Origin: Chloroflexota bacterium | GTDB taxonomy: Bacteria; Chloroflexota; Anaerolineae; Anaerolineales; UBA11579 | DNA length: 64,000 nt | Direction of reading: 5' to 3' | Assembly (NCBI GenBank): GCA_009391835.1 | Contig: QWJF01000005.1 | Location: 1 to 64,000 of the forward strand | Part shown: positions 1 through 64,000 of the stretch, one piece after another | Position numbering within the stretch: the first letter of the stretch is position 1 | Layout of the letters: the number at the start of each line of letters is the position of its first letter | Notes under the pieces: generated by a model | Told to the model about the DNA's origin: nothing | The model's input: only the letters and a program-made list of their open reading frames with translations | The model's database searches: none | Made by a program: the position numbers and the translations under genes

Positions 1-876
<876 letters not shown>

Positions 877-1013
877 GTAATGCGGAGAACTCGATTCTCT
901 TCCTTCTTGCAATCATCTATTCAGTAACTAAATAAAAGTCAAGATTGAGCTATAAGCCCAATCTTGCAAATTTCTACGGTGAGATGCCGTAGAAATTCCA
1001 CCGTGAAAACAGT

Positions 1014-1135
1014 CTCTTGGTGATTAGAGCGGCGAGGGTACACCCGGTCCCATCCCGAACCCGGAAGTTAAGCTCGCCAGCACCGATGGTACTTGGGGGG
1101 CAGCCCCCTGGGAGAGTAGGTCATTGCCAAGAGGC
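1014..1135 (+). rRNA. rrf: 5S ribosomal RNA
   Basis: CGGTCCCATCCCGAACCCGGAAGTTAAGC core, terminal pairing CTCTTGG/CCAAGAG, GGGAGAGTAGGTC, followed by a T-run. Ends approximate. Confidence 0.95.
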
Positions 1136-1174
1136 TTTTTCTATTTAACAGCTAGGGAATGCTCTGAACTTGGA

Positions 1175-2169
1175 TCAATTCCAGGTCAGGGTCTTGCGTT
1201 GCTTCCAATAATAGTCTGGGGTTTCTGCTAAACGGCCCAAGCGATTAAGCTGCTCCTCGTTCAATTCGATCCCGACCGCACTTAAATTTGAAGTTAACTG
1301 CCCTGTTTGAGTGGCCCCGCTCAATACGAGATCGATCCAGGGCTGTAACAGGGCTGCTGCGATCGCAATCGCATCCATCTCTACACCTGCTTCTTTGGCA
1401 ATCTCCTTCAGAGCTCCGCTCCTTTCAATAAACTCGTTTTCTTGGTTGCGTTGAGTCAGCCGCCCGTTTGCCAGCACTTCTTTCGCAATCACCCCCATTC
1501 CTGATCGGTGAGCCTCGCTCAATGCAGTGCCCACCGAGGGCTCCAGCAGGTTCCAGGTAGCCTGAACCGTGTCAAAAAGCGGCTGCCCGCCCTGTTCGAT
1601 CGTCTACGCCTTCTTGAGGGTCTTGGCTTGTTGATCCCCACTCAAGCTCAACCCAATCATCAATCCACCCGATTTCAATTCGGCCAGCGCCTCTAGCACT
1701 TCCATATTCTCCAGCACGCCGCTATCCAACGTGGCGGAATGTACCTGGTAGAGCTGGAGATACTCGCCCAGCAATCTACGGCTTTCTTCTAGTTGCCGCA
1801 GCAACTCCGAAAGCGAATGTGCCTTGATTTCATGCTGCGCGGCGTTAACCTGCCAATTCGCCGTGTAGGTGTAGCCCCATTTTGAACCGATGGTGATTTC
1901 ATCGGCACTTATGCTCCGCTTTTGCAGCCAACTGCTTAGGAAGGCTTCGGACTGGCCATAGGAGCGGGCGCGTCATAATAGCGGATGCCGGCTTCCCAGG
2001 CAGCATCCAAAACGTGATGCGCCCTTAATTCCAACGCTTCTACCGATTTATCCGCGCCTAGATCCTGGTCATGCCCCAGATTGATGTAGCCGGGGCGGCC
2101 GAGAGCAGCCAGCCCGAGGCCAATACGGCTGACCGAAAGACCCGTGCGCCCCAAAACTCTGATTTCCAT
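1175..2169 (-). pseudogene. Aldo/keto reductase, disrupted
   Basis: Start MEIRVLGRTGLSVSRIGLGLAALG...GIRYYDA, then a frame change near 1970. The frame continues ...SYGQSEAFLSSWLQKR...LLGEYLQLYQVHSAT..., then an in-frame TAG (1604-1606), then TIEQGGQPLFDTVQATWNLLEPS...GMGVIAKEVLANGRL. Together these cover an AKR fold. Confidence 0.8.
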
Positions 2170-2209
2170 TGGGCTATTCTAATGGCAGCCCGTTTTATAA
2201 TCGGTAGCT

Positions 2210-4594
2210 ATGGATACTTCGCCTCTGCGCACTGCTTTGCTGCGACTCAATCCCTTACTGTGGATGTCTCTGGCTTTCCTCTCCGGCGACGCGATCGCTT
2301 TTGCGTTTGCTCTGTCGTGGATTGCATGGCTCCTACTGGCCGTGCTTTCCTTTATGGTTTGGTTGCGTTTCTATCGCCTGCCTCGTTTTCAGTCGCTATA
2401 CAACCTGCCTCTTATCCTTGTTTTAACGTTGGCTGCCTGTGCGTTTTTCCTCGGCGGGCTCCGATATGGAAGCAGCCAACGGCCGCTCGGCGTGCAGGAT
2501 TTGGCATTCTTCAACGATTCCAACAGTCAGGTTGAGATCGTTGGCGTCGTTACAAAGCCGCCAATAAAACGCGATACCTACATTGAGCTACGTCTTCGGG
2601 TTAACCAGCTCGAGTTAGTTTCTTCCGGCCAGCATCAGAACGTAGTTGGCCAGGTGCTTGCCCGAGTCTCCGAAGATAAGGGCTGGCGCTATGGCGATCA
2701 GGTATTGCTCAGCGGCCACTTGGAAACGCCGCCAGAGTTTGAGGATTTTTCGTACCGTGCTTACCTTGAGCGTCAGGGAATTGCCAGCCTGATGCCTTTT
2801 GCGCGCGCAGTTCGCCTTGAAACTGGCAAAGGCAATCCCCTGCTGGCCGCGCTGTATGCCTTACATGATCAGAGCCTGAGCCACATTTATCGGTTGTATC
2901 CGGATCCCGAGGCCTCATTACTCGCGGGCATTCTTCTCGGCGATGAGAGTGGCCTGAGTGATGCATTGAAACAAGATTTCAACAATACGGGTGCCCGACA
3001 CGTCATTGCCATTTCAGGATTTAACATCACGATCATAGCGGGCTTGCTCCTGAGCCTTTTTCGCCGCACTTGGGGTGCCACGCGTGGCACATGGATAGCT
3101 GTGGTTGGTATCTCCCTGTACACGCTCTTGGTCGGCGCAGATGCAGCAGTGGTTCGCGCTGCAATTATGGGCACCCTAACCTTGCTCGCACGTCAGGTTG
3201 GGCGTCGCCAGCATGCGCTGAACACCCTGAGTTTTACCGCCGCCGTGATGGCCTTGCTAAATCCACTCATTCTCTGGGATGTTGGTTTCCAGCTTTCCTT
3301 TGCGGCTACCCTCGGCATTCTCTTGTATGCAGAGCCATTGAACCAATGGGCAGCGCGCCAGCTAGCTAAACGTTTTGCTCAAGAAACTGCAGCCCGCCTC
3401 GCAGGTCCGCTTGGCGAATTTGTACTCATAACCATAGCGGCTCAAATCACTACGCTCCCCCTTCTTCTCTATCATTTTCAGCGCTTCTCTTTTCTTTCCT
3501 TGCCAGTCAATATCCTTATCCTCCCCGTGCAGCCGGCAATAATGGTTTTGGGCGGTCTCTCAATCCTGGTTGCCTTCATTCTTTTCCCATTTGGACAAGT
3601 ACTTGCTTATGCGGCCTGGCCCTTTGCCGCATTCACCATTCGGATCGTTGAAGTATTCGCCCATCCATCTTGGTCAAGTCTTGCTCTGCCTCCGTATTCT
3701 CTCGTTGGTGTTGTGCTTGCCTACATATTGATTGCCTACCTTACGCTTCGCCCACCCGCGATCAAGTTTAATCTTCGAAACGTCCAACCGGTTGCTGTAG
3801 CGAGTGGTCTGCTAATCCTCAATCTTTGGCTGTGGGCTTTCGTTCTCGCTTCTCCAAATGGCCGCCTGCAGCTAACTCTGTTGGATGTGGGCAACGGAGA
3901 AGCTTTGCTGGTTCGCACCCCAACCGGTAGAAATGTCCTGATTAATGGCGGCCAAAGCGAAATCCGTCTTGCGGAGGAAATGGGTCGTTCATTGCTTCCC
4001 AACAACCGCTCGTTGGATTGGTTGCTTGTAGCTGGAGTGGACAAAGATCAAATTGCCGCGCTTCCAGCCTCACTGGAACGCCTTTCTCCCGGCCATATCG
4101 CCTGGTTTGGCTCGCTCAACGCCAATTATGATGCCCGCCAATTACGAGCCGTGGCGGCCGATTCGAATCTGCAAATAGAGATTCCCAATCAGGGGGCAGT
4201 GTTCGATCTGGGCGGGGATGCTTCGTTGCGCGTGCTGTCGGTCAACGAAGCAGGTACCGTCCTTCTCTTGCAGATGAACAATTTTCTCGCTCTGCTCCCT
4301 CTTGGCCATGAGCCGGCCTCTTTGCAAGATTTGGATTGGGGTGAATTAGTAGGCCAGGTGGATGTTCTCCTACTGACGGGTGGCGGCGAGTCTGAATTAA
4401 ATCCAACGAGTTGGTTGGAAAACCTGGATCCCGCACTTGTGCTGCTTAGCGTGGACGCTGCCAACTCCAAGGGTTTGCCGGATGCCGAGGTGCTCAACGA
4501 TTTGCAGCCGCGAACCATTCTGCGCACCGACCAAAATGGCTGGATCCGCATCAGCACCGATGGCAAGCAAATGTGGATCGAAACGGCTCGTTAA
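2210..4594 (+). CDS. comEC: ComEC/Rec2-family DNA internalization protein
   Basis: 794 aa, many TM segments, central competence domain (HVIAISGFNITIIAGLL), C-terminal metallo-beta-lactamase-like part (LTLLDVGNGEALLVRTPTGRNVLINGG). Confidence 0.93.
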   Translation: MDTSPLRTALLRLNPLLWMSLAFLSGDAIAFAFALSWIAWLLLAVLSFMVWLRFYRLPRFQSLYNLPLILVLTLAACAFFLGGLRYGSSQRPLGVQDLAFFNDSNSQVEIVGVVTKPPIKRDTYIELRLRVNQLELVSSGQHQNVVGQVLARVSEDKGWRYGDQVLLSGHLETPPEFEDFSYRAYLERQGIASLMPFARAVRLETGKGNPLLAALYALHDQSLSHIYRLYPDPEASLLAGILLGDESGLSDALKQDFNNTGARHVIAISGFNITIIAGLLLSLFRRTWGATRGTWIAVVGISLYTLLVGADAAVVRAAIMGTLTLLARQVGRRQHALNTLSFTAAVMALLNPLILWDVGFQLSFAATLGILLYAEPLNQWAARQLAKRFAQETAARLAGPLGEFVLITIAAQITTLPLLLYHFQRFSFLSLPVNILILPVQPAIMVLGGLSILVAFILFPFGQVLAYAAWPFAAFTIRIVEVFAHPSWSSLALPPYSLVGVVLAYILIAYLTLRPPAIKFNLRNVQPVAVASGLLILNLWLWAFVLASPNGRLQLTLLDVGNGEALLVRTPTGRNVLINGGQSEIRLAEEMGRSLLPNNRSLDWLLVAGVDKDQIAALPASLERLSPGHIAWFGSLNANYDARQLRAVAADSNLQIEIPNQGAVFDLGGDASLRVLSVNEAGTVLLLQMNNFLALLPLGHEPASLQDLDWGELVGQVDVLLLTGGGESELNPTSWLENLDPALVLLSVDAANSKGLPDAEVLNDLQPRTILRTDQNGWIRISTDGKQMWIETAR

Positions 4595-4659
4595 CGTCAA
4601 GCGCCTCTCACCCCGCCCTAAAGCCGTGCTCATCTGGCTCAGCTATAATTTGCCTCGTT

Positions 4660-5295
4660 ATGCAATTCAGTTCCCGCAATCCTTGGATGCGCATCGCCGC
4701 ACTGGCTACATTGCTCGTGGTGGGGGGAGTTGCCTGGTATTTAATTTCCCCACTTTTTATTGATATGCGCGTTAGCGAAGGCTTCCCAACCCTCGCCCAT
4801 ATGCCTACGAAAACTGCCGCGGCCCAAACCACGCAGGCTGCGGCCTCCGCGAATTTCGACCCAGCGCAAGCCACGGCTGAAATGCAACTTGCAATGGCCG
4901 CCGAACCCAGCCAAAGCAGCGATCCAATGCCTGCCGCGGCCGCGGATGGCATGAGCATCCTGGCTCGCGGAGAGTTTTACGCCGTAGCTCATGAGGGCCA
5001 GGGTCAAGCCACGCTTTACTTACTAGCTGATGGGCGCCGCATCCTGCGCTTCGAAAATTTCTCTGTTCTGAATGGCCCGGAATTGCACGTTTATCTGGCG
5101 CCTCAGGATCCGATTGCCGATAGCGTAGGCGTCGAGCTGGCCGGTGCCATTGATCTCGGTCCCCTCAAGGGCAACATTGGCGACCAGAACTATGAAATTG
5201 ATGCTGAGATCGACCTCAGCCTTTATCACTCAGTGGTAATCTGGTGCCAGCCTTTCCGCGTGCCGTTTAGCGCTGTATCACTTCAAACCCCCTAG
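4660..5295 (+). CDS. DM13 domain-containing membrane-anchored protein
   Basis: N-terminal TM (MQFSSRNPWMRIAALATLLVVGG) and a DM13-like core (GQATLYLLADGRRILRFENFSVLNGPELHVYLA...VVIWCQPFRVPFSAVSL). Start moved to the internal ATG at 4660. Confidence 0.75.
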   Translation: MQFSSRNPWMRIAALATLLVVGGVAWYLISPLFIDMRVSEGFPTLAHMPTKTAAAQTTQAAASANFDPAQATAEMQLAMAAEPSQSSDPMPAAAADGMSILARGEFYAVAHEGQGQATLYLLADGRRILRFENFSVLNGPELHVYLAPQDPIADSVGVELAGAIDLGPLKGNIGDQNYEIDAEIDLSLYHSVVIWCQPFRVPFSAVSLQTP

Positions 5296-5315
5296 ATAGC
5301 CCACACCCATAACGC

Positions 5316-6182
5316 ATGGCCGAGCCTGAATTCGCGTTCAACACCCACAATGGCCTGCGCCTGCATTTCGCTTCGGCAGGACCCCCTGAAGGTCAGCCAG
5401 TGATCTTGTTGCATGGCTTCCCGGAATACTGGTACGCGTGGCGCCACCAGATTCCGGCGTTGGCAGCCGCGGGTTACCGGGTGATCGCCCCCGACCAGCG
5501 CGGCTATAACCTCAGCGACAAACCTCAGTCAGTTACCGACTATGGAATTGAGAAGTTAGCCGCGGATATCCTCTCCCTGGCCGACCATTTGGAGTTGCAA
5601 ACATTTCACCTGGTGGGCCACGATTGGGGAGCCGCAGTTGCCTGGCAGCTTGCCATCAACCATCCTGAGCGGCTTCGCACGCTGAGCATCCTCAATGTGC
5701 CCCACCCGGCTGTCATGTCCCGCCATCTCCGCTCAGATATCCGCCAAATTTTCAAATCTTGGTATATCTTCTTTTTTTAAATTCCCTGGTTTCCTGCAAT
5801 GCTACTGAGGCTTGGGGATAGCGCCGGCCTCGTTAATTTGTTGCACCGTTCCGGACTCCCCAAAACTTTTTCTGACGAAGAAATTATCCAATATCGCAAC
5901 GCGTGGCGTCAGCCAGGAACTCACCGCGCGATGCTCAATTGGTACCGGGCTGCGTTCCGGCGTGCAGGTCGTTCAACCCCATACAATACGATCCATCTGC
6001 CCACCCAGATTATCTGGGGCGAACAGGATATGGCGCTAAGCCTGGCAATGGCCGAAGAAAGCCTTGCGTACTGCAAGGATGCTCAATTTTATCGCCTTCC
6101 CAACGCCACCCACTGGGTCCAGCACGATGAGGCTGAAAGGGTAAACGACCTGCTCCTCGCACACCTTCAAGAACCTGCTTAA
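5316..6182 (+). pseudogene. Alpha/beta hydrolase (epoxide hydrolase-like), interrupted by an in-frame TAA
   Basis: LHGFPEYWYAWRHQIPALAAAGYRVIAPDQRGYNLSDKP...HLVGHDWGAAVAW. The TAA at 5778-5780 lies in the FFF-x-IPW stretch and the reading frame continues unshifted to 6182. Confidence 0.85.
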
Positions 6183-6244
6183 ACCAAAAGCGGCCCATCC
6201 CAGAGCCGCCAATCAGAAATCGATGCGAACACACTTCTCCACTT

Positions 6245-9130
6245 TTAAACTTTCAACACGTCCTTTAGCACCTGCCCTGTGTAGCTTTTCTTAACCTGCG
6301 CTACCTCTTCCGGTGTGCCCTGCGCCACGATGCGCCCCCCGCGCCCGCCGCCCTCAGGCCCCAGGTCAATTACGTGGTCGGCAACTTTGATGATGTCCAT
6401 ATTGTGTTCGATGATCACTACCGTATTGCCGCCCTCAACCAAGCGCTGCATCACTTCAACCAACTTATGCACGTCGGCAGTGTGCAGCCCCACAGACGGT
6501 TCGTCCAGAACATAGATCGTTTGCCCGGTCGAGCGCTTGGAGAGTTCGCGCGCCAGCTTTACCCGCTGCGCTTCGCCGCCCGATAGGGTGGGGGCCGGCT
6601 GCCCGATACGGATATAGCCCAACCCCACATCGTTTAATGTCTCCAGCTTGTTCACCATCTGGGGAAAATTCTTGAATTCTTCTTTTGCCCGCTCGATGGG
6701 CAGGTCCAGTACGTCCGCGATTGTCATCTCCTTGTAGCGCACTTGCAAAGTCTCACGGTTAAAGCGCGCTCCGTGGCACACCTCGCATGGCACGTAAACA
6801 TCCGGTAGGAATTGCATCTCGATCTTCACCTGGCCCTGCCCCTGGCAGGCCTCGCAGCGCCCGCCGCGCACATTAAAGGAGAAGCGGCCCGGCTTATAAC
6901 CCCGCACCTTGCTCTCTGGCAGCTCAGCAAACAGCGCCCGGATTTGGTCGAACAGCCCGGTATAAGTACCCGGATTGGAGCGCGGTGTGCGCCCGATCGG
7001 CGATTGGTCAATGTTAATGATCTTGTCTAGGTGCTCGAGCCCCAGCACTTCGTCGTGCGCGCCCGGAATAGTGCGCGCTCCGTTGAGGTGCCTTGCCAGC
7101 GATTTGTAAAGAATTTCGTTCATCAAGCTTGATTTTCCGGAACCGGATACACCGGTGATGCATATCAACCTTCCCAGTGGGAACTCAACATTCAGGTTTT
7201 TGAGATTGTTTTCGCGCGCCCCGTTAACTATGAGTGCATGTCCGTTGCCCTCACGCCGCTCCTTTGGAACCGGAATTTTCTTGCGTCCTGAAAGATATGC
7301 CCCAGTCAACGATTGCTTGCTCGCCAGAATCTCCTCCACTGTGCCCTCAGCGACAACCTTGCCGCCGTGTTCGCCCGCGCCCGGACCTAGATCCACAATC
7401 CAATCCGCCTTGCGAATGGTTTCCTCGTCGTGTTCCACCACTATCACCGTATTGCCCAGATCGCGCATGCCGATCAACGTTTTGAGCAGCCGTTCATTAT
7501 CCCGGGCATGCAGCCCGATTGAGGGTTCGTCCAACACATAGAGCACGCCCATGAGCCGCGAACCGATTTGAGTTGCCAGCCGGATTCGTTGCGCCTCGCC
7601 GCCTGAAAGCGTGCCTGCAGTACGGTTCAGCGTCAAATAATCCAGCCCAACATCCACCATGAATCCCAGCCGTTCGCTAAGCTCCTTGAGTATTCGCTTG
7701 GCAATTAACTGGCCGCGCTTACTCAGTGGCGAATTTTTCCCACTCAGCGCTTTGGCCCATTTCAACGTATCAATAACCGGCCAACTGGTTACATTAAGAA
7801 TGTTATCTTTCTCTATTGTCACGCCCAGCGCTTCGGGTCGCAATCTCGCCCCGTTGCAAGCCGGGCAGGCCCGGTCGTTCATGTATTCCATAATCCGGCT
7901 GCGCATATATTCCGAGTTGGTCTCACGGAAGCGTCGCTCGAGATTCGGGATTACGCCCTCAAAATTTGTGTGGAAGGTCGAAACGCGCCCGCTCTTTCGC
8001 TTATAACGGACGGCCACCTCTTGACCGTTGGTGCCGTTCAAGATCACGTCCAGTTGCTTCTCGTTGAGCGCGTTCACCGGTTTTTCGAGGTCAATCTTGT
8101 ATTCCTCGGCTGCCCCCTCCAGGGTCGACCAGTAGTAGCCGCCTTCTTCGCGCGGTCCGCCCCATTCGGAAACGGATATTGCCCCGTCAATCAGAGCCAC
8201 GCTCTTGTCCGGGATGAGCAAGTCGGGGTCAATCTCCAGTTTCGTGCCGATGCCCTGACATTCTGGGCAGGCTCCATGCGGCGTATTGAACGAGAAGGTG
8301 CGCGGCTCAATTTCCGGCAGCACACTACCGTGCTCCGGGCAGGATAGGCTCTCCGAGAACATCAAATCTTCGGGGGGTTCGCTGGACAAATTATGCAAAA
8401 TCATGGTGCCCTGCCCGAAGCGCAACGCAGTCTCCACCGAGTCGGTCAACCGCGAGCGCGCTGCCTCAGCCTCTTCCTTGTCCTCTGGATGCCGGATTAC
8501 AAGCCGGTCCACCACCGCTTCGATGTCATGGTTTTTGTAGCGATCAAGGTCAACCTTGTCTTCATCAAGGTTAATCAACTCCCCATTGACCCGTGCACGC
8601 ACGAAACCCGATTTGGCAATTTCTTCCAGCACGGCGCTGTGGTTGCCCTTGCGGCCCCGAATCACCGGGGCCAGGATTAGCGCGCGGCTATCCTCTGGTA
8701 GTTTTTCCACAGCCTCAACGATTTCTTGTGCCGATTGGCGCGCCACTTCTCTTCCGCAAATCGGGCAATGCGGCGTGCCAACGCGTGCAAACAGCAGCCT
8801 CAAATAGTCGTAAACCTCAGTTACTGTACCTACAGTTGAGCGCGGGTTATGCGAAGAGCCTTTTTGGTCAATCGAAACTGCCGGGGAAAGCCCCTCAATG
8901 TACTCAACGTCCGGTTTATCCATTTGACCCAGGAATTGCCGTGCGTAAGCCGAGAGTGATTCCACGTATCGGCGTTGACCCTCGGCGAAGATAGTATCGA
9001 AGGCCAGCGACGATTTTCCCGAGCCCGAGAGCCCGGTGATCACCACGAACTTGTCGCGTGGGATATCCACAGACAGATTTTTCAGGTTGTGTTCGTTGGC
9101 CCCCACTACCCGGATGACATTTTCAGACAT
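6245..9130 (-). CDS. uvrA: Excinuclease ABC subunit A
   Basis: 961 aa, duplicated ABC ATPase ([30 protein letters not shown]), LSGGEAQR twice, zinc-finger CxxC motifs. Confidence 0.98.
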
Positions 9131-9161
9131 TTAACCCTCGGGCCTCAACATCGGCCCATTC

Positions 9162-9177
9162 TAGCACATATGTTTTA
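9162..9177. promoter_or_regulatory. LexA-like palindrome upstream of uvrA (TAGCACATATGTTTTA)
   Basis: 12 of 14 informative positions of TAGAACA-NN-TGTTCTA, 32-47 nt before the uvrA start codon. Resembles the site at 23773-23788. Confidence 0.5.
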
Positions 9178-9266
9178 CTGAATATAGCAAAATTCAAGCG
9201 TATTGGAGCGGAATTTGCCAAACGTTAATTATACCAACCTGGAAATAGACCCTTTTTTATGCTGAA

Positions 9267-9299
9267 AAGCTTGTTCCTGAGCAAAAAGTGAACAAACTT
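9267..9299. promoter_or_regulatory. Inverted repeat AAGCTTGTTC-N13-GAACAAACTT upstream of otsA
   Basis: 9/10 bp dyad located upstream of the -10 box at 9330-9335. Confidence 0.4.
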
Positions 9300-9329
9300 C
9301 ATGGATTTCCCCTTTTTCTACCGATACTG

Positions 9330-9335
9330 TATAAT
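9330..9335 (+). promoter_or_regulatory. Putative -10 box (TATAAT) for otsA
   Basis: Exact TATAAT about 100 nt upstream of the GTG start. No good -35 seen. Confidence 0.45.
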
Positions 9336-9378
9336 GAATCAGCAAAGAAGTCGTTAGGAAACACGCAATGCAAAACTG

Positions 9379-9418
9379 CCGCTTTCAGGGTTTGTTACGA
9401 CCGGAAGCGGTATTTTTT
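9379..9418 (+). terminator. Terminator-like hairpin in the otsA leader
   Basis: CCGCTTTC-N16-GGAAGCGG followed by TATTTTTT, between the -10 box and the otsA RBS (AGGCGGAG). Confidence 0.5.
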
Positions 9419-9438
9419 AACAAGTAGGCGGAGAATAG

Positions 9439-10995
9439 GTGCCAAAAAACACAGAAAAGAAGCCTCTGATCGTAATTGCCTCCAATCGTGGCCCCTTTTC
9501 CTTTGAGATCGGCCCGGATGGAGAGTTCGAGGTGAAGCGCGGGGCAGGCGGCCTGGTTACCGCCTTAAGCGCCCTTGCTGAGCGCCATGAAGTGCTCTGG
9601 GTGGCCGCGACAATGACGAGTGGCGACAGAGAATGGAACCGCAGGAGCGAAGGCCAGGCCCGCAATGTTGAGGGCATAAATCTGAAACTGGTTGAGCCGG
9701 AGGCCCGCGCCTACGAGGGCTACTACAATGTAATCGCCAATCCTTTGCTCTGGTTCATCCAGCATCAGCTCTGGGATATTCCCCGCACGCCGAGCATCAC
9801 CGAAGAAACCTGGGATGCTTGGGACCACGGCTACAAACCGGTCAACAAGCTCTTTGCTGAAGCCATCACAGAAAGCGTGGCAGGCACGGATCGGCAAATT
9901 ATTGTTTTGCCGCAGGATTACCATCTTTACATGGTTCCGCATTACTTGCGCGAACAGCTCGGCGAAAATGCCCAGATCCAGCCTTTTATTCACATCCCTT
10001 GGCCGGGGCCCGATGCTTGGCGTATCCTGCCGACGCGCGTGCGTATCGAATTGCTCTCCAGCCTCTTGGAATCAAATCGTATTGGTTTTCAAACCAAGAA
10101 AGATGCATTTAACTTCGTCCAAACGGCTCGCTTTTACCTCGACGGGGCCCATTCGCTTGGCCGCCGCGATGGCATCGAATATCGCGGCCGCGATGTGGCC
10201 GCCCTCGATTACCCTATCTCGATCGATGTGGAACAGATTGTCGAATTGACCAATGAGCCTACTACTAAAATCGAAAAAAACCAACTGATTGATTATGCTG
10301 GCGACAAGCAACTCATTCTTCGAGTTGATCGCATTGAACCCAGCAAAAACAATTTACGCGGTTTGCTAGCCTATCGCACATTGCTCGAAAAATACCCCGA
10401 GCATCGCGGTAACGTACAAATGCTCGCCCTTCTCGTGCCTTCGCGCATGAAGGTTGGCGCCTATCAGGAATATCTGCGCGACATTATGGCCGAGGCTGGC
10501 CTGATCAACGCCAACTTCAGCGATTCATTTTGGGAACCAGTCCGTATCGTCCTCGGCGATAACTACCCTCGCGCGATTGCGGCGATGCAAATTTACGATG
10601 TCTTGCTGGTAAATCCAATTGCCGACGGCATGAACCTCGTGGCAAAAGAGGGCGTGCTTGTCAATAACCGAAATGGTGTTCTGCTGCTCTCAGAATATGC
10701 GGGCGCCTTCTATGAGTTAGGCGAGCAAGCTCTCACCGTTTCCCCCTTCGATGTTTACGGCACCGCTGAAGCCATGCATCAGGCCCTGACAATGGCGCCC
10801 GCTGAGCGTAAAAAACGCGCCAACACACTCCGTAATATTGTGATGGAAGCAGATGTGCGCGAATGGTTCAGTTCTCAGGTAGACGATGCCCTGCGCGCCG
10901 TTAACAGCCAATCCAGCAGCTCTTCCACACCACCAACACCCGAAACCGAAAAATCGGCCGTTTCCTCCACTTCCTCCGGCATCTCCTCCGACTGA
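9439..10995 (+). CDS. otsA: Alpha,alpha-trehalose-phosphate synthase (GT20)
   Basis: ASNRGPFSFEIG, VLPQDYHLYMVPHYLR, FIHIPWPGPDAWRILP, LRVDRIEPSKNNLRG, VNPIADGMNLVAKEG. GTG start. Confidence 0.93.
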   Translation: MPKNTEKKPLIVIASNRGPFSFEIGPDGEFEVKRGAGGLVTALSALAERHEVLWVAATMTSGDREWNRRSEGQARNVEGINLKLVEPEARAYEGYYNVIANPLLWFIQHQLWDIPRTPSITEETWDAWDHGYKPVNKLFAEAITESVAGTDRQIIVLPQDYHLYMVPHYLREQLGENAQIQPFIHIPWPGPDAWRILPTRVRIELLSSLLESNRIGFQTKKDAFNFVQTARFYLDGAHSLGRRDGIEYRGRDVAALDYPISIDVEQIVELTNEPTTKIEKNQLIDYAGDKQLILRVDRIEPSKNNLRGLLAYRTLLEKYPEHRGNVQMLALLVPSRMKVGAYQEYLRDIMAEAGLINANFSDSFWEPVRIVLGDNYPRAIAAMQIYDVLLVNPIADGMNLVAKEGVLVNNRNGVLLLSEYAGAFYELGEQALTVSPFDVYGTAEAMHQALTMAPAERKKRANTLRNIVMEADVREWFSSQVDDALRAVNSQSSSSSTPPTPETEKSAVSSTSSGISSD

Positions 10996-11687
10996 ACCCC
11001 AATCCCCCAGGCTTCGCACTGGCCCGCCGCGCGCAGGTCGCGTGCCGCCTCCAGAGCTGCCACGTCGGTTGTGTCATCCCCGATATACAGCACACCCTCA
11101 AGTTGGTGTTCGACCACCAGCCCGCGCAACGTCGTGCCTTTGTCCACCTCAACCGGCGGCCTGAATTCAAATACCATGCGCCCTTTTGAAAATCTTAAGC
11201 CCTGTGCATCCGCGAGGATCTTAATCCGCTGCCCGATCCGCTTTGCATAGTCATCGGGGTCAGCATGCTGGCGGTAATGCAGTGTGAGAGTCACCCCTTT
11301 GTCCTCCAAATGTGCCCCCGGCTCGATCAATTCCTCGATAAGCGCTTTCGCCGCTTCTAACTGCGTTCGAAAGGCCGTCGCTTCGGTCAGTACCTCATTT
11401 TCCCCCGCTTCCCAGCGCTCCAGCCCGTGGTTGCCCACCACCACCAACTCGGGCAGCCCAACCCGAGCCACCACGTCCACCGCCCCGCGCCCCGAAACCA
11501 GGGCTACGAGCGCCAGTTCTTTCTGTAACGCAGCCAGCAATGCCCGATTTCGCTCAGTGATCGCAGCCGCATCCGGGTCCTCCACGATGGGGCTCAAGGT
11601 GCCGTCCAAGTCGCTCACCAGCCCCAATCGTGGCAAGGCAACTAGCTTTGCAAGCACCCCGTCTTTGGCTTCCTTCCAATCGATCAT
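10875..11687 (-). CDS. otsB: Trehalose-6-phosphate phosphatase (HAD)
   Basis: LVSDLDGTLSPIVEDPDAA, LVSGRGAVDVVARVG, VGNHGLE, LYIGDDTTDVAALEAARD. Its 3' end overlaps otsA antisense. Confidence 0.92.
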   Translation of the reverse strand: MIDWKEAKDGVLAKLVALPRLGLVSDLDGTLSPIVEDPDAAAITERNRALLAALQKELALVALVSGRGAVDVVARVGLPELVVVGNHGLERWEAGENEVLTEATAFRTQLEAAKALIEELIEPGAHLEDKGVTLTLHYRQHADPDDYAKRIGQRIKILADAQGLRFSKGRMVFEFRPPVEVDKGTTLRGLVVEHQLEGVLYIGDDTTDVAALEAARDLRAAGQCEAWGIGVQSEEMPEEVEETADFSVSGVGGVEELLDWLLTARRASST

Positions 11688-13321
11688 GATTTGTATTCTT
11701 CGATCTTGCCCAGGTAGCCCAACTCAGTCAGCGCTTGGAGCACATGGCGGCTGGCTCCATCCTTAACTTGTATCGTGGTCGGCCCTAGTGGCTCTCCGAG
11801 ATAACGCGCCGCTCGAGAAGCGCGCAGCGCTTTCATGATCGCCGCCGAACTGAGTCTCAATACCAACATAGGTCCCATCTTAGCCTGTGTGCCTTGCTTC
11901 TCCCAGCGTTGCAGCGCTTGCAGCAGGTTGGGGGGCAGGGCGGCTTCGCTGTGCGCCTTCAATAGACCCAACAGTTGCCGCACTTCCAATCCTTGCTCGC
12001 GGGATCGTTCCAGCGAAGCGGCTCGCACCCGATAGACATACATTCCCCGTTTAGGGGCTTCCCATTCGCAGAAACGCGCCACCTGATAGCGCACGGCTCG
12101 TGAAGTCAAGCGCGGGACCTGAATTTGCCCTTGCGAATCCACCACGAGAGGTGCATCCTCTTTCGCCAAACCCTTCGGCGCCGACCCGTATAAAAGTGCC
12201 TCCGCCCAAGCGCTGAATCGAAAGGCCAGTGCCTCCTCGCCCTTCGGCCCAGCCAGATCAACGATACCCAACCAATGCAGTGGACCTCGTACTAAGTAGC
12301 CAATCAACGCCCCATCAATTTGGTCCCAGTGAGCGAAGCCGCGCAAGAAATTTCCACTCACCTTATCCTTCAAATACCATGAGTCATAATCCCCGGCGGG
12401 CCGCTGGAAATCAGCTTGTCGCGCCTTTACATCTGCAATCAAGGCTGGCAGGCTCCACCATTCACCCCGCAATGCACTTTGCAAAAAGCCGATGACTTTA
12501 TGGCGTGCCTGAACGGGTTGGTTGCGCCAATCGCCCTCGGCTGCCAGGCCGGGCAATAACCTCAGTTCGTTGAAATCCTCGCTTTCAAGCCAGGCAGTTG
12601 CCAGCAACGCCAATGCCGTGCCGCGTTCGGCCGCAAGAAAGTTGCGCGTCGTCTCTGAAATCGGTTGCCCGTCCGCTCCCAGAATGCCTGCAGCTTGTAG
12701 CAGCGCCGCGAGCACGTCTGACGGGCTGCGCCATGCTTCCGCTTCGCTCAGCGTGTCAGCGGATAGGCATATTCGCCGCGCCGCCAGCAAAGTGCTCGCC
12801 TCATCCAATATTTGATCGTTGGCTTTCTGCTCCGCAGCTCGTTCCACGGGACGCGCCGGACGTCCGAAGGAAATGCCTTTATCCAGTTCGGCTGCTGGCA
12901 AGAGGCTCAATAAATCCGCTGGGATGTAGGCAAACTCGCGCGCCCCCTCTGCCGTGTCAAAAAAGGCGCGCCCAATCATTGCCCGATACCACAACCGCTC
13001 GCTGGTGGATGCTGGATTGCGCTGCGGCTGTTCTTTATCCCGCCTGGCTGGCCCCAGTTCGCGCACCTCCCCGTTGCGGCGCGAGAATGCTCCCCAGGCG
13101 CTTCGCCCGCCTTCGACTTGCAGCTCTCCTAAGGCCAGCCGCGCATTATCCGGCAGAGCTTCCACAATCTCAGTGACCAGTTCCGTCGTCAGCAGGCTTT
13201 CACATAACTGTTTGATTGCCGCGCGGGCATCTTTGGCCACCAGCTCAATCCCCCATAATTCGGCCACCATCCGAATGTGACCGAGATCCTTTCCGTCTAG
13301 GCTTTGCGAAAGGCTCGGCAT
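11684..13321 (-). CDS. Helicase-associated (XPB/Ssl2 Helicase_C_3-like) domain protein without a helicase core
   Basis: Long HTH-rich protein with a C-terminal QIQVPRLTSRAVRYQVARFCEWE...YLGEPLGPTTIQVKDGASRHVLQALTELGYLGKI pattern. Start set at MPSLSQSLDG (13321). Overlaps otsB by ATGA. Confidence 0.6.
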   Translation of the reverse strand: MPSLSQSLDGKDLGHIRMVAELWGIELVAKDARAAIKQLCESLLTTELVTEIVEALPDNARLALGELQVEGGRSAWGAFSRRNGEVRELGPARRDKEQPQRNPASTSERLWYRAMIGRAFFDTAEGAREFAYIPADLLSLLPAAELDKGISFGRPARPVERAAEQKANDQILDEASTLLAARRICLSADTLSEAEAWRSPSDVLAALLQAAGILGADGQPISETTRNFLAAERGTALALLATAWLESEDFNELRLLPGLAAEGDWRNQPVQARHKVIGFLQSALRGEWWSLPALIADVKARQADFQRPAGDYDSWYLKDKVSGNFLRGFAHWDQIDGALIGYLVRGPLHWLGIVDLAGPKGEEALAFRFSAWAEALLYGSAPKGLAKEDAPLVVDSQGQIQVPRLTSRAVRYQVARFCEWEAPKRGMYVYRVRAASLERSREQGLEVRQLLGLLKAHSEAALPPNLLQALQRWEKQGTQAKMGPMLVLRLSSAAIMKALRASRAARYLGEPLGPTTIQVKDGASRHVLQALTELGYLGKIEEYKS

Positions 13322-13338
13322 CGTTTTTAAAAGGAGCT

Positions 13339-14265
13339 TTACTTGTTGGGAACCTGCACGTCCAGCGCTTTGGGCAGCATCTTGATCTTCAGATGGTGCA
13401 CATCGCTGGCGAAGCCAGCGAAGGTTTCGCCGTCCAGGTGTAGGGTCATGGGTTGAACACATTTGATTTCAATGTCTTTTAATGTGCCCATGCTGATTTG
13501 GCTAAAACGCCCCTGATTGCCAGACATGAATTCTGGGATCAGCCGAAACATCATGGCTCGTGACACTTTTTTAACCGCAGTGTAATTGAGCGTGCCATCA
13601 TCAATCACGGCCTCTGGTGCCGTTTGGAAGCCGCCGCCTTCGCGCGGCCCGTTACACACCGCAAACATCATAACGTCTTCTTTCCAACTCCCCTGGTCAG
13701 TTTTGATGTCCATCTCCAACACATCGTAATGGCGGATGATCGTCAGCAGCACCGCCACAAAGTACATCAGGAATCCCCGTACTACTGGCAGGTTGTGCGA
13801 ATAAATATTCACTGAACCGCCAAAACCAATGTTCATTGTGTTGTTCCAATATTCCTTTCGCCCGTGCTCGTCTTCAATAACGCCAAGATCGATTGGGCGC
13901 GTTTTGCCTGTAAGGATTTGTTTCAGGGCTTGATCCGGGTGTTCGTCCATCCCCAAAATATGAGCAAAATCGTTCCCCGAGCCCAGCGGCACAACCCCGA
14001 ACTTTGGCCGCTTGTTCGCCGGGACCTGCATGAGTCCATTGATCACCTCGTGTACGGTTCCGTCGCCTCCCACCGCCACCACAAGTTCGTAGCCCTCCTC
14101 GGCAGCTTGTTTCGCAAGTTCCATCGCGTGTGTCGGATACACGGTGCCCGCCCAGTCTGCCCCGCCAAACTCCTCTGCCACCGGGCGCAAATCGCTGGCT
14201 TGCCGCCAGGCATGCCCCATGTCGGCATTGGGATTGATGATTAATTTCATTCGTTTTTGTGCCAT
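13339..14265 (-). CDS. Diacylglycerol/lipid kinase family protein
   Basis: KLIINPNADMG, VVAVGGDGTVHEVINGL, FGVVPLGSGNDFAHILG. Confidence 0.92.
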   Translation of the reverse strand: MAQKRMKLIINPNADMGHAWRQASDLRPVAEEFGGADWAGTVYPTHAMELAKQAAEEGYELVVAVGGDGTVHEVINGLMQVPANKRPKFGVVPLGSGNDFAHILGMDEHPDQALKQILTGKTRPIDLGVIEDEHGRKEYWNNTMNIGFGGSVNIYSHNLPVVRGFLMYFVAVLLTIIRHYDVLEMDIKTDQGSWKEDVMMFAVCNGPREGGGFQTAPEAVIDDGTLNYTAVKKVSRAMMFRLIPEFMSGNQGRFSQISMGTLKDIEIKCVQPMTLHLDGETFAGFASDVHHLKIKMLPKALDVQVPNK

Positions 14266-14318
14266 GCTGCCTCCGAGGACTGGAATGCTGCATTATAGTC
14301 TGAAACTTTTTAACACCT

Positions 14319-14355
14319 AAAGAAAGAGCCGCTCTCCAGAGCGGCTCTTTCTTTA
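14319..14355 (-). terminator. Intrinsic terminator (possibly bidirectional)
   Basis: AAAGAAAGAGCCGCTCT-CCAG-AGCGGCTCTTTCTTT, downstream of the ferritin-like gene. Confidence 0.85.
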
Positions 14356-14382
14356 GATTACTTCAGATTACTTCGAGTCAGG

Positions 14383-14808
14383 TCAAATAGGCCAATCTCG
14401 AAGGATTCGTTCGGTTTCTTCGGCATGGCCGGTTTCATCGCGCACGATATCCTCCAGCTGCACAACCAAACCGGTATCGCCAAACTCCTCAGCTTCCTTG
14501 GCCCGCTGGCTGTAATCCTTCACTGCCCGCTTTTCGGCCTCCAGCACGGCTTCAAGCATCTCGCGATTGCTGCCTGCCTTTTTCACCGCGCGTGCCTCTG
14601 TGGTCGGTTCGCCGCTCAGAGCCACGATCTTGTTCGCCAAGTACTGGGCATGCATCTGTTCGTCCGGTACTTCGGCCAGGAAAAACTGGGAAATTTGCGG
14701 TCGGTAAGGTCCCGTGGTTTTTGCCGCGTAGGTCACATATTGAATGACAGCGCTTAACTCCCCGGCGAGATCCTCATTCAAACCCTTGATCAATGTTTTC
14801 TTGTCCAT
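14383..14808 (-). CDS. Ferritin-like / bacterioferritin-family protein
   Basis: Four-helix pattern with ExxH motifs (LAGELSAVIQYVTYA, EVPDEQMHAQYLANKI, EDIVRDETGHAEETERIL). Confidence 0.85.
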   Translation of the reverse strand: MDKKTLIKGLNEDLAGELSAVIQYVTYAAKTTGPYRPQISQFFLAEVPDEQMHAQYLANKIVALSGEPTTEARAVKKAGSNREMLEAVLEAEKRAVKDYSQRAKEAEEFGDTGLVVQLEDIVRDETGHAEETERILRDWPI

Positions 14809-14902
14809 AGTTTCCTTTCTGTTTTTTGACGCTCAACGTTCCATCAAATACAATGGAATCCTCCATTAGTCTAACGCGCCACACTTGTCCAGCCAGAGGC
14901 AT

Positions 14903-15943
14903 ATGTCCCACTCTCGCGTCTATCTTCTGCTCATTATCACCTTGCTGACCGCTTGCGGCGGCTTTTTACCAAACGATCTGCCCGCGCCTCAAGCGCTCTC
15001 CGCAGGCTCGCCAGCAGCAACAGACGTTCAGCTGCCCCTCAGCCCGACACCGTCAAGCGCTGCAACCGCAACCCCAGATCTCTATGCCGGGCTTCGCATC
15101 CAGGAACTCGCAGCCCGGGAGTATGGGGATGGCAACCTGCAAACCCTTCAACAACTTAGTACGAATTCATCCTTCAATCGTTATTTGATCAGTTATCCCA
15201 GTGACGGCATTATCATTAATGGCTTCGTGGATGTGCCCACAGGGGAAGGGCCCCATCCTGTCATTCTGCTGCTTCATGGCTATATTGATCCCGCCGTCTA
15301 TAAAATCGAGACGTATACCGCAGGCTACGCTGCTGAATTCGCCCGCGCTGGCTTCCTGGTGATCCATCCCAACTACCGCAACTACCCGCCCTCCGATTCC
15401 GGCCCCAATCTTTTTCGCGTGGGCTATGCCCTAGATGTGCTCAATTTGATCGCCATCCTGCATTCTGAGGCTGGCAAGCCGGGTATCCTGGAAACCGCCG
15501 ATGCCGCCAACATCTTTCTCTGGGGACACAGTATGGGCGGCGGCATCGCGCAGCGCGTCCTGACCGTCGGGGCCCCAATCAACGGCGCTGTCTTGTATGG
15601 CTCAATGAGCGGCGATGAGCGTCAGAATTTCGAGCACATCCGCGATGTGCTTTCAGAAGGCCAACGTGGCATAGAAGAACTGGACGTGCCCGAAGAGGCC
15701 CTACGAGAAATATCATCCGCCTACTTTTATAAGCGCATTGCCGTTCCCGTGAGCATCCATCACGGTGATATTGACGCGGTGGTGCCGCTTCAGTGGTCTG
15801 TAGATCTTTGTCAGCGCTTGCTCGATTTGGGCAAAGATGTGGAGTGCTTCACTTACCACAACATGCCGCATACTTTTTATGGAGACAACGACAACCTTCT
15901 CATCCAGCGTTCAATTGAATTCTTTCTACGCAATTTGAAATAG
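14903..15943 (+). CDS. Alpha/beta hydrolase lipoprotein (dienelactone hydrolase/prolyl oligopeptidase-like)
   Basis: Lipobox LLTACGG, PVILLLHGYIDP, LWGHSMGGGIAQR, HHGDIDAVVPLQWS. Confidence 0.85.
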   Translation: MSHSRVYLLLIITLLTACGGFLPNDLPAPQALSAGSPAATDVQLPLSPTPSSAATATPDLYAGLRIQELAAREYGDGNLQTLQQLSTNSSFNRYLISYPSDGIIINGFVDVPTGEGPHPVILLLHGYIDPAVYKIETYTAGYAAEFARAGFLVIHPNYRNYPPSDSGPNLFRVGYALDVLNLIAILHSEAGKPGILETADAANIFLWGHSMGGGIAQRVLTVGAPINGAVLYGSMSGDERQNFEHIRDVLSEGQRGIEELDVPEEALREISSAYFYKRIAVPVSIHHGDIDAVVPLQWSVDLCQRLLDLGKDVECFTYHNMPHTFYGDNDNLLIQRSIEFFLRNLK

Positions 15944-15973
15944 TTGAGCTGCTCTAAACGCCATTGCGACAGT

Positions 15974-16534
15974 TCACCCCTCTAAATAAACGATTTCCCC
16001 TTCAATTTTCCTGCTATTTACTGTGAGTAGCCCATAGCTGGGCGGTAGATGTCGTTCCATGTGCAGTGCTGCCGATCCCGGATTGAACATCCTGTGCCCA
16101 TCCACCGCCTTATTCATCGGCGCATGATTATGCCCAAAAACCACCAGGTCCAGCGCTTCCGGGAACATAACCACCGCCCGACGAGCATAGTCATCATAAA
16201 AGCGCGGGTTCCGTATCAGCAGCCGCAATTTGTCGCTGAGATAGGGCCACAGCCCCCCGTGCCCGTGCGTCAACCCGATCCGCTTTCCGCTTACCTGCAG
16301 GATGCGTTTCATGGGCAGGTCTCGATGCGGGAACCAATCTCGATTACCCCGCACCGCCACAACTGGCGCGATCTCCTCCAGCTCCCGCAGAACGCCCTGC
16401 ACACTGATATCCCCCGCATGCAGGATCATTTCCACGCCCGCATCCCGCAATCCGGCGATCAAATTTGGATGCAGCCTCCGCCGCCGGTCTGGGACGTGCG
16501 TATCCGCCACGACGCCTAAGCGAACTGTGCTCAT
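15974..16534 (-). CDS. Metallophosphoesterase (YfcE/MJ0936-like)
   Basis: GVVADTHVPDR, ILHAGDIS, VRGNRDW, LTHGHGG, VFGHNHAP, NPGSA. Confidence 0.93.
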   Translation of the reverse strand: MSTVRLGVVADTHVPDRRRRLHPNLIAGLRDAGVEMILHAGDISVQGVLRELEEIAPVVAVRGNRDWFPHRDLPMKRILQVSGKRIGLTHGHGGLWPYLSDKLRLLIRNPRFYDDYARRAVVMFPEALDLVVFGHNHAPMNKAVDGHRMFNPGSAALHMERHLPPSYGLLTVNSRKIEGEIVYLEG

Positions 16535-16653
16535 CCTCTCATCTTTGTGGCTGGGGCCAGGTGGATATGTGCCCCCGAATCAAAATAGAAACCGCTCGTG
16601 CACCGCTGATTTTCATGGCCGGTATTGTATCCCTCGCCCCCAATCCCAATGAA

Positions 16654-16690
16654 AGGCCGGGCGCCCGACCCTTTGGCCGGACGCCCGGTT
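16654..16690. repeat. GC-rich direct/inverted repeat GGCCGGGCGCCCG...GGCCGGACGCCCGG
   Basis: Two near-identical 13-mers, each internally palindromic. Confidence 0.5.
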
Positions 16691-16894
16691 ACTCCACGCA
16701 GATGCCCCTTCGTGCACAAAGTGGCCTCCGCTACGTTAATGTCCACATCGCTGAAAGCATCCGCCTCGCCAGAAGCACATAGCACCTCAACGTTGCAGCC
16801 ACAAAACGTCTATCTCAAGCGGGTGCGCGTCCAGGCTAAAAGCTTAATTGCCCCCGTATTCGCGCCGCCAGCCTTACGAAGATATATCTCTCTC

Positions 16895-17914
16895 TCACTC
16901 CATCGGCTTCTCATAAACAATCCAACGCTCCTCAACGCGATAGCCACTGGTCTCATAAAGCGTCAGCGCGCCACTCGGGTTTTGGGTATCCACCCCCAGT
17001 GCCGCTTGGCTGAAGCCTTGCGCCTTGAGCACTTTTAGACTTTCAAGAATCAAATTGCGCGCCAAACCACGCCGCCGCCAGGGGCGTCGCACACTGATGG
17101 GGTCCGTCCAGCCCCAATTCACGCCCAGTTTTGCGTTGTCTTCCTTGAGTACGTGATTCAAGATCATCCCTGCGATCTGATCACCCTCCCAAGCCACTTG
17201 CCACATCCCCAGGTCCCAGTTGGGATCTGTCGCCCATCGCGTGTAGTCATTCTCGTCGCCTTCAACGTGCCCCCAATGGTCACGGAACGCCTCGTTTTGA
17301 GCCTCCCAGATTTGCCTCAATTGGGATTTATCTACGGGCCGCAATTCAATCCCCGCGGGCAAAACAGACTCTGGGATGGGCTCTTCCAGCGGGCGCAGCA
17401 TGAAGTAGAAATAGCGTTGTGGCGCGTAGCCCGCATTTTTAGCCAGGGCAATTGCACCCAGTTCGGTGTCTGCCGTTTCAGTTTCAAGCACTTTTTTGAT
17501 GGCTTCGGGGTGTTCAGACGCCATCTCGCGTAGCCGGCTTTCGTTATGCGCCAACAGAGCTGTGCCTAGCCCTTTGCGCCTCCACTCGGGCAAAACATCG
17601 CCTCGGGCGAAATAGCGCCGCGGCCCTTCATGTTCATCTTCCCAGCTCACACGCGCGTAAGCTACGGGTTCCCCGTTGATCTCGGCAAAAAGCACATCTT
17701 GCTTCGGATCAATGCGCTTTTTATGTCGATAAAAATGCGCTAGCTCTTTTTCACTGGTCGTCTCCCGAATGCTATCTGCGGCCTTTGAGATATCAAAGAT
17801 CCGCACCATATGAGCAAAATCCTTCTCTCCACGGAAATTGCGGAAAGCCAAGCCCGGGATTTCTGGTGCCCTCGCCACAGTCACTTGTTCGTCATCTTGA
17901 TTTTTTGTTTTCAT
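16895..17914 (-). CDS. GNAT family N-acetyltransferase (two GNAT-like halves)
   Basis: VLPEWRRKGLGTALLAHNESRL and SVRRPWRRRGLARNLILESLKVLKAQGFSQAALGVDTQNPSGALTLYETSGY. Start set at MKTKNQ with an AAAGGA RBS. Confidence 0.88.
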   Translation of the reverse strand: MKTKNQDDEQVTVARAPEIPGLAFRNFRGEKDFAHMVRIFDISKAADSIRETTSEKELAHFYRHKKRIDPKQDVLFAEINGEPVAYARVSWEDEHEGPRRYFARGDVLPEWRRKGLGTALLAHNESRLREMASEHPEAIKKVLETETADTELGAIALAKNAGYAPQRYFYFMLRPLEEPIPESVLPAGIELRPVDKSQLRQIWEAQNEAFRDHWGHVEGDENDYTRWATDPNWDLGMWQVAWEGDQIAGMILNHVLKEDNAKLGVNWGWTDPISVRRPWRRRGLARNLILESLKVLKAQGFSQAALGVDTQNPSGALTLYETSGYRVEERWIVYEKPME

Positions 17915-17961
17915 AATGTCCTTTAATTTCTCTCTAATTCCATGCGCGCCGACCGACAAAA

Positions 17962-17989
17962 AATGGCCGGGAAGCTTTCCGCGGCCATT
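17962..17989 (-). terminator. Intrinsic terminator on the minus strand
   Basis: Minus strand AATGGCCG-CGGAAAGCTTCC-CGGCCATT-TTTT. Confidence 0.75.
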
Positions 17990-18007
17990 GGGGAATCTGC
18001 GTTAAAC

Positions 18008-18042
18008 AAAAAAGGCCACGGGGCGGTAGTGCTCCCGTGGCC
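18008..18042 (-). terminator. Intrinsic terminator of the 35-aa ORF
   Basis: Minus strand GGCCACGGG-N11-CCCGTGGCC-TTTTTTG. Confidence 0.85.
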
Positions 18043-18061
18043 GATGATTACTTGTCAGAAA

Positions 18062-18169
18062 TCAACGTTTGCCGCTAGGCGCACTACGATTAGGCACGGA
18101 AACATCGCCGCCAAACGACGTGCTCTTCTGCCGAATCATTGCTGTATTCATGCGTGCGAATGTGCTCAT
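18062..18169 (-). CDS. Putative 35-aa small protein MSTFARMNTAMIRQKSTSFGGDVSVPNRSAPSGKR
   Basis: ATG preceded by AAAGGAGG at good spacing, a TTGACA-17-TATCTT promoter upstream and a terminator downstream. Absent from the supplied ORF track (below its length cut-off). Confidence 0.65.
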   Translation of the reverse strand: MSTFARMNTAMIRQKSTSFGGDVSVPNRSAPSGKR

Positions 18170-18198
18170 ACGTGCGCCTCCTTTCGTAAGATGGTCAA

Positions 18199-18227
18199 AA
18201 GATACTATGCTTCGCCACCGCTGTCAA
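18199..18227 (-). promoter_or_regulatory. Sigma70-type promoter of the 35-aa ORF (TTGACA-N17-TATCTT)
   Basis: -35 at 18222-18227, -10 at 18199-18204 on the minus strand, 17-bp spacer. Confidence 0.75.
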
Positions 18228-18261
18228 GCAGGGAAGCGCGCTTGCCGTTAAAATAGGCGCT

Positions 18262-18654
18262 ATGTCGCCTGCTCGCACGCCCACACCCTTCGCGTTTTTG
18301 CCCACCACCTTGCTGCTTGTCACAGTGGGGTGGGGTGGCTTGTTGTTGATTTTTAACTTTACCTTGCCCACTTTATGGCCCCGCTGGCTTTTCTTTTTCT
18401 TGATTGTCCCCGCATTCACAGGCTTGGCCATTCCCGCCGCGGTCTTCCTCAACCGCCGCTTTCCAAGCGATCCGCCTGCCCGTGTCCAGGTAATTCTTCG
18501 GCAGGCGCTTTGGGTAGGTATCTACGCCGCCACGCTGGCCTGGCTGCAATTCGGCCGCGTTTTTACATTTGGCTTGGCGCTCATTCTTGCTCTCGGCCTC
18601 GCTGCCGTAGAGTGGTTTCTTCGCTTGCGCGAGCGCACTCGCTGGGAGCCTTAA
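18262..18654 (+). CDS. Hypothetical membrane protein (about 4 TM)
   Basis: 130 aa, hydrophobic segments (FLPTTLLLVTVGWGGLLLIF, WLFFFLIVPAFTGLAIPAAVFL, ALWVGIYAATLAWLQ). -10-like TAAAAT 7 nt upstream of ATG. Confidence 0.7.
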   Translation: MSPARTPTPFAFLPTTLLLVTVGWGGLLLIFNFTLPTLWPRWLFFFLIVPAFTGLAIPAAVFLNRRFPSDPPARVQVILRQALWVGIYAATLAWLQFGRVFTFGLALILALGLAAVEWFLRLRERTRWEP

Positions 18655-18742
18655 CCCACACCCATTGTCCACAGGAGGGGTTTATAATCTTTGAGGGCGG
18701 GCTTACTTGCCAATCGTTTACCGCCGCTAGGGATTATCACAT

Positions 18743-19561
18743 ATGCCCAAATCAGCACTCAACGTTCTGGAACAAACCAGCCGCACCTTTTATTTGCCCA
18801 TCGTGCGTCTGCCAGCAGGCTTGCAAGAGGCTGTTGTGTCCGGCTATTTATGCATGCGCGCCATCGACGAGATTGAAGATCATCCCAAACTGGAGAATCG
18901 CGAAAAGGCCCAATTGCTGCAGGGCATCAGCCTCATTTTGCAAGCCCAGACCACCATTGAAGATTTCGATCACGAGCGCTTTGCTGCACTCTTTGAACCC
19001 TATGCAAAACAGCTCCCTGAAGTCACCTTGCGCATCGGCGAATGGTGCACCTACACGCCCGCGTTCATTGCCGCGCGCATCTGGGAAGCCACGGCCGCGA
19101 TGGCTGATCGTATGGCCCAGTGGGCGCTCAACGGGTTCAAAGTTGTCTCGCGTTCTGATCTTGATCGCTATACGTACGGGGTCGCCGGCGCTGTCGGGCT
19201 TCTCCTCTGTGATATTTGGGCATGGTTCGAGAAGCTCCAGATTCATCGCAGCCGCGGCATTCAATTCGGCCGTGGCCTTCAATCTGTGAATATTCTCCGC
19301 AACCGGCAGGAAGATTTGGCCCGCGGCGTGGATTTTTATCCCGAAAATTGGACCGACAATGATATGCAGCAATACGCTCGCCGCAACTTTGCCCAGTTCG
19401 ACGAATATTTGCAGGAACTCCCCGCCACAACCTTTGCCGATTTTGTGCGTATTCCCCGTGCATTGGCGATTGCCACTCTGGACGCGATTGCCGAAGGCCG
19501 TGAAAAACTGTCCCGCAGTGAAGTGCTAAAAATCGTAGCAGGCTTGGAAACCGCCGGCTAA
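18743..19561 (+). CDS. Squalene/phytoene synthase family protein
   Basis: SRTFYLPIVRLP, YLCMRAIDEIED (first Asp-rich motif), GRGLQSVNILRNRQEDLARGVDFYP (second motif). Confidence 0.88.
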   Translation: MPKSALNVLEQTSRTFYLPIVRLPAGLQEAVVSGYLCMRAIDEIEDHPKLENREKAQLLQGISLILQAQTTIEDFDHERFAALFEPYAKQLPEVTLRIGEWCTYTPAFIAARIWEATAAMADRMAQWALNGFKVVSRSDLDRYTYGVAGAVGLLLCDIWAWFEKLQIHRSRGIQFGRGLQSVNILRNRQEDLARGVDFYPENWTDNDMQQYARRNFAQFDEYLQELPATTFADFVRIPRALAIATLDAIAEGREKLSRSEVLKIVAGLETAG

Positions 19562-19571
19562 ACCAAAGCTC

Positions 19572-20780
19572 ATGGGCCATCTCTATGACGTAGCCATCGT
19601 CGGCGCTGGCCCGGGAGGCTCAGCCGCGGCCCATTATTTGGCGCAGTCGGGTATGGATGTGCTCCTGCTGGATAAATCAGAATTTCCCCGCGATAAAACC
19701 TGCGGCGACGGCCTCACCCCACGCGCGCTCCATATTATTTCAGATATGGGCATCTTGGATCAGGCCACCGAGGCTGGCTTTCGCATCAATGGTTTGGAAT
19801 TGCATGCCCGCGCGGGCAACAGCATGCACGTACCCATCCCCAATCATTCAGAATATCCGGACCATATGCTCGTCGTCCCCAGAGTCGGGTTGGACGATAT
19901 TATCCGCCAACGTGCTGTGAAGAGCGGCGCACACTTCGAAAGCCCCGTCCGCGTTCGCGGCCTGCAAAACCTGCCCGATCGTATCCGCATTCACACTGAT
20001 CTCTCAACAACCTTTGAGGCTCGCGTCGCCATCCTTGCCATCGGCGCCAATATGCGCCTGCTCCAGGATTTGAACATTCTGGAGCGCCCTCCCCAGATGA
20101 TTCTGGCTGCCCGCGCTTATTATGAGGGGATGAACGGATTGAACGATCGCGTGGAAGCCCATTTTGCTCATGTTCCGCTTCCGGGATATGGTTGGGTCTT
20201 TCCCATTTCAGCTACTGCGGCCAATGTGGGCATTGGCTACTGGCCCAGTAATCTTCCCTGGCGCAAAAAGTCTGCTTCAATTCGCGTCGCGATGGATAAC
20301 TTCCTCCGCAATCCCCGGCTGGCTCCGCGGCTGGAAGGCGCCAGCCAGCAGGGTCCGGTAAAAAGTTACCCGCTGCGCATTGATTTTGCAACTGCCCCAA
20401 CCTATGCGGAGCGCATCTTGTTGGTTGGTGAAACGGCTGGTTTGGTCTCTCCGCTGACTGGCGAGGGAATTGATTTTGCCCTTGAATCCGGCCAAATAGC
20501 GGCCGAATTTCTCGTAGAAACTTTTGCGCGTGGCGAATTCACTCGCAGCGCATTTGCCGCCTACGACAGTATTTTGAGGCGCAATTTTCAGAGCATTTTT
20601 CGGTTTCTGGGTTTGGCTCGCCGGCTCTATGTGAATCCCCTGCTTATGGGGCGCACAATCGCCATGTCCGAGAAGCGCCCCGAACTCAAACGTATGTTGG
20701 TCAATGTGCTCATGAGCCAGCAACACCCCGCGGGTTTGATCACACCCCATTTCCTGCGGCACATTCTTCTGGGTGTTTAG
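19572..20780 (+). CDS. Geranylgeranyl reductase family FAD-dependent oxidoreductase
   Basis: DVAIVGAGPGGSAAAHYLAQSGMDVLLLDK, CGDGLTPRAL, GYGWVFPIS, LLVGETAGLVSPLTGEGIDFALESG. Confidence 0.92.
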   Translation: MGHLYDVAIVGAGPGGSAAAHYLAQSGMDVLLLDKSEFPRDKTCGDGLTPRALHIISDMGILDQATEAGFRINGLELHARAGNSMHVPIPNHSEYPDHMLVVPRVGLDDIIRQRAVKSGAHFESPVRVRGLQNLPDRIRIHTDLSTTFEARVAILAIGANMRLLQDLNILERPPQMILAARAYYEGMNGLNDRVEAHFAHVPLPGYGWVFPISATAANVGIGYWPSNLPWRKKSASIRVAMDNFLRNPRLAPRLEGASQQGPVKSYPLRIDFATAPTYAERILLVGETAGLVSPLTGEGIDFALESGQIAAEFLVETFARGEFTRSAFAAYDSILRRNFQSIFRFLGLARRLYVNPLLMGRTIAMSEKRPELKRMLVNVLMSQQHPAGLITPHFLRHILLGV

Positions 20781-20803
20781 TTGCATTTCGATGATTGGAA
20801 CGT

Positions 20804-21358
20804 ATGTCTCACGTTGAAATTAAGTTTGCCACGCAGAACGATGCAAAATTGTTGTCTGAGATGGGTGCCCGCGCCTTTCTGTCAGCCTTTGCCGACCAAA
20901 ACGATCCAGACGAAATCGCCTCTTATGTGAAGCACAATTTTGCATTCGATCAGATACACACTGAGGTAAAGGATCCAGATTCAACATTTTTGCTGGCCTA
21001 TCGCGAGCATCAACCCCTTGCTTATGCGAAGCTAAAACAAGGGCAAAGTCCCGAAGTGGTGAATGTTTCCAACCCGATTGAATTGGAACGGATTTATGTC
21101 GAGCCAACTAGCATTGGTGGTGGCATTGGTTCGGAATTGCTGTTGGCTTGCATTCGAGAAGCCAAAAGCCGCGGTTTTGAAGGTATCTGGCTGGGGGTTT
21201 GGGAAAAGAATCCCCAGGCTATTCGTTTCTACGAAAGAAACCACTTCAAGAAGGTTGGCGAGCATACCTTTATGCTGGGCAGTGAGGCCCAAACCGACAT
21301 TTTGATGCAACGCCCGATCAACCCATCCGCTCCACCCGAAAGGAATAATCTTCGATGA
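20804..21358 (+). CDS. GNAT family N-acetyltransferase
   Basis: LERIYVEPTSIGGGIGSELLLACIREAKSRGFEGIWLGVWEKNPQAIRFYERNHF. Confidence 0.9.
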   Translation: MSHVEIKFATQNDAKLLSEMGARAFLSAFADQNDPDEIASYVKHNFAFDQIHTEVKDPDSTFLLAYREHQPLAYAKLKQGQSPEVVNVSNPIELERIYVEPTSIGGGIGSELLLACIREAKSRGFEGIWLGVWEKNPQAIRFYERNHFKKVGEHTFMLGSEAQTDILMQRPINPSAPPERNNLR

Positions 21359-22590
21359 AATCTGATCTCCTCGCCCTCATGAGGGATGCCAACTTGGATG
21401 CGCTTCTGGTTCTTGGGGATGCCCTCCACAATCCCGCGATGGTGTATTTCACCGGTGTCGCCCACGTCACAGAAGCAGCGCTTGTCCTCAAGCGGGGCGA
21501 GGATCCGATCCTTTTCTTCAATCCGATGGAACGTGATGAGGCCGCATCCACCGGCCTCCAAACCAAGGGCTTTGCGCCATACGACTATCGTAAACTCTTC
21601 GAAGAGAGTGGCAACAATGCCCAGTTGGCCAAAGCTCGCCTCTTGCAGCTTGCCCTCACGGATGTTGATCTCACCTCTGGCCGCGTTGCCGTTTACGGGC
21701 AGCGCGATACCAGTGAATCCTTTGGTCTGCTAACCGCGCTCGAAGAGCTCATGCCCAGTCTTGAAATCGTCAGCGATTATGCCGACCCGGTGCTGCTCCA
21801 CGCCCGCTCCACCAAAGATGAGGGTGAAATTGCCGAGATGCGCAAGATCGGCGAACAAACCACCGAGGTGGTTGCCCAGGTAGCCGATTATCTAGCCAGC
21901 CAACGCGCAAAAGAGGGCATTTTGGTCAACGCAGAGGGTCAGCCCATTACCGTTGGGAATGTCAAGAGCCATATCTTCCTGTGGCTCGCCGAGCGGGGTC
22001 TGGATAATCCCCACGGCACGATTTTTGCCCCGGGCGCTGAGGGAGGTGTCCCCCATAGCACAGGCAGCCCGGATGCCCTGTTGCGTCTCGGCGAACCTAT
22101 CGTCTTCGATATTTTTCCCGTCCAGGCGGGTGGTGGCTACTATTTTGATTTCACGCGCACCTGGTGCCTCGGCCACGCCACCGATGAAGCTCAATCCCTG
22201 TACGAAGATGTTCGCTATGTGTACGACACCATTATGCGCGAACTTAAAATGGATCAGCTTTGTTCCCTCTACCAGGACCGCACCTGCGACCTGTTCGCTG
22301 AACGCGGCCACCCCACGGTCAAAGAGGATCCTCAAACCGAGGTCGGTTTTGTCCACGGTTTGGCCCACGGGCTCGGTTTGGATGTTCATGAGGCGCCCCG
22401 CTTATCCCGCGATGCCACCGAGCGCGATCTGCTTCGCGCCGGCTCAGTGGTCACCATCGAGCCCGGGCTTTACTACCCAGAACGGGGCCTCGGTTGCCGC
22501 CTGGAGGATGCTGTCTATGTGCGCCCCGACGGCAAAATGGAGGTTCTCGCCCCATATCCGCTGGATTTGGTCATTCCCCTTAAATCCTAG
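21355..22590 (+). CDS. M24 family metallopeptidase (Xaa-Pro aminopeptidase-like)
   Basis: Creatinase-like N-terminus and M24 motifs (FDFTRTWCLG, VHGLAHGLGLDVHE, VVTIEPGLYYP, GCRLEDAVYV). ATGA overlap with the upstream gene. Confidence 0.92.
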   Translation: MKSDLLALMRDANLDALLVLGDALHNPAMVYFTGVAHVTEAALVLKRGEDPILFFNPMERDEAASTGLQTKGFAPYDYRKLFEESGNNAQLAKARLLQLALTDVDLTSGRVAVYGQRDTSESFGLLTALEELMPSLEIVSDYADPVLLHARSTKDEGEIAEMRKIGEQTTEVVAQVADYLASQRAKEGILVNAEGQPITVGNVKSHIFLWLAERGLDNPHGTIFAPGAEGGVPHSTGSPDALLRLGEPIVFDIFPVQAGGGYYFDFTRTWCLGHATDEAQSLYEDVRYVYDTIMRELKMDQLCSLYQDRTCDLFAERGHPTVKEDPQTEVGFVHGLAHGLGLDVHEAPRLSRDATERDLLRAGSVVTIEPGLYYPERGLGCRLEDAVYVRPDGKMEVLAPYPLDLVIPLKS

Positions 22591-22631
22591 AAAGTGCCTC
22601 CGCTCACCAGCAGGGATGTACAATAGTTGTT

Positions 22632-23717
22632 ATGTCCCCTGAAGCCAAACTTGCCCCCGCCCGCATCCTGGGCATCGAGACCTCGTGCGACGAGACTGCT
22701 GTTGCCGTAGTCGAAGATGGCCGCCGCGCACTATCCAATGTAGTGGCATCTCAAGCCGAGTTGCATGCGGAATATGGCGGTGTCTTTCCTGAAGTCGCAT
22801 CCCGCCAACACGTAAAAGTTATTGATGCGGTTCTTGAGGCAGCCCTTAAGCAGGCCCACCTCGAACTGGCCGATGTGGACGCTATCGCTGTCACGCGTGG
22901 CCCGGGCCTTCCTGGCTCGTTGGTGGTTGGTCTAAACATGGCCAAAGGCCTGGCGCTCGGCAGCGGAAAACCCCTCTACGGCATCAATCACATTGAGGGC
23001 CACCTTTATTCCGCTTGGGTCCAACTCGAAGAAAGTCAAAAGCACCAAGAGCCAAAGTTCCCGCTCCTTGCCCTCGTCGTTTCTGGTGGCCACACCGAGC
23101 TCATTATTATGCGTGATCACTTGCGCTATGAACGCCTCGGTGGCACGCTGGACGATGCCGCCGGGGAGGCCTTCGACAAAATCGCCCGCCTCATGGGCCT
23201 TGGCTATCCGGGCGGCCCGGCTATTCAAAAAGCGGCCGAGGGTGGCAAGCCGGATGCCTTTAATTTCCCTCGCGCCTGGCTGGATGGCACCTGGAATTTT
23301 TCCTTCAGCGGCCTCAAAACCGCCGTGCTGCATCAAGTTCGTGAACTGGCGCCCCGCTCGATGCAGGATGCGCTGCCCCTCCCCGATATGCCGGATACGC
23401 GCCTACCGATCGCCAATTTAGCCGCCAGCTTCCAGGCCGCAGTCGTCGATGTTCTGGTCGGCAAAACCAAAGCGGCTGCCGAAGCCTTCAAGGCCAAACA
23501 TATCCTCGTTGCTGGCGGCGTTTCAGCCAATCAAGCCCTCAGAGAGGGCATCCAGGAAGCCGTGGACATCCCTGTGCATTTGCCCCCCCTCGCGCTTTGC
23601 ACCGACAACGCAGCCATGATCGCCGTGGCTGGCTACTACCGCCACGCCCTCGCCCGACCCGACGACCTCAACATCGACGTTTCCCCTGGCTGGCTAATCG
23701 AATCACTCCAAATCTAA
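22632..23717 (+). CDS. tsaD: tRNA N6-adenosine threonylcarbamoyltransferase
   Basis: ILGIETSCDETAVAVVEDG, HLYSAW, VVSGGHTELI, GGVSANQALRE, CTDNAAMIA. Confidence 0.97.
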   Translation: MSPEAKLAPARILGIETSCDETAVAVVEDGRRALSNVVASQAELHAEYGGVFPEVASRQHVKVIDAVLEAALKQAHLELADVDAIAVTRGPGLPGSLVVGLNMAKGLALGSGKPLYGINHIEGHLYSAWVQLEESQKHQEPKFPLLALVVSGGHTELIIMRDHLRYERLGGTLDDAAGEAFDKIARLMGLGYPGGPAIQKAAEGGKPDAFNFPRAWLDGTWNFSFSGLKTAVLHQVRELAPRSMQDALPLPDMPDTRLPIANLAASFQAAVVDVLVGKTKAAAEAFKAKHILVAGGVSANQALREGIQEAVDIPVHLPPLALCTDNAAMIAVAGYYRHALARPDDLNIDVSPGWLIESLQI

Positions 23718-23766
23718 AATCAGATTTTTTGCAGATGTCTTAAAACGGCAGTCAATCCTCCGATCC

Positions 23767-23795
23767 TTGACATAGAATAAATGTTCTAATACAAT
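23767..23795 (+). promoter_or_regulatory. Sigma70 promoter of the PolB operon with an embedded LexA-like box
   Basis: TTGACA (23767-23772), 17-bp spacer, TACAAT (23790-23795). The spacer contains TAGAATAAATGTTCTA (23773-23788). Confidence 0.8.
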
Positions 23796-23796
23796 G

Positions 23797-23818
23797 CTTT
23801 GTACTCACAGGTACAAAG
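23797..23818. repeat. Perfect inverted repeat CTTTGTAC-TCACAG-GTACAAAG abutting the ATG
   Basis: 8/8 bp dyad ending 1 nt before the start codon at 23819. Confidence 0.75.
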
Positions 23819-24415
23819 ATGGCGTATCGCTCAAAGTCACTATCCCGCCCCACGGCCCAAATTCAAACCTTGCATCGCTGGCTGCCGCAAGTGCGCGCTG
23901 GCCAAATATATTTGCTGGTTGGCCCCGCAGGATTGGTTGGCCCCATAGCCCAGGAACTTACCCATCATTTCGCCATCCGCGGCGCCGTCCGCGTCCTGCT
24001 CGGCGGCAATCGCTTCTCTCTGGAGCGTCTCCCCCTTCTATTAGGCGATCGCGGCAATCAGATCTACGAAATCCTCGATCGAATTCAGGTGAGCCGTGGT
24101 GAAACCTGCTACCAGTTGCTTCATGCCCTTGAAAAAACGCCTCGCGATAGCATCCCCTTTATCCTCACCGATGCCCTGGAGACTCTTTATGAAGATGGCC
24201 TCACCCTCATTGAGGTCGAGCGCGTACTGCGTGATAGTCTCGCCAATTTGCGCCAAATCAGCGAATCTGCTCCTGTGCTACTGAGCGCCGCCCACCGTCC
24301 TGATCGCCCTGGATTACTGGAAACTTTGATTGAGGCTGTCGATCATGTCATCGAAGTGCGCCCCAACCAGCCCCTTGCAACTCCCCAGCAGTTGCCTTTG
24401 CTTCCGAACGCCTGA
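23819..24415 (+). CDS. RecA/RadA-superfamily-like protein with a degenerate Walker A, first gene of the PolB operon
   Basis: GQIYLLVGPAGLVGPIAQEL (P-loop position lacks GKT/S), VRVLLGGNRFSLERLPLLLG, IPFILTDALETLYEDGLTLIEVERVLRDSLANLRQISESAPVLLSAA (Walker B-like region). Confidence 0.6.
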   Translation: MAYRSKSLSRPTAQIQTLHRWLPQVRAGQIYLLVGPAGLVGPIAQELTHHFAIRGAVRVLLGGNRFSLERLPLLLGDRGNQIYEILDRIQVSRGETCYQLLHALEKTPRDSIPFILTDALETLYEDGLTLIEVERVLRDSLANLRQISESAPVLLSAAHRPDRPGLLETLIEAVDHVIEVRPNQPLATPQQLPLLPNA

Positions 24416-24780
24416 TGGGCCACACACTCCCGACCATCACCGGTCACTTCGACCGCTTTCTCACCCATCTCTCGGCATTTCGGCGTGCGTTGCGTCGCTC
24501 CGATCAACTTTCCTTGGATACCCTGCTCGGCGAAGCCAAGCAACATACGCCTGCCGCGAGTTATGCCGCCAATGTGGTCCCCGGCGTCACATTTTTGCTC
24601 TGCCTCTTGCTTGAAAAACACAAGCAGATGGAACGCCATGAGGTGGAGTTCGAAAATCTGCGCAGGGAGTTTCGCCTTGAACTGGAGAAAGTGCGTGGAG
24701 AGTTCGAGCTCCTGCGTGCCAAAGAGCGCACCAAATACTTTCTAAAGGGTATCGAAGTTGGCCATCAGCAAAACCCGTGA
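24415..24780 (+). CDS. Small helical/coiled-coil protein of unknown function in the PolB operon
   Basis: 121 aa. Starts within TGATG of the upstream stop. C-terminal coiled coil EKHKQMERHEVEFENLRREFRLELEKVRGEFELLRAKER. Confidence 0.7.
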   Translation: MGHTLPTITGHFDRFLTHLSAFRRALRRSDQLSLDTLLGEAKQHTPAASYAANVVPGVTFLLCLLLEKHKQMERHEVEFENLRREFRLELEKVRGEFELLRAKERTKYFLKGIEVGHQQNP

Positions 24781-27058
24781 AACCACGGGTTGGCTGCTCG
24801 ATATCTATGCCGATCCGCGTGATGGCGCCGTTGTCTGGTTCATTGAGCAGAGCGGTGCCCGCCTTCGCCTAACCCACCAATTTCCGATCACATTCTATGC
24901 TGCGGGTTCGTCTGAGCAGTTGCGTGCTGCTTGGAAGTATCTGCGTAGGTCCTGGCCTGCTGTTCAGCTTGGTAAAGAGGTTCAAAAGGAGCTCTTTGAT
25001 GGGTTGACCGACGTACTCGCCATTAAAGTCCCCAATCCGGCAGTCCAGCCGCGCGTATTTCATAAACTCCACGATCTGTTTCCTGAGCTTGAATACTACA
25101 ACGCAAATCTTTCCCTCCCCCTGCTTTTTCATAGCCTCCATGATGTGTATCCTCTGGCTCTTTGCAAGATCATTGTGGATTCATCCCATCATCTCCTACA
25201 TATCCAGTCCCTTGACAACCGCTGGGAACTCAAAGCATCAGCACCTCCACTCCGAATTTTGCATATCAGGCCGGATACCAACCCAAGCCATGCGATACCC
25301 ACCCAGCTTGAACTGAAACATGCTGACTTGGAGCAAATTCTTTTTACTTCGGATCCCGCTGGCTTGCTTCGCCAGCTTAACACCATCATTGAAGAGTACG
25401 ATCCGGATTTGATCGCCACGCTTTATGGGGATAAGTGGCTTTTTCCCCATCTGTTTGAAATATCAAAGCAAACCGGTGTTCCTTTCAATCCCAATCGAGA
25501 TAAACACCGCGTCCCCATCCGGGTGAAGGAAAACACGTTCAGTAGTTACGGGCGCGTCGTTCACCGTGACAGTCAGACCCTTTTGCTGGGCCGCATCCAT
25601 ATTGATCCTCGCAACTCAATGGCTTTTGAAGATACTGGATTAATTGGAACCTTAGAGCAATCCAAGATTACGGGCTTGCCCATACAAAACATGTCTCGCC
25701 GCAGCCCGGGCGGTGGCTTCACGGCAATGCAAGTGCGTGAGGCGCTGCGCAACAATGTCCTCGTTCCCTTAAACAAGAAGCAGCGCGAACGCTATCAAAG
25801 CGCGTATAGCATGGTGCGGGCCGATAACGGTGGCATCATCTTTCAACCGATTATTGGATTGCATCGCGATGTGGCAGAGATTGATTTCTTCTCAATGTAT
25901 CCGAGCCTCATGGCTCGCTGGAACGTTTCTGCGGAAACAGTAGGCGTCGTGGGAGAGGAAACCTATATCGTTCCTGGCATTGATCGCCCTATTAATCAGG
26001 ATCGGCGCGGCGTGGTGCCTGCTATCTTGCAGCCGGTACTTGAAAAGCGCAGGATCGCAAAGCAAAAGGTCAGGGGTGGCAAGCTCGAGCCAGAAGAGCA
26101 GGAATTAATGGAATCGGTGAACGCCTCGCTAAAATGGCTCGGTTGGGTTTCCTACGGCTATCAGGGCTTTAGCGGCAATCGCATTGGCAGCATTGAAGCT
26201 CATGAGTCCATCAACGCCATCAGCCGTGAGCTTATTCTTCGTGCCAAAGAGGCCGCTGAGGATATGGATTTCGAAGTCTTACATATGTATGTGGATAGCC
26301 TCTTTGTAGCCCAACCCGGCAAGCATCTCGTGGAGGAGTTTGAGCCCCTAATCCAGGAAATGCAGCGGCGTACGGAATTAAAGCTTGATCTTGAGGGCGT
26401 CTTCCGCTGGCTCGCTTTCCTCCCATCCAAGCAAGATGAACGCCTGCCCGTACCCAATTGTTACTTCGGCGCTTTTTACGATGGGCGCGTTAAATGCCGT
26501 GGCATTATGGCTCGCCGGAGTGATACTCCGCTCTTTGTGCAGGAAGTGCAACTGCGTGCGATCGAAATGATGGCCCGTACAAAGGATTTCGACAAACTTC
26601 CCACACTATTGCCCAAGTTGGTTAGCTATTTCCGTCACGAATTTGTGCGCCTACACGAGGGCGAGGTTGAGAAATCGAAACTGGTGATTGCCCAGAATCT
26701 GAGCAAAAACCTCGACGATTACAAAGTCCATTCCGCCGGCGCTCGTGCTGCACTGCAACTCAAAAAACTGGGCAAATCTGTAGGTGCTGGACAGGTTGTT
26801 CGTTATTTGCGCACTCGTGGCGAATTCAATGTGCTTGCCTGGGATTTGGCGCTCACAGGTCAGACTTTTCTTCCGGACCATGATTGGTACGCCGATAGCT
26901 TGCTCCGCGCAGCCCACGAAGTGCTGCAATCTTTTGGGATTGAGAAAGAAATTCTCCGGGATTGGCTAGCCGGGCATTCAACCTACTATCAACCTGAAGA
27001 TTATGTGGCGGCTCCCAAAAGCGGTCTTCCCCTCCTCAGTTACTCCCCACTAGATTGA
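24758..27058 (+). CDS. Divergent family-B DNA polymerase
   Basis: 766 aa, TTG start. Motif A VAEIDFFSMYPSLMARW, motif B-like LKWLGWVSYGYQGFSGNRIGS, motif C MYVDSLFV, KxY-like region CYFGAFYDGRVKCRGIMARRSDTPLFV. Confidence 0.9.
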   Translation: MAISKTRETTGWLLDIYADPRDGAVVWFIEQSGARLRLTHQFPITFYAAGSSEQLRAAWKYLRRSWPAVQLGKEVQKELFDGLTDVLAIKVPNPAVQPRVFHKLHDLFPELEYYNANLSLPLLFHSLHDVYPLALCKIIVDSSHHLLHIQSLDNRWELKASAPPLRILHIRPDTNPSHAIPTQLELKHADLEQILFTSDPAGLLRQLNTIIEEYDPDLIATLYGDKWLFPHLFEISKQTGVPFNPNRDKHRVPIRVKENTFSSYGRVVHRDSQTLLLGRIHIDPRNSMAFEDTGLIGTLEQSKITGLPIQNMSRRSPGGGFTAMQVREALRNNVLVPLNKKQRERYQSAYSMVRADNGGIIFQPIIGLHRDVAEIDFFSMYPSLMARWNVSAETVGVVGEETYIVPGIDRPINQDRRGVVPAILQPVLEKRRIAKQKVRGGKLEPEEQELMESVNASLKWLGWVSYGYQGFSGNRIGSIEAHESINAISRELILRAKEAAEDMDFEVLHMYVDSLFVAQPGKHLVEEFEPLIQEMQRRTELKLDLEGVFRWLAFLPSKQDERLPVPNCYFGAFYDGRVKCRGIMARRSDTPLFVQEVQLRAIEMMARTKDFDKLPTLLPKLVSYFRHEFVRLHEGEVEKSKLVIAQNLSKNLDDYKVHSAGARAALQLKKLGKSVGAGQVVRYLRTRGEFNVLAWDLALTGQTFLPDHDWYADSLLRAAHEVLQSFGIEKEILRDWLAGHSTYYQPEDYVAAPKSGLPLLSYSPLD

Positions 27059-27107
27059 TTCAACCCGAAAAGACCCGCATCTCACGCGCTTTCCCCATTA
27101 ACCCCTA

Positions 27108-27137
27108 CCGCACCCGAATAAGCTATCCTGGGTGCGG
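27108..27137. repeat. Inverted repeat CCGCACCC-N14-GGGTGCGG after the PolB gene
   Basis: 8-bp perfect stem, no U-tract. May be a transcript-end structure. Confidence 0.45.
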
Positions 27138-27243
27138 CGGGTAGTGAGGAGGAGATCTCAACTATTCTTAATTATAGACACGCGATTTAGAGGAATCTGA
27201 GGGTTTCGTGAGGGGAAAATGAGTGCACTTTTGGCTTTTTTCG

Positions 27244-27861
27244 CTATGCCAGCGTGGCCAGTAGCTCTGCCTCGCTGATTGGCCCTTCACGCAGCACCTT
27301 GGGCATCTCTCCCATCATATCCACCACCGTGGAGGGCACTCCCCTCGGCGCGGTGCCCCCATCCACCACCAGATGCGCTCTTCCCTCCAGCTGTGCCAAC
27401 ACCTCGACCGCTGTTGACGCATTGGCCTCCCCCGAACGGTTCGCAGAAGTCACTCCCATCGGTCCAGCCGCCTTCAAAAGCGCCAAAGCGAAAGGATGGT
27501 CGGGCACCCGCACGCCGATACTTTCCCCAGCCGCCAGCGCCTCCGGCACTCGTTGATTGCGTGGCAGCACCAACGTCAACGGCCCGGGCCAGAACCGCCG
27601 CGCTAACCGCATGGCCGCCTCGCTGGGTGCCTCCGCAATTTGATTCAGGGCGTCAGCCTCGGAGATCAATACTGCGATAGCCTTCGTATGCTCTCGACCC
27701 TTGATGCGGTAAAGGCGCCGGATACTATCCTCGTCAAAAGCCAACGCCCCAAGTCCATAAACCGTATCCGTGGGAAAGGCCACTACCCCGCCTTGCTGGA
27801 GAACGTCCACGGCGTGCGAAATGGTATTTTTGGCCTCGGCGGAAAGTAACGTGGTCTTCAT
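27244..27861 (-). CDS. tsaC: L-threonylcarbamoyladenylate synthase (Sua5/YciO/YrdC family)
   Basis: GGVVAFPTDTVYGLGALAFDEDSIRRLYRIKGRE, FWPGPLTLVLPR, VGVRVPDHPFAL-like segment, VTSANRSGE. Confidence 0.93.
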   Translation of the reverse strand: MKTTLLSAEAKNTISHAVDVLQQGGVVAFPTDTVYGLGALAFDEDSIRRLYRIKGREHTKAIAVLISEADALNQIAEAPSEAAMRLARRFWPGPLTLVLPRNQRVPEALAAGESIGVRVPDHPFALALLKAAGPMGVTSANRSGEANASTAVEVLAQLEGRAHLVVDGGTAPRGVPSTVVDMMGEMPKVLREGPISEAELLATLA

Positions 27862-27941
27862 AAAGGGGAACCGGCCTATCATAGCACGGTGTCCCTCCAT
27901 GAAGCTATGCGGACAAAGTCAAAACTGGCAAATCTTAATAA

Positions 27942-28895
27942 TCAGTTTCCATCTATCTCTGCCAACCAGTCCAAGACGACTTCGCTCATAAAATCGATTT
28001 GCTCCATGGTTTCGAAATTCATCAGGCTGTGTGTACCCAGAGGGTACACATGAATGACGAAAGGCTTGTCAAATTCCTGTTTAATCTCTTCAAGAATGGC
28101 CACAGTTTCGCGCGTGGGAATGCTGGCATCCCAGCCGCCTAACACCCACAAGGCCGGGATGTTCATCGCTTCAATCGATTCGCGCGGATCGAAACCACGT
28201 CGACCAGAATATTCCAGCAGATCCGCAGAGATCTCATCCAGAAGTTCGTCCGTTAGGCGCTCCGGATTTTCAAAGGTCTTTGCGCTGTAAAAATTTTCCT
28301 CGCCAACTGAAACGGCGGGGCTAACCAGCAGAACCGCGAAATGAATTTGATCGGATCTGGCCGCCGCAAGGGGCATTATCCATCCCGCCTGGCTGTTTCC
28401 AAATAAACCAATCCGTTCGGCATCAATATTCTCTTGCTGCCCCAAAAATTCTACCGCCGCGATCACATCGTCGGCTAGCCGGTTGAGCAATGCCTCGCTG
28501 TTGCCGGGGAGAAGATCAGAGTAGATGCCGTCCGAATCTCCTGCGCCCCGTTTGTCATAGCGCAATACGGCGAAACCTGCTTCTACCAGTAATTTGGCCA
28601 ACCGCAGCGATTCGTCGCGCGTGCGTCGTCCGGATCCGTGCACCATCACGACCCCTGGCACAGGTCCGTCACTGATCGGCATATAGATCCGCCCGACAAG
28701 GGTGAGGTCCCCACTCTGAAACTCCACAGGGTCAATAATTTCATAATCGAACAGTTCTTCTTCAGGAGTTGGGCTTGCCGTTGGAGCTGGAGTTGGGGTG
28801 GAGGTTTCTGCCACAGGAGCTGTGCTGCAGCCAGCTGCGGCGACGAGACAGAAACTGATAAGGATGGATAGGATGCCGGTTCGGCCTGAAACCAT
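27942..28895 (-). CDS. Alpha/beta hydrolase lipoprotein
   Basis: Lipobox VAAAGCS, GVVMVHGSGRRTRDES, RYDKRGAGDSDG, GLFGNSQAGWIMPLAA. Confidence 0.88.
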   Translation of the reverse strand: MVSGRTGILSILISFCLVAAAGCSTAPVAETSTPTPAPTASPTPEEELFDYEIIDPVEFQSGDLTLVGRIYMPISDGPVPGVVMVHGSGRRTRDESLRLAKLLVEAGFAVLRYDKRGAGDSDGIYSDLLPGNSEALLNRLADDVIAAVEFLGQQENIDAERIGLFGNSQAGWIMPLAAARSDQIHFAVLLVSPAVSVGEENFYSAKTFENPERLTDELLDEISADLLEYSGRRGFDPRESIEAMNIPALWVLGGWDASIPTRETVAILEEIKQEFDKPFVIHVYPLGTHSLMNFETMEQIDFMSEVVLDWLAEIDGN

Positions 28896-28904
28896 GAAGA
28901 CCTC

Positions 28905-29768
28905 CTAAGTCTGAATAATGAGTAGGCGTGCTCGCCCTTCTAAATCCTTACTCACAACAGGCCCAAAAGTTTCAAATTGGTTTTTCGCCAACTGAACAAT
29001 GTCATCTTCTAATCCAGGATCAATCTCTGCGAGAATGAGGCCACCGTCGTTGATTTTGCGCTTTGCCTGCTCCAGCAGTGGGCCGATAAAAGCCAACCCA
29101 TCTTTGCCTCCATCCAGCGCAATATGCGGCTCTCGTGCGTACACATCCAGCCCTTTGACGCGTCCACTGGGGATATATGGCAGGTTAGCGCAGACGACGT
29201 CAAAGGGCCCCTCTACACCTGCAAGCAAATCGGCCTGCAGAAATTCTATTCGTGCACTGACCCCATGCCGCTCGGCATTTCTGGCGGCCACCCTGAGCGC
29301 CGCCTCGGAGATATCGTAGGCCGTTACTTTTAATCCTGGCTCTTTCACTGCCAACGCCACCGCAATGCAGCCTGAGCCTGTGCCCACATCTACTACTTGC
29401 TGCCGCTCCGGATGTTTTCCAAGCCAATCCAGCGCTGTCTCTACTAGCAATTCGGTCTCTGGCCGCGGAATGAGCACATCCGGAGTGACGTAAATGCTCA
29501 GCCCAAAGAACTCCCATTCGCCCAACACGTAAGGAAGTGCCTCGCCTTTTTCTAGCCGCCCGAGAGCGTCTTCCCAGTCCCTCGCCGCTTCCGCGCTCAA
29601 ACTGTCCTCTGGGTGGGCAAAAAGCCAGCCTCGATCAACATGCAGCACATGCGCCAAAAGCACTTGCGCATCTAGGCTGGCGCTCTCACTGAGCGCGTCC
29701 AGTCGGCTACGGCCGGCGCGCAGCGCGTTTTCGATGGTTGGTTGATTGGGGGTGGGTGGGCTGCCCAA
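28905..29768 (-). CDS. prmC: Peptide chain release factor N5-glutamine methyltransferase
   Basis: VDVGTGSGCIAVALA, CANLPYIPSG (NPPY-like), upstream neighbour is prfA. Confidence 0.93.
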   Translation of the reverse strand: MGSPPTPNQPTIENALRAGRSRLDALSESASLDAQVLLAHVLHVDRGWLFAHPEDSLSAEAARDWEDALGRLEKGEALPYVLGEWEFFGLSIYVTPDVLIPRPETELLVETALDWLGKHPERQQVVDVGTGSGCIAVALAVKEPGLKVTAYDISEAALRVAARNAERHGVSARIEFLQADLLAGVEGPFDVVCANLPYIPSGRVKGLDVYAREPHIALDGGKDGLAFIGPLLEQAKRKINDGGLILAEIDPGLEDDIVQLAKNQFETFGPVVSKDLEGRARLLIIQT

Positions 29769-29773
29769 AGAGT

Positions 29774-30841
29774 TTAGGCGTTTAATCCGGCCGCTGCCAG
29801 ACGCTGAGACTCATCATGGGTCGCCAACTCGTCAAAAAGATCGTCCAGGTCGCCATCCAGTAGCGCCGGTAAATTGTGGGAGGTAAAGCCAACTCGGTGG
29901 TCACTGATCCGTGATTGGGGATAGTTGTACGTCCGTATTTTCTCGGATCGTTCGCCGCTGCCCACCTGCGAGCGACGCGATTCGTCGATTTCCGCACGCC
30001 GTTTTTCCTCTTCCAGCTCAAAAAGCCGCGCCCGTAAAATGTTCATCGCTCGTTGCCGGTTCTGCAGTTGGGAGCGTTCATCCTGGCATTGCACTACGAT
30101 TCCAGACGGTATATGAGTTAAACGAACTGCAGTGGAGTTTTTCTGCACGCTTTGCCCGCCCGCCCCGGCCGACTTGTACACATCCATCTTTACGTCGCCT
30201 TCCGGGATGTTGATTTCAACCTCGTCCACCTCGGCCAGCACCGCAACCGTGGCCGTTGAGGTGTGGATCCGCCCCTGCGATTCGGTGCTCGGCACACGCT
30301 GCACCCGATGCACACCCGATTCGTATTTCAGCCGGGAATAAGCCCCGCGTCCTTTAAGCAAAAATGTCACTTCTTTAATTCCACCCACGCCGGTTTCGTT
30401 CGAAGAGAGGATTTCAGTTTTCCACCCCTGGCGTTCGGCGTAGCGTGCATACATGCGGTAGAGATCAGCCGCAAATAGGCCCGCCTCGTCCCCGCCGGTT
30501 CCAGCGCGAACTTCCATAATCACATTCTTGTTGTCCCGAGGGTCTTTTGGCAGCAGAAGGCTCTTGAGTTGGTCCTCCAGTTTTTGAATTTGTGTTTCAA
30601 GGGTTGTGGCTTCGCTGCTAGCCATCGCCGCCATATCGGCGTCATCACTCCTGGCTAATGTCTCAGCTTCCTTAAAGTCAGTGAGCGCTTTGCGGTACGC
30701 ATTGGCCTTCTCAATAATAGGATCCAATTCTGCCCGCTCAATGGAAAGTTCTGTGGCGCGTTGATAGTCCTCGCCAACTTGGAGGAGCTCCTTTTCGATG
30801 TCATCAAAGCGCGTTTGAATGCCAGCAATTTTGTCAAGCAT
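29774..30841 (-). CDS. prfA: Peptide chain release factor 1
   Basis: RVQRVPSTESQGRIHTSTATVAVL (PxT loop) and GAGGQSVQKNSTAVRLTHIPSGIVVQCQDERSQ (GGQ). Confidence 0.96.
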   Translation of the reverse strand: MLDKIAGIQTRFDDIEKELLQVGEDYQRATELSIERAELDPIIEKANAYRKALTDFKEAETLARSDDADMAAMASSEATTLETQIQKLEDQLKSLLLPKDPRDNKNVIMEVRAGTGGDEAGLFAADLYRMYARYAERQGWKTEILSSNETGVGGIKEVTFLLKGRGAYSRLKYESGVHRVQRVPSTESQGRIHTSTATVAVLAEVDEVEINIPEGDVKMDVYKSAGAGGQSVQKNSTAVRLTHIPSGIVVQCQDERSQLQNRQRAMNILRARLFELEEEKRRAEIDESRRSQVGSGERSEKIRTYNYPQSRISDHRVGFTSHNLPALLDGDLDDLFDELATHDESQRLAAAGLNA

Positions 30842-30864
30842 AGAATTTTCCGAGCCTTCCAAGC

Positions 30865-31323
30865 TCAGCTCATATATTGTTTTTTGAAGTCCTCATGGTC
30901 AGGTACATTTTCACCGACCACATACAGGAAATAAAAGATACCCATCGGGCCCATGTATTTAAAATCCTTCTTGATCATCTTCAGGGTGCTGTCGAAATCG
31001 GGTTGCGAACGCAGGTAATTCTTGAAGGAACCGTGCTCTTTGTCTATGGCCAGGATCCGCCGCGCATTGTCCCGGATGGCCACCAGTTTGCGTTGATTTC
31101 GAATTACCCGTGCGTCCTGAGTCAAACGTTCAATGTCTCGTTCATCGTAATCTGCCACCTTGCTGACTTCCAACCCATCCATTGCTTCCTTGATGGTCGC
31201 CATCTTGTTCTCAACCACCTTCCAGGACATGCCACTCTGAAAAACTACCTTTGTCATAATCTCCAGGTAGTCATTAATGGATTCAACCGTTTTGCGCTCG
31301 GGTGCTGCTGGTTCCTCAGGCAT
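30865..31323 (-). CDS. DNA-3-methyladenine glycosylase I-like (HhH-GPD) protein
   Basis: VVFQSGMSWKVVENKMATIKEAMDGLEVSKVADYDERDIERLTQDARVIRNQRKLVAIRDNARRI...GSFKNYLRS...FKYMGPMGIFYFLYVVG matches the Tag-family pattern. Confidence 0.65.
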   Translation of the reverse strand: MPEEPAAPERKTVESINDYLEIMTKVVFQSGMSWKVVENKMATIKEAMDGLEVSKVADYDERDIERLTQDARVIRNQRKLVAIRDNARRILAIDKEHGSFKNYLRSQPDFDSTLKMIKKDFKYMGPMGIFYFLYVVGENVPDHEDFKKQYMS

Positions 31324-31374
31324 TTAGCCTCCTCAGTCAGTCGATCCTTTGAAGTTTAACATATGGGGCACAGC

Positions 31375-33936
31375 TTATATGACCTGCAAAACGGACCCGT
31401 GTTCGCGTGTCTTTTCAACCTCGATCCTTGTTGGAAATGCATCCTTTAACGCGTCAATATGTGTGATCACCAAAATCTTAGCGAAATCCGCCTTGACTAG
31501 GTTGATTGCTTCAACCAGCCGCTGACGCCCGGCTTCGTCCTGGCTGCCAAAACCCTCATCAATCACCAGGGTCTGCAAGCGCGCCCCCGCGCGCTGAGCC
31601 AACACCTCCGAAAGCGCCAGCCGGATGGCAAAATTGATCCGGAAAGCCTCGCCGCCCGAAAACATCTCATAATCTCTCTCCCCCACGCTGTCACTAATCT
31701 GGATTTCCAGCGTTTCTCTCAAATCCTCGCGGGTTTTGTCTTTGTAGGCTTGCTGAGTTAGGAAATTGATGTGCATGCTGCCTCCACTCAACCGTTCAAG
31801 GATCTCATTCGCTTTGATTTCGATTTGTGGCAGTGCCTGCTCAATCAGCATCGCTGGCACACCGTCCTTGCCAAATGCCCGCTCCAGAGCCTGCAACTGC
31901 CCCGCCCGCGCTCCCTGCTCTTCCCGTGCAGCGCTGATATCCTTTTTACGAGCTTGCAGTTCGTTCAGCACTGCTACGCGCTGCTGCGCCGCGCCAACCT
32001 CCTGCCGAATAATATTTTCCTGCTCTTGGGCGTTGAGCATTTCCCGCTGTGCGCCCACTATGTCGGGCAAGCTGGTTTGGGCTGCTTCCAGGGACGCCGC
32101 AACGTCCTCTTGTGTTTTGCGCAGCCCCTTTAGTTCCTTACCCTGTTCTTCGATTTGCCCTTCAAGCTCCCTGATTTCGCGCGCCAGCGGCTTAAGAGCT
32201 GCTTGCGCCTGTTCAAGTAGGTTCATCTCCGCTTCAGCCACTCGCCCGAGCTCCTCTTCTTTGCGCAACGCATCGTGTTTGGCCGCGTCATAGCCGATTT
32301 CTTTTAGTTGATCATCAATTTTGGCGAGTTCGGCTCGTGCTTCAATAGCAAAAGCCTCCTTGCTCAGCGTTTTCTCAATGTCTACCAGTCGCGGACCCTG
32401 CTGTTTGTCCCATGTCGCGTCAACCTTTGCCAACTCAACCAATCGATTCTCCAGCTGGTCAACAATCTGTGCTTGTTGGCGCAGTTCCGCCTCCGCGCCT
32501 GAAAGCTGGGCGATCCTTTTTTCCACTTCTGCCACCTTTGAATCCGATTCTTTGACGGCGGCCTGGTTTGCCCGGTAAAGGTCCCCTTTCTCCTTGCCCT
32601 CCGCGCTCCACAATGTCACCATCTCTGCCCGGTGCTCATCGGTGAGCGCCTGCCCGCAGGTCGGGCAGCTTGCCCCTTTGGCTTTCTGGATTTCCTGAAT
32701 GCGCTTCTGTATTTGCTCCATTTCTTCCCTGAGAAGTGGGTTTTCTGCTTGCGCCTTCGCCTGCCCTTTTCGCGCCTCATCTAAGTCTGCTTGCGACTTT
32801 TCGCGCTCGTTCACCTGCCCCTCAGCCGCATCCAAGGCCTTTTTCGCCGCTTCCAAGTCCGTTTCCAACTTTGGCTTTTCTGCATTTACCTCATCAAACC
32901 GGGCTCGTTCTGCTTTTAACGAATCCAACCCCGTTTCCAATCGCGCCCGTTCGGTTTCAATGGCCGTCAGTGGCCCCGAGCGCCGTTTCTCCTGCTCGTT
33001 GAAACGCCCTGCAATTTGTTCCCACTCTATGAGCGCTTGCCGTTGGGTTTGTAGCTTTTCAAAAGATTCAATGATCGTTGGCGCCCTGCTTATCAAGTCC
33101 GAAAATTCCCCTTGTTCTCGCTGTCGTTCTTCCAACCGCACTCGCAACGCCTCAACGGAAGCTTCGCTGCGCGCCAATTGTGCTTGCAACGTATTGACCA
33201 ATTCCGCTTGCTGCTCGACAACGGCAACCCGGCCGCGCATCTCCTCCAAAACGCTTTCTTGTGCAGTCCTGGCCTTGCTCTGCTGCTCCAATATCGTCTG
33301 CAGCTCCTTGAGCCTTGCCTTTCGCGTGGTCTCTTCAGCTAACTCCACATTGATTTCCTGCAGGCGCCCATCCATCTCACGCATCCCCTGCTCAACCGTC
33401 CGCCGCTGCTCAAAGGTCGCGCTCCGATATTGCTCCCAAACTTCCAGCCCCAGGATGCTGCCCAGGATGCGTTTTCGGTCCGCGGGGCGCTGTTGTGTGA
33501 ATTGGTCGGCTTTGCCCTGCAAGAAGAAAGATGCGTTCACGAAAGTCTCGTAATCCAATCGTAATGTGCGCTCGATCAAAATCTCGGTATCCCGCATCGT
33601 GCGCTCGGTCAGCGCCTTCCACTGGTCACCCGCCCCCAAAATGTAAAACTCAAGCAGTGTTGTTTTGCCCCTCGGCTTAGCTCGTTGCACCCGGTAGGTA
33701 TTCCCTTCGTAATCGAAAGTAAACACCACTTCAGCCGTCTCTGATTTCGCGTTGATTAGCGACTCGTCCCGCTTGCGTGCCTGCCCGAAGAGTGCAAAGG
33801 TGATTGCGTCCAGCAAGGACGATTTACCTGCCCCATTCGAGCCCGAGATACAGGCAACTTCGAAGAGGGTGAAATCAAGTTCAACGGGTTCCCGGTAAGA
33901 AAGGAATCCTGAAAGGGAAAGGCGCACAGGGATCAT
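31375..33936 (-). CDS. SbcC/Rad50-like SMC-type exonuclease ATPase subunit
   Basis: ACISGSNGAGKSSLLDAITFALFG, zinc hook SCPTCGQAL, FSGGEAFRINFAIRLALSEVLA, LVIDEGFGSQD. Confidence 0.92.
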   Translation of the reverse strand: MIPVRLSLSGFLSYREPVELDFTLFEVACISGSNGAGKSSLLDAITFALFGQARKRDESLINAKSETAEVVFTFDYEGNTYRVQRAKPRGKTTLLEFYILGAGDQWKALTERTMRDTEILIERTLRLDYETFVNASFFLQGKADQFTQQRPADRKRILGSILGLEVWEQYRSATFEQRRTVEQGMREMDGRLQEINVELAEETTRKARLKELQTILEQQSKARTAQESVLEEMRGRVAVVEQQAELVNTLQAQLARSEASVEALRVRLEERQREQGEFSDLISRAPTIIESFEKLQTQRQALIEWEQIAGRFNEQEKRRSGPLTAIETERARLETGLDSLKAERARFDEVNAEKPKLETDLEAAKKALDAAEGQVNEREKSQADLDEARKGQAKAQAENPLLREEMEQIQKRIQEIQKAKGASCPTCGQALTDEHRAEMVTLWSAEGKEKGDLYRANQAAVKESDSKVAEVEKRIAQLSGAEAELRQQAQIVDQLENRLVELAKVDATWDKQQGPRLVDIEKTLSKEAFAIEARAELAKIDDQLKEIGYDAAKHDALRKEEELGRVAEAEMNLLEQAQAALKPLAREIRELEGQIEEQGKELKGLRKTQEDVAASLEAAQTSLPDIVGAQREMLNAQEQENIIRQEVGAAQQRVAVLNELQARKKDISAAREEQGARAGQLQALERAFGKDGVPAMLIEQALPQIEIKANEILERLSGGSMHINFLTQQAYKDKTREDLRETLEIQISDSVGERDYEMFSGGEAFRINFAIRLALSEVLAQRAGARLQTLVIDEGFGSQDEAGRQRLVEAINLVKADFAKILVITHIDALKDAFPTRIEVEKTREHGSVLQVI

Positions 33937-34020
33937 GATTGTGGCGCATTATATCAACGCGCTCCTATGCACCTTCGACAGATATAATCTCCCTCCACGA
34001 GTTCATGGCGAGGAGCCTAG

Positions 34021-34440
34021 ATGGAAACAGTAAATCTAAATTGGCAAGATGGATTAACCTTTGCTGGTAAGGCGGAATCAGGAATTACGCTGACGGCGAG
34101 CAATGATCAGGATGAGATGGGTAAAGCGCAGGGCTTTAAACCACTGGAATTACTGGCGCTGGGTGTGGGCGCCTGCACGGGCATGGACGTTGTTTCGATC
34201 CTGCAGAAAAAGCGCCAGCAGGTCAGCGCGCTTGAGGTTAAGGTAACTACGGAACGTGCCGAACTCCATCCTCGGGTTTGGACAGAAGTCAAGGTCCACT
34301 ACACGATCACTGGCAAAGATATCGACCCGGCCGCAGTGGAACGCGCAATCTTTTTATCGGCAGAGAAGTATTGTGCGTCCCAAAATATGATCAAAATAAC
34401 CGTTGAAATCCAGCATGAGTATAAAATTATTGAAGCTTAG
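34021..34440 (+). CDS. OsmC family protein
   Basis: GFKPLELLALGVGACTGMDVVSILQKK..., second Cys YCASQNM. Confidence 0.93.
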   Translation: METVNLNWQDGLTFAGKAESGITLTASNDQDEMGKAQGFKPLELLALGVGACTGMDVVSILQKKRQQVSALEVKVTTERAELHPRVWTEVKVHYTITGKDIDPAAVERAIFLSAEKYCASQNMIKITVEIQHEYKIIEA

Positions 34441-35957
34441 GGTTCAGGCGTCTCCGGCTGAGGAGTAGGGAAGTCTATTACCTCCTCCGTGGAACCGATT
34501 GCGCTCTTTGCGTCGGAGCAGCTACACGCCCGAATTAATTGGCCCGGTTTCGTGAGCGTCCCTTGATAAACGGCGGCGCCTTCTTGCGGAATCCAACCCT
34601 CCATAACAAAAGGGATATCCCCCGCGGCTAGCATCCATTCGCCGTTGTACTTTCTCGCCAGATGCGCGTGAGTCCCCGTTGAGGAGCCCCCTTCACAAGA
34701 TGGGTGACCCAGTGGTTGCCCGGCTGCCACTTGCATCCCTTCCCGCACCCGACCCGCGCTGGACAAATGCAAATAAAAGATAACCCAGCCGGTGCGTTCG
34801 TCCCCGTCGCCATCCAGGTCCAGCACCACAATCCCCTCTCCAGTCCGCGCGATCATCCCCGAAGCCACCGCTCGCGCCCACACATCGGTATCCACACAGC
34901 CCCGTTGCTCGACGCCGGGTGCGAAATCCAGCGCAGCCCAGGGTTCCCCCTGACCCCAACCCGTGTGCGGTCCGCCCGTAAACGACCAAGACTCCCCAGG
35001 GGCCATTGGTAGGCGCAATTCGGGTTGGCGCAAACTGCCAGGGATGTGATCACTTGTCTCGGCCCAGGGATCGCCAAATAAATTGGCATAGCTCTGGGCA
35101 AAGCCAGTTGGCCCAATCGCGAGGTCAAATGCTTCCTCGTCCAACGTTTGCGAAAACAGATATTGAAGCGCCACGCTGGAAGCCGTCTGCCAGGGATCGG
35201 GCCGCAGCAGCCGGCCGTCCGGTCGCTCAAATTCGATGAGCTTGCCGGCCCGCCAGCCGTAATAAGCGTTGTTTAGAATATTGGCCGCCCACACCAACTG
35301 CAAATAAACTCCCCGATGGAACTGGCTCTCGTGGCCCAGCGGGTAGCTGCGCAGCGAGGGGTCAAACTGCTCTTTGGTCAATGCTCCAGTCTGGTATTCA
35401 AGCAGTGCCAATAGAAATTGAGGGCTGATGCTGAAATTTGTCGCCACCAGGTCTACAATTTCCGCCCCGCTGAGTACGTCTTTGGCTGCGCTTCCCCGAT
35501 AATCCTTGAACCAGCCCTCATGCACCGCCACAAAACCTGACGTGTCGAAATCTACTTGGCTGGGACCGTTGACAAATAACCCATCGGGCAGAATTTTATA
35601 AGCTTCCCCCCAGTAGGCGCGGTAATAGATTGGGATTTGCATCGGCATTCCGGGCGGCAGGCTGGTTACATCCTCCGGGATGTTGGGATTGGCGGCCCGA
35701 ATTTCAGGCGCACTGGTATTGAAGCGGCCTGCCAGCCCTTGCAGCGTATCGCCGGCCTGCGCTGTGTAATCAACGAGAGACCCCGGGTCATAAGCAGGAT
35801 GCTCAGGGATAGCTGTCGCCGAGCCTTCGCTATCTTCCTGGGTCTCAGCTGTAACCGCCGCGCCGATTGTTAATCCGGAGGGCGCCGTGTCGCAGCTGCT
35901 CAACAGCAAGGCAAACCCTAGCAGGCTGGCCCCGAATCGCTTTAAGATCATAGTCAC
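34437..35957 (-). CDS. LysM + M23 metallopeptidase lipoprotein
   Basis: Lipobox LLLSSCD, LysM YTAQAGDTLQGLAGRFN, M23 motifs GGPHTGWGQGEPWAALDFAPG and STGTHAHLARKYNGEW. Confidence 0.88.
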   Translation of the reverse strand: MTMILKRFGASLLGFALLLSSCDTAPSGLTIGAAVTAETQEDSEGSATAIPEHPAYDPGSLVDYTAQAGDTLQGLAGRFNTSAPEIRAANPNIPEDVTSLPPGMPMQIPIYYRAYWGEAYKILPDGLFVNGPSQVDFDTSGFVAVHEGWFKDYRGSAAKDVLSGAEIVDLVATNFSISPQFLLALLEYQTGALTKEQFDPSLRSYPLGHESQFHRGVYLQLVWAANILNNAYYGWRAGKLIEFERPDGRLLRPDPWQTASSVALQYLFSQTLDEEAFDLAIGPTGFAQSYANLFGDPWAETSDHIPGSLRQPELRLPMAPGESWSFTGGPHTGWGQGEPWAALDFAPGVEQRGCVDTDVWARAVASGMIARTGEGIVVLDLDGDGDERTGWVIFYLHLSSAGRVREGMQVAAGQPLGHPSCEGGSSTGTHAHLARKYNGEWMLAAGDIPFVMEGWIPQEGAAVYQGTLTKPGQLIRACSCSDAKSAIGSTEEVIDFPTPQPETPEP

Positions 35958-36001
35958 ACTACTAATTATAGAAGTCCTGTTGGCTAGCTGCTGCGCGCTA
36001 C

Positions 36002-37522
36002 CTAAACAGAAGTTAAGAATTCCCCGAAGGCTAAGACTGCCTCGTCTAGCGTCGCCTCTAAGGCCTCGTACGAACTGCCGTCTCGGCCCAATCCGTGCAG
36101 GCTGAAGATGTAGGCCGGCCCGCTCGCTCCAATCTGAATGATTCCGCTGTCGGCCACCACTCGCGGCGCCTCCACCAAAGAGCCACGTTTGTTGTAAATC
36201 ACGCTGCCGGTTGGTAGTTTGCCGCGGATCAATCCAAGCCGGCCTTCATCGCTCTTGGTGTATTCGGCCATCAAGCCAAGCAAATGGCCTCGGCTCTCTG
36301 CTGTGATCCATTTTCCTGTGTAGAGTCCTTCGAGAGCTTCCGCCACCTCGATGGCCCGGCTGCGCCGCGGATTGGCGCGCGATGCATTCAATCCCCAGTC
36401 CTCCCAGACTTCTTCAAGCCATTCTGCACCCAGGAAACCAACCAGCGCCTCTGTGGCCTTTTCCTCTGATTCCACGATCATCGCCCGCAACAATTGCTGG
36501 TACGTTCGCCCTGCCGTCCCACGTTCGGTAATAAAATCATCAAAACTACGAACCTTCTGGTCTTCCAGCCATGCATAAAATCCCAGGGCAATCAAAACCT
36601 TGATGGTAGAAGCTGGGTGGAAAACCTCAAAGGGGTTGAACTGGTAAAGCTGCGCTCCGCCAACCTCTTTGATGCTTGCAAACCATTCTCCCTCACCACC
36701 AAACAGCAGCTCATCCAGGCTCCCATGCAACCGCACGTTGGCCGGGTCCGTGGGCAATTCGAGGCTGCGTCCATCTTTCACTCGCCAGATGCGAAATCCC
36801 CCGCTGCCGGTGGTCCCGATCGTATTGCGATAGCGTCGGTCAGCCCAGCGATAGATTTGTCCTTCGCCCTTTGAAGCCGGATCGTAAAGCATTCGATCCT
36901 CGATAAGCGTCCCTGTCTCCGTGAAAAAATTGGATACGCTGTAAGCCCTTCCTCTATCATCAACCCGATTGACAACCAGCATGTGTTCAAAGGTGTCCCC
37001 TGGAGCCGCGTCCAGATAGAGCATATCCCCAGCTAACAATGGAGTCCTTTGAAAATCAAATTCCGAAATGGGTTCCTCGAATTCATACCAATAATAGAGC
37101 TCCTTAGGGAATACTTTTGGCGCAGTTGTGTGGTCTTCACGTGGATTCAGCAACCAGAAATCCCTCGGTTTGGCCCAAATACCAAGCAGTTCGGCGCTGC
37201 GCAGGATGCTGATCGAAAGGGGGCCGCACATCGTGGAGGAATGCTCGTTCGCTCCCTCAATAAAGTCAATGTCCAGGGCAACTTGATTGGCCGCTTGCTC
37301 GTCGGCGGCAAGAAATTCACGCGAAGCAGCAATTAAACGCGCTTTCTGCGCCTCGCTGAGCACGTCAGTGTTTTCAGGAGGCAGGGGCCGCCATCGTGGC
37401 TTGCCCGATAATGGTTGCCCAGCAAGCCCAATTAGTCTGGCTCCGCGCAGCCCGCTGGCCGAAATTAACCCCATCGAGGCGAGTTTCAGAAAGTCTCGCC
37501 GGGAAAGTGTTTGGCTTTTCAT
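36002..37522 (-). CDS. Tat-exported two-domain protein: papain/C39-like N-part + class A beta-lactamase-like serine hydrolase
   Basis: SRRDFLKLA Tat signal, SSTMCGPLSISIL ... FEHMLVVNRV, then HPASTIKVLIALGFY (SxxK) and YNKRGSLVEAP (K[T/S]G position). Confidence 0.75.
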   Translation of the reverse strand: MKSQTLSRRDFLKLASMGLISASGLRGARLIGLAGQPLSGKPRWRPLPPENTDVLSEAQKARLIAASREFLAADEQAANQVALDIDFIEGANEHSSTMCGPLSISILRSAELLGIWAKPRDFWLLNPREDHTTAPKVFPKELYYWYEFEEPISEFDFQRTPLLAGDMLYLDAAPGDTFEHMLVVNRVDDRGRAYSVSNFFTETGTLIEDRMLYDPASKGEGQIYRWADRRYRNTIGTTGSGGFRIWRVKDGRSLELPTDPANVRLHGSLDELLFGGEGEWFASIKEVGGAQLYQFNPFEVFHPASTIKVLIALGFYAWLEDQKVRSFDDFITERGTAGRTYQQLLRAMIVESEEKATEALVGFLGAEWLEEVWEDWGLNASRANPRRSRAIEVAEALEGLYTGKWITAESRGHLLGLMAEYTKSDEGRLGLIRGKLPTGSVIYNKRGSLVEAPRVVADSGIIQIGASGPAYIFSLHGLGRDGSSYEALEATLDEAVLAFGEFLTSV

Positions 37523-37529
37523 AGAAGGA

Positions 37530-39098
37530 TTAGTAGGGGTCGTTGGTGCTGCGCGAAATGCGTGTGGTTGGGTTGCCGCAGGTGCATGCAGTTAGCGTAA
37601 CACCTTCGCGCGTGAGGGTTCCTTTGTAGGCGACCCCACCGTATTCTGCCACCCAACCGCTTAAATTGAATGGGATCGGGCCCGCTGCATAAACCCATTC
37701 TCCATTGTACTTTCTGGTGATATGCAAATGGCTGCCTGTGGAATATCCGCCTTCACAGGAAGGGAACCCAATCAAAGCCCCGCGCTCCAACCAATCGCCC
37801 ACCTTTATTCGGTCATCGTGTTTTACGTGCAAATATACGAGTACCCAGCCAGTTTGTTCGTTTCCGTCCCCATCCAGGTCCAACACCACCAGTCCTGGCC
37901 CTTCACGCACCACCATCCCCGGTGAAGCTGCGGTGACCCATTGGCTCGAATCCACGCAGCCGGGCTCCGCGCTGCTCGGCGCAAAATCCAGCGCGGCGAA
38001 TGAACCCACCCGATCCCATGCCCCGTGTGGCCCCGAACTGTAAGACCAAACCTGTTGCTTGTAGAATGGCAAGCTCAATGGCGGCTGGGCCAAGCCCGCT
38101 GGCATCAAGGGTTCTTCTTCTGCGGCTCGCACCCACGGATCGGGAAACATAGACGCGTGCAGAGCTGGAAAACCGCTTTCTTTGTTGATCACTTCCAACC
38201 ATTCAGGATAATCGTATAGTTGACTAAATAAATACTGGATCGCCACGCTGCCTGCATTTAACTCCGGGGCCAGTCGCACTACACTTCCATCCGCAAAAGT
38301 CAGATAAGTGAGTCGGCCTTCCCGCCAGCCATAATAGCCAACTGAGATTTGCTTCATCACCCAATACATTTGCGCAAAAAGGCCCTTGCTCCGCTCATCA
38401 ATGGCGACAATTGGATTGTCTTGCTCAAATATGCTACCTGGCTGGCCAAGTGTCCAATGGCTCTCGAATTCCAAGATGGACATTAACAGCCGCGGATTCA
38501 CCGAATTTTCAACGCCAATCTTTTCAAGTACTTGACCCCCACTATGCCAAGCGTCCGAAAGATACTCCCGATAGGTGCCCAAGTATCCTCCCATTTGCCG
38601 GGCCTGTTGATCGGCATTGAAGCCGATGAGTGAAGGTGAATACACCACGTCGCTGTCGGGAAGTAGATGTTCGGCTGGCCCAACTTCCCCCAAAACATTT
38701 GGAATCACCAGCAATTGTCCCGGAGGAATCAGCCCCTCCGGAATATCGCTCGGCGATAATATCTCCTCCGGATCAACGCCAAAATGAATAGCCACTATGA
38801 CAAGCGAATCGCCTGATTGAGCCGAATAGAGAATGGGGGGGCTTGGAGTTGGAGAGTCGCCCGGCGTAGCGCTGGGCAAAACCAGCGGCGTAGCAGTCGG
38901 ATTAGCGACTGTCGTTGTGGGGGCTGGCAGGTTGGTTGCGCTCGGCTCCACGTAAAAGGCCGTTGCTGGTGCCTTAGCGGCTGAGTCGGCCGTTGCCTGC
39001 ATGCTGCCCGGCGTAATGTAACCCGTGCTGCACACTGCTGTCGTGAACAGGATGGCAACCGCGCAGAGTGTCAAAGCAAATTTAGGAGTCAATTTCAT
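37530..39098 (-). CDS. LysM + M23 metallopeptidase lipoprotein (paralog 2)
   Basis: FTTAVCSTG, LYSAQSGDSLVIVAIHFGVDPEEI, SSGPHGAWDRVGSFAALDFAP, STGSHLHITRKYNGEW. Confidence 0.87.
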   Translation of the reverse strand: MKLTPKFALTLCAVAILFTTAVCSTGYITPGSMQATADSAAKAPATAFYVEPSATNLPAPTTTVANPTATPLVLPSATPGDSPTPSPPILYSAQSGDSLVIVAIHFGVDPEEILSPSDIPEGLIPPGQLLVIPNVLGEVGPAEHLLPDSDVVYSPSLIGFNADQQARQMGGYLGTYREYLSDAWHSGGQVLEKIGVENSVNPRLLMSILEFESHWTLGQPGSIFEQDNPIVAIDERSKGLFAQMYWVMKQISVGYYGWREGRLTYLTFADGSVVRLAPELNAGSVAIQYLFSQLYDYPEWLEVINKESGFPALHASMFPDPWVRAAEEEPLMPAGLAQPPLSLPFYKQQVWSYSSGPHGAWDRVGSFAALDFAPSSAEPGCVDSSQWVTAASPGMVVREGPGLVVLDLDGDGNEQTGWVLVYLHVKHDDRIKVGDWLERGALIGFPSCEGGYSTGSHLHITRKYNGEWVYAAGPIPFNLSGWVAEYGGVAYKGTLTREGVTLTACTCGNPTTRISRSTNDPY

Positions 39099-39100
39099 AG

Positions 39101-40627
39101 TCAACGTTGCAACATGTTCTCGGGGGCGCGGCATTCGCAGGCTTCCACACTCAGTCCATCTTTCTGCATTCTGCCGTCATAGAGGCTTCCGCTGCTTTCG
39201 GAAATCCACCCGTCCATTACGAACGAAAGCTCCCCGAAGGCGGGAATCCACTCGCCATTATAGCGTCGCGCTAAATGCAAGTGGCTGGCAGATGAAACGC
39301 CCCCTTCACAGGAAGGATGTCCGATCCGCTCGCCTGCTTGCACATAATCGCCCACCTGCACCCGCTCGTATTCCGCCATATGCATATACAGAACGGTCCA
39401 TCCAGTTTGCTCATAGCCATCGCCATCCAGATCCTGCACCACAGCACCCTTATCTGAGCGCACAATCAAACCATCAGCCACCGCTACGGCCCACTCACCG
39501 CTGGTGTAGCAGCCAATCTGTTCACCGCGCGCCACAAAATCGAGCGCGGCCCAGGCGGAGCCGCTTCCCCACCCGCTATGCGGCCCCCCGCTATACACCC
39601 ACGGCACGCCATTCTCAAATGGCAGTTGCATCCTTGGCTGGCTCAAATCGCTGGGCAGCAATGGCTCCTGGGCCAAATCGAAGGGATAGCCGAACAGGTC
39701 CCAATAAAGCGTAAAAAACCCAGTGGCCGAGACGCCATTCCGCCATTGGTTCGCGTTGTAAAGAGAAGCCAGCACGTTCTGGACTCCTGCAGTGCCGGCA
39801 TTGATTCCAGAATTTGCCGTCACGAATTCACCGTCTGTAATCAGCCATCCGGCCGCCGTTCCTGCCTTCCATCGGTAATAGCCATCATTCAATCGGTCTG
39901 CTGCCCAAGCCAATTGCCGGTATAGCCCTGCCCGTCGGCTATCGGCAAATCCAATCGGAAATTGAAGCGTATTCGTGCGCGGATTGCTGTCGCGCACCCA
40001 ACCGCTTTGCAGTTCAAGGAGAGCCAGGAGCACCCTCGGATTCACCGAGTATTCGGTTGCCACGCGCTGCACAATTGCCGGCCCGCTGTAGAAGGTTTCC
40101 CCGATTTGTTCTTGATAAACCGTCAGATATCCCCCCTGCGATTTGGCAAACTCGGCAATATCAAAAGAGATCGTAAATGGCCCGTTCACTAGCTCTGAAT
40201 CCGGCAAAATCTTGAAATAAACTGTTTGATCCCCCCCGGAAGTTGGGGGCACAGTCAACACTTGTCCCACCTCAAGTTGGTTGGCATTGGCTAGCTGGTT
40301 GGCAGTCACAAGTTGCTCAACCGTTACCCCAAAATCTTCAGCGATCAATCCGAGCGTATCCCCGAATTGCACTACGTATTGGCTGGTCTCTGCTCGCAGG
40401 GTGGGTTGTGCATGTGGAGCATCCGGTGTGGGCTCGATCACCTCGGCCCCCGGGGCCCGCGCTTGTGGCGCTTGTGAAACCCCCTCCTTGTCTGCCTCGG
40501 CTGCGATTGGCGCTTCATCGCCGAGGTCCAAAGCAATGCTTTGGCCGCTGGGCAGCGTGGTGATTGGAAAGTTACATGCCTGGGCTGCCATCAATAGCAG
40601 AACAGAACCAATTTGATGAGGTTTCAT
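39101..40627 (-). CDS. LysM + M23 metallopeptidase lipoprotein (paralog 3)
   Basis: LLMAAQACN, VVQFGDTLGLIAEDFGVTVEQLVTANQL, SGGPHSGWGSGSAWAALDFVA, SASHLHLARRYNGEW. Confidence 0.88.
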   Translation of the reverse strand: MKPHQIGSVLLLMAAQACNFPITTLPSGQSIALDLGDEAPIAAEADKEGVSQAPQARAPGAEVIEPTPDAPHAQPTLRAETSQYVVQFGDTLGLIAEDFGVTVEQLVTANQLANANQLEVGQVLTVPPTSGGDQTVYFKILPDSELVNGPFTISFDIAEFAKSQGGYLTVYQEQIGETFYSGPAIVQRVATEYSVNPRVLLALLELQSGWVRDSNPRTNTLQFPIGFADSRRAGLYRQLAWAADRLNDGYYRWKAGTAAGWLITDGEFVTANSGINAGTAGVQNVLASLYNANQWRNGVSATGFFTLYWDLFGYPFDLAQEPLLPSDLSQPRMQLPFENGVPWVYSGGPHSGWGSGSAWAALDFVARGEQIGCYTSGEWAVAVADGLIVRSDKGAVVQDLDGDGYEQTGWTVLYMHMAEYERVQVGDYVQAGERIGHPSCEGGVSSASHLHLARRYNGEWIPAFGELSFVMDGWISESSGSLYDGRMQKDGLSVEACECRAPENMLQR

Positions 40628-40761
40628 TGAATGGCGATTGATCGTTGGGGACATCGACAGAATAAACCTTTATCGCCATCGGGTTGCTGGCGAAATCATG
40701 TGTCTGCCAGTTATACAATCCTCTTGGAATTAATGAGATTGTTTTTAGCTCTCAAAATGGC

Positions 40762-41508
40762 TCAAGGTGCCGCGGCCTGCGCAGAAGCCCACTCCTCTGT
40801 GACCAGCTCGCTAATTAATATTTGCGCCATTTGTTCAAGGGCTTGGGAAGCGACGTTGTAGTCAATGATATTTTTCGTTTTCACTACGACCAGGTAATTT
40901 CCGATGATAAACCGTAAAGATTGCGTGTAAGCCCGGTCGGATCGTCCCACGATATATTGCATTCGATCTGAATTAATATAAGGCAGATCAAGCGCAACAG
41001 TCCAGACTTCTTCATCGCGTTGCGAACGTATAAACAGTTGATCCAGTTCATAGGGGCTTGCGTAGGCATTGATCGTCGAATGGTATTCATAACCGTACCT
41101 CAAATCCAGCCACTCATAGGAGCGCGAGGCGTAATATTCAGTCTTTGTGCCCGGTCCTTCAGCCACGTCTTCCAAGAACCGCACCCAGTAAGGGCTAATT
41201 CCCAGTTCAGGCGGCGTCACCACGAAACGGCCTGTGTACCCCACGACAGCTAGTTCCCCAAATAACTCTGGGTCTATCGTTTCCACGTGTGGGAATGCCT
41301 GGATGGCGATCTCAGCGGGAGGCATCTCCACGCCTACTGGGTCCGTCACCAGCGTGGGAATTGGCGTCTCGGTTGCCGTTGGCATTGGCGTTGAAGTTGG
41401 CAGTTGCTCAGGATAATTGCATGCCGAAAGCAAACCGATCAGCGCTACTACAACAAAGGGCCGATAGAGCTTGGAATTAAACATTGCATAGGTCATAGGT
41501 CTTGACAA
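40762..41508 (-). CDS. Hypothetical lipoprotein
   Basis: Lipobox LIGLLSACN, Thr/Pro-rich linker. No family recognised. Confidence 0.7.
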   Translation of the reverse strand: MSRPMTYAMFNSKLYRPFVVVALIGLLSACNYPEQLPTSTPMPTATETPIPTLVTDPVGVEMPPAEIAIQAFPHVETIDPELFGELAVVGYTGRFVVTPPELGISPYWVRFLEDVAEGPGTKTEYYASRSYEWLDLRYGYEYHSTINAYASPYELDQLFIRSQRDEEVWTVALDLPYINSDRMQYIVGRSDRAYTQSLRFIIGNYLVVVKTKNIIDYNVASQALEQMAQILISELVTEEWASAQAAAP

Positions 41509-41597
41509 GGTGCAAAACGCGTGCCAACTTTATGACTCGTTTAGATCAAAAGGCTCCCTATTGGCCAACGGTATAATGGCGTGTTGGAGGAGCCTTC

Positions 41598-43136
41598 ATG
41601 TCCCATCCTTTGGTTGAATGCATTCCGAATTTTTCAGAGGGCCGCCGCATGGAAGTGGTAGATGCGATTGTTGCTTCCATCACCAGCGTGGAGGGTGTTG
41701 TGCTCCTGGATCGCACCTCGGATGCGGACCACAATCGTAGCGTTGTTACCATTGTCGGCAGCCCCGAAGCAGTTGAGCAGGGCGCTTTCCTCGGCATCGC
41801 CAAAGCCGCTGAATTAATCAACATGCCGAAACACAAAGGCGAGCATCCTCGTATGGGTGCCGCGGACGTAGTGCCCTTTGTGCCCATTTCCGGTGTAAAA
41901 ATGTCGGATTGTGTGGCTATCGCTAAGCGTCTCGGCCAGCGTGTGGGAGACGAATTAGGCATCCCCGTGTACCTCTACGAGGAAGCCGCTACCAGTGATT
42001 CGCGCCGTAATTTGGCAAATGTACGCCGCGGTGAATATGAGGGCATTAAAAAAGAAATTGTGGCTTTAGAATCCCGCAAACCCGATTTTGGCCCCGCTAA
42101 GTTGGGCTCCGCTGGCGCTGTTGCTATCGGTGCCCGTCAACCCCTGATTGCATATAACGTCTTTCTGAACACCGAAGACGTTTCCATCGCCAAAAAAATT
42201 GCCTCCACCGTGCGCCATTCCTCTGGTGGCCTCCGCTATGTCAAAGGGGCGGGTTTTCTTGTGGATGGCAAAGCCCAGGTTTCGATGAATCTCACCAATT
42301 TCAAGAAAACCCCCGTGGCGCTGGTGGTCGAGACCATCCGCCGTGAAACCCAACGCTATGGCGTGTCCATTGAAAAAAGTGAACTGATTGGCCTCATACC
42401 TCAGGATGCGCTCGAGGATGCCGCTGCCTGGTATCTCCAACTCGACGATTTTGACCGTCAGCAGGTTCTGGAACGTCGCATGCAAAGCTCCCAAGACGAG
42501 GGTGAGCGCCAGGAAGTTGGCGGCTTTCTGAGTGCCCTTGCCTCAGCGTCGCCAGCACCCGGCGGCGGTTCGGCATCTGCCCAGGCCGGTGCGATGGCCG
42601 CTGCCCTGGTTGCGATGGTCGCCCGCCTAACCGTTGGAAACAAAAAATATGCTGAAGTTGAGCCGCAAATGGCCGCCCTGATCGAAAAGGCAGATAACTT
42701 TCGCGCCGCTTTTAGTTCAGCCGTTTCCCGCGATGCCAACGCTTTTGAAGCAGTCATGGCCGCCTTCAAGATGCCCAAAGGGAGCGAGAAAGAAAAATCA
42801 GCCCGACAAAAATCCATTCAGTCAGCCACTCTTGAAGCGGCCCGTGTCCCGCTGGAAGTAGCTCAAATGGCCCTTGATTGCCTTTTCCTTGCAGAGCAGG
42901 CAGCTGAATTTGGCAACACCAACGCCATCAGTGATGCCGGCACAGCCGCCGCTTTGGCCCAGGCTTGCCTGCAGGGTGCTGGTCTCAATGTGCGCATTAA
43001 CCTCGCCTCACTTAAGCCCTCCAAAGAGACTCAAAAACTTGGAGACCATTTAAAAACAATCGAAAAGCAGTTTGCGTTGCATCAATCCCTGATCCAAAAG
43101 CATATTGAATCTCGTGGCGGTTTTTCACTGAGCTGA
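41598..43136 (+). CDS. ftcD: Bifunctional glutamate formiminotransferase / formiminotetrahydrofolate cyclodeaminase
   Basis: VECIPNFSEGRRMEVVDAI...VVTIVG...HPRMGAADVVPFVPI, then cyclodeaminase GGFLSALASASPAPGGGSASAQAGAMAAALVAMVARLT. Confidence 0.95.
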   Translation: MSHPLVECIPNFSEGRRMEVVDAIVASITSVEGVVLLDRTSDADHNRSVVTIVGSPEAVEQGAFLGIAKAAELINMPKHKGEHPRMGAADVVPFVPISGVKMSDCVAIAKRLGQRVGDELGIPVYLYEEAATSDSRRNLANVRRGEYEGIKKEIVALESRKPDFGPAKLGSAGAVAIGARQPLIAYNVFLNTEDVSIAKKIASTVRHSSGGLRYVKGAGFLVDGKAQVSMNLTNFKKTPVALVVETIRRETQRYGVSIEKSELIGLIPQDALEDAAAWYLQLDDFDRQQVLERRMQSSQDEGERQEVGGFLSALASASPAPGGGSASAQAGAMAAALVAMVARLTVGNKKYAEVEPQMAALIEKADNFRAAFSSAVSRDANAFEAVMAAFKMPKGSEKEKSARQKSIQSATLEAARVPLEVAQMALDCLFLAEQAAEFGNTNAISDAGTAAALAQACLQGAGLNVRINLASLKPSKETQKLGDHLKTIEKQFALHQSLIQKHIESRGGFSLS

Positions 43137-43160
43137 CCCGCTACTAGCTAAAGAGGCCTA

Positions 43161-44831
43161 TTGAAACCTGCCATAGTTTTCCGCGTAGCCACTGTTCTGT
43201 TAACCGCGTCCATTCTTCTAGCTGGCTGCAATCTGCCCGCAGCTGGCTTAGCCGCCTATGCGGACTTTCGCTCCACCAAAACTCCGTTCCAGCCCGATGC
43301 AAGCAGCGATGATTCGACTTCCACAATCGAAAAGGGCGATTCTGCTGAAACCGATGCTGCCACGCTATGGATTTCCCCTGCACTGCCCGCCGCTCTGCGT
43401 GCCCAAATTGCCCTTCCCGACGGCCAGGAAGAAGTCACGGATCGCGAAAATTCCTCCGCCCAGATAGCCATCGCTCAGGGCGAAACCGTCGGCCAGTGGG
43501 TGTACGCGTTGGTAGCGCCTTTCCCGACCGTTGTGGATGCGGTCACGATAAACGATTTGCTAAGCGCTTGGCAGGGTCGCGCCTCCGGCGCATTTGCCGG
43601 TCTGCCTCTATTAGTGAGCCCGGAGACTCGCACCCTCTTTAGCGCCTGGTGGGGCGATCCCGCTACGGGCGCGGTGGAAGTCCATTCAGCATCCAAACTG
43701 CTGGATGCCTCTTGGGCCGCTCAGCCAAGTTGGGCCATTGTTCCCTTTGAAGAGTTGCAACCAAAGTGGAAAGTCCTCGCAGTTGACGGACAATCCCCGC
43801 TTTTCAAAGATTTCGAACCCTCAGAATATGAATTAAGCGTCCCGATTGGCCTCTCAGGCGAAGGCATCGACATCACTGCATTCAATATCAGCAACCGGGA
43901 TGCAAACAAACTCACCACCGTTGTCATTACCGGCGTTACCGCCCTAGTGCGTGCCACCGCCTACGAAATGAATCGCTCCGGGGTTACCTATCCCGCCGAG
44001 GATATCGGCGAATTTATGCGGGCTGCCGATATCACCCATATCAGCAACGAGGTGCCCTTCTGGAATGATTGCCCCGCCCCCGATCCCGTTCAACGCAATC
44101 TCGTCTTTTGCAGTGATCCCAGCTATTACGCGCTTTTGGAAGAGGTCGGCACAGATGTGGTCGAACTCACCGGCGATCATTTCAACGATTATGGCCGCGA
44201 TGCAATGACCTACACTCTGGATATATACGACGATCATAACTTGCCCTACTATGGTGGCGGGCGAAATCTGGAAGAGGCTCGCGCACCCTTATTCATCGAA
44301 CACAATGGCAACCGCATTGCCTTTATCGGTTGCAATGGCAAGGGCGGCGGGTATGCGACTGCTGCAGCCGATTATCCCGGGGCTGTCGCTTGTGATTATG
44401 AATATCTTGAGCAGGAAATCGCCCGCCTCCATGATGAGGGCTACCTGGTCATCACCACTTTTCAACACAACGAGGTCTATACCTTCATCCCGCAACCAGG
44501 CCTCATCCGCGATTTTGGCCGTGTCGCTGTAGCGGGATCGTCCATCGTGAGCGGTAGCCAGGCCCATCAAAGCCACGGCATGCAGTTTACCGACGACGAC
44601 ACTTTGATCACTTACGGCCTCGGCAATCTATTTTTCGATCAACGCGGGGTTGTGGAGAATGGTGATAGTGCCCTGATCGCCCGCCACATCTTTTACGACA
44701 ACCGCTATATCAGTACGGAATTGTTCACTATAATATTTGTGGATTTCGCCAAACCGATTTTTATGAGCCCTGAAGACCGTAGCGCATTCCTCACCACGAT
44801 TTTCGGCGCCAGCATATTTGACACTCAATAA
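43161..44831 (+). CDS. CapA family (poly-gamma-glutamate capsule biosynthesis-like) lipoprotein
   Basis: TTG start with AAAGAGG RBS, lipobox [22 protein letters not shown]...HISNEVPF...[11 protein letters not shown]...RIAFIGCNG...[12 protein letters not shown]. Confidence 0.88.
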
Positions 44832-44845
44832 CGAAAGGGATCAAG

Positions 44846-45400
44846 ATGGGACTTAAACCAGATCACTGGATTGAAAAGATGGCGCTCGAGCAAAAGATGA
44901 TCGAGCCTTATGAAAAGAGTCAGGTACGCGATGGGGTTATTTCCTACGGTGTCTCGTCTTATGGCTACGATATCCGGGTCGCCGACGAATTCAAAATTTT
45001 CACCAACGTCTACTCTGCGATAGTGGATCCCAAGAATTTTGACCACAAATCTATGGTTGACTTCAATGGTGCAGAATGCATCATTCCCCCAAATTCCTTC
45101 GCTCTGGCCCGCACCGTGGAATACTTCCGCATCCCACGCCAGGTACTTACGGTCTGCCTCGGCAAAAGCACCTATGCACGTTGTGGCATCATCGTCAACG
45201 TCACCCCCTTTGAGCCGGAATGGGAAGGCTTCGTCACCCTGGAAATTTCCAATACCACTCCGTTGCCTGCAAAGATTTATGCCAACGAGGGCATTGCCCA
45301 GGTCCTCTTTTTCGAGGCCGATGAAGAATGCCGCGTTTCGTATGCCGATAAAAAGGGAAAATACCAGAATCAGCAGGATATCGTCCTGCCCAAGCTCTAA
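44846..45400 (+). CDS. dcd: dCTP deaminase
   Basis: [86 protein letters not shown]. Confidence 0.97.
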
Positions 45401-46308
45401 CCCCCTCTCACTTCAACACTGGCCCCTGCCGAGGAAGTCTCCAGCAGGAAGTGTAGCGTCTCAATCCCGCGCCCAGTAAACGGCTGCCGTAACGCCGCTA
45501 AAACTATATCCTCGTTTCCAGCTTCAATAAACGCAATCACGCTGGGCCCCGCGCCCGATAAGGCCGCTGCCGCGCCCGCCTTCTTTGCCGCGTCTAGCGC
45601 CTCTTCGGCGCCCGGAATCAATCCGAGCCGCGCGGGCTGGTGCAGCCGGTCTTCCATCGCTTCCGCCATCAGAGCGATATCTCCGCTGCGCAGCGCCTCC
45701 GCCAACAGCAGCGCGTTACCAATATTGGCTACCGCATCCGGCAGCGGCACAGTTGCTGCCAGCGCCGCTCGCGCCTCTTGAGTACTGATCTGCACGTCGG
45801 GCAGCAGCACCACCGTTCGCAACTTGGCACAGGCAAGCGCTTTGGCCTTATAGCTTCCCGCCTCCTGCCGCACAAGAACCAGCCCGCCCAAGAGCGCCGC
45901 CGCCAGATTGTCGGCGTGGCTTTCTATTTCGGCGCCCAATTGCAGCATCGCTTCCTTGGATAGCTTTTTCCTGGCCAGCGCGTTACCCGCCAACAGGCCG
46001 CTAAGCGTCGCCGCCGCGCTCGACCCCAAACCAGAATTCAGAGGGATTCCATTCTGGCAGCTTATCTTTATCCCCTTTGGAGTCTCGACTTCTGCAGCTT
46101 CAAGCGCCTTCTGCATGGCCCGTACGATTAAATTGCTTTTGTCTTTTGGTAGCTGCCTCTCCCCCTCGCCGCGTACCTCCACCACCAATTCGGTCCCACC
46201 CACCACCAACTCGACCTCATTCCATAGGTTTAGGGCCAGCCCCAGGCAGTCAAAGGCCGGGCCCAGGTTGGCGGTTGTCGCAGGAACACGTACAATAATC
46301 GTTGTCAT
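45397..46308 (-). CDS. thrB: Homoserine kinase
   Basis: [68 protein letters not shown]. Confidence 0.96.
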
Positions 46309-46374
46309 CTTTGCCCGGATACTGTTGTCATTGTACACTGGGCGAATTCCGCTCAGAATCAGATAGGAGATCGC

Positions 46375-47244
46375 ATGCGTATTGGCGTTGTGTACCCACA
46401 AACTGAATTCCCCCCCGATCCTTCAGTGGCCCGCGAATATGCCCAAACTGCTGAAAACCTTGGCTACCATCATCTCCTTGCCTACGATCACGTGCTGGGC
46501 GCAAATCCGGATCGTCCCGGTGGTTGGCACGGTCCCTACACCCACACGGACCCCTTTTTGGAGCCATTTACCCTGTTTAGCTTCCTGGCTGGCCTCACCC
46601 AACGTATCGAATTTGCCACGGGCATCCTGATTTTGCCCCAACGCCAAACCGCGTTGGTTGCCAAGCAGGCTGCGATGGTAGATGTTCTCAGCAACGGACG
46701 TTTGCGTCTGGGCGTCGGTATCGGCTGGAGCGCGGTTGAATATGAGGCGCTCAACCAGAATTTCCGCACGCGCGGGCGCCGCGTGGAAGAACAAATTGAG
46801 GTATTAAATCGCCTTTGGACAGAGCCGCTGGTCACCTTTTCTGGCCGTTGGCACACCTTGTCCGACGCAGGGATTAATCCTATGCCGGTGCAACAGCCCA
46901 TTCCGATCTGGCTTGGCGGCCACCACGAGAACGTACTGCGCCGCGTGGCCAAGTATGGCGCTGGCTGGATGCCCAACTACCGCACCGCTGCTGAAGTGTT
47001 TCCCCAACTGGATAAGCTGGATGGCTATCTTGAAGAGGCTGGCCGCAACCGTGCCGATATCGGCTTGGAGGCGCGCCTGCATTATTCCGACGGTGAAGAG
47101 GTCTGGCAGGAACGGCTTGCTGAATGGCAAGCGGTTCCTGCCACCCACATCACCATTAACACTATGCGTGCTGGCTTGCAATCTCCCCAAGAGCATATAT
47201 CTGCGATTACACGCTTCGCTGAAATTGTCGGTTTATCGAGTTAA
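46375..47244 (+). CDS. LLM class F420-dependent oxidoreductase
   Basis: MRIGVVYPQTEF, FATGILILPQRQTALVAKQAAMVDVLSNGRLRLGVGIGW, PIPIWLGGHHENVLRRVAKYGAGWMP. Confidence 0.93.
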   Translation: MRIGVVYPQTEFPPDPSVAREYAQTAENLGYHHLLAYDHVLGANPDRPGGWHGPYTHTDPFLEPFTLFSFLAGLTQRIEFATGILILPQRQTALVAKQAAMVDVLSNGRLRLGVGIGWSAVEYEALNQNFRTRGRRVEEQIEVLNRLWTEPLVTFSGRWHTLSDAGINPMPVQQPIPIWLGGHHENVLRRVAKYGAGWMPNYRTAAEVFPQLDKLDGYLEEAGRNRADIGLEARLHYSDGEEVWQERLAEWQAVPATHITINTMRAGLQSPQEHISAITRFAEIVGLSS

Positions 47245-48287
47245 CATTTGACCATTAATGCCTCTAGCGCCGCCAGCGTTGGAGCAATTACCTGCGGCGT
47301 CCGCATCCAGCTGGTCACCACATCCGGATCCTTCAGCCCGTGCCCCGTGCACACCGCTACCACCCGTTTCCCCCGCACATCCAATCGCCCCGCTTGAATC
47401 TCCTTCGCCAAACCGGCCAACCCAGCTGCCGAAGCTGGCTCCACCCACACCCCTTCTCCAGCCAACCGCTTCTGCATAGTCAGGATTTCTTCATCGCTGG
47501 CTGCAATGATTCGTCCCCCTGATTCTTCTGCGGCTTGCAGCGCCTGCTCGCCCCTCGCCGGTTTTCCAATCCGGATGGCTGTCGCCACTGTCTCCGGGTC
47601 TTCAACCCGTCGCCCCAACACCAGCGGAGCCGCTCCCTCAGCTTGCACACCCAGTAGAATCGGCAAACCGCTTCCTTGCAATTTGTCATATTGCCTGAAT
47701 CCCATCCAATAAGCCGTAATGTTTCCGGCGTTGCCCACCGGTAGGCACAGTACGTCCGGCGCACCGCCCAGTGCCTCGCAAATCTCAAAGGCTGCCGTCT
47801 TCTGCCCTTCCAGCCGGTATGGATTTAGTGAGTTGACCAACGCGATTGGCTGTCGCTCACTGATTTCCACCACCAGTTCCAGCGCCTGGTCAAAACTTCC
47901 CTCTATCTGGATCACCTGCGCCCCATAAGCCACGGCCCCTGCCAATTTCCCCGCTGCAACCTTGCCCTCCGGAATCAGCACGATGGCTTTCATGCCCGCC
48001 CGTGCCGCATAGGCTGCTGCGCTGCCGGCCGTGTTTCCGGTTGAGGCGCAAATGACGGCCTTCGCACCGCGGCCCTTCGCTTCCCCCACCGCGACAGCCA
48101 TCCCCCGATCCTTGAAGGAGCCAGTCGGGTTCATCCCCTCATATTTTGAATACAAAGTGAAACCCCCACCCAGCGCCTCAGCCAGCCGGGGCAGCTCGAT
48201 CAAAGGTGTGTCGCCTTCCGAGAGGCTCAGCATCTCAGTGTGCGCCGGCAGATCCATCCACGACCTGTAGCGTTCCAACACGCCCAT
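47241..48287 (-). CDS. thrC: Threonine synthase
   Basis: LSEGDTPLIELPRLAE, KYEGMNPTGSFKDRGMAVAVGEA, ICASTGNTAGSAAAYAARAGMKAIVLIPEG, VCTGHGLKDPD. Confidence 0.95.
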   Translation of the reverse strand: MGVLERYRSWMDLPAHTEMLSLSEGDTPLIELPRLAEALGGGFTLYSKYEGMNPTGSFKDRGMAVAVGEAKGRGAKAVICASTGNTAGSAAAYAARAGMKAIVLIPEGKVAAGKLAGAVAYGAQVIQIEGSFDQALELVVEISERQPIALVNSLNPYRLEGQKTAAFEICEALGGAPDVLCLPVGNAGNITAYWMGFRQYDKLQGSGLPILLGVQAEGAAPLVLGRRVEDPETVATAIRIGKPARGEQALQAAEESGGRIIAASDEEILTMQKRLAGEGVWVEPASAAGLAGLAKEIQAGRLDVRGKRVVAVCTGHGLKDPDVVTSWMRTPQVIAPTLAALEALMVKC

Positions 48288-48297
48288 GTGCTGTCTC

Positions 48298-48858
48298 TTA
48301 GCCTTCGACACTGATCAGTTCCTGTATTTTGGCAAAGGTGCTCGGCCCAATCCCAGGCACCTTTTGAATATCTTCAATCCGGTTGAATGGTCCTTTGCTG
48401 TCCCGATAATCCAGGATGGCCTGCGCCGTTATCTCACCAATTCCAGGTAGCAGCGCCAGTTGCTCGACCGTGGCGACATTGATGTTGATCGGAAATCTAA
48501 CCCCATCCACATCGCCTTCACCAACCCTTGGGATATATAGCTGCTGCGCATCTTGCAGCACCCTTGCCAGGTTAACTCTATCTAGGTCGGCGTCTTCGCT
48601 CGCCCCGCCCGCGGCTTCCACCGCGTCCTGCGCCCGACTGCCGCGTGCCAATTCATAAACGCCCGGCGCAAGCACGCCGCCGCTTACATGTATCACAATC
48701 GGTTTACGCTCTGGAGCGGGCAGTAATTCCACGGCCTGTCCACGCCGCGGTCCACTAAGCAGCAAGATGAGCGCTGCACCCGCCAGCCCGCACAACATGC
48801 CGAAGCCGATCCAAATCCCGATGTGAGTGCTCGAGGTTTTGTGTTCTTTATCCGCCAT
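48298..48858 (-). CDS. comEA: ComEA-family helix-hairpin-helix DNA-binding protein
   Basis: TM anchor, SLBB-like IVIHVSGGVLAPGVYELARGSRAQDAVEAAGG, HhH INVATVEQLALLPGIGEITAQAILDYRDSKGPFNRIEDIQKVPGIGPSTFAKI. Confidence 0.92.
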   Translation of the reverse strand: MADKEHKTSSTHIGIWIGFGMLCGLAGAALILLLSGPRRGQAVELLPAPERKPIVIHVSGGVLAPGVYELARGSRAQDAVEAAGGASEDADLDRVNLARVLQDAQQLYIPRVGEGDVDGVRFPININVATVEQLALLPGIGEITAQAILDYRDSKGPFNRIEDIQKVPGIGPSTFAKIQELISVEG

Positions 48859-48926
48859 TTCGGCGATTATAAGGCCTAAGAACATGCCGAACCCGTCCGG
48901 TATAATCGCCCAGCGAAAGGAAAATC

Positions 48927-50717
48927 GTGCCCCGAAAGATAGTCCCAAGTCTATTGGTGCTCATAAAGCTAAAGGCAAGCCGCTCGTTGATATTTTCACT
49001 TGACATGAGATCCCTCCTAAAAACTCGTTGTGTTAAGCAGTTATCGCTGGTGTCGTTGACCCTGCTCCTGCTCTTTTCCCCTGCGCCCGTAGTGTCAGCC
49101 GCCCCCGCAGATCAAAGCCTGACTTGGCTGATTAGCGGCCAGATCCGTGATCCCCAGGGCCAGCCCATTGAGGCGGCACATATTGCCGCACTCGGTCCCA
49201 ACACAGATGAGCCCCTGGCCGAAACAGAGAGCCAGGAAGATGGCTCATGGGCCATTCGTCTCGACAAGCTGGATGTCGATGCCCCCATAATCGAAATTAG
49301 TCATGCTCACTATGTGGATCAAGCGCTCCGGCTCGATGAAGAGTCCTATCAGCGCCTGCGCACAAACGGCAGCTTTAGCCTCGGTGAACTCGTCCTGGAG
49401 CGCCAGATCACACCCGGCTTCTGGGCCGCCGCGCTCATTTTCGTTGGCGTTTTGTTGCTCATTGCCTTCGAGAAGCTCCACAACACCACCGCCGCCCTCG
49501 CCGGCCTTTCCGCCGTCTTCCTCGTTACCAACGTGCTCGGCAACATTTGGCCGGATTATTACATCCTCAGCTTTGAGCGTGCCCTCACCTACATCAATTG
49601 GGAAGTGATCTTTCTAGTCATGGGCATGATGATTGTTATCGCCGTCATCGAACGCACCGGTATCTTTCAGTGGACGGCTTTCCAGGCCTATCGCTTGAGC
49701 CGTGGGCGCACCTGGCTGCTTGTCCTCATCCTGATGTTGATCACGGCCGTGGCCTCCGCGTTGTTGGATAACTTCACCACCATGCTCCTCATGACCCCCA
49801 TCAGCCTCCAGATTGGTCTGGCCCTCGGCATTAACCCTCTTGCCCTCATCATCCCCGAGGTCCTCGCCTCCAACGTTGGCGGCATCAGTACCTTGATCGG
49901 CACGCCCACGAATATCCTCATCGGGGCCTACGCCGATATTGGCTTTAGCGATTTTCTTGTCAATCAAACCCCCGGCGTGGTCCTCGCCCTCGTTTTGATG
50001 GCGCTTTACGTCCTTTTTCATTACCGCGAGGAGTGGCGCAAGCATGGCGGAGGTATTTCTACTACACTATATGAACGCCTTGAGTAAAATGCGCGCATCC
50101 GCGAGCCCAATGCGCTCCTAAAATCTGGCATCGTGTTTGTCCTCATCATTGCTGGCTTTATCGTTGGAGAAGGCTTTCATGTTGCGCCCGCTGTTCCCGC
50201 ATTGGTCGGCGCTACAATTTTGCTCGTTTGGCTCAAACCAGATGTGCACGCCATGATACAGGCCGTAGATTGGACAACACTTGTATTTTTCATGGCTCTG
50301 TTCATTGTAGTAGGTGCAATTCAGGAGGTGGGCTTGCTCGGTTTCGTGGCCCAGTGGATGGCAGATTTGATTGGAGAAAACCTACAGATTGGTATGTTTG
50401 TAATGGTGTATGGCGTTGGCATCTTCTCCATCGCCATTGCCAACATCCCGCTCGCAGCCTCTTTCCTTCCCATCGCTGAATTTCTTTCCGGTTCCATCCC
50501 TGGCGCCAACAGCAAGGCGCTATATTACGCCCTTTCAATGGGCACCGCGATGGGTGGCAACGGTTTACTCATTAGCGCCGAAGCCAATTTACTCACCGCT
50601 GGAATCACCCGCCAGGCGGATAACCCCATATCGTTCACAGATTTTCTAAAAGTAGGTTTGCCAGTAACCTTTCTCACGTTGACAGCTGGCTTTTTGTGGC
50701 TGCTGGTTCGCTTCTAG
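48927..50717 (+). pseudogene. ArsB/NhaD/SLC13-like permease with N-terminal carboxypeptidase-regulatory-like domain, interrupted by an in-frame TAA
   Basis: Signal peptide, GQIRDPQGQPIEAAHIAALGP domain, then ion-transporter helices (LDNFTTMLLMTPISLQIGLALGINPLALIIPEVLASNVGGISTLIGTPTNILIGAYA). TAA at 50085-50087, with the same frame continuing NARIREPNALLKSGIVFVLII to 50717. Confidence 0.85.
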
Positions 50718-50740
50718 CGGTTACGGATCAGGAGGTGTCG

Positions 50741-51184
50741 ATGAAAACGATTTTAGCCCCCACGCGGGGTGGGGAAAGAAGTTTTCCCAATCAAGATTAT
50801 GCCATCCGGCTTGCCAAAGAACGGGGCGCCAAATTGCTCTTCCTGAACGTCAACGATATCCAGTTCTTGAACATGGTCGCTTCGCCTATTGCTGTGGACA
50901 TCGCTACCGATGAATTAGAAGAAATGGGAGAATTTCTTGTCACGCTCGCCAAAGAGCGCGCTGCCAAGCAGGGCCTTGAGGTCGAAACCTTAGTCAAAAA
51001 CGGCGTCTTTCGTGCGGTTTTGGAAGACGTTATCCAGCAAAAAAATGTGGAAATTCTCGCGATGGGCACGTCCAGTGAGCAAACGGGAGTGACCACCAAA
51101 GATTACATGCGTGATCTTGGTCGCCAGTTGGGGGAAACATTTGGCATCGAAGTTATCCTGTTGTACAACGGTGAGGCGCTCTAA
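50741..51184 (+). CDS. Universal stress protein family
   Basis: MKTILAPTRGGERSFPNQDYAIRLAKERGAKLLFLNV...DVIQQKNVEILAMGTS. RBS GGAGG. Confidence 0.85.
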   Translation: MKTILAPTRGGERSFPNQDYAIRLAKERGAKLLFLNVNDIQFLNMVASPIAVDIATDELEEMGEFLVTLAKERAAKQGLEVETLVKNGVFRAVLEDVIQQKNVEILAMGTSSEQTGVTTKDYMRDLGRQLGETFGIEVILLYNGEAL

Positions 51185-51212
51185 GTTATCGAAGCCTGAT
51201 ACAGCCACACTC

Positions 51213-51929
51213 ATGATCGGTACTCTAATTAATATCGCCGCGGTAGTGGTTGGCAGCCTCCTTGGCCTCGGTTTTGGAGCTCGTATCCCGGAACGCACCA
51301 ACAAGACTATTATCGCCGGTCTCGGATTGTTCACCGCTGCCATCGGCTTCCAGATGTTTCTCGGCATGCAAAACGCGATCGTGGTCCTGGTGAGCATCCT
51401 TCTGGGTGGCCTGCTGGGAGAATGGTGGCGTATTGAGAGCCGCCTCGAAGGCGTCGGCGAATGGCTTCAGCAGCGCTTTGCTGCCGGTCAACACGGGGAT
51501 AGCAGCCGCTTCGTGACGGGCTTCCTCACTGCCTCCCTAGTTTTTTGCGTAGGGCCTATGACGATCCTTGGCTCCATTCAAGATGGCCTGACGGGAGATT
51601 TTCGCCTGCTAGCCATCAAATCCGTTCTGGATGCCTTTGCCTCGCTGGTTTTTGCATCAACGCTTGGGGTGGGGGTCCTCTTCTCCGCACTGACTATCCT
51701 CGTCGTTCAAGGGGGCATCAGTCTTTTAGCCAACCAGTTCGCCACCCTGTTTACCCAGCCAATGATTGCCGAGCTAACTGCCGTAGGCGGTCTGCTGCTC
51801 ATCGGCATCGCCATCAGCAGCTTGCTGGAGATCAAGCCCATTCGCATGGGCAACTTCCTCCCCGCTCTGGTCATTGCCCCTGCCATCATCAGTCTCTTGA
51901 CCTATTTCGGCATTAATTTTGTATTTTGA
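51213..51929 (+). CDS. DUF554 family membrane protein
   Basis: MIGTLINIAAVVVGSLLGLGFGARIPERTNKTIIAGLGLFTAAIGFQM...FLTASLVFCVGPMTILGSIQDGLTGDFRLLAIKSVLDAFASLVFASTLG. Confidence 0.93.
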   Translation: MIGTLINIAAVVVGSLLGLGFGARIPERTNKTIIAGLGLFTAAIGFQMFLGMQNAIVVLVSILLGGLLGEWWRIESRLEGVGEWLQQRFAAGQHGDSSRFVTGFLTASLVFCVGPMTILGSIQDGLTGDFRLLAIKSVLDAFASLVFASTLGVGVLFSALTILVVQGGISLLANQFATLFTQPMIAELTAVGGLLLIGIAISSLLEIKPIRMGNFLPALVIAPAIISLLTYFGINFVF

Positions 51930-51931
51930 AA

Positions 51932-52720
51932 ATGACTGCGCTCCTGCAGGTTTTTGTGGTTGCGTGCGCGCTTTCAGCCTGTTCAAGCGCGTATAGTCCC
52001 GCCACGCTTCCTGGCGCAGTTTCTGCACGTCAATCGAATCGGGATGGCAGTCTTCAGGTCCTGGTGCCCGCTGGCGAATTCATCATGGGCAGCACCGATT
52101 CAGCGCTCCCTGCTGATGAAAAGCCCGCTCACACGGTTTACCTCAACGCCTTCTGGATAGATCGCACCGAGATCAGCAATGCTCACTATGCAGCCTGCGT
52201 GAATGCGGGCGTTTGTGCCCCTATCATTTCCCCGCGCCCGGATATGGATGTACACCCCTATTACCCAGTTCAGGGCATAGCCTGGCCCGAAGCTGTCGCT
52301 TACTGCGAGTGGGTGGGCCGCCGATTGCCCACAGAAGCTGAATGGGAGAAGGCGGCCCGTGGCCCCGGCCGCGCCACATATCCCTGGGGCGATCAACCGC
52401 CCAATCAAAACCTGGCTAACTTTGATGCAAAAGTAGGCGACGTTGTTCCCGTGGATTCCCTTCAAGCCGGAGCCAGCCCCTATGCTGCCCTGAATATGGC
52501 TGGCAATGTCTGGGAGTGGGTGGCCGATTGGTACGACGAAAGTTATTACGCGCAATCGCCCACAGAGAATCCAACCGGCCCTGAAACCGGCACCTTGCGC
52601 GGTATTCGCGGCGGCGCCTGGAACACGGGCCCAGAGGCTATCCCCGCAGCCAATCGCTTCTGGGCCTTTCCGGGACGTAACGATTTTGATGGCTTTCGTT
52701 GCGCCGCGAACGCAGAGTAG
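51932..52720 (+). CDS. Formylglycine-generating enzyme/SUMF1-family lipoprotein
   Basis: PAGEFIMGSTDSALPADEKPAHTVYLNAFWIDRTEISNAHYAACV...AEAVAYCEWVGRRLPTEAEWEKAARG-like...MAGNVWEWVADWYDESYY...RGGAWNTG...GFRCA. Confidence 0.92.
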   Translation: MTALLQVFVVACALSACSSAYSPATLPGAVSARQSNRDGSLQVLVPAGEFIMGSTDSALPADEKPAHTVYLNAFWIDRTEISNAHYAACVNAGVCAPIISPRPDMDVHPYYPVQGIAWPEAVAYCEWVGRRLPTEAEWEKAARGPGRATYPWGDQPPNQNLANFDAKVGDVVPVDSLQAGASPYAALNMAGNVWEWVADWYDESYYAQSPTENPTGPETGTLRGIRGGAWNTGPEAIPAANRFWAFPGRNDFDGFRCAANAE

Positions 52721-52721
52721 C

Positions 52722-52752
52722 AAAAAGGCCCTCCATGTGGAGGGCCTTTTTT
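52722..52752. terminator. Bidirectional intrinsic terminator
   Basis: AAAAAGGCCCTCCA-TG-TGGAGGGCCTTTTTT. Confidence 0.9.
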
Positions 52753-52767
52753 ATCGTTCTTGCAAGC

Positions 52768-53445
52768 CTAGCTGCCGTCGCTAAGCAGGCCGCTGATGAT
52801 TTCTTGGAGATCAGCATAGGGAAGCGCCCCATAGAGCACACCATTCACTACATAGCTTGGCGTCCCCTGCACACCGTCAGAAGCAGCAGCTTCCAGATTT
52901 TGCTCCACCACGCTCGCCTTTTCGCCGCTCTGCAAACAACCGGCAAATGTGTCCAAATCAAGATCCAACGTGCTGGCAAAATCGATCAACTGCGCCTCAG
53001 TGTATCCGCTTGCGAAATTGGTAAACACCACATCGTGGTACTGCCAGAAGAGATCTTGGTCCGCTACGCAATAAGCTGCCTCTGCGGCCAGAAGTGAAGA
53101 AGGGCCCAGGAAGTCTACGGGCCGATAGTCAAAAAGCACTTCGCCGCTTTCCACATAGTTGTCGATCAGCGCGCCATCCGTTTCATCAAACGACGTATAG
53201 CAATGCGTGCACTGGAAATCTGCATACTCCACCACGTGAATAGGGGCGTCTGGATCGCCAAGCAAGTTTCCATCCGCGGAAGCATAGCTTCGCTCAACGG
53301 CCGGTCTGCGAACTTGGCTGGCGAATATCAATAAGCTGGCAACAAACACGGCGGCTACTGCTATGATGCCCGTAGTACGCATTTGGCCCTTTCGTTTTTG
53401 AGTTTGTTTCCTGTCTTGCCGAGCTTGCCGTTTGCTTTTGTCCAT
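52768..53445 (-). CDS. DsbA/thioredoxin-fold family membrane-anchored protein
   Basis: N-terminal TM, GDPDAPIHVVEYADFQCTHCYTSF (CxxC), GVQGTPSYVVNG (cis-Pro). Confidence 0.92.
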   Translation of the reverse strand: MDKSKRQARQDRKQTQKRKGQMRTTGIIAVAAVFVASLLIFASQVRRPAVERSYASADGNLLGDPDAPIHVVEYADFQCTHCYTSFDETDGALIDNYVESGEVLFDYRPVDFLGPSSLLAAEAAYCVADQDLFWQYHDVVFTNFASGYTEAQLIDFASTLDLDLDTFAGCLQSGEKASVVEQNLEAAASDGVQGTPSYVVNGVLYGALPYADLQEIISGLLSDGS

Positions 53446-53463
53446 TCTTGTCTTTCTCCAGGC

Positions 53464-54180
53464 TTAGTGCGGCTGACCAAAAAGCGGGATGCGTGCGCCA
53501 TTGATTATGCCGGCTTCTTTGCTGCAAAGGTGTAAAAGGGTCGCAGTAATTTCCTCTGGTGTCGTCCAGCTTTGATTTTTCTCGGTGGGGTTCTTCTCCC
53601 TTGCGTGTTTGGTATCAATCGTATCCACCAGAACTAAATTCGCTGTGACCCCGCTACCCCGGACCTCGTTAGCCAAAGAAAGCATTAAGGCCTCCATGCC
53701 GGCCTTGCCCACCGCGTAGAGCGCATTCCTGCCCGGCGGTCTTGAGCCGCTGGGTGAAGAAACCGCCAGCACGCGCCCCCAATCGTCCCGCACCATTGGA
53801 GGCACGAAGGCCTTCAACATGTTGTAGCTAGCCCGGATGTGCTGCTCGATCATGTCCTCAAGTTCATCGGCCTCCGTGTCTATCAAGGCCTTGCCGCCTA
53901 CCCAGCCGCCCACTAGATTGAGCAGCACTTCAATCCGCCCAAACTTTTCCAGCACCGCTGTTGCGGCCTCAGTGGTCGCTTCTGGCGCGCTCAAGTCCAA
54001 CGCGTATGTCAGAATTTGGCTTTCATCCAATTCGTATTCCTGAGCGAGCGCATCCAAGCTTTCCAGAGAACGCCCCAACAACGCAAGCTTCGCGCCCTCT
54101 TGGGCAAAACGTTGGGTAACTACGCGGCCCAATCCCCCAGTCGCCCCGCTAACCACCACCACTCGATCCCGAACGCTCAT
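53464..54180 (-). CDS. SDR family oxidoreductase
   Basis: VVVVSGATGGLGRVVTQRFAQEGAKLALLGRS, NLVGGWVGG, SSPSGSRPPGRNALYAVGKAGMEAL. Confidence 0.92.
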   Translation of the reverse strand: MSVRDRVVVVSGATGGLGRVVTQRFAQEGAKLALLGRSLESLDALAQEYELDESQILTYALDLSAPEATTEAATAVLEKFGRIEVLLNLVGGWVGGKALIDTEADELEDMIEQHIRASYNMLKAFVPPMVRDDWGRVLAVSSPSGSRPPGRNALYAVGKAGMEALMLSLANEVRGSGVTANLVLVDTIDTKHAREKNPTEKNQSWTTPEEITATLLHLCSKEAGIINGARIPLFGQPH

Positions 54181-54968
54181 CCCGCTTCGCTTCCGTTGCT
54201 GGATTTTGGAGCCGTCTGGGATTCCACAACTTTGATTTGATCTTCGTCCATCCCTTGCAGGATTGGGCGATCATCCTGCTCCATGAGATGCTTGTAACCG
54301 TTCAAATCAATAAAGTGGCCTGATTTAGTGGCTTTTGTCTTCAGGTAAAAAGCATTGTGCTTATTAGGTGGCAGCACGTGTGGCACCCGTTCAGTCACCT
54401 TGACCCCGTGCTTCTCCAGGTCCTCAATCTTGCGTGGATTGTTCGTCATCAACCGGATCGATTTGACCTTTAGCGATGCCAGCATGTGGGCAGCCACTCC
54501 GTATTCGCGCTCGTCATCCCGGAACCCGAGCGCCAAGTTCGCTTCCACGGTGTCTAGCCCGTGATCTTGCAATCCGTAAGCTCGGATTTTGTTAACCAGC
54601 CCAATCCCGCGCCCTTCCTGTCGCAAATACAGCACAATCCCCTGTTTTTCTGCAGCAATGGTTTCGAGGGAACTTTGGAGTTGATCGCGGCAATCACAGC
54701 GTAATGAGCCAAGCGCGTCCCCCGTCAAGCATTCCGAGTGCAGTCGCGTCAAAACTTCTTCGCCGCCGCACACATCCCCGTGCACGATGGCTACATGCTC
54801 TTTATTGTCCCGATTATTCCGAAACGCAACAATTTGAAAGTCGCCGAAGCGAGTAGGCAGATCTGCGATCGCCGCGATCCGCACGCAGATGTCCTCACCG
54901 AAACTATCACACTCATGCTCGCGATTTTCGTCGAGCAGGTCCTTGATTTGAGATTTACTGATTGTCAC
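54177..54968 (-). CDS. ribA: GTP cyclohydrolase II
   Basis: VHGDVCGGEEVLTRLHSECLTGDALGSLRCDCRDQL (Zn ligands), YLRQEGRGIGLVNKIRAYGLQDHGLDTVEAN, LMTNNPRKI. Confidence 0.94.
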   Translation of the reverse strand: MTISKSQIKDLLDENREHECDSFGEDICVRIAAIADLPTRFGDFQIVAFRNNRDNKEHVAIVHGDVCGGEEVLTRLHSECLTGDALGSLRCDCRDQLQSSLETIAAEKQGIVLYLRQEGRGIGLVNKIRAYGLQDHGLDTVEANLALGFRDDEREYGVAAHMLASLKVKSIRLMTNNPRKIEDLEKHGVKVTERVPHVLPPNKHNAFYLKTKATKSGHFIDLNGYKHLMEQDDRPILQGMDEDQIKVVESQTAPKSSNGSEAG

Positions 54969-54988
54969 CGAATGCTCCTTGTCACCGT

Positions 54989-55897
54989 CTAACTTAGGGC
55001 CATTTGATACACCGGGAAAGCTTCACCTGTACGTTTGAAGCCTGCCCGTTCATAAAGCCCCAGAGAGGGTGTATTGATGTCTTGAGTGTTCACACTTAGT
55101 CTGTGCTCTTGGTTTGCGCTTGTGCGCTCTTGCAGATCGGCTACTAAAGACAACGCAAAATGGCGCCCCTGGTAATCGGGGTGTACTGCCAGCCGGGCTA
55201 AATGCAGGCCCTGACTGCTCATTGTGCTGATCTGGTAGGCAACTACCCGGCCGTCAACCTCTACGACGGTTGCCACAGCCGCCTGCTCCAGTGCTAGATG
55301 AATGGTTTCTTTCGAATTTTGCCAGAGGGCAGGAAAGCTCGAACGATCTACATCAAACACAGACGCTATGTCATTGTCTCGCATTACCCGCATAGCCGTT
55401 TGGCTGCCCCTATCCTCAATGGCAGATTTTCCATTGCTCGGATGCCAATCAAGCACCACCACATCGTGCGTGTGCTCAAAATTACTTTTAGACAATATAT
55501 TCTGGATCCAACCCTGAACCGGGATTGCCACCACTTCCTCGGCTTTGCCAGCCAGCTTCTCCAGCGCTGCTGGCCAGAGCAGTCTCCAAGCATTTTCTGG
55601 CTCCTCCCGCGTGCCAACCGCAAACAGCCGCAGCCAGGCCACTCGTGAAGGATCTGGGGGGCAGGCCAGCGCAGCCGATAGCCGGCCTGATCGTTCGCCA
55701 ACCAGAAAGGGAGATTTTCCCAGCCAATCCAGGGGGCGCCGCCAATCCAGGTGCCGGTGCACATAAGTTTCAAAATGCAGCAAATTGGTTAACTGGCTGC
55801 GGTCTTCCTCCTCTGCCTGGCGCAAAGTGAGGACGGCGGGAGTCAACATCGCCCGCATTATATCGGAAGGCTTTCTAAAGCCTCCCATGCTAATCAA
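54989..55897 (-). CDS. GNAT family N-acetyltransferase
   Basis: ARLAVHPDYQGRHFALSLVADLQERTSANQEHRLSVNTQDINTPSLGLYERAGFKRTG. Confidence 0.88.
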   Translation of the reverse strand: MISMGGFRKPSDIMRAMLTPAVLTLRQAEEEDRSQLTNLLHFETYVHRHLDWRRPLDWLGKSPFLVGERSGRLSAALACPPDPSRVAWLRLFAVGTREEPENAWRLLWPAALEKLAGKAEEVVAIPVQGWIQNILSKSNFEHTHDVVVLDWHPSNGKSAIEDRGSQTAMRVMRDNDIASVFDVDRSSFPALWQNSKETIHLALEQAAVATVVEVDGRVVAYQISTMSSQGLHLARLAVHPDYQGRHFALSLVADLQERTSANQEHRLSVNTQDINTPSLGLYERAGFKRTGEAFPVYQMALS

Positions 55898-55908
55898 TAT
55901 TCTTAGTG

Positions 55909-56589
55909 CTACCGATTTGAGATTTCGAGCAATCCCTCAGCCAGCGCTTTCAGCCGTTCCGGCGACATGGCGCTTAGCTTTTGGGCCATTTCCAGGTAGA
56001 TCTCGTTCTCGGGGTCAGAGGCAAAATCTTGCAGCTTTTTCGGCAGTTGAAGAAATCCACTCACCGCATCCCGCTGCGCCAGCCAATCCCCCAGCTTTCC
56101 CGATTTAGCGCCGAATTGCTCTACGCGATAGCCCAAAGTCTCGGCCAATAGCTCCAGTTCCGGGATCGGCGCTGGGCTTTCCCCATTTTCATAGCGCCGA
56201 ATTCGGCTGGCCGAGATTCCCGTCCGCTTGGCCAAATCCTTCTGGCTTAGGCTGCCTTCATTACGAGCCTGCCGCAAAGTGGCCCCGATGGTGCGATTTC
56301 GCTGCTCAATGAGCGTGTCCGCCTCCAGATTTTCACTGGGGTGGGCTTGCTCCGAAACGATTTCTGTGCGCCAGAAATGGCCGATCGGAGTATCCAGAAA
56401 GTAGGCCAACAATTCCAGTTCGGGTAGTGAAGGTGGGCGTAATCCTCGCTCGATAGACGATATCCGTCCGCCTGAAGCCCCAATAATGTCCCCAAGTTCC
56501 TTCATGGATTTCCCCATTGCTACGCGCGCATCCCGCAGGAGTACACCCAATATCTTGCCCCGTATTTCAATTGCTTGTTCTTGGCTCAT
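55909..56589 (-). CDS. Transcriptional regulator with two XRE-type HTH domains
   Basis: LLRDARVAMGKSMKELGDIIGASGGRISSIERGLRPPSLPELELLA and TLRQARNEGSLSQKDLAKRTGISASRIRRYENGESPAPIPELELLA. Confidence 0.9.
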   Translation of the reverse strand: MSQEQAIEIRGKILGVLLRDARVAMGKSMKELGDIIGASGGRISSIERGLRPPSLPELELLAYFLDTPIGHFWRTEIVSEQAHPSENLEADTLIEQRNRTIGATLRQARNEGSLSQKDLAKRTGISASRIRRYENGESPAPIPELELLAETLGYRVEQFGAKSGKLGDWLAQRDAVSGFLQLPKKLQDFASDPENEIYLEMAQKLSAMSPERLKALAEGLLEISNR

Positions 56590-56679
56590 AATGGCTCGTT
56601 TTGTAAGTTAACTATCGGGATTATAGCAAGGTCTTTGGCACAGGTTCTATTTTGCTTTGCGTTCCATCACATAGGCTCG

Positions 56680-56976
56680 TTATACATCGGGAGTTTCAAG
56701 GGCCTTTGAGTCATCTTGTGTCACCCAAATTACCTCGAGTCGGTTAATGGCCAAAAATCCGGATTTAAAAAGCAGCGTCATTCCGTTAATATCAAGAACG
56801 GTCACATCAGTCATCGCAACAAATGCATCCGAAGTGTTTAGCGCGTCCTTAATGCGTTCGTTTTCCCGAACGTGAATGTTGCCATGAATCCTATTCGTTT
56901 GTGTCTGAATAATAACTGGTTGCTTTTCCGTATGAACAACAAAACCTGATCCTCTCCCCACGTTGCCTTCGGCCAT
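56680..56976 (-). CDS. Small conserved-looking protein (DUF6812-like)
   Basis: 98 aa, VVHTEKQPVIIQTQTNRIHGNIHVRENERIKDALNTSDAFVAMTDVTVLDINGMTLLFKSGFLAINRLEVIWV. Beta-rich. Confidence 0.6.
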   Translation of the reverse strand: MAEGNVGRGSGFVVHTEKQPVIIQTQTNRIHGNIHVRENERIKDALNTSDAFVAMTDVTVLDINGMTLLFKSGFLAINRLEVIWVTQDDSKALETPDV

Positions 56977-57001
56977 AAGCCCTCTCCTTTTTCGCGAACG
57001 A

Positions 57002-57685
57002 CTATGGCATTATATATCCAGCCCCCGATCTTGTCTGAATAAGTTTGGGTCGTTTTGGATCAGTTTCCAGCTTTTGGCGCAATCGTGAGATACTCACCCA
57101 GAGGATTTCTTTCTCATCTTTATATTCTTCCCCCCAAACGCCCTCTAAAAGTTTCTCTGCCGTGAGCGTTTCTCCAGCGTTGCGCGCGAATTCCAAAAGC
57201 AGCCGATACTCAGTGGACGAAAGCGAAATTTGCTCACCACGGTACCTCACCTCGGCGCGCGCCAGGTCAATTTCCAACTCCCCGTGCTTCAACACGCTTT
57301 CGTTTGACTCAGCCGCGCTAGCCCGCGCCCGACGCAACACGGCGTGTACCCTCGCCAGCAATTCATTGGCCGAGAAGGGCTTGACGATATAGTCATCCGC
57401 GCCCAAATTCAACCCCTGCACTCGATGTTCTTCGTTTCCTTTGGCCGTAAGCATAATCAGCGGCACGTTGGAGAATTCTCGGATGCGCTCACAAGCTTCA
57501 AACCCGTCCATTTCAGGCATCATGACATCCAGCAGAACCAGGTCAGGCTTTTCGTCGGCTGCTTTTTGCACCGCCTCATTGCCGTTTGTGCCAGTCAGAA
57601 CCTCAAAACCCTCGGTGAGCAAATTGGCTTCAACCAATCGCACAAACCGGGGCTCATCATCCACAACCAAAACTCGAATGGTCAT
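57002..57685 (-). CDS. Two-component response regulator, OmpR/PhoB family
   Basis: RVLVVDDEPRFVRLVEANL, DLVLLDVMMPEMDGFE, winged helix C-terminus. Confidence 0.95.
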   Translation of the reverse strand: MTIRVLVVDDEPRFVRLVEANLLTEGFEVLTGTNGNEAVQKAADEKPDLVLLDVMMPEMDGFEACERIREFSNVPLIMLTAKGNEEHRVQGLNLGADDYIVKPFSANELLARVHAVLRRARASAAESNESVLKHGELEIDLARAEVRYRGEQISLSSTEYRLLLEFARNAGETLTAEKLLEGVWGEEYKDEKEILWVSISRLRQKLETDPKRPKLIQTRSGAGYIMP

Positions 57686-58923
57686 TGTCCCTCCTGCGCT
57701 TGTTGGGGTGCTAGTTGTTTGGGGAGTTGCACCGTGAAGGTTGTTCCTGATCCCACTTTTGAGACCACATCCACGCGGCCTTCATGAGCCTGGATAATCT
57801 GGTGGCAGATGTAAAGCCCCAATCCGCTGCCCCGCACAGTTTCTCTCGGTTCCGGGACCCGATAAAACCGCTTGAACACCTGGTCTAGGTGCTCCGCAGC
57901 GATTCCTGGGCCGCTGTCTGCCACTCGGATAAAAACCCGCTCGTTATCCTCCTCAACCTCGATCCGCACCCGGCTGTTGGCCGCGTATTTGGCCGCGTTG
58001 CTCACCAGATTCTCCATCACTTGGGATAAACGGATCGGGTCCGCCCATACATGGGTTTCGTTTTCCGGGGTTATTACGTCGATTTGTATTTGAGGATAAT
58101 GCGATTGCCAGCGATCAAGCAATTCGCCAATCAGCGTTTCCATTTCCACATCCTGCAATTCCATTTCAAGAATCCCTGATTGCAGGCGGGAAGAATCAAT
58201 CAAATTGTTAACCAGATTGCCAAGATGGTCTGTTTCCTCGTCTATCACGCTGAGGAATTCCCTGCTCTCAGCTTTGTTCCAATCCGCATCCTGCCGCAGT
58301 AGGGTTGTTGCGTAGCCCTTGATAAAGCCCAATGGCGTCTTCAATTCATGCGAAACCGTCGCGAGGAAATCAGATTGCAGTTCCCCAAGGCGCCGCCCCG
58401 CCTCCAAATTGGCGATCCGCTCCACCATCCGTTGGTGTTCAAGAACTTGGCTCACATGCGCCGCAATGAATTCAGCCAGGTTGATCTGTTCGTCGGTATA
58501 CGCCGGACCGCCAAAGCGAATAAACACCAACGCCCCGAGGGTTTTCCCGCCCACCGTAAGGGGTTGTCCCAAATAAAATCCCTGATCCAGGCGATCGGCA
58601 TCTGGATCAGGCGCTGGCTCCTTAAGAAAGATTTCTCCCGATTCAAAGGCTTCCTTGGCGGCTAAATCACCCCAGGCAAGCTCTTCAGCCACCGCCCGCC
58701 CGCGTCCAATCGCCCGCGCAAATGCCGGCTCTAGCACCTGGTTGGTCTCGTTTAGCAAATAAAGAATTAGGTTGTCAAAGATGAACACTGGCCGCGACAG
58801 GCGCACAATCTCGGCCAGCGCCTTATCGAATTCCAATGTCTCAACAATTACTCGGCTGATCGCGTAGACAGCTTTAAGTTCCTCAAGTTGCAGGGCTCCG
58901 GTATTTTTGTTCGAGCGCTTCAC
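57682..58923 (-). CDS. GAF-like sensor histidine kinase
   Basis: GAF-like N-part, HisKA LQSDFLATVSHELKTPLGFIKGY, HATPase VRIEVEEDNERVFIRVADSGPGIAAEHLDQVFKRFYR, GSGLGLYICHQI. Confidence 0.94.
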   Translation of the reverse strand: MKRSNKNTGALQLEELKAVYAISRVIVETLEFDKALAEIVRLSRPVFIFDNLILYLLNETNQVLEPAFARAIGRGRAVAEELAWGDLAAKEAFESGEIFLKEPAPDPDADRLDQGFYLGQPLTVGGKTLGALVFIRFGGPAYTDEQINLAEFIAAHVSQVLEHQRMVERIANLEAGRRLGELQSDFLATVSHELKTPLGFIKGYATTLLRQDADWNKAESREFLSVIDEETDHLGNLVNNLIDSSRLQSGILEMELQDVEMETLIGELLDRWQSHYPQIQIDVITPENETHVWADPIRLSQVMENLVSNAAKYAANSRVRIEVEEDNERVFIRVADSGPGIAAEHLDQVFKRFYRVPEPRETVRGSGLGLYICHQIIQAHEGRVDVVSKVGSGTTFTVQLPKQLAPQQAQEGQ

Positions 58924-58925
58924 AG

Positions 58926-59996
58926 CTAGCCCTTGGCGAGTGGCAGGGAAAAGCTAATCCGCGTTCCCTTGCCGGCATGCGATTCGATAGACAATTTTGC
59001 CCCGTGAGAGTCAATAATTCGCTTTGCCAGGGTAAGCCCCAGTCCTGCGCCCCCGTATTTGCGCGTCGATGAGCCATCGATTTGGTAAAAAGGCTCGAAG
59101 ATTTCATGGATCTTGTTTTCTGCGATCCCGATCCCTGAATCAGAAACCGACATTTCAACGCGCCCATCAACTTCCCGTGCCGCAATTTGCACCTTGCCGC
59201 CCTTGCTGTTAAATTTAATAGAATTATCAACCAATTGAGTCAGCGCCCAGTCGAGCTTTTCAGGATCGATGTAAACGCTGGGAAGTGATCTCGGCACGCT
59301 TTGCAACAATTCGATCTCCGCATCCAGCGCCTTTTTTTGCGAGCGCTGAACGATGTTTTCGACCAGCGGATTTAACGGTGTGGCTTGGGGCTGTAGCGGC
59401 AGGGCCTCCTCTGAGTCAAACGAAAGGAACAGCAGGTTGTCAATCAGTGAACCCAGTCGCAAATAGGATTTTTTGAGTACATCCACGGCTCGTCGTTGTT
59501 CATCGGAGAGGGGCCCCAGCGCTTCCTCGTCGAGCAGGTCAATATAGCCAACCATGTGCGCTAGCGGCGTGCGCAATTCATGAGACATGTTGGCAATGAA
59601 ATCACTCTTCAATCGGTTGAGTTCTGTGAGCTTTTCAAGCGCCTCTTGCAGTTCCTGAGTTCGCTCTTCCACGCGCCGTTCAAGTTGCTCATTGCTTTTC
59701 TTTAAAGCATCCTGAAGTTGCGCAATTTGCTCCGTGATGGTTTGGTCCAGGGTAGGGCGATCGATGAATTTTAAGTCAAGCAGCGCCTCGCCGAGCAGCA
59801 ACTGCTTGCCTGCTTGGCCTTCTGTCTTCTGGTACGCCAGCGCCTGAGCAAGTTGTTCCCTGCTCAACAAGTCCTTCTCAACTAGGCGATCCCCAAGACG
59901 CGGGACAAGCACCTCTGGAGTTAAAGACGAACTGGTCGCCCCACTAGGGAAAACAAATTCGTCAGCTTTTGCAGTCACGTCTTCCTTGGCCCTCAT
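58926..59996 (-). CDS. Sensor histidine kinase with a MshEN-like N-terminal domain
   Basis: N-part RLGDRLVEKDLLSREQLAQALAYQKTEGQAGKQLLLGEALLDLKFIDRPTLDQTI, then LKSDFIANMSHELRTPLAHMVGYIDLL and GGAGLGLTLAKRI. Confidence 0.9.
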   Translation of the reverse strand: MRAKEDVTAKADEFVFPSGATSSSLTPEVLVPRLGDRLVEKDLLSREQLAQALAYQKTEGQAGKQLLLGEALLDLKFIDRPTLDQTITEQIAQLQDALKKSNEQLERRVEERTQELQEALEKLTELNRLKSDFIANMSHELRTPLAHMVGYIDLLDEEALGPLSDEQRRAVDVLKKSYLRLGSLIDNLLFLSFDSEEALPLQPQATPLNPLVENIVQRSQKKALDAEIELLQSVPRSLPSVYIDPEKLDWALTQLVDNSIKFNSKGGKVQIAAREVDGRVEMSVSDSGIGIAENKIHEIFEPFYQIDGSSTRKYGGAGLGLTLAKRIIDSHGAKLSIESHAGKGTRISFSLPLAKG

Positions 59997-60253
59997 TTTT
60001 CCACTGATTTCGAGGTTGCATATGCCAAACGCCGGCTAGAACTTACCAATTTTCGACAAGTTTTTGCCCTGGAGCGTATCGGTACCTAATGAGTATACAG
60101 CACTTGCTTGGCCGACTGGGCAGTACATTTTTCCCACCTACACAACAACAAGTGCCCCTGTGAAGCGGTACGAAAAGTGCCCTCACGGTATAATTAAGAG
60201 CCGCTCAAAACCGGGCGCGTTATTCAATATTTTTGCTATTGAAGGGTTCCAGA

Positions 60254-62743
<2,490 letters not shown>

Positions 62744-62760
62744 TCTCCTCAGAAACAATA

Positions 62761-62788
62761 AAAGACCAGCTTCGCGCTGGTCTTTTTG
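62761..62788. terminator. Intrinsic terminator after gyrA
   Basis: AAAGACCAGC-TTCG-CGCTGGTCTTTTT-type hairpin and T-run. Confidence 0.88.
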
Positions 62789-62803
62789 CTTAATAATCTT
62801 GCT

Positions 62804-63019
62804 TTAGAAAGCTACGGATCCAGTAATCAGCAGGCAAAAGGCCCCGGCAATCACGACTAAGAAGAACATCATCAGGGAAATGATTATGCGTTGCCCCGCA
62901 GTCATCCCCAGAAAGCCGTAGGCGCTATCCCTGTCCAACTCAAACACGTCCTCAGTCGCCTCAATTTCGTTGAGGAAACTGGCCGTATCTTCATCGTCCT
63001 TCAAAAAATCATCCAACAT
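62804..63019 (-). CDS. Small acidic single-TM protein
   Basis: 71 aa, acidic N-part MLDDFLKDDEDTASFLNEIEATEDVFELDRD and C-terminal TM IIISLMMFFLVVIAGAFCLLI. Confidence 0.65.
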   Translation of the reverse strand: MLDDFLKDDEDTASFLNEIEATEDVFELDRDSAYGFLGMTAGQRIIISLMMFFLVVIAGAFCLLITGSVAF

Positions 63020-63047
63020 AATGCCTCCAGCAGCTTAACAGTGTAGC

Positions 63048-63848
63048 TCAGTTACTCTCAGTAGGGCGCACCCGCAGCGGCCCAATTTCGCCGACCCGAA
63101 ACGATTGGGTCTCCCCGCCCCCGATGTCCAATCGCAATTTCCCTTTCGGGCCCAGCCCCAATATTCGACCTTCGATTGCCTGCTCTTCAACGCCTTGCAA
63201 TTGGACTGCTTGACCTCGAAAAGCCAGCCGCCTTTCCCAGGCAGCAATAAAATCAGGGGTTTCAAGGCGTTCTATCCAGCCAACCAGACGTTCGAGTGTG
63301 GCGCTCAGTACAGCCAATCGGTCCACCGGCTCCCCGATTGCGGCCTCCAGGCTTGTGGCCGGAAACGTCAAGTCCGCTTCGGGGGGCACTGAATTACGTG
63401 CAATATTAATGCCAATTCCCAGAATCAGGGCCTGCAACCGTGCTCCGCTCCAATGCGCTTCGGCCAAAACGCCACAGAATTTTTTTCCCCTAACCAAAAC
63501 ATCATTTGGCCATTTGATCTCGGTCTTTGCTCCCAGCAGGGCTTCCACCGCCTCAGCCACGGCCAGCGCCCCCAGTCCGCTTGCCAGCCCCAAGTCCTCC
63601 ACCTCGCGCACGGGCATTCCCGGCACCAGCACGCTAAACGCCAGCGCCGAACCGGGTGGCGTATGCCAGCTACGCCCCGCACGGCCTCTCCCCTTGGTTT
63701 GCTCATTGGCTACCGCAAGGCACATCCCTTCGGCTCCTCCGTTGGCCCATTCCCCCACCACGTCGTTTGTGGATCCCACCTGGTCAAAATAGGCTATCTT
63801 GCTGAATGGCAGCCCCTCGAGTGCTTCCTGTAACCGCTTTTCGTCCAT
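63048..63848 (-). CDS. birA: Biotin-[acetyl-CoA-carboxylase] ligase
   Basis: DQVGSTNDVVGEWA, AVANEQTKGRGRAGRSWHTPPGSALAFSVLV, IKWPNDVLVRGKKFCGVLAEAHWSG. Confidence 0.94.
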   Translation of the reverse strand: MDEKRLQEALEGLPFSKIAYFDQVGSTNDVVGEWANGGAEGMCLAVANEQTKGRGRAGRSWHTPPGSALAFSVLVPGMPVREVEDLGLASGLGALAVAEAVEALLGAKTEIKWPNDVLVRGKKFCGVLAEAHWSGARLQALILGIGINIARNSVPPEADLTFPATSLEAAIGEPVDRLAVLSATLERLVGWIERLETPDFIAAWERRLAFRGQAVQLQGVEEQAIEGRILGLGPKGKLRLDIGGGETQSFRVGEIGPLRVRPTESN

Positions 63849-64000
63849 GCCCTCATTTTACTATCGTGGCCTCATTGCCGTGCTGGACGAATTTTTATCC
63901 CCCTGTTATACTCTTGCGGCGCTCGCTTTCGCGGGCGCGTTGTCTGCAAATCACAAGCGCAGGCAAAATCACACACGCAGCCAGACTAGCGGTGCGTGCC

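Follow-up and report, generated by a model that had tools for sequence, protein, structure and literature searches.

Three overlapping genes in a 64,000-nucleotide stretch of a Chloroflexota contig (QWJF01000005.1, positions 1 to 64,000; hereafter the window) raise the question of what kind of damage-tolerance machine they encode, and of whether the promoter ahead of them places it under the control of LexA. The PolB2 family, its bacterial form, the sole gene order found in bacteria and a link with LexA have all been published (Makarova 2014, PMC4104785; Timinskas 2025, PMC11791011), and a 2026 survey classes bacterial PolB2 as a mutasome polymerase. As developed below, we consider it very probable that the locus is a bacterial iRadA-PPB2-PolB2 mutasome operon of Anaerolineae (Chloroflexota), carrying a LexA operator in its promoter and serving inducible mutagenic bypass.

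Organization and conservation of the operon

The three genes lie adjacent on one strand in the order iRadA, PPB2 and PolB2 (Table 1), which is that of the PolB2 mutasome operon. An initial annotation had described three physically coupled genes, and re-reading of the sequence reproduced its coordinates and overlaps base for base: the ATG of PPB2 overlaps the TGA of iRadA (TGATG), and PolB2 starts inside the end of PPB2, with an overlap of 23 nt.

Table 1. Coordinates of the operon and of its promoter, protein and active-site features in the window
Feature	Positions	Strand	Description and basis
Sigma-70-type promoter TTGACA-17-TACAAT	23767..23795	+	11/12 matches
LexA-type operator AGAATAAATGTTCT	23774..23787	+	Inside promoter spacer; same box class at lexA and orthologous operons
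Perfect 8-bp inverted repeat CTTTGTAC-N6-GTACAAAG	23797..23818		Between -10 hexamer and iRadA ATG
iRadA (gene 1)	23819..24415	+	198 aa; RadA/Rad51 homologue without ATPase motif; AlphaFold, Foldseek, no Walker A
Candidate beta-clamp-binding motif QLPLL	24389..24403	+	iRadA C-terminus; C-terminal motif comparison
PPB2 (gene 2)	24415..24780	+	121 aa; small protein, conserved MG[R/H]T N-terminal arm (here MGHT)
PolB2 (gene 3)	24758..27058	+	766 aa; B-family polymerase, inactivated exonuclease; TTG start
Leu228 replacing catalytic Asp of Exo II	25439..25441	+	Alignment
Y511-V512-D513 replacing canonical D-T-D of polymerase motif C	26288..26296	+	First Asp lost, as in PolB2; alignment

Conservation of the gene neighbourhood had been proposed as a check, and the trio turned out to be kept in nearly all related loci with sufficient contig. 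Among 400 sampled genomes of the phylum, a strong match was obtained in 23 besides that of the window, and for one of them the locus is cut by the contig end; in the remaining 22, iRadA always lies upstream, and PPB2 is a gene of its own in 21, the last one showing an apparent fusion of iRadA and PPB2. In this last case (L019:446-1501), both proteins seem to share a single reading frame, a type of fusion already published. The best 80 loci from 84,980 species genomes belong almost entirely to Anaerolineae, and among them the trio is present wherever the contig reaches far enough, with the exception of one locus (L037). Recoding was considered for the closest relative (L105, 59% identity) and rejected: its contig is short, and the stop codons resemble frame shifts.

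Several observations stand beside this general pattern. Some genomes or metagenome-assembled genomes (MAGs) hold two PolB2 operons (G120, on C6 and C10; L054/L059; L063/L076), and the genome of the window also encodes one Y-family polymerase. Moreover, the whole trio of iRadA, PPB2 and PolB2 is found in LE1-type Leptospira phages, with PPB2 unannotated and in another frame; in phage vB_LbrZ_5399-LE1 (KF114879.1, L122:3201-6457), the MGRT start of PPB2 lies near 3735.

The partner proteins iRadA and PPB2

Neither Pfam nor NCBIfam gave a credible family for gene 1 or gene 2, for which reason profiles built from orthologues and structure were used instead; a weak match of gene 2 to UTP15_C, far below the cut-off, was discarded. 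An AlphaFold model of iRadA built from 22 orthologues (pLDDT 86.6) matched RadA, Rad51 and Dmc1 in Foldseek, with a best E value of 2.7e-8, a probability of 1.00 and TM scores of about 0.6-0.7. The best 50 structural matches were all of the Rad51/RadA type, with not one bacterial RecA among them, and no Walker A was found in 99 of 100 iRadA orthologues. The protein therefore combines a Rad51/RadA fold with a missing ATPase motif, as expected for iRadA. In this regard, gene 1 had been labelled as degenerate RecA-like: the RecA-superfamily fold was indeed recovered by Foldseek, but the correct label is RadA/Rad51-like.

The C-terminus of iRadA reads QQLPLLPNA, and a clamp-type motif of the form Q-x-(x)-L/M/I/F-F/L occurs at this end in 76 of 100 orthologues (e.g. 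QLPLF and QPALF). The candidate motif of the window ends in LL and is followed by PNA, and so differs from the canonical form, in which QLxLF closes the protein. Regarding PPB2, its published arm is MGRT (Timinskas 2025, PMC11791011), and across 100 loci the N-terminus is MGRT in 85 and MGHT in 8, the others being close variants; the window, with MGHT, thus encodes a small protein with an arm of the MGRT type. The orthologue profiles also recognise the haloarchaeal partners, encoded in the same gene order, with values of 5e-14 for iRadA and 3e-22 for PPB2.

The PolB2 polymerase

The third protein matches DNA_pol_B and archaeal-type PolB models of Pfam and NCBIfam, and its structural model (pLDDT 87.2) has archaeal PolB enzymes as nearest structures, such as those of Pyrobaculum calidifontis and KOD polymerase. 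Alignment with proofreading enzymes reveals that the pair of acidic residues in Exo I and the Asp of Exo II have been lost. The published signature of PolB2 is a dead exonuclease together with replacement of the first Asp of the DxD motif (Timinskas 2025, PMC11791011), and the enzyme of the window fits it, with the exonuclease residues gone and DTD changed to YVD. The published contact of the PPB2 arm with D(K/R) in the polymerase has a candidate counterpart in the invariant D283, after which many relatives have R or K and the protein of the window has P.

Such losses could also mean that PolB2 is a dead polymerase with a purely structural or regulatory scaffolding role, an inactivation inferred by early authors (Makarova 2014, PMC4104785) from a protein family in which, as here, the first Asp of motif C is replaced and the exonuclease residues are lost. 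We regard this as very unlikely, given that D376 (the Asp of motif A) and D513 (the second one of motif C) are kept and invariant among the aligned relatives, and that the Dpo2 of S. islandicus, also devoid of the first Asp, is reported to be active in translesion synthesis as an extender (PMC8764526).

In a tree of 43 polymerases, from which crenarchaeal Dpo2 is absent, the PolB2 of the window falls in a clade (support 100/99) with plasmid-borne haloarchaeal PolB2, while KOD, Pyrobaculum PolB, E. coli Pol II and other Chloroflexota PolBs remain outside. Grouping with proofreading replicases, which had been named as evidence against a damage-tolerance role, is not what the tree gives. On a separate matter, the PolB2 of a MAG labelled Deltaproteobacteria (L046) nests inside the Chloroflexota clade, beside Desulfolinea, which reflects either a recent transfer or a mis-binned contig.

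Nearly all of the PolB2-family sequence marks that were tested are thus found in the window: the gene order, the iRadA fold without Walker A, the PPB2 arm, the exonuclease loss, the DTD change and the clamp-like motif. The operon could alternatively be taken for a member of the ImuA-ImuB-DnaE2 mutasomes, which follow the same logic of a dead RecA-superfamily protein and an error-prone polymerase under LexA, but this has practically no chance of being right: the polymerase is of the B and not of the C family, ImuB is absent from the operon, and the 50 top structural matches of gene 1 were already seen to be of another type than bacterial RecA. Membership was consequently rejected, the operon encoding neither a C-family DnaE2 nor a Y-family-like ImuB.

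Evidence for LexA control

A single promoter with a LexA-type palindrome had been claimed ahead of the trio, and both elements are there, the palindrome lying in the spacer of a promoter that departs from consensus at one of twelve positions. TTGACA-N17-TACAAT is the best promoter in the region, where promoter-like matches as such are not commoner than in shuffles (3 vs 2.9). The box is one base off AGAAC-N4-GTTCT and keeps 7 of the 8 core positions. A match of this grade is not significant alone, as 1.02 are expected per 64 kb, and its weight comes from its recurrence at orthologous operons and at lexA.

The genome of the window does contain lexA, and a perfect box (CGAACGAATGTTCG) sits in the -35/-10 spacer of the lexA promoter, just where the polB2 operon has its own. 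Furthermore, 21 of 22 relatives have a perfect GAAC-N4-GTTC ahead of lexA, so that the LexA box of these bacteria is defined empirically; LexA and a promoter box of its own type, at 7/8 core positions, accordingly coexist in this genome. Upstream of iRadA, a perfect box occurs in 23 of 96 operons, compared with 0.1% of shuffled upstream regions, and a box with at least 7/8 positions in 39 of 96, compared with 4.3%, an enrichment whose binomial values overstate independence owing to near-duplicate loci and common ancestry. In the whole genome, a relaxed form of the motif gave 8 sites versus 2 for the reversed control; a perfect LexA-type box (L113:1501) precedes the gene of a putative radical SAM protein of DNA modification/repair (TIGR03916-like, L113:296-1489). 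Altogether, the lexA promoter, the 21 relatives, the operon enrichment and the genome-wide sites make LexA control of the operon a well-supported prediction. The same genome has two recA genes (G000:C2:24021-24977 and G000:C21:161-1120), both over the family cut-off, and one of them shows a 7/8 LexA-like box about 40 nt upstream. The open-access literature yielded no paper that treats LexA boxes of Chloroflexota alongside PolB2.

An unlikely alternative is that the PolB2 mutasome escapes LexA in this bacterium, the palindrome having arisen by chance or serving a different repressor, for instance one that binds the repeat at 23797-23818. The core mismatch of the box, its chance-level frequency when taken alone, the 57 of 96 related operons without any box and the perfect 8-bp inverted repeat located where transcription probably begins would all fit such a scenario. 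Against it stand the exact placement of the box in the promoter spacer, as in the lexA promoter of this very genome, its strong enrichment in orthologous operons, and the excess of relaxed-motif sites over the reversed control, one of them adjoining the radical SAM gene. Under LexA control, the reading that we favour, the inverted repeat could possibly act as a second operator. An RNA switch formed by a leader hairpin was also considered and dismissed, the fold not being significant (z = -0.51).

Operons lacking the LexA box

The absence of the box from those 57 operons could have meant that their genomes lack LexA or that their LexA recognises a different site; both explanations were tested and rejected, since LexA keeps the box on its own gene in the genomes checked. 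Boxless operons (L002-L008, L010, L016-L017, L020-L021, L024 and others) have in common C-rich direct repeats about 100 nt upstream of iRadA. In this element, most CCC runs follow one another at 11-13 nt, and an inverted half rich in G often adjoins the -35 position. Moreover, 49 of 55 boxless operons show a -10 sequence, TANNNT, 4-9 nt before the start codon (5.5 expected), a spacing so short that it suggests leaderless transcripts.

The exact C-rich element was found at the operon site only in two of three genomes searched, and the remaining matches in the three genomes, with 3 mismatches each, occurred at about the frequency of the reversed control. The element is possibly a control element independent of LexA. 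We tentatively propose, with slightly less than even confidence, that two alternative switches coexist in Anaerolineae, LexA in some lineages including the present one and an operon-specific C-rich element in most others. If true, a LexA-independent regulator not yet described would have to act on a mutagenic polymerase. As the wiring of the operon is not uniform, control with and without LexA could be compared for one and the same mutagenic machine in cultured Anaerolineae. Both the C-rich element of boxless operons and the trio of LE1-type Leptospira phages look unreported.

Proposed mechanism

By analogy with other members of the family, the operon most likely works as published: a PolB2 bound to one iRadA and a PPB2 trimer, acting in association with the clamp as an error-making extender past lesions. 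LexA, bound between the -35 and -10 hexamers, would keep the operon off until DNA damage activates RecA, whereupon self-cleavage of LexA would allow the three coupled genes to be expressed together. PolB2, lacking proofreading, would then extend primers past lesions. On one side, iRadA would hold PolB2, binding it as one Rad51 subunit binds the next, and could contact the sliding clamp through its candidate motif. On the other, the PPB2 trimer, a stoichiometry taken from published models of other members, would hold PolB2 and insert its N-terminal MGHT arm near the active site. The expected outcome in the host is an inducible and mutagenic lesion bypass.

Comparison with known systems

The operon type was acquired by bacteria from archaea and is already described, and the window is a well-supported further example. 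With the published bacterial PolB2 mutasome (PMC11791011, PMC4104785) it shares the gene order, the inactive iRadA fold, a PPB2 arm of the MGRT type, the lost exonuclease, the loss of the first Asp of motif C, the beta-clamp-like motif of iRadA and a tie to LexA. It differs in its arm (MGHT), in the three residues that follow QLPLL and in the nature of the LexA tie, which is here an operator in the operon promoter and in the published cases a neighbouring lexA gene. The initial reading as a PolB-based damage-tolerance system is in this regard supported by fold, tree and co-conservation, but it had missed that published bacterial version with neighbouring lexA. The present promoter-level and comparative evidence supports the idea that bacteria have put an archaeal-derived B-family mutasome under SOS, which the literature had inferred from neighbouring lexA genes.

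As for archaea, the three-gene crenarchaeal Dpo2 operon named in the initial annotation was the right precedent, the trio being of the same PolB2 ("Dpo2") type. The archaeal Dpo2 is reported to have a damage-inducible, error-prone role in tolerance. The operon of Sulfolobus islandicus, reported to be damage-inducible, encodes the same three protein families, but it is under Orc1/Cdc6-linked control and works with PCNA, whereas the window has a bacterial promoter with LexA and, putatively, the beta clamp. Finally, the ImuA-ImuB-DnaE2 and Pol V mutasomes likewise join a RecA-superfamily subunit, an error-prone polymerase and a small partner under LexA, but with a different polymerase family, different subunits and different interaction surfaces, so that the likeness is one of logic and not of membership.
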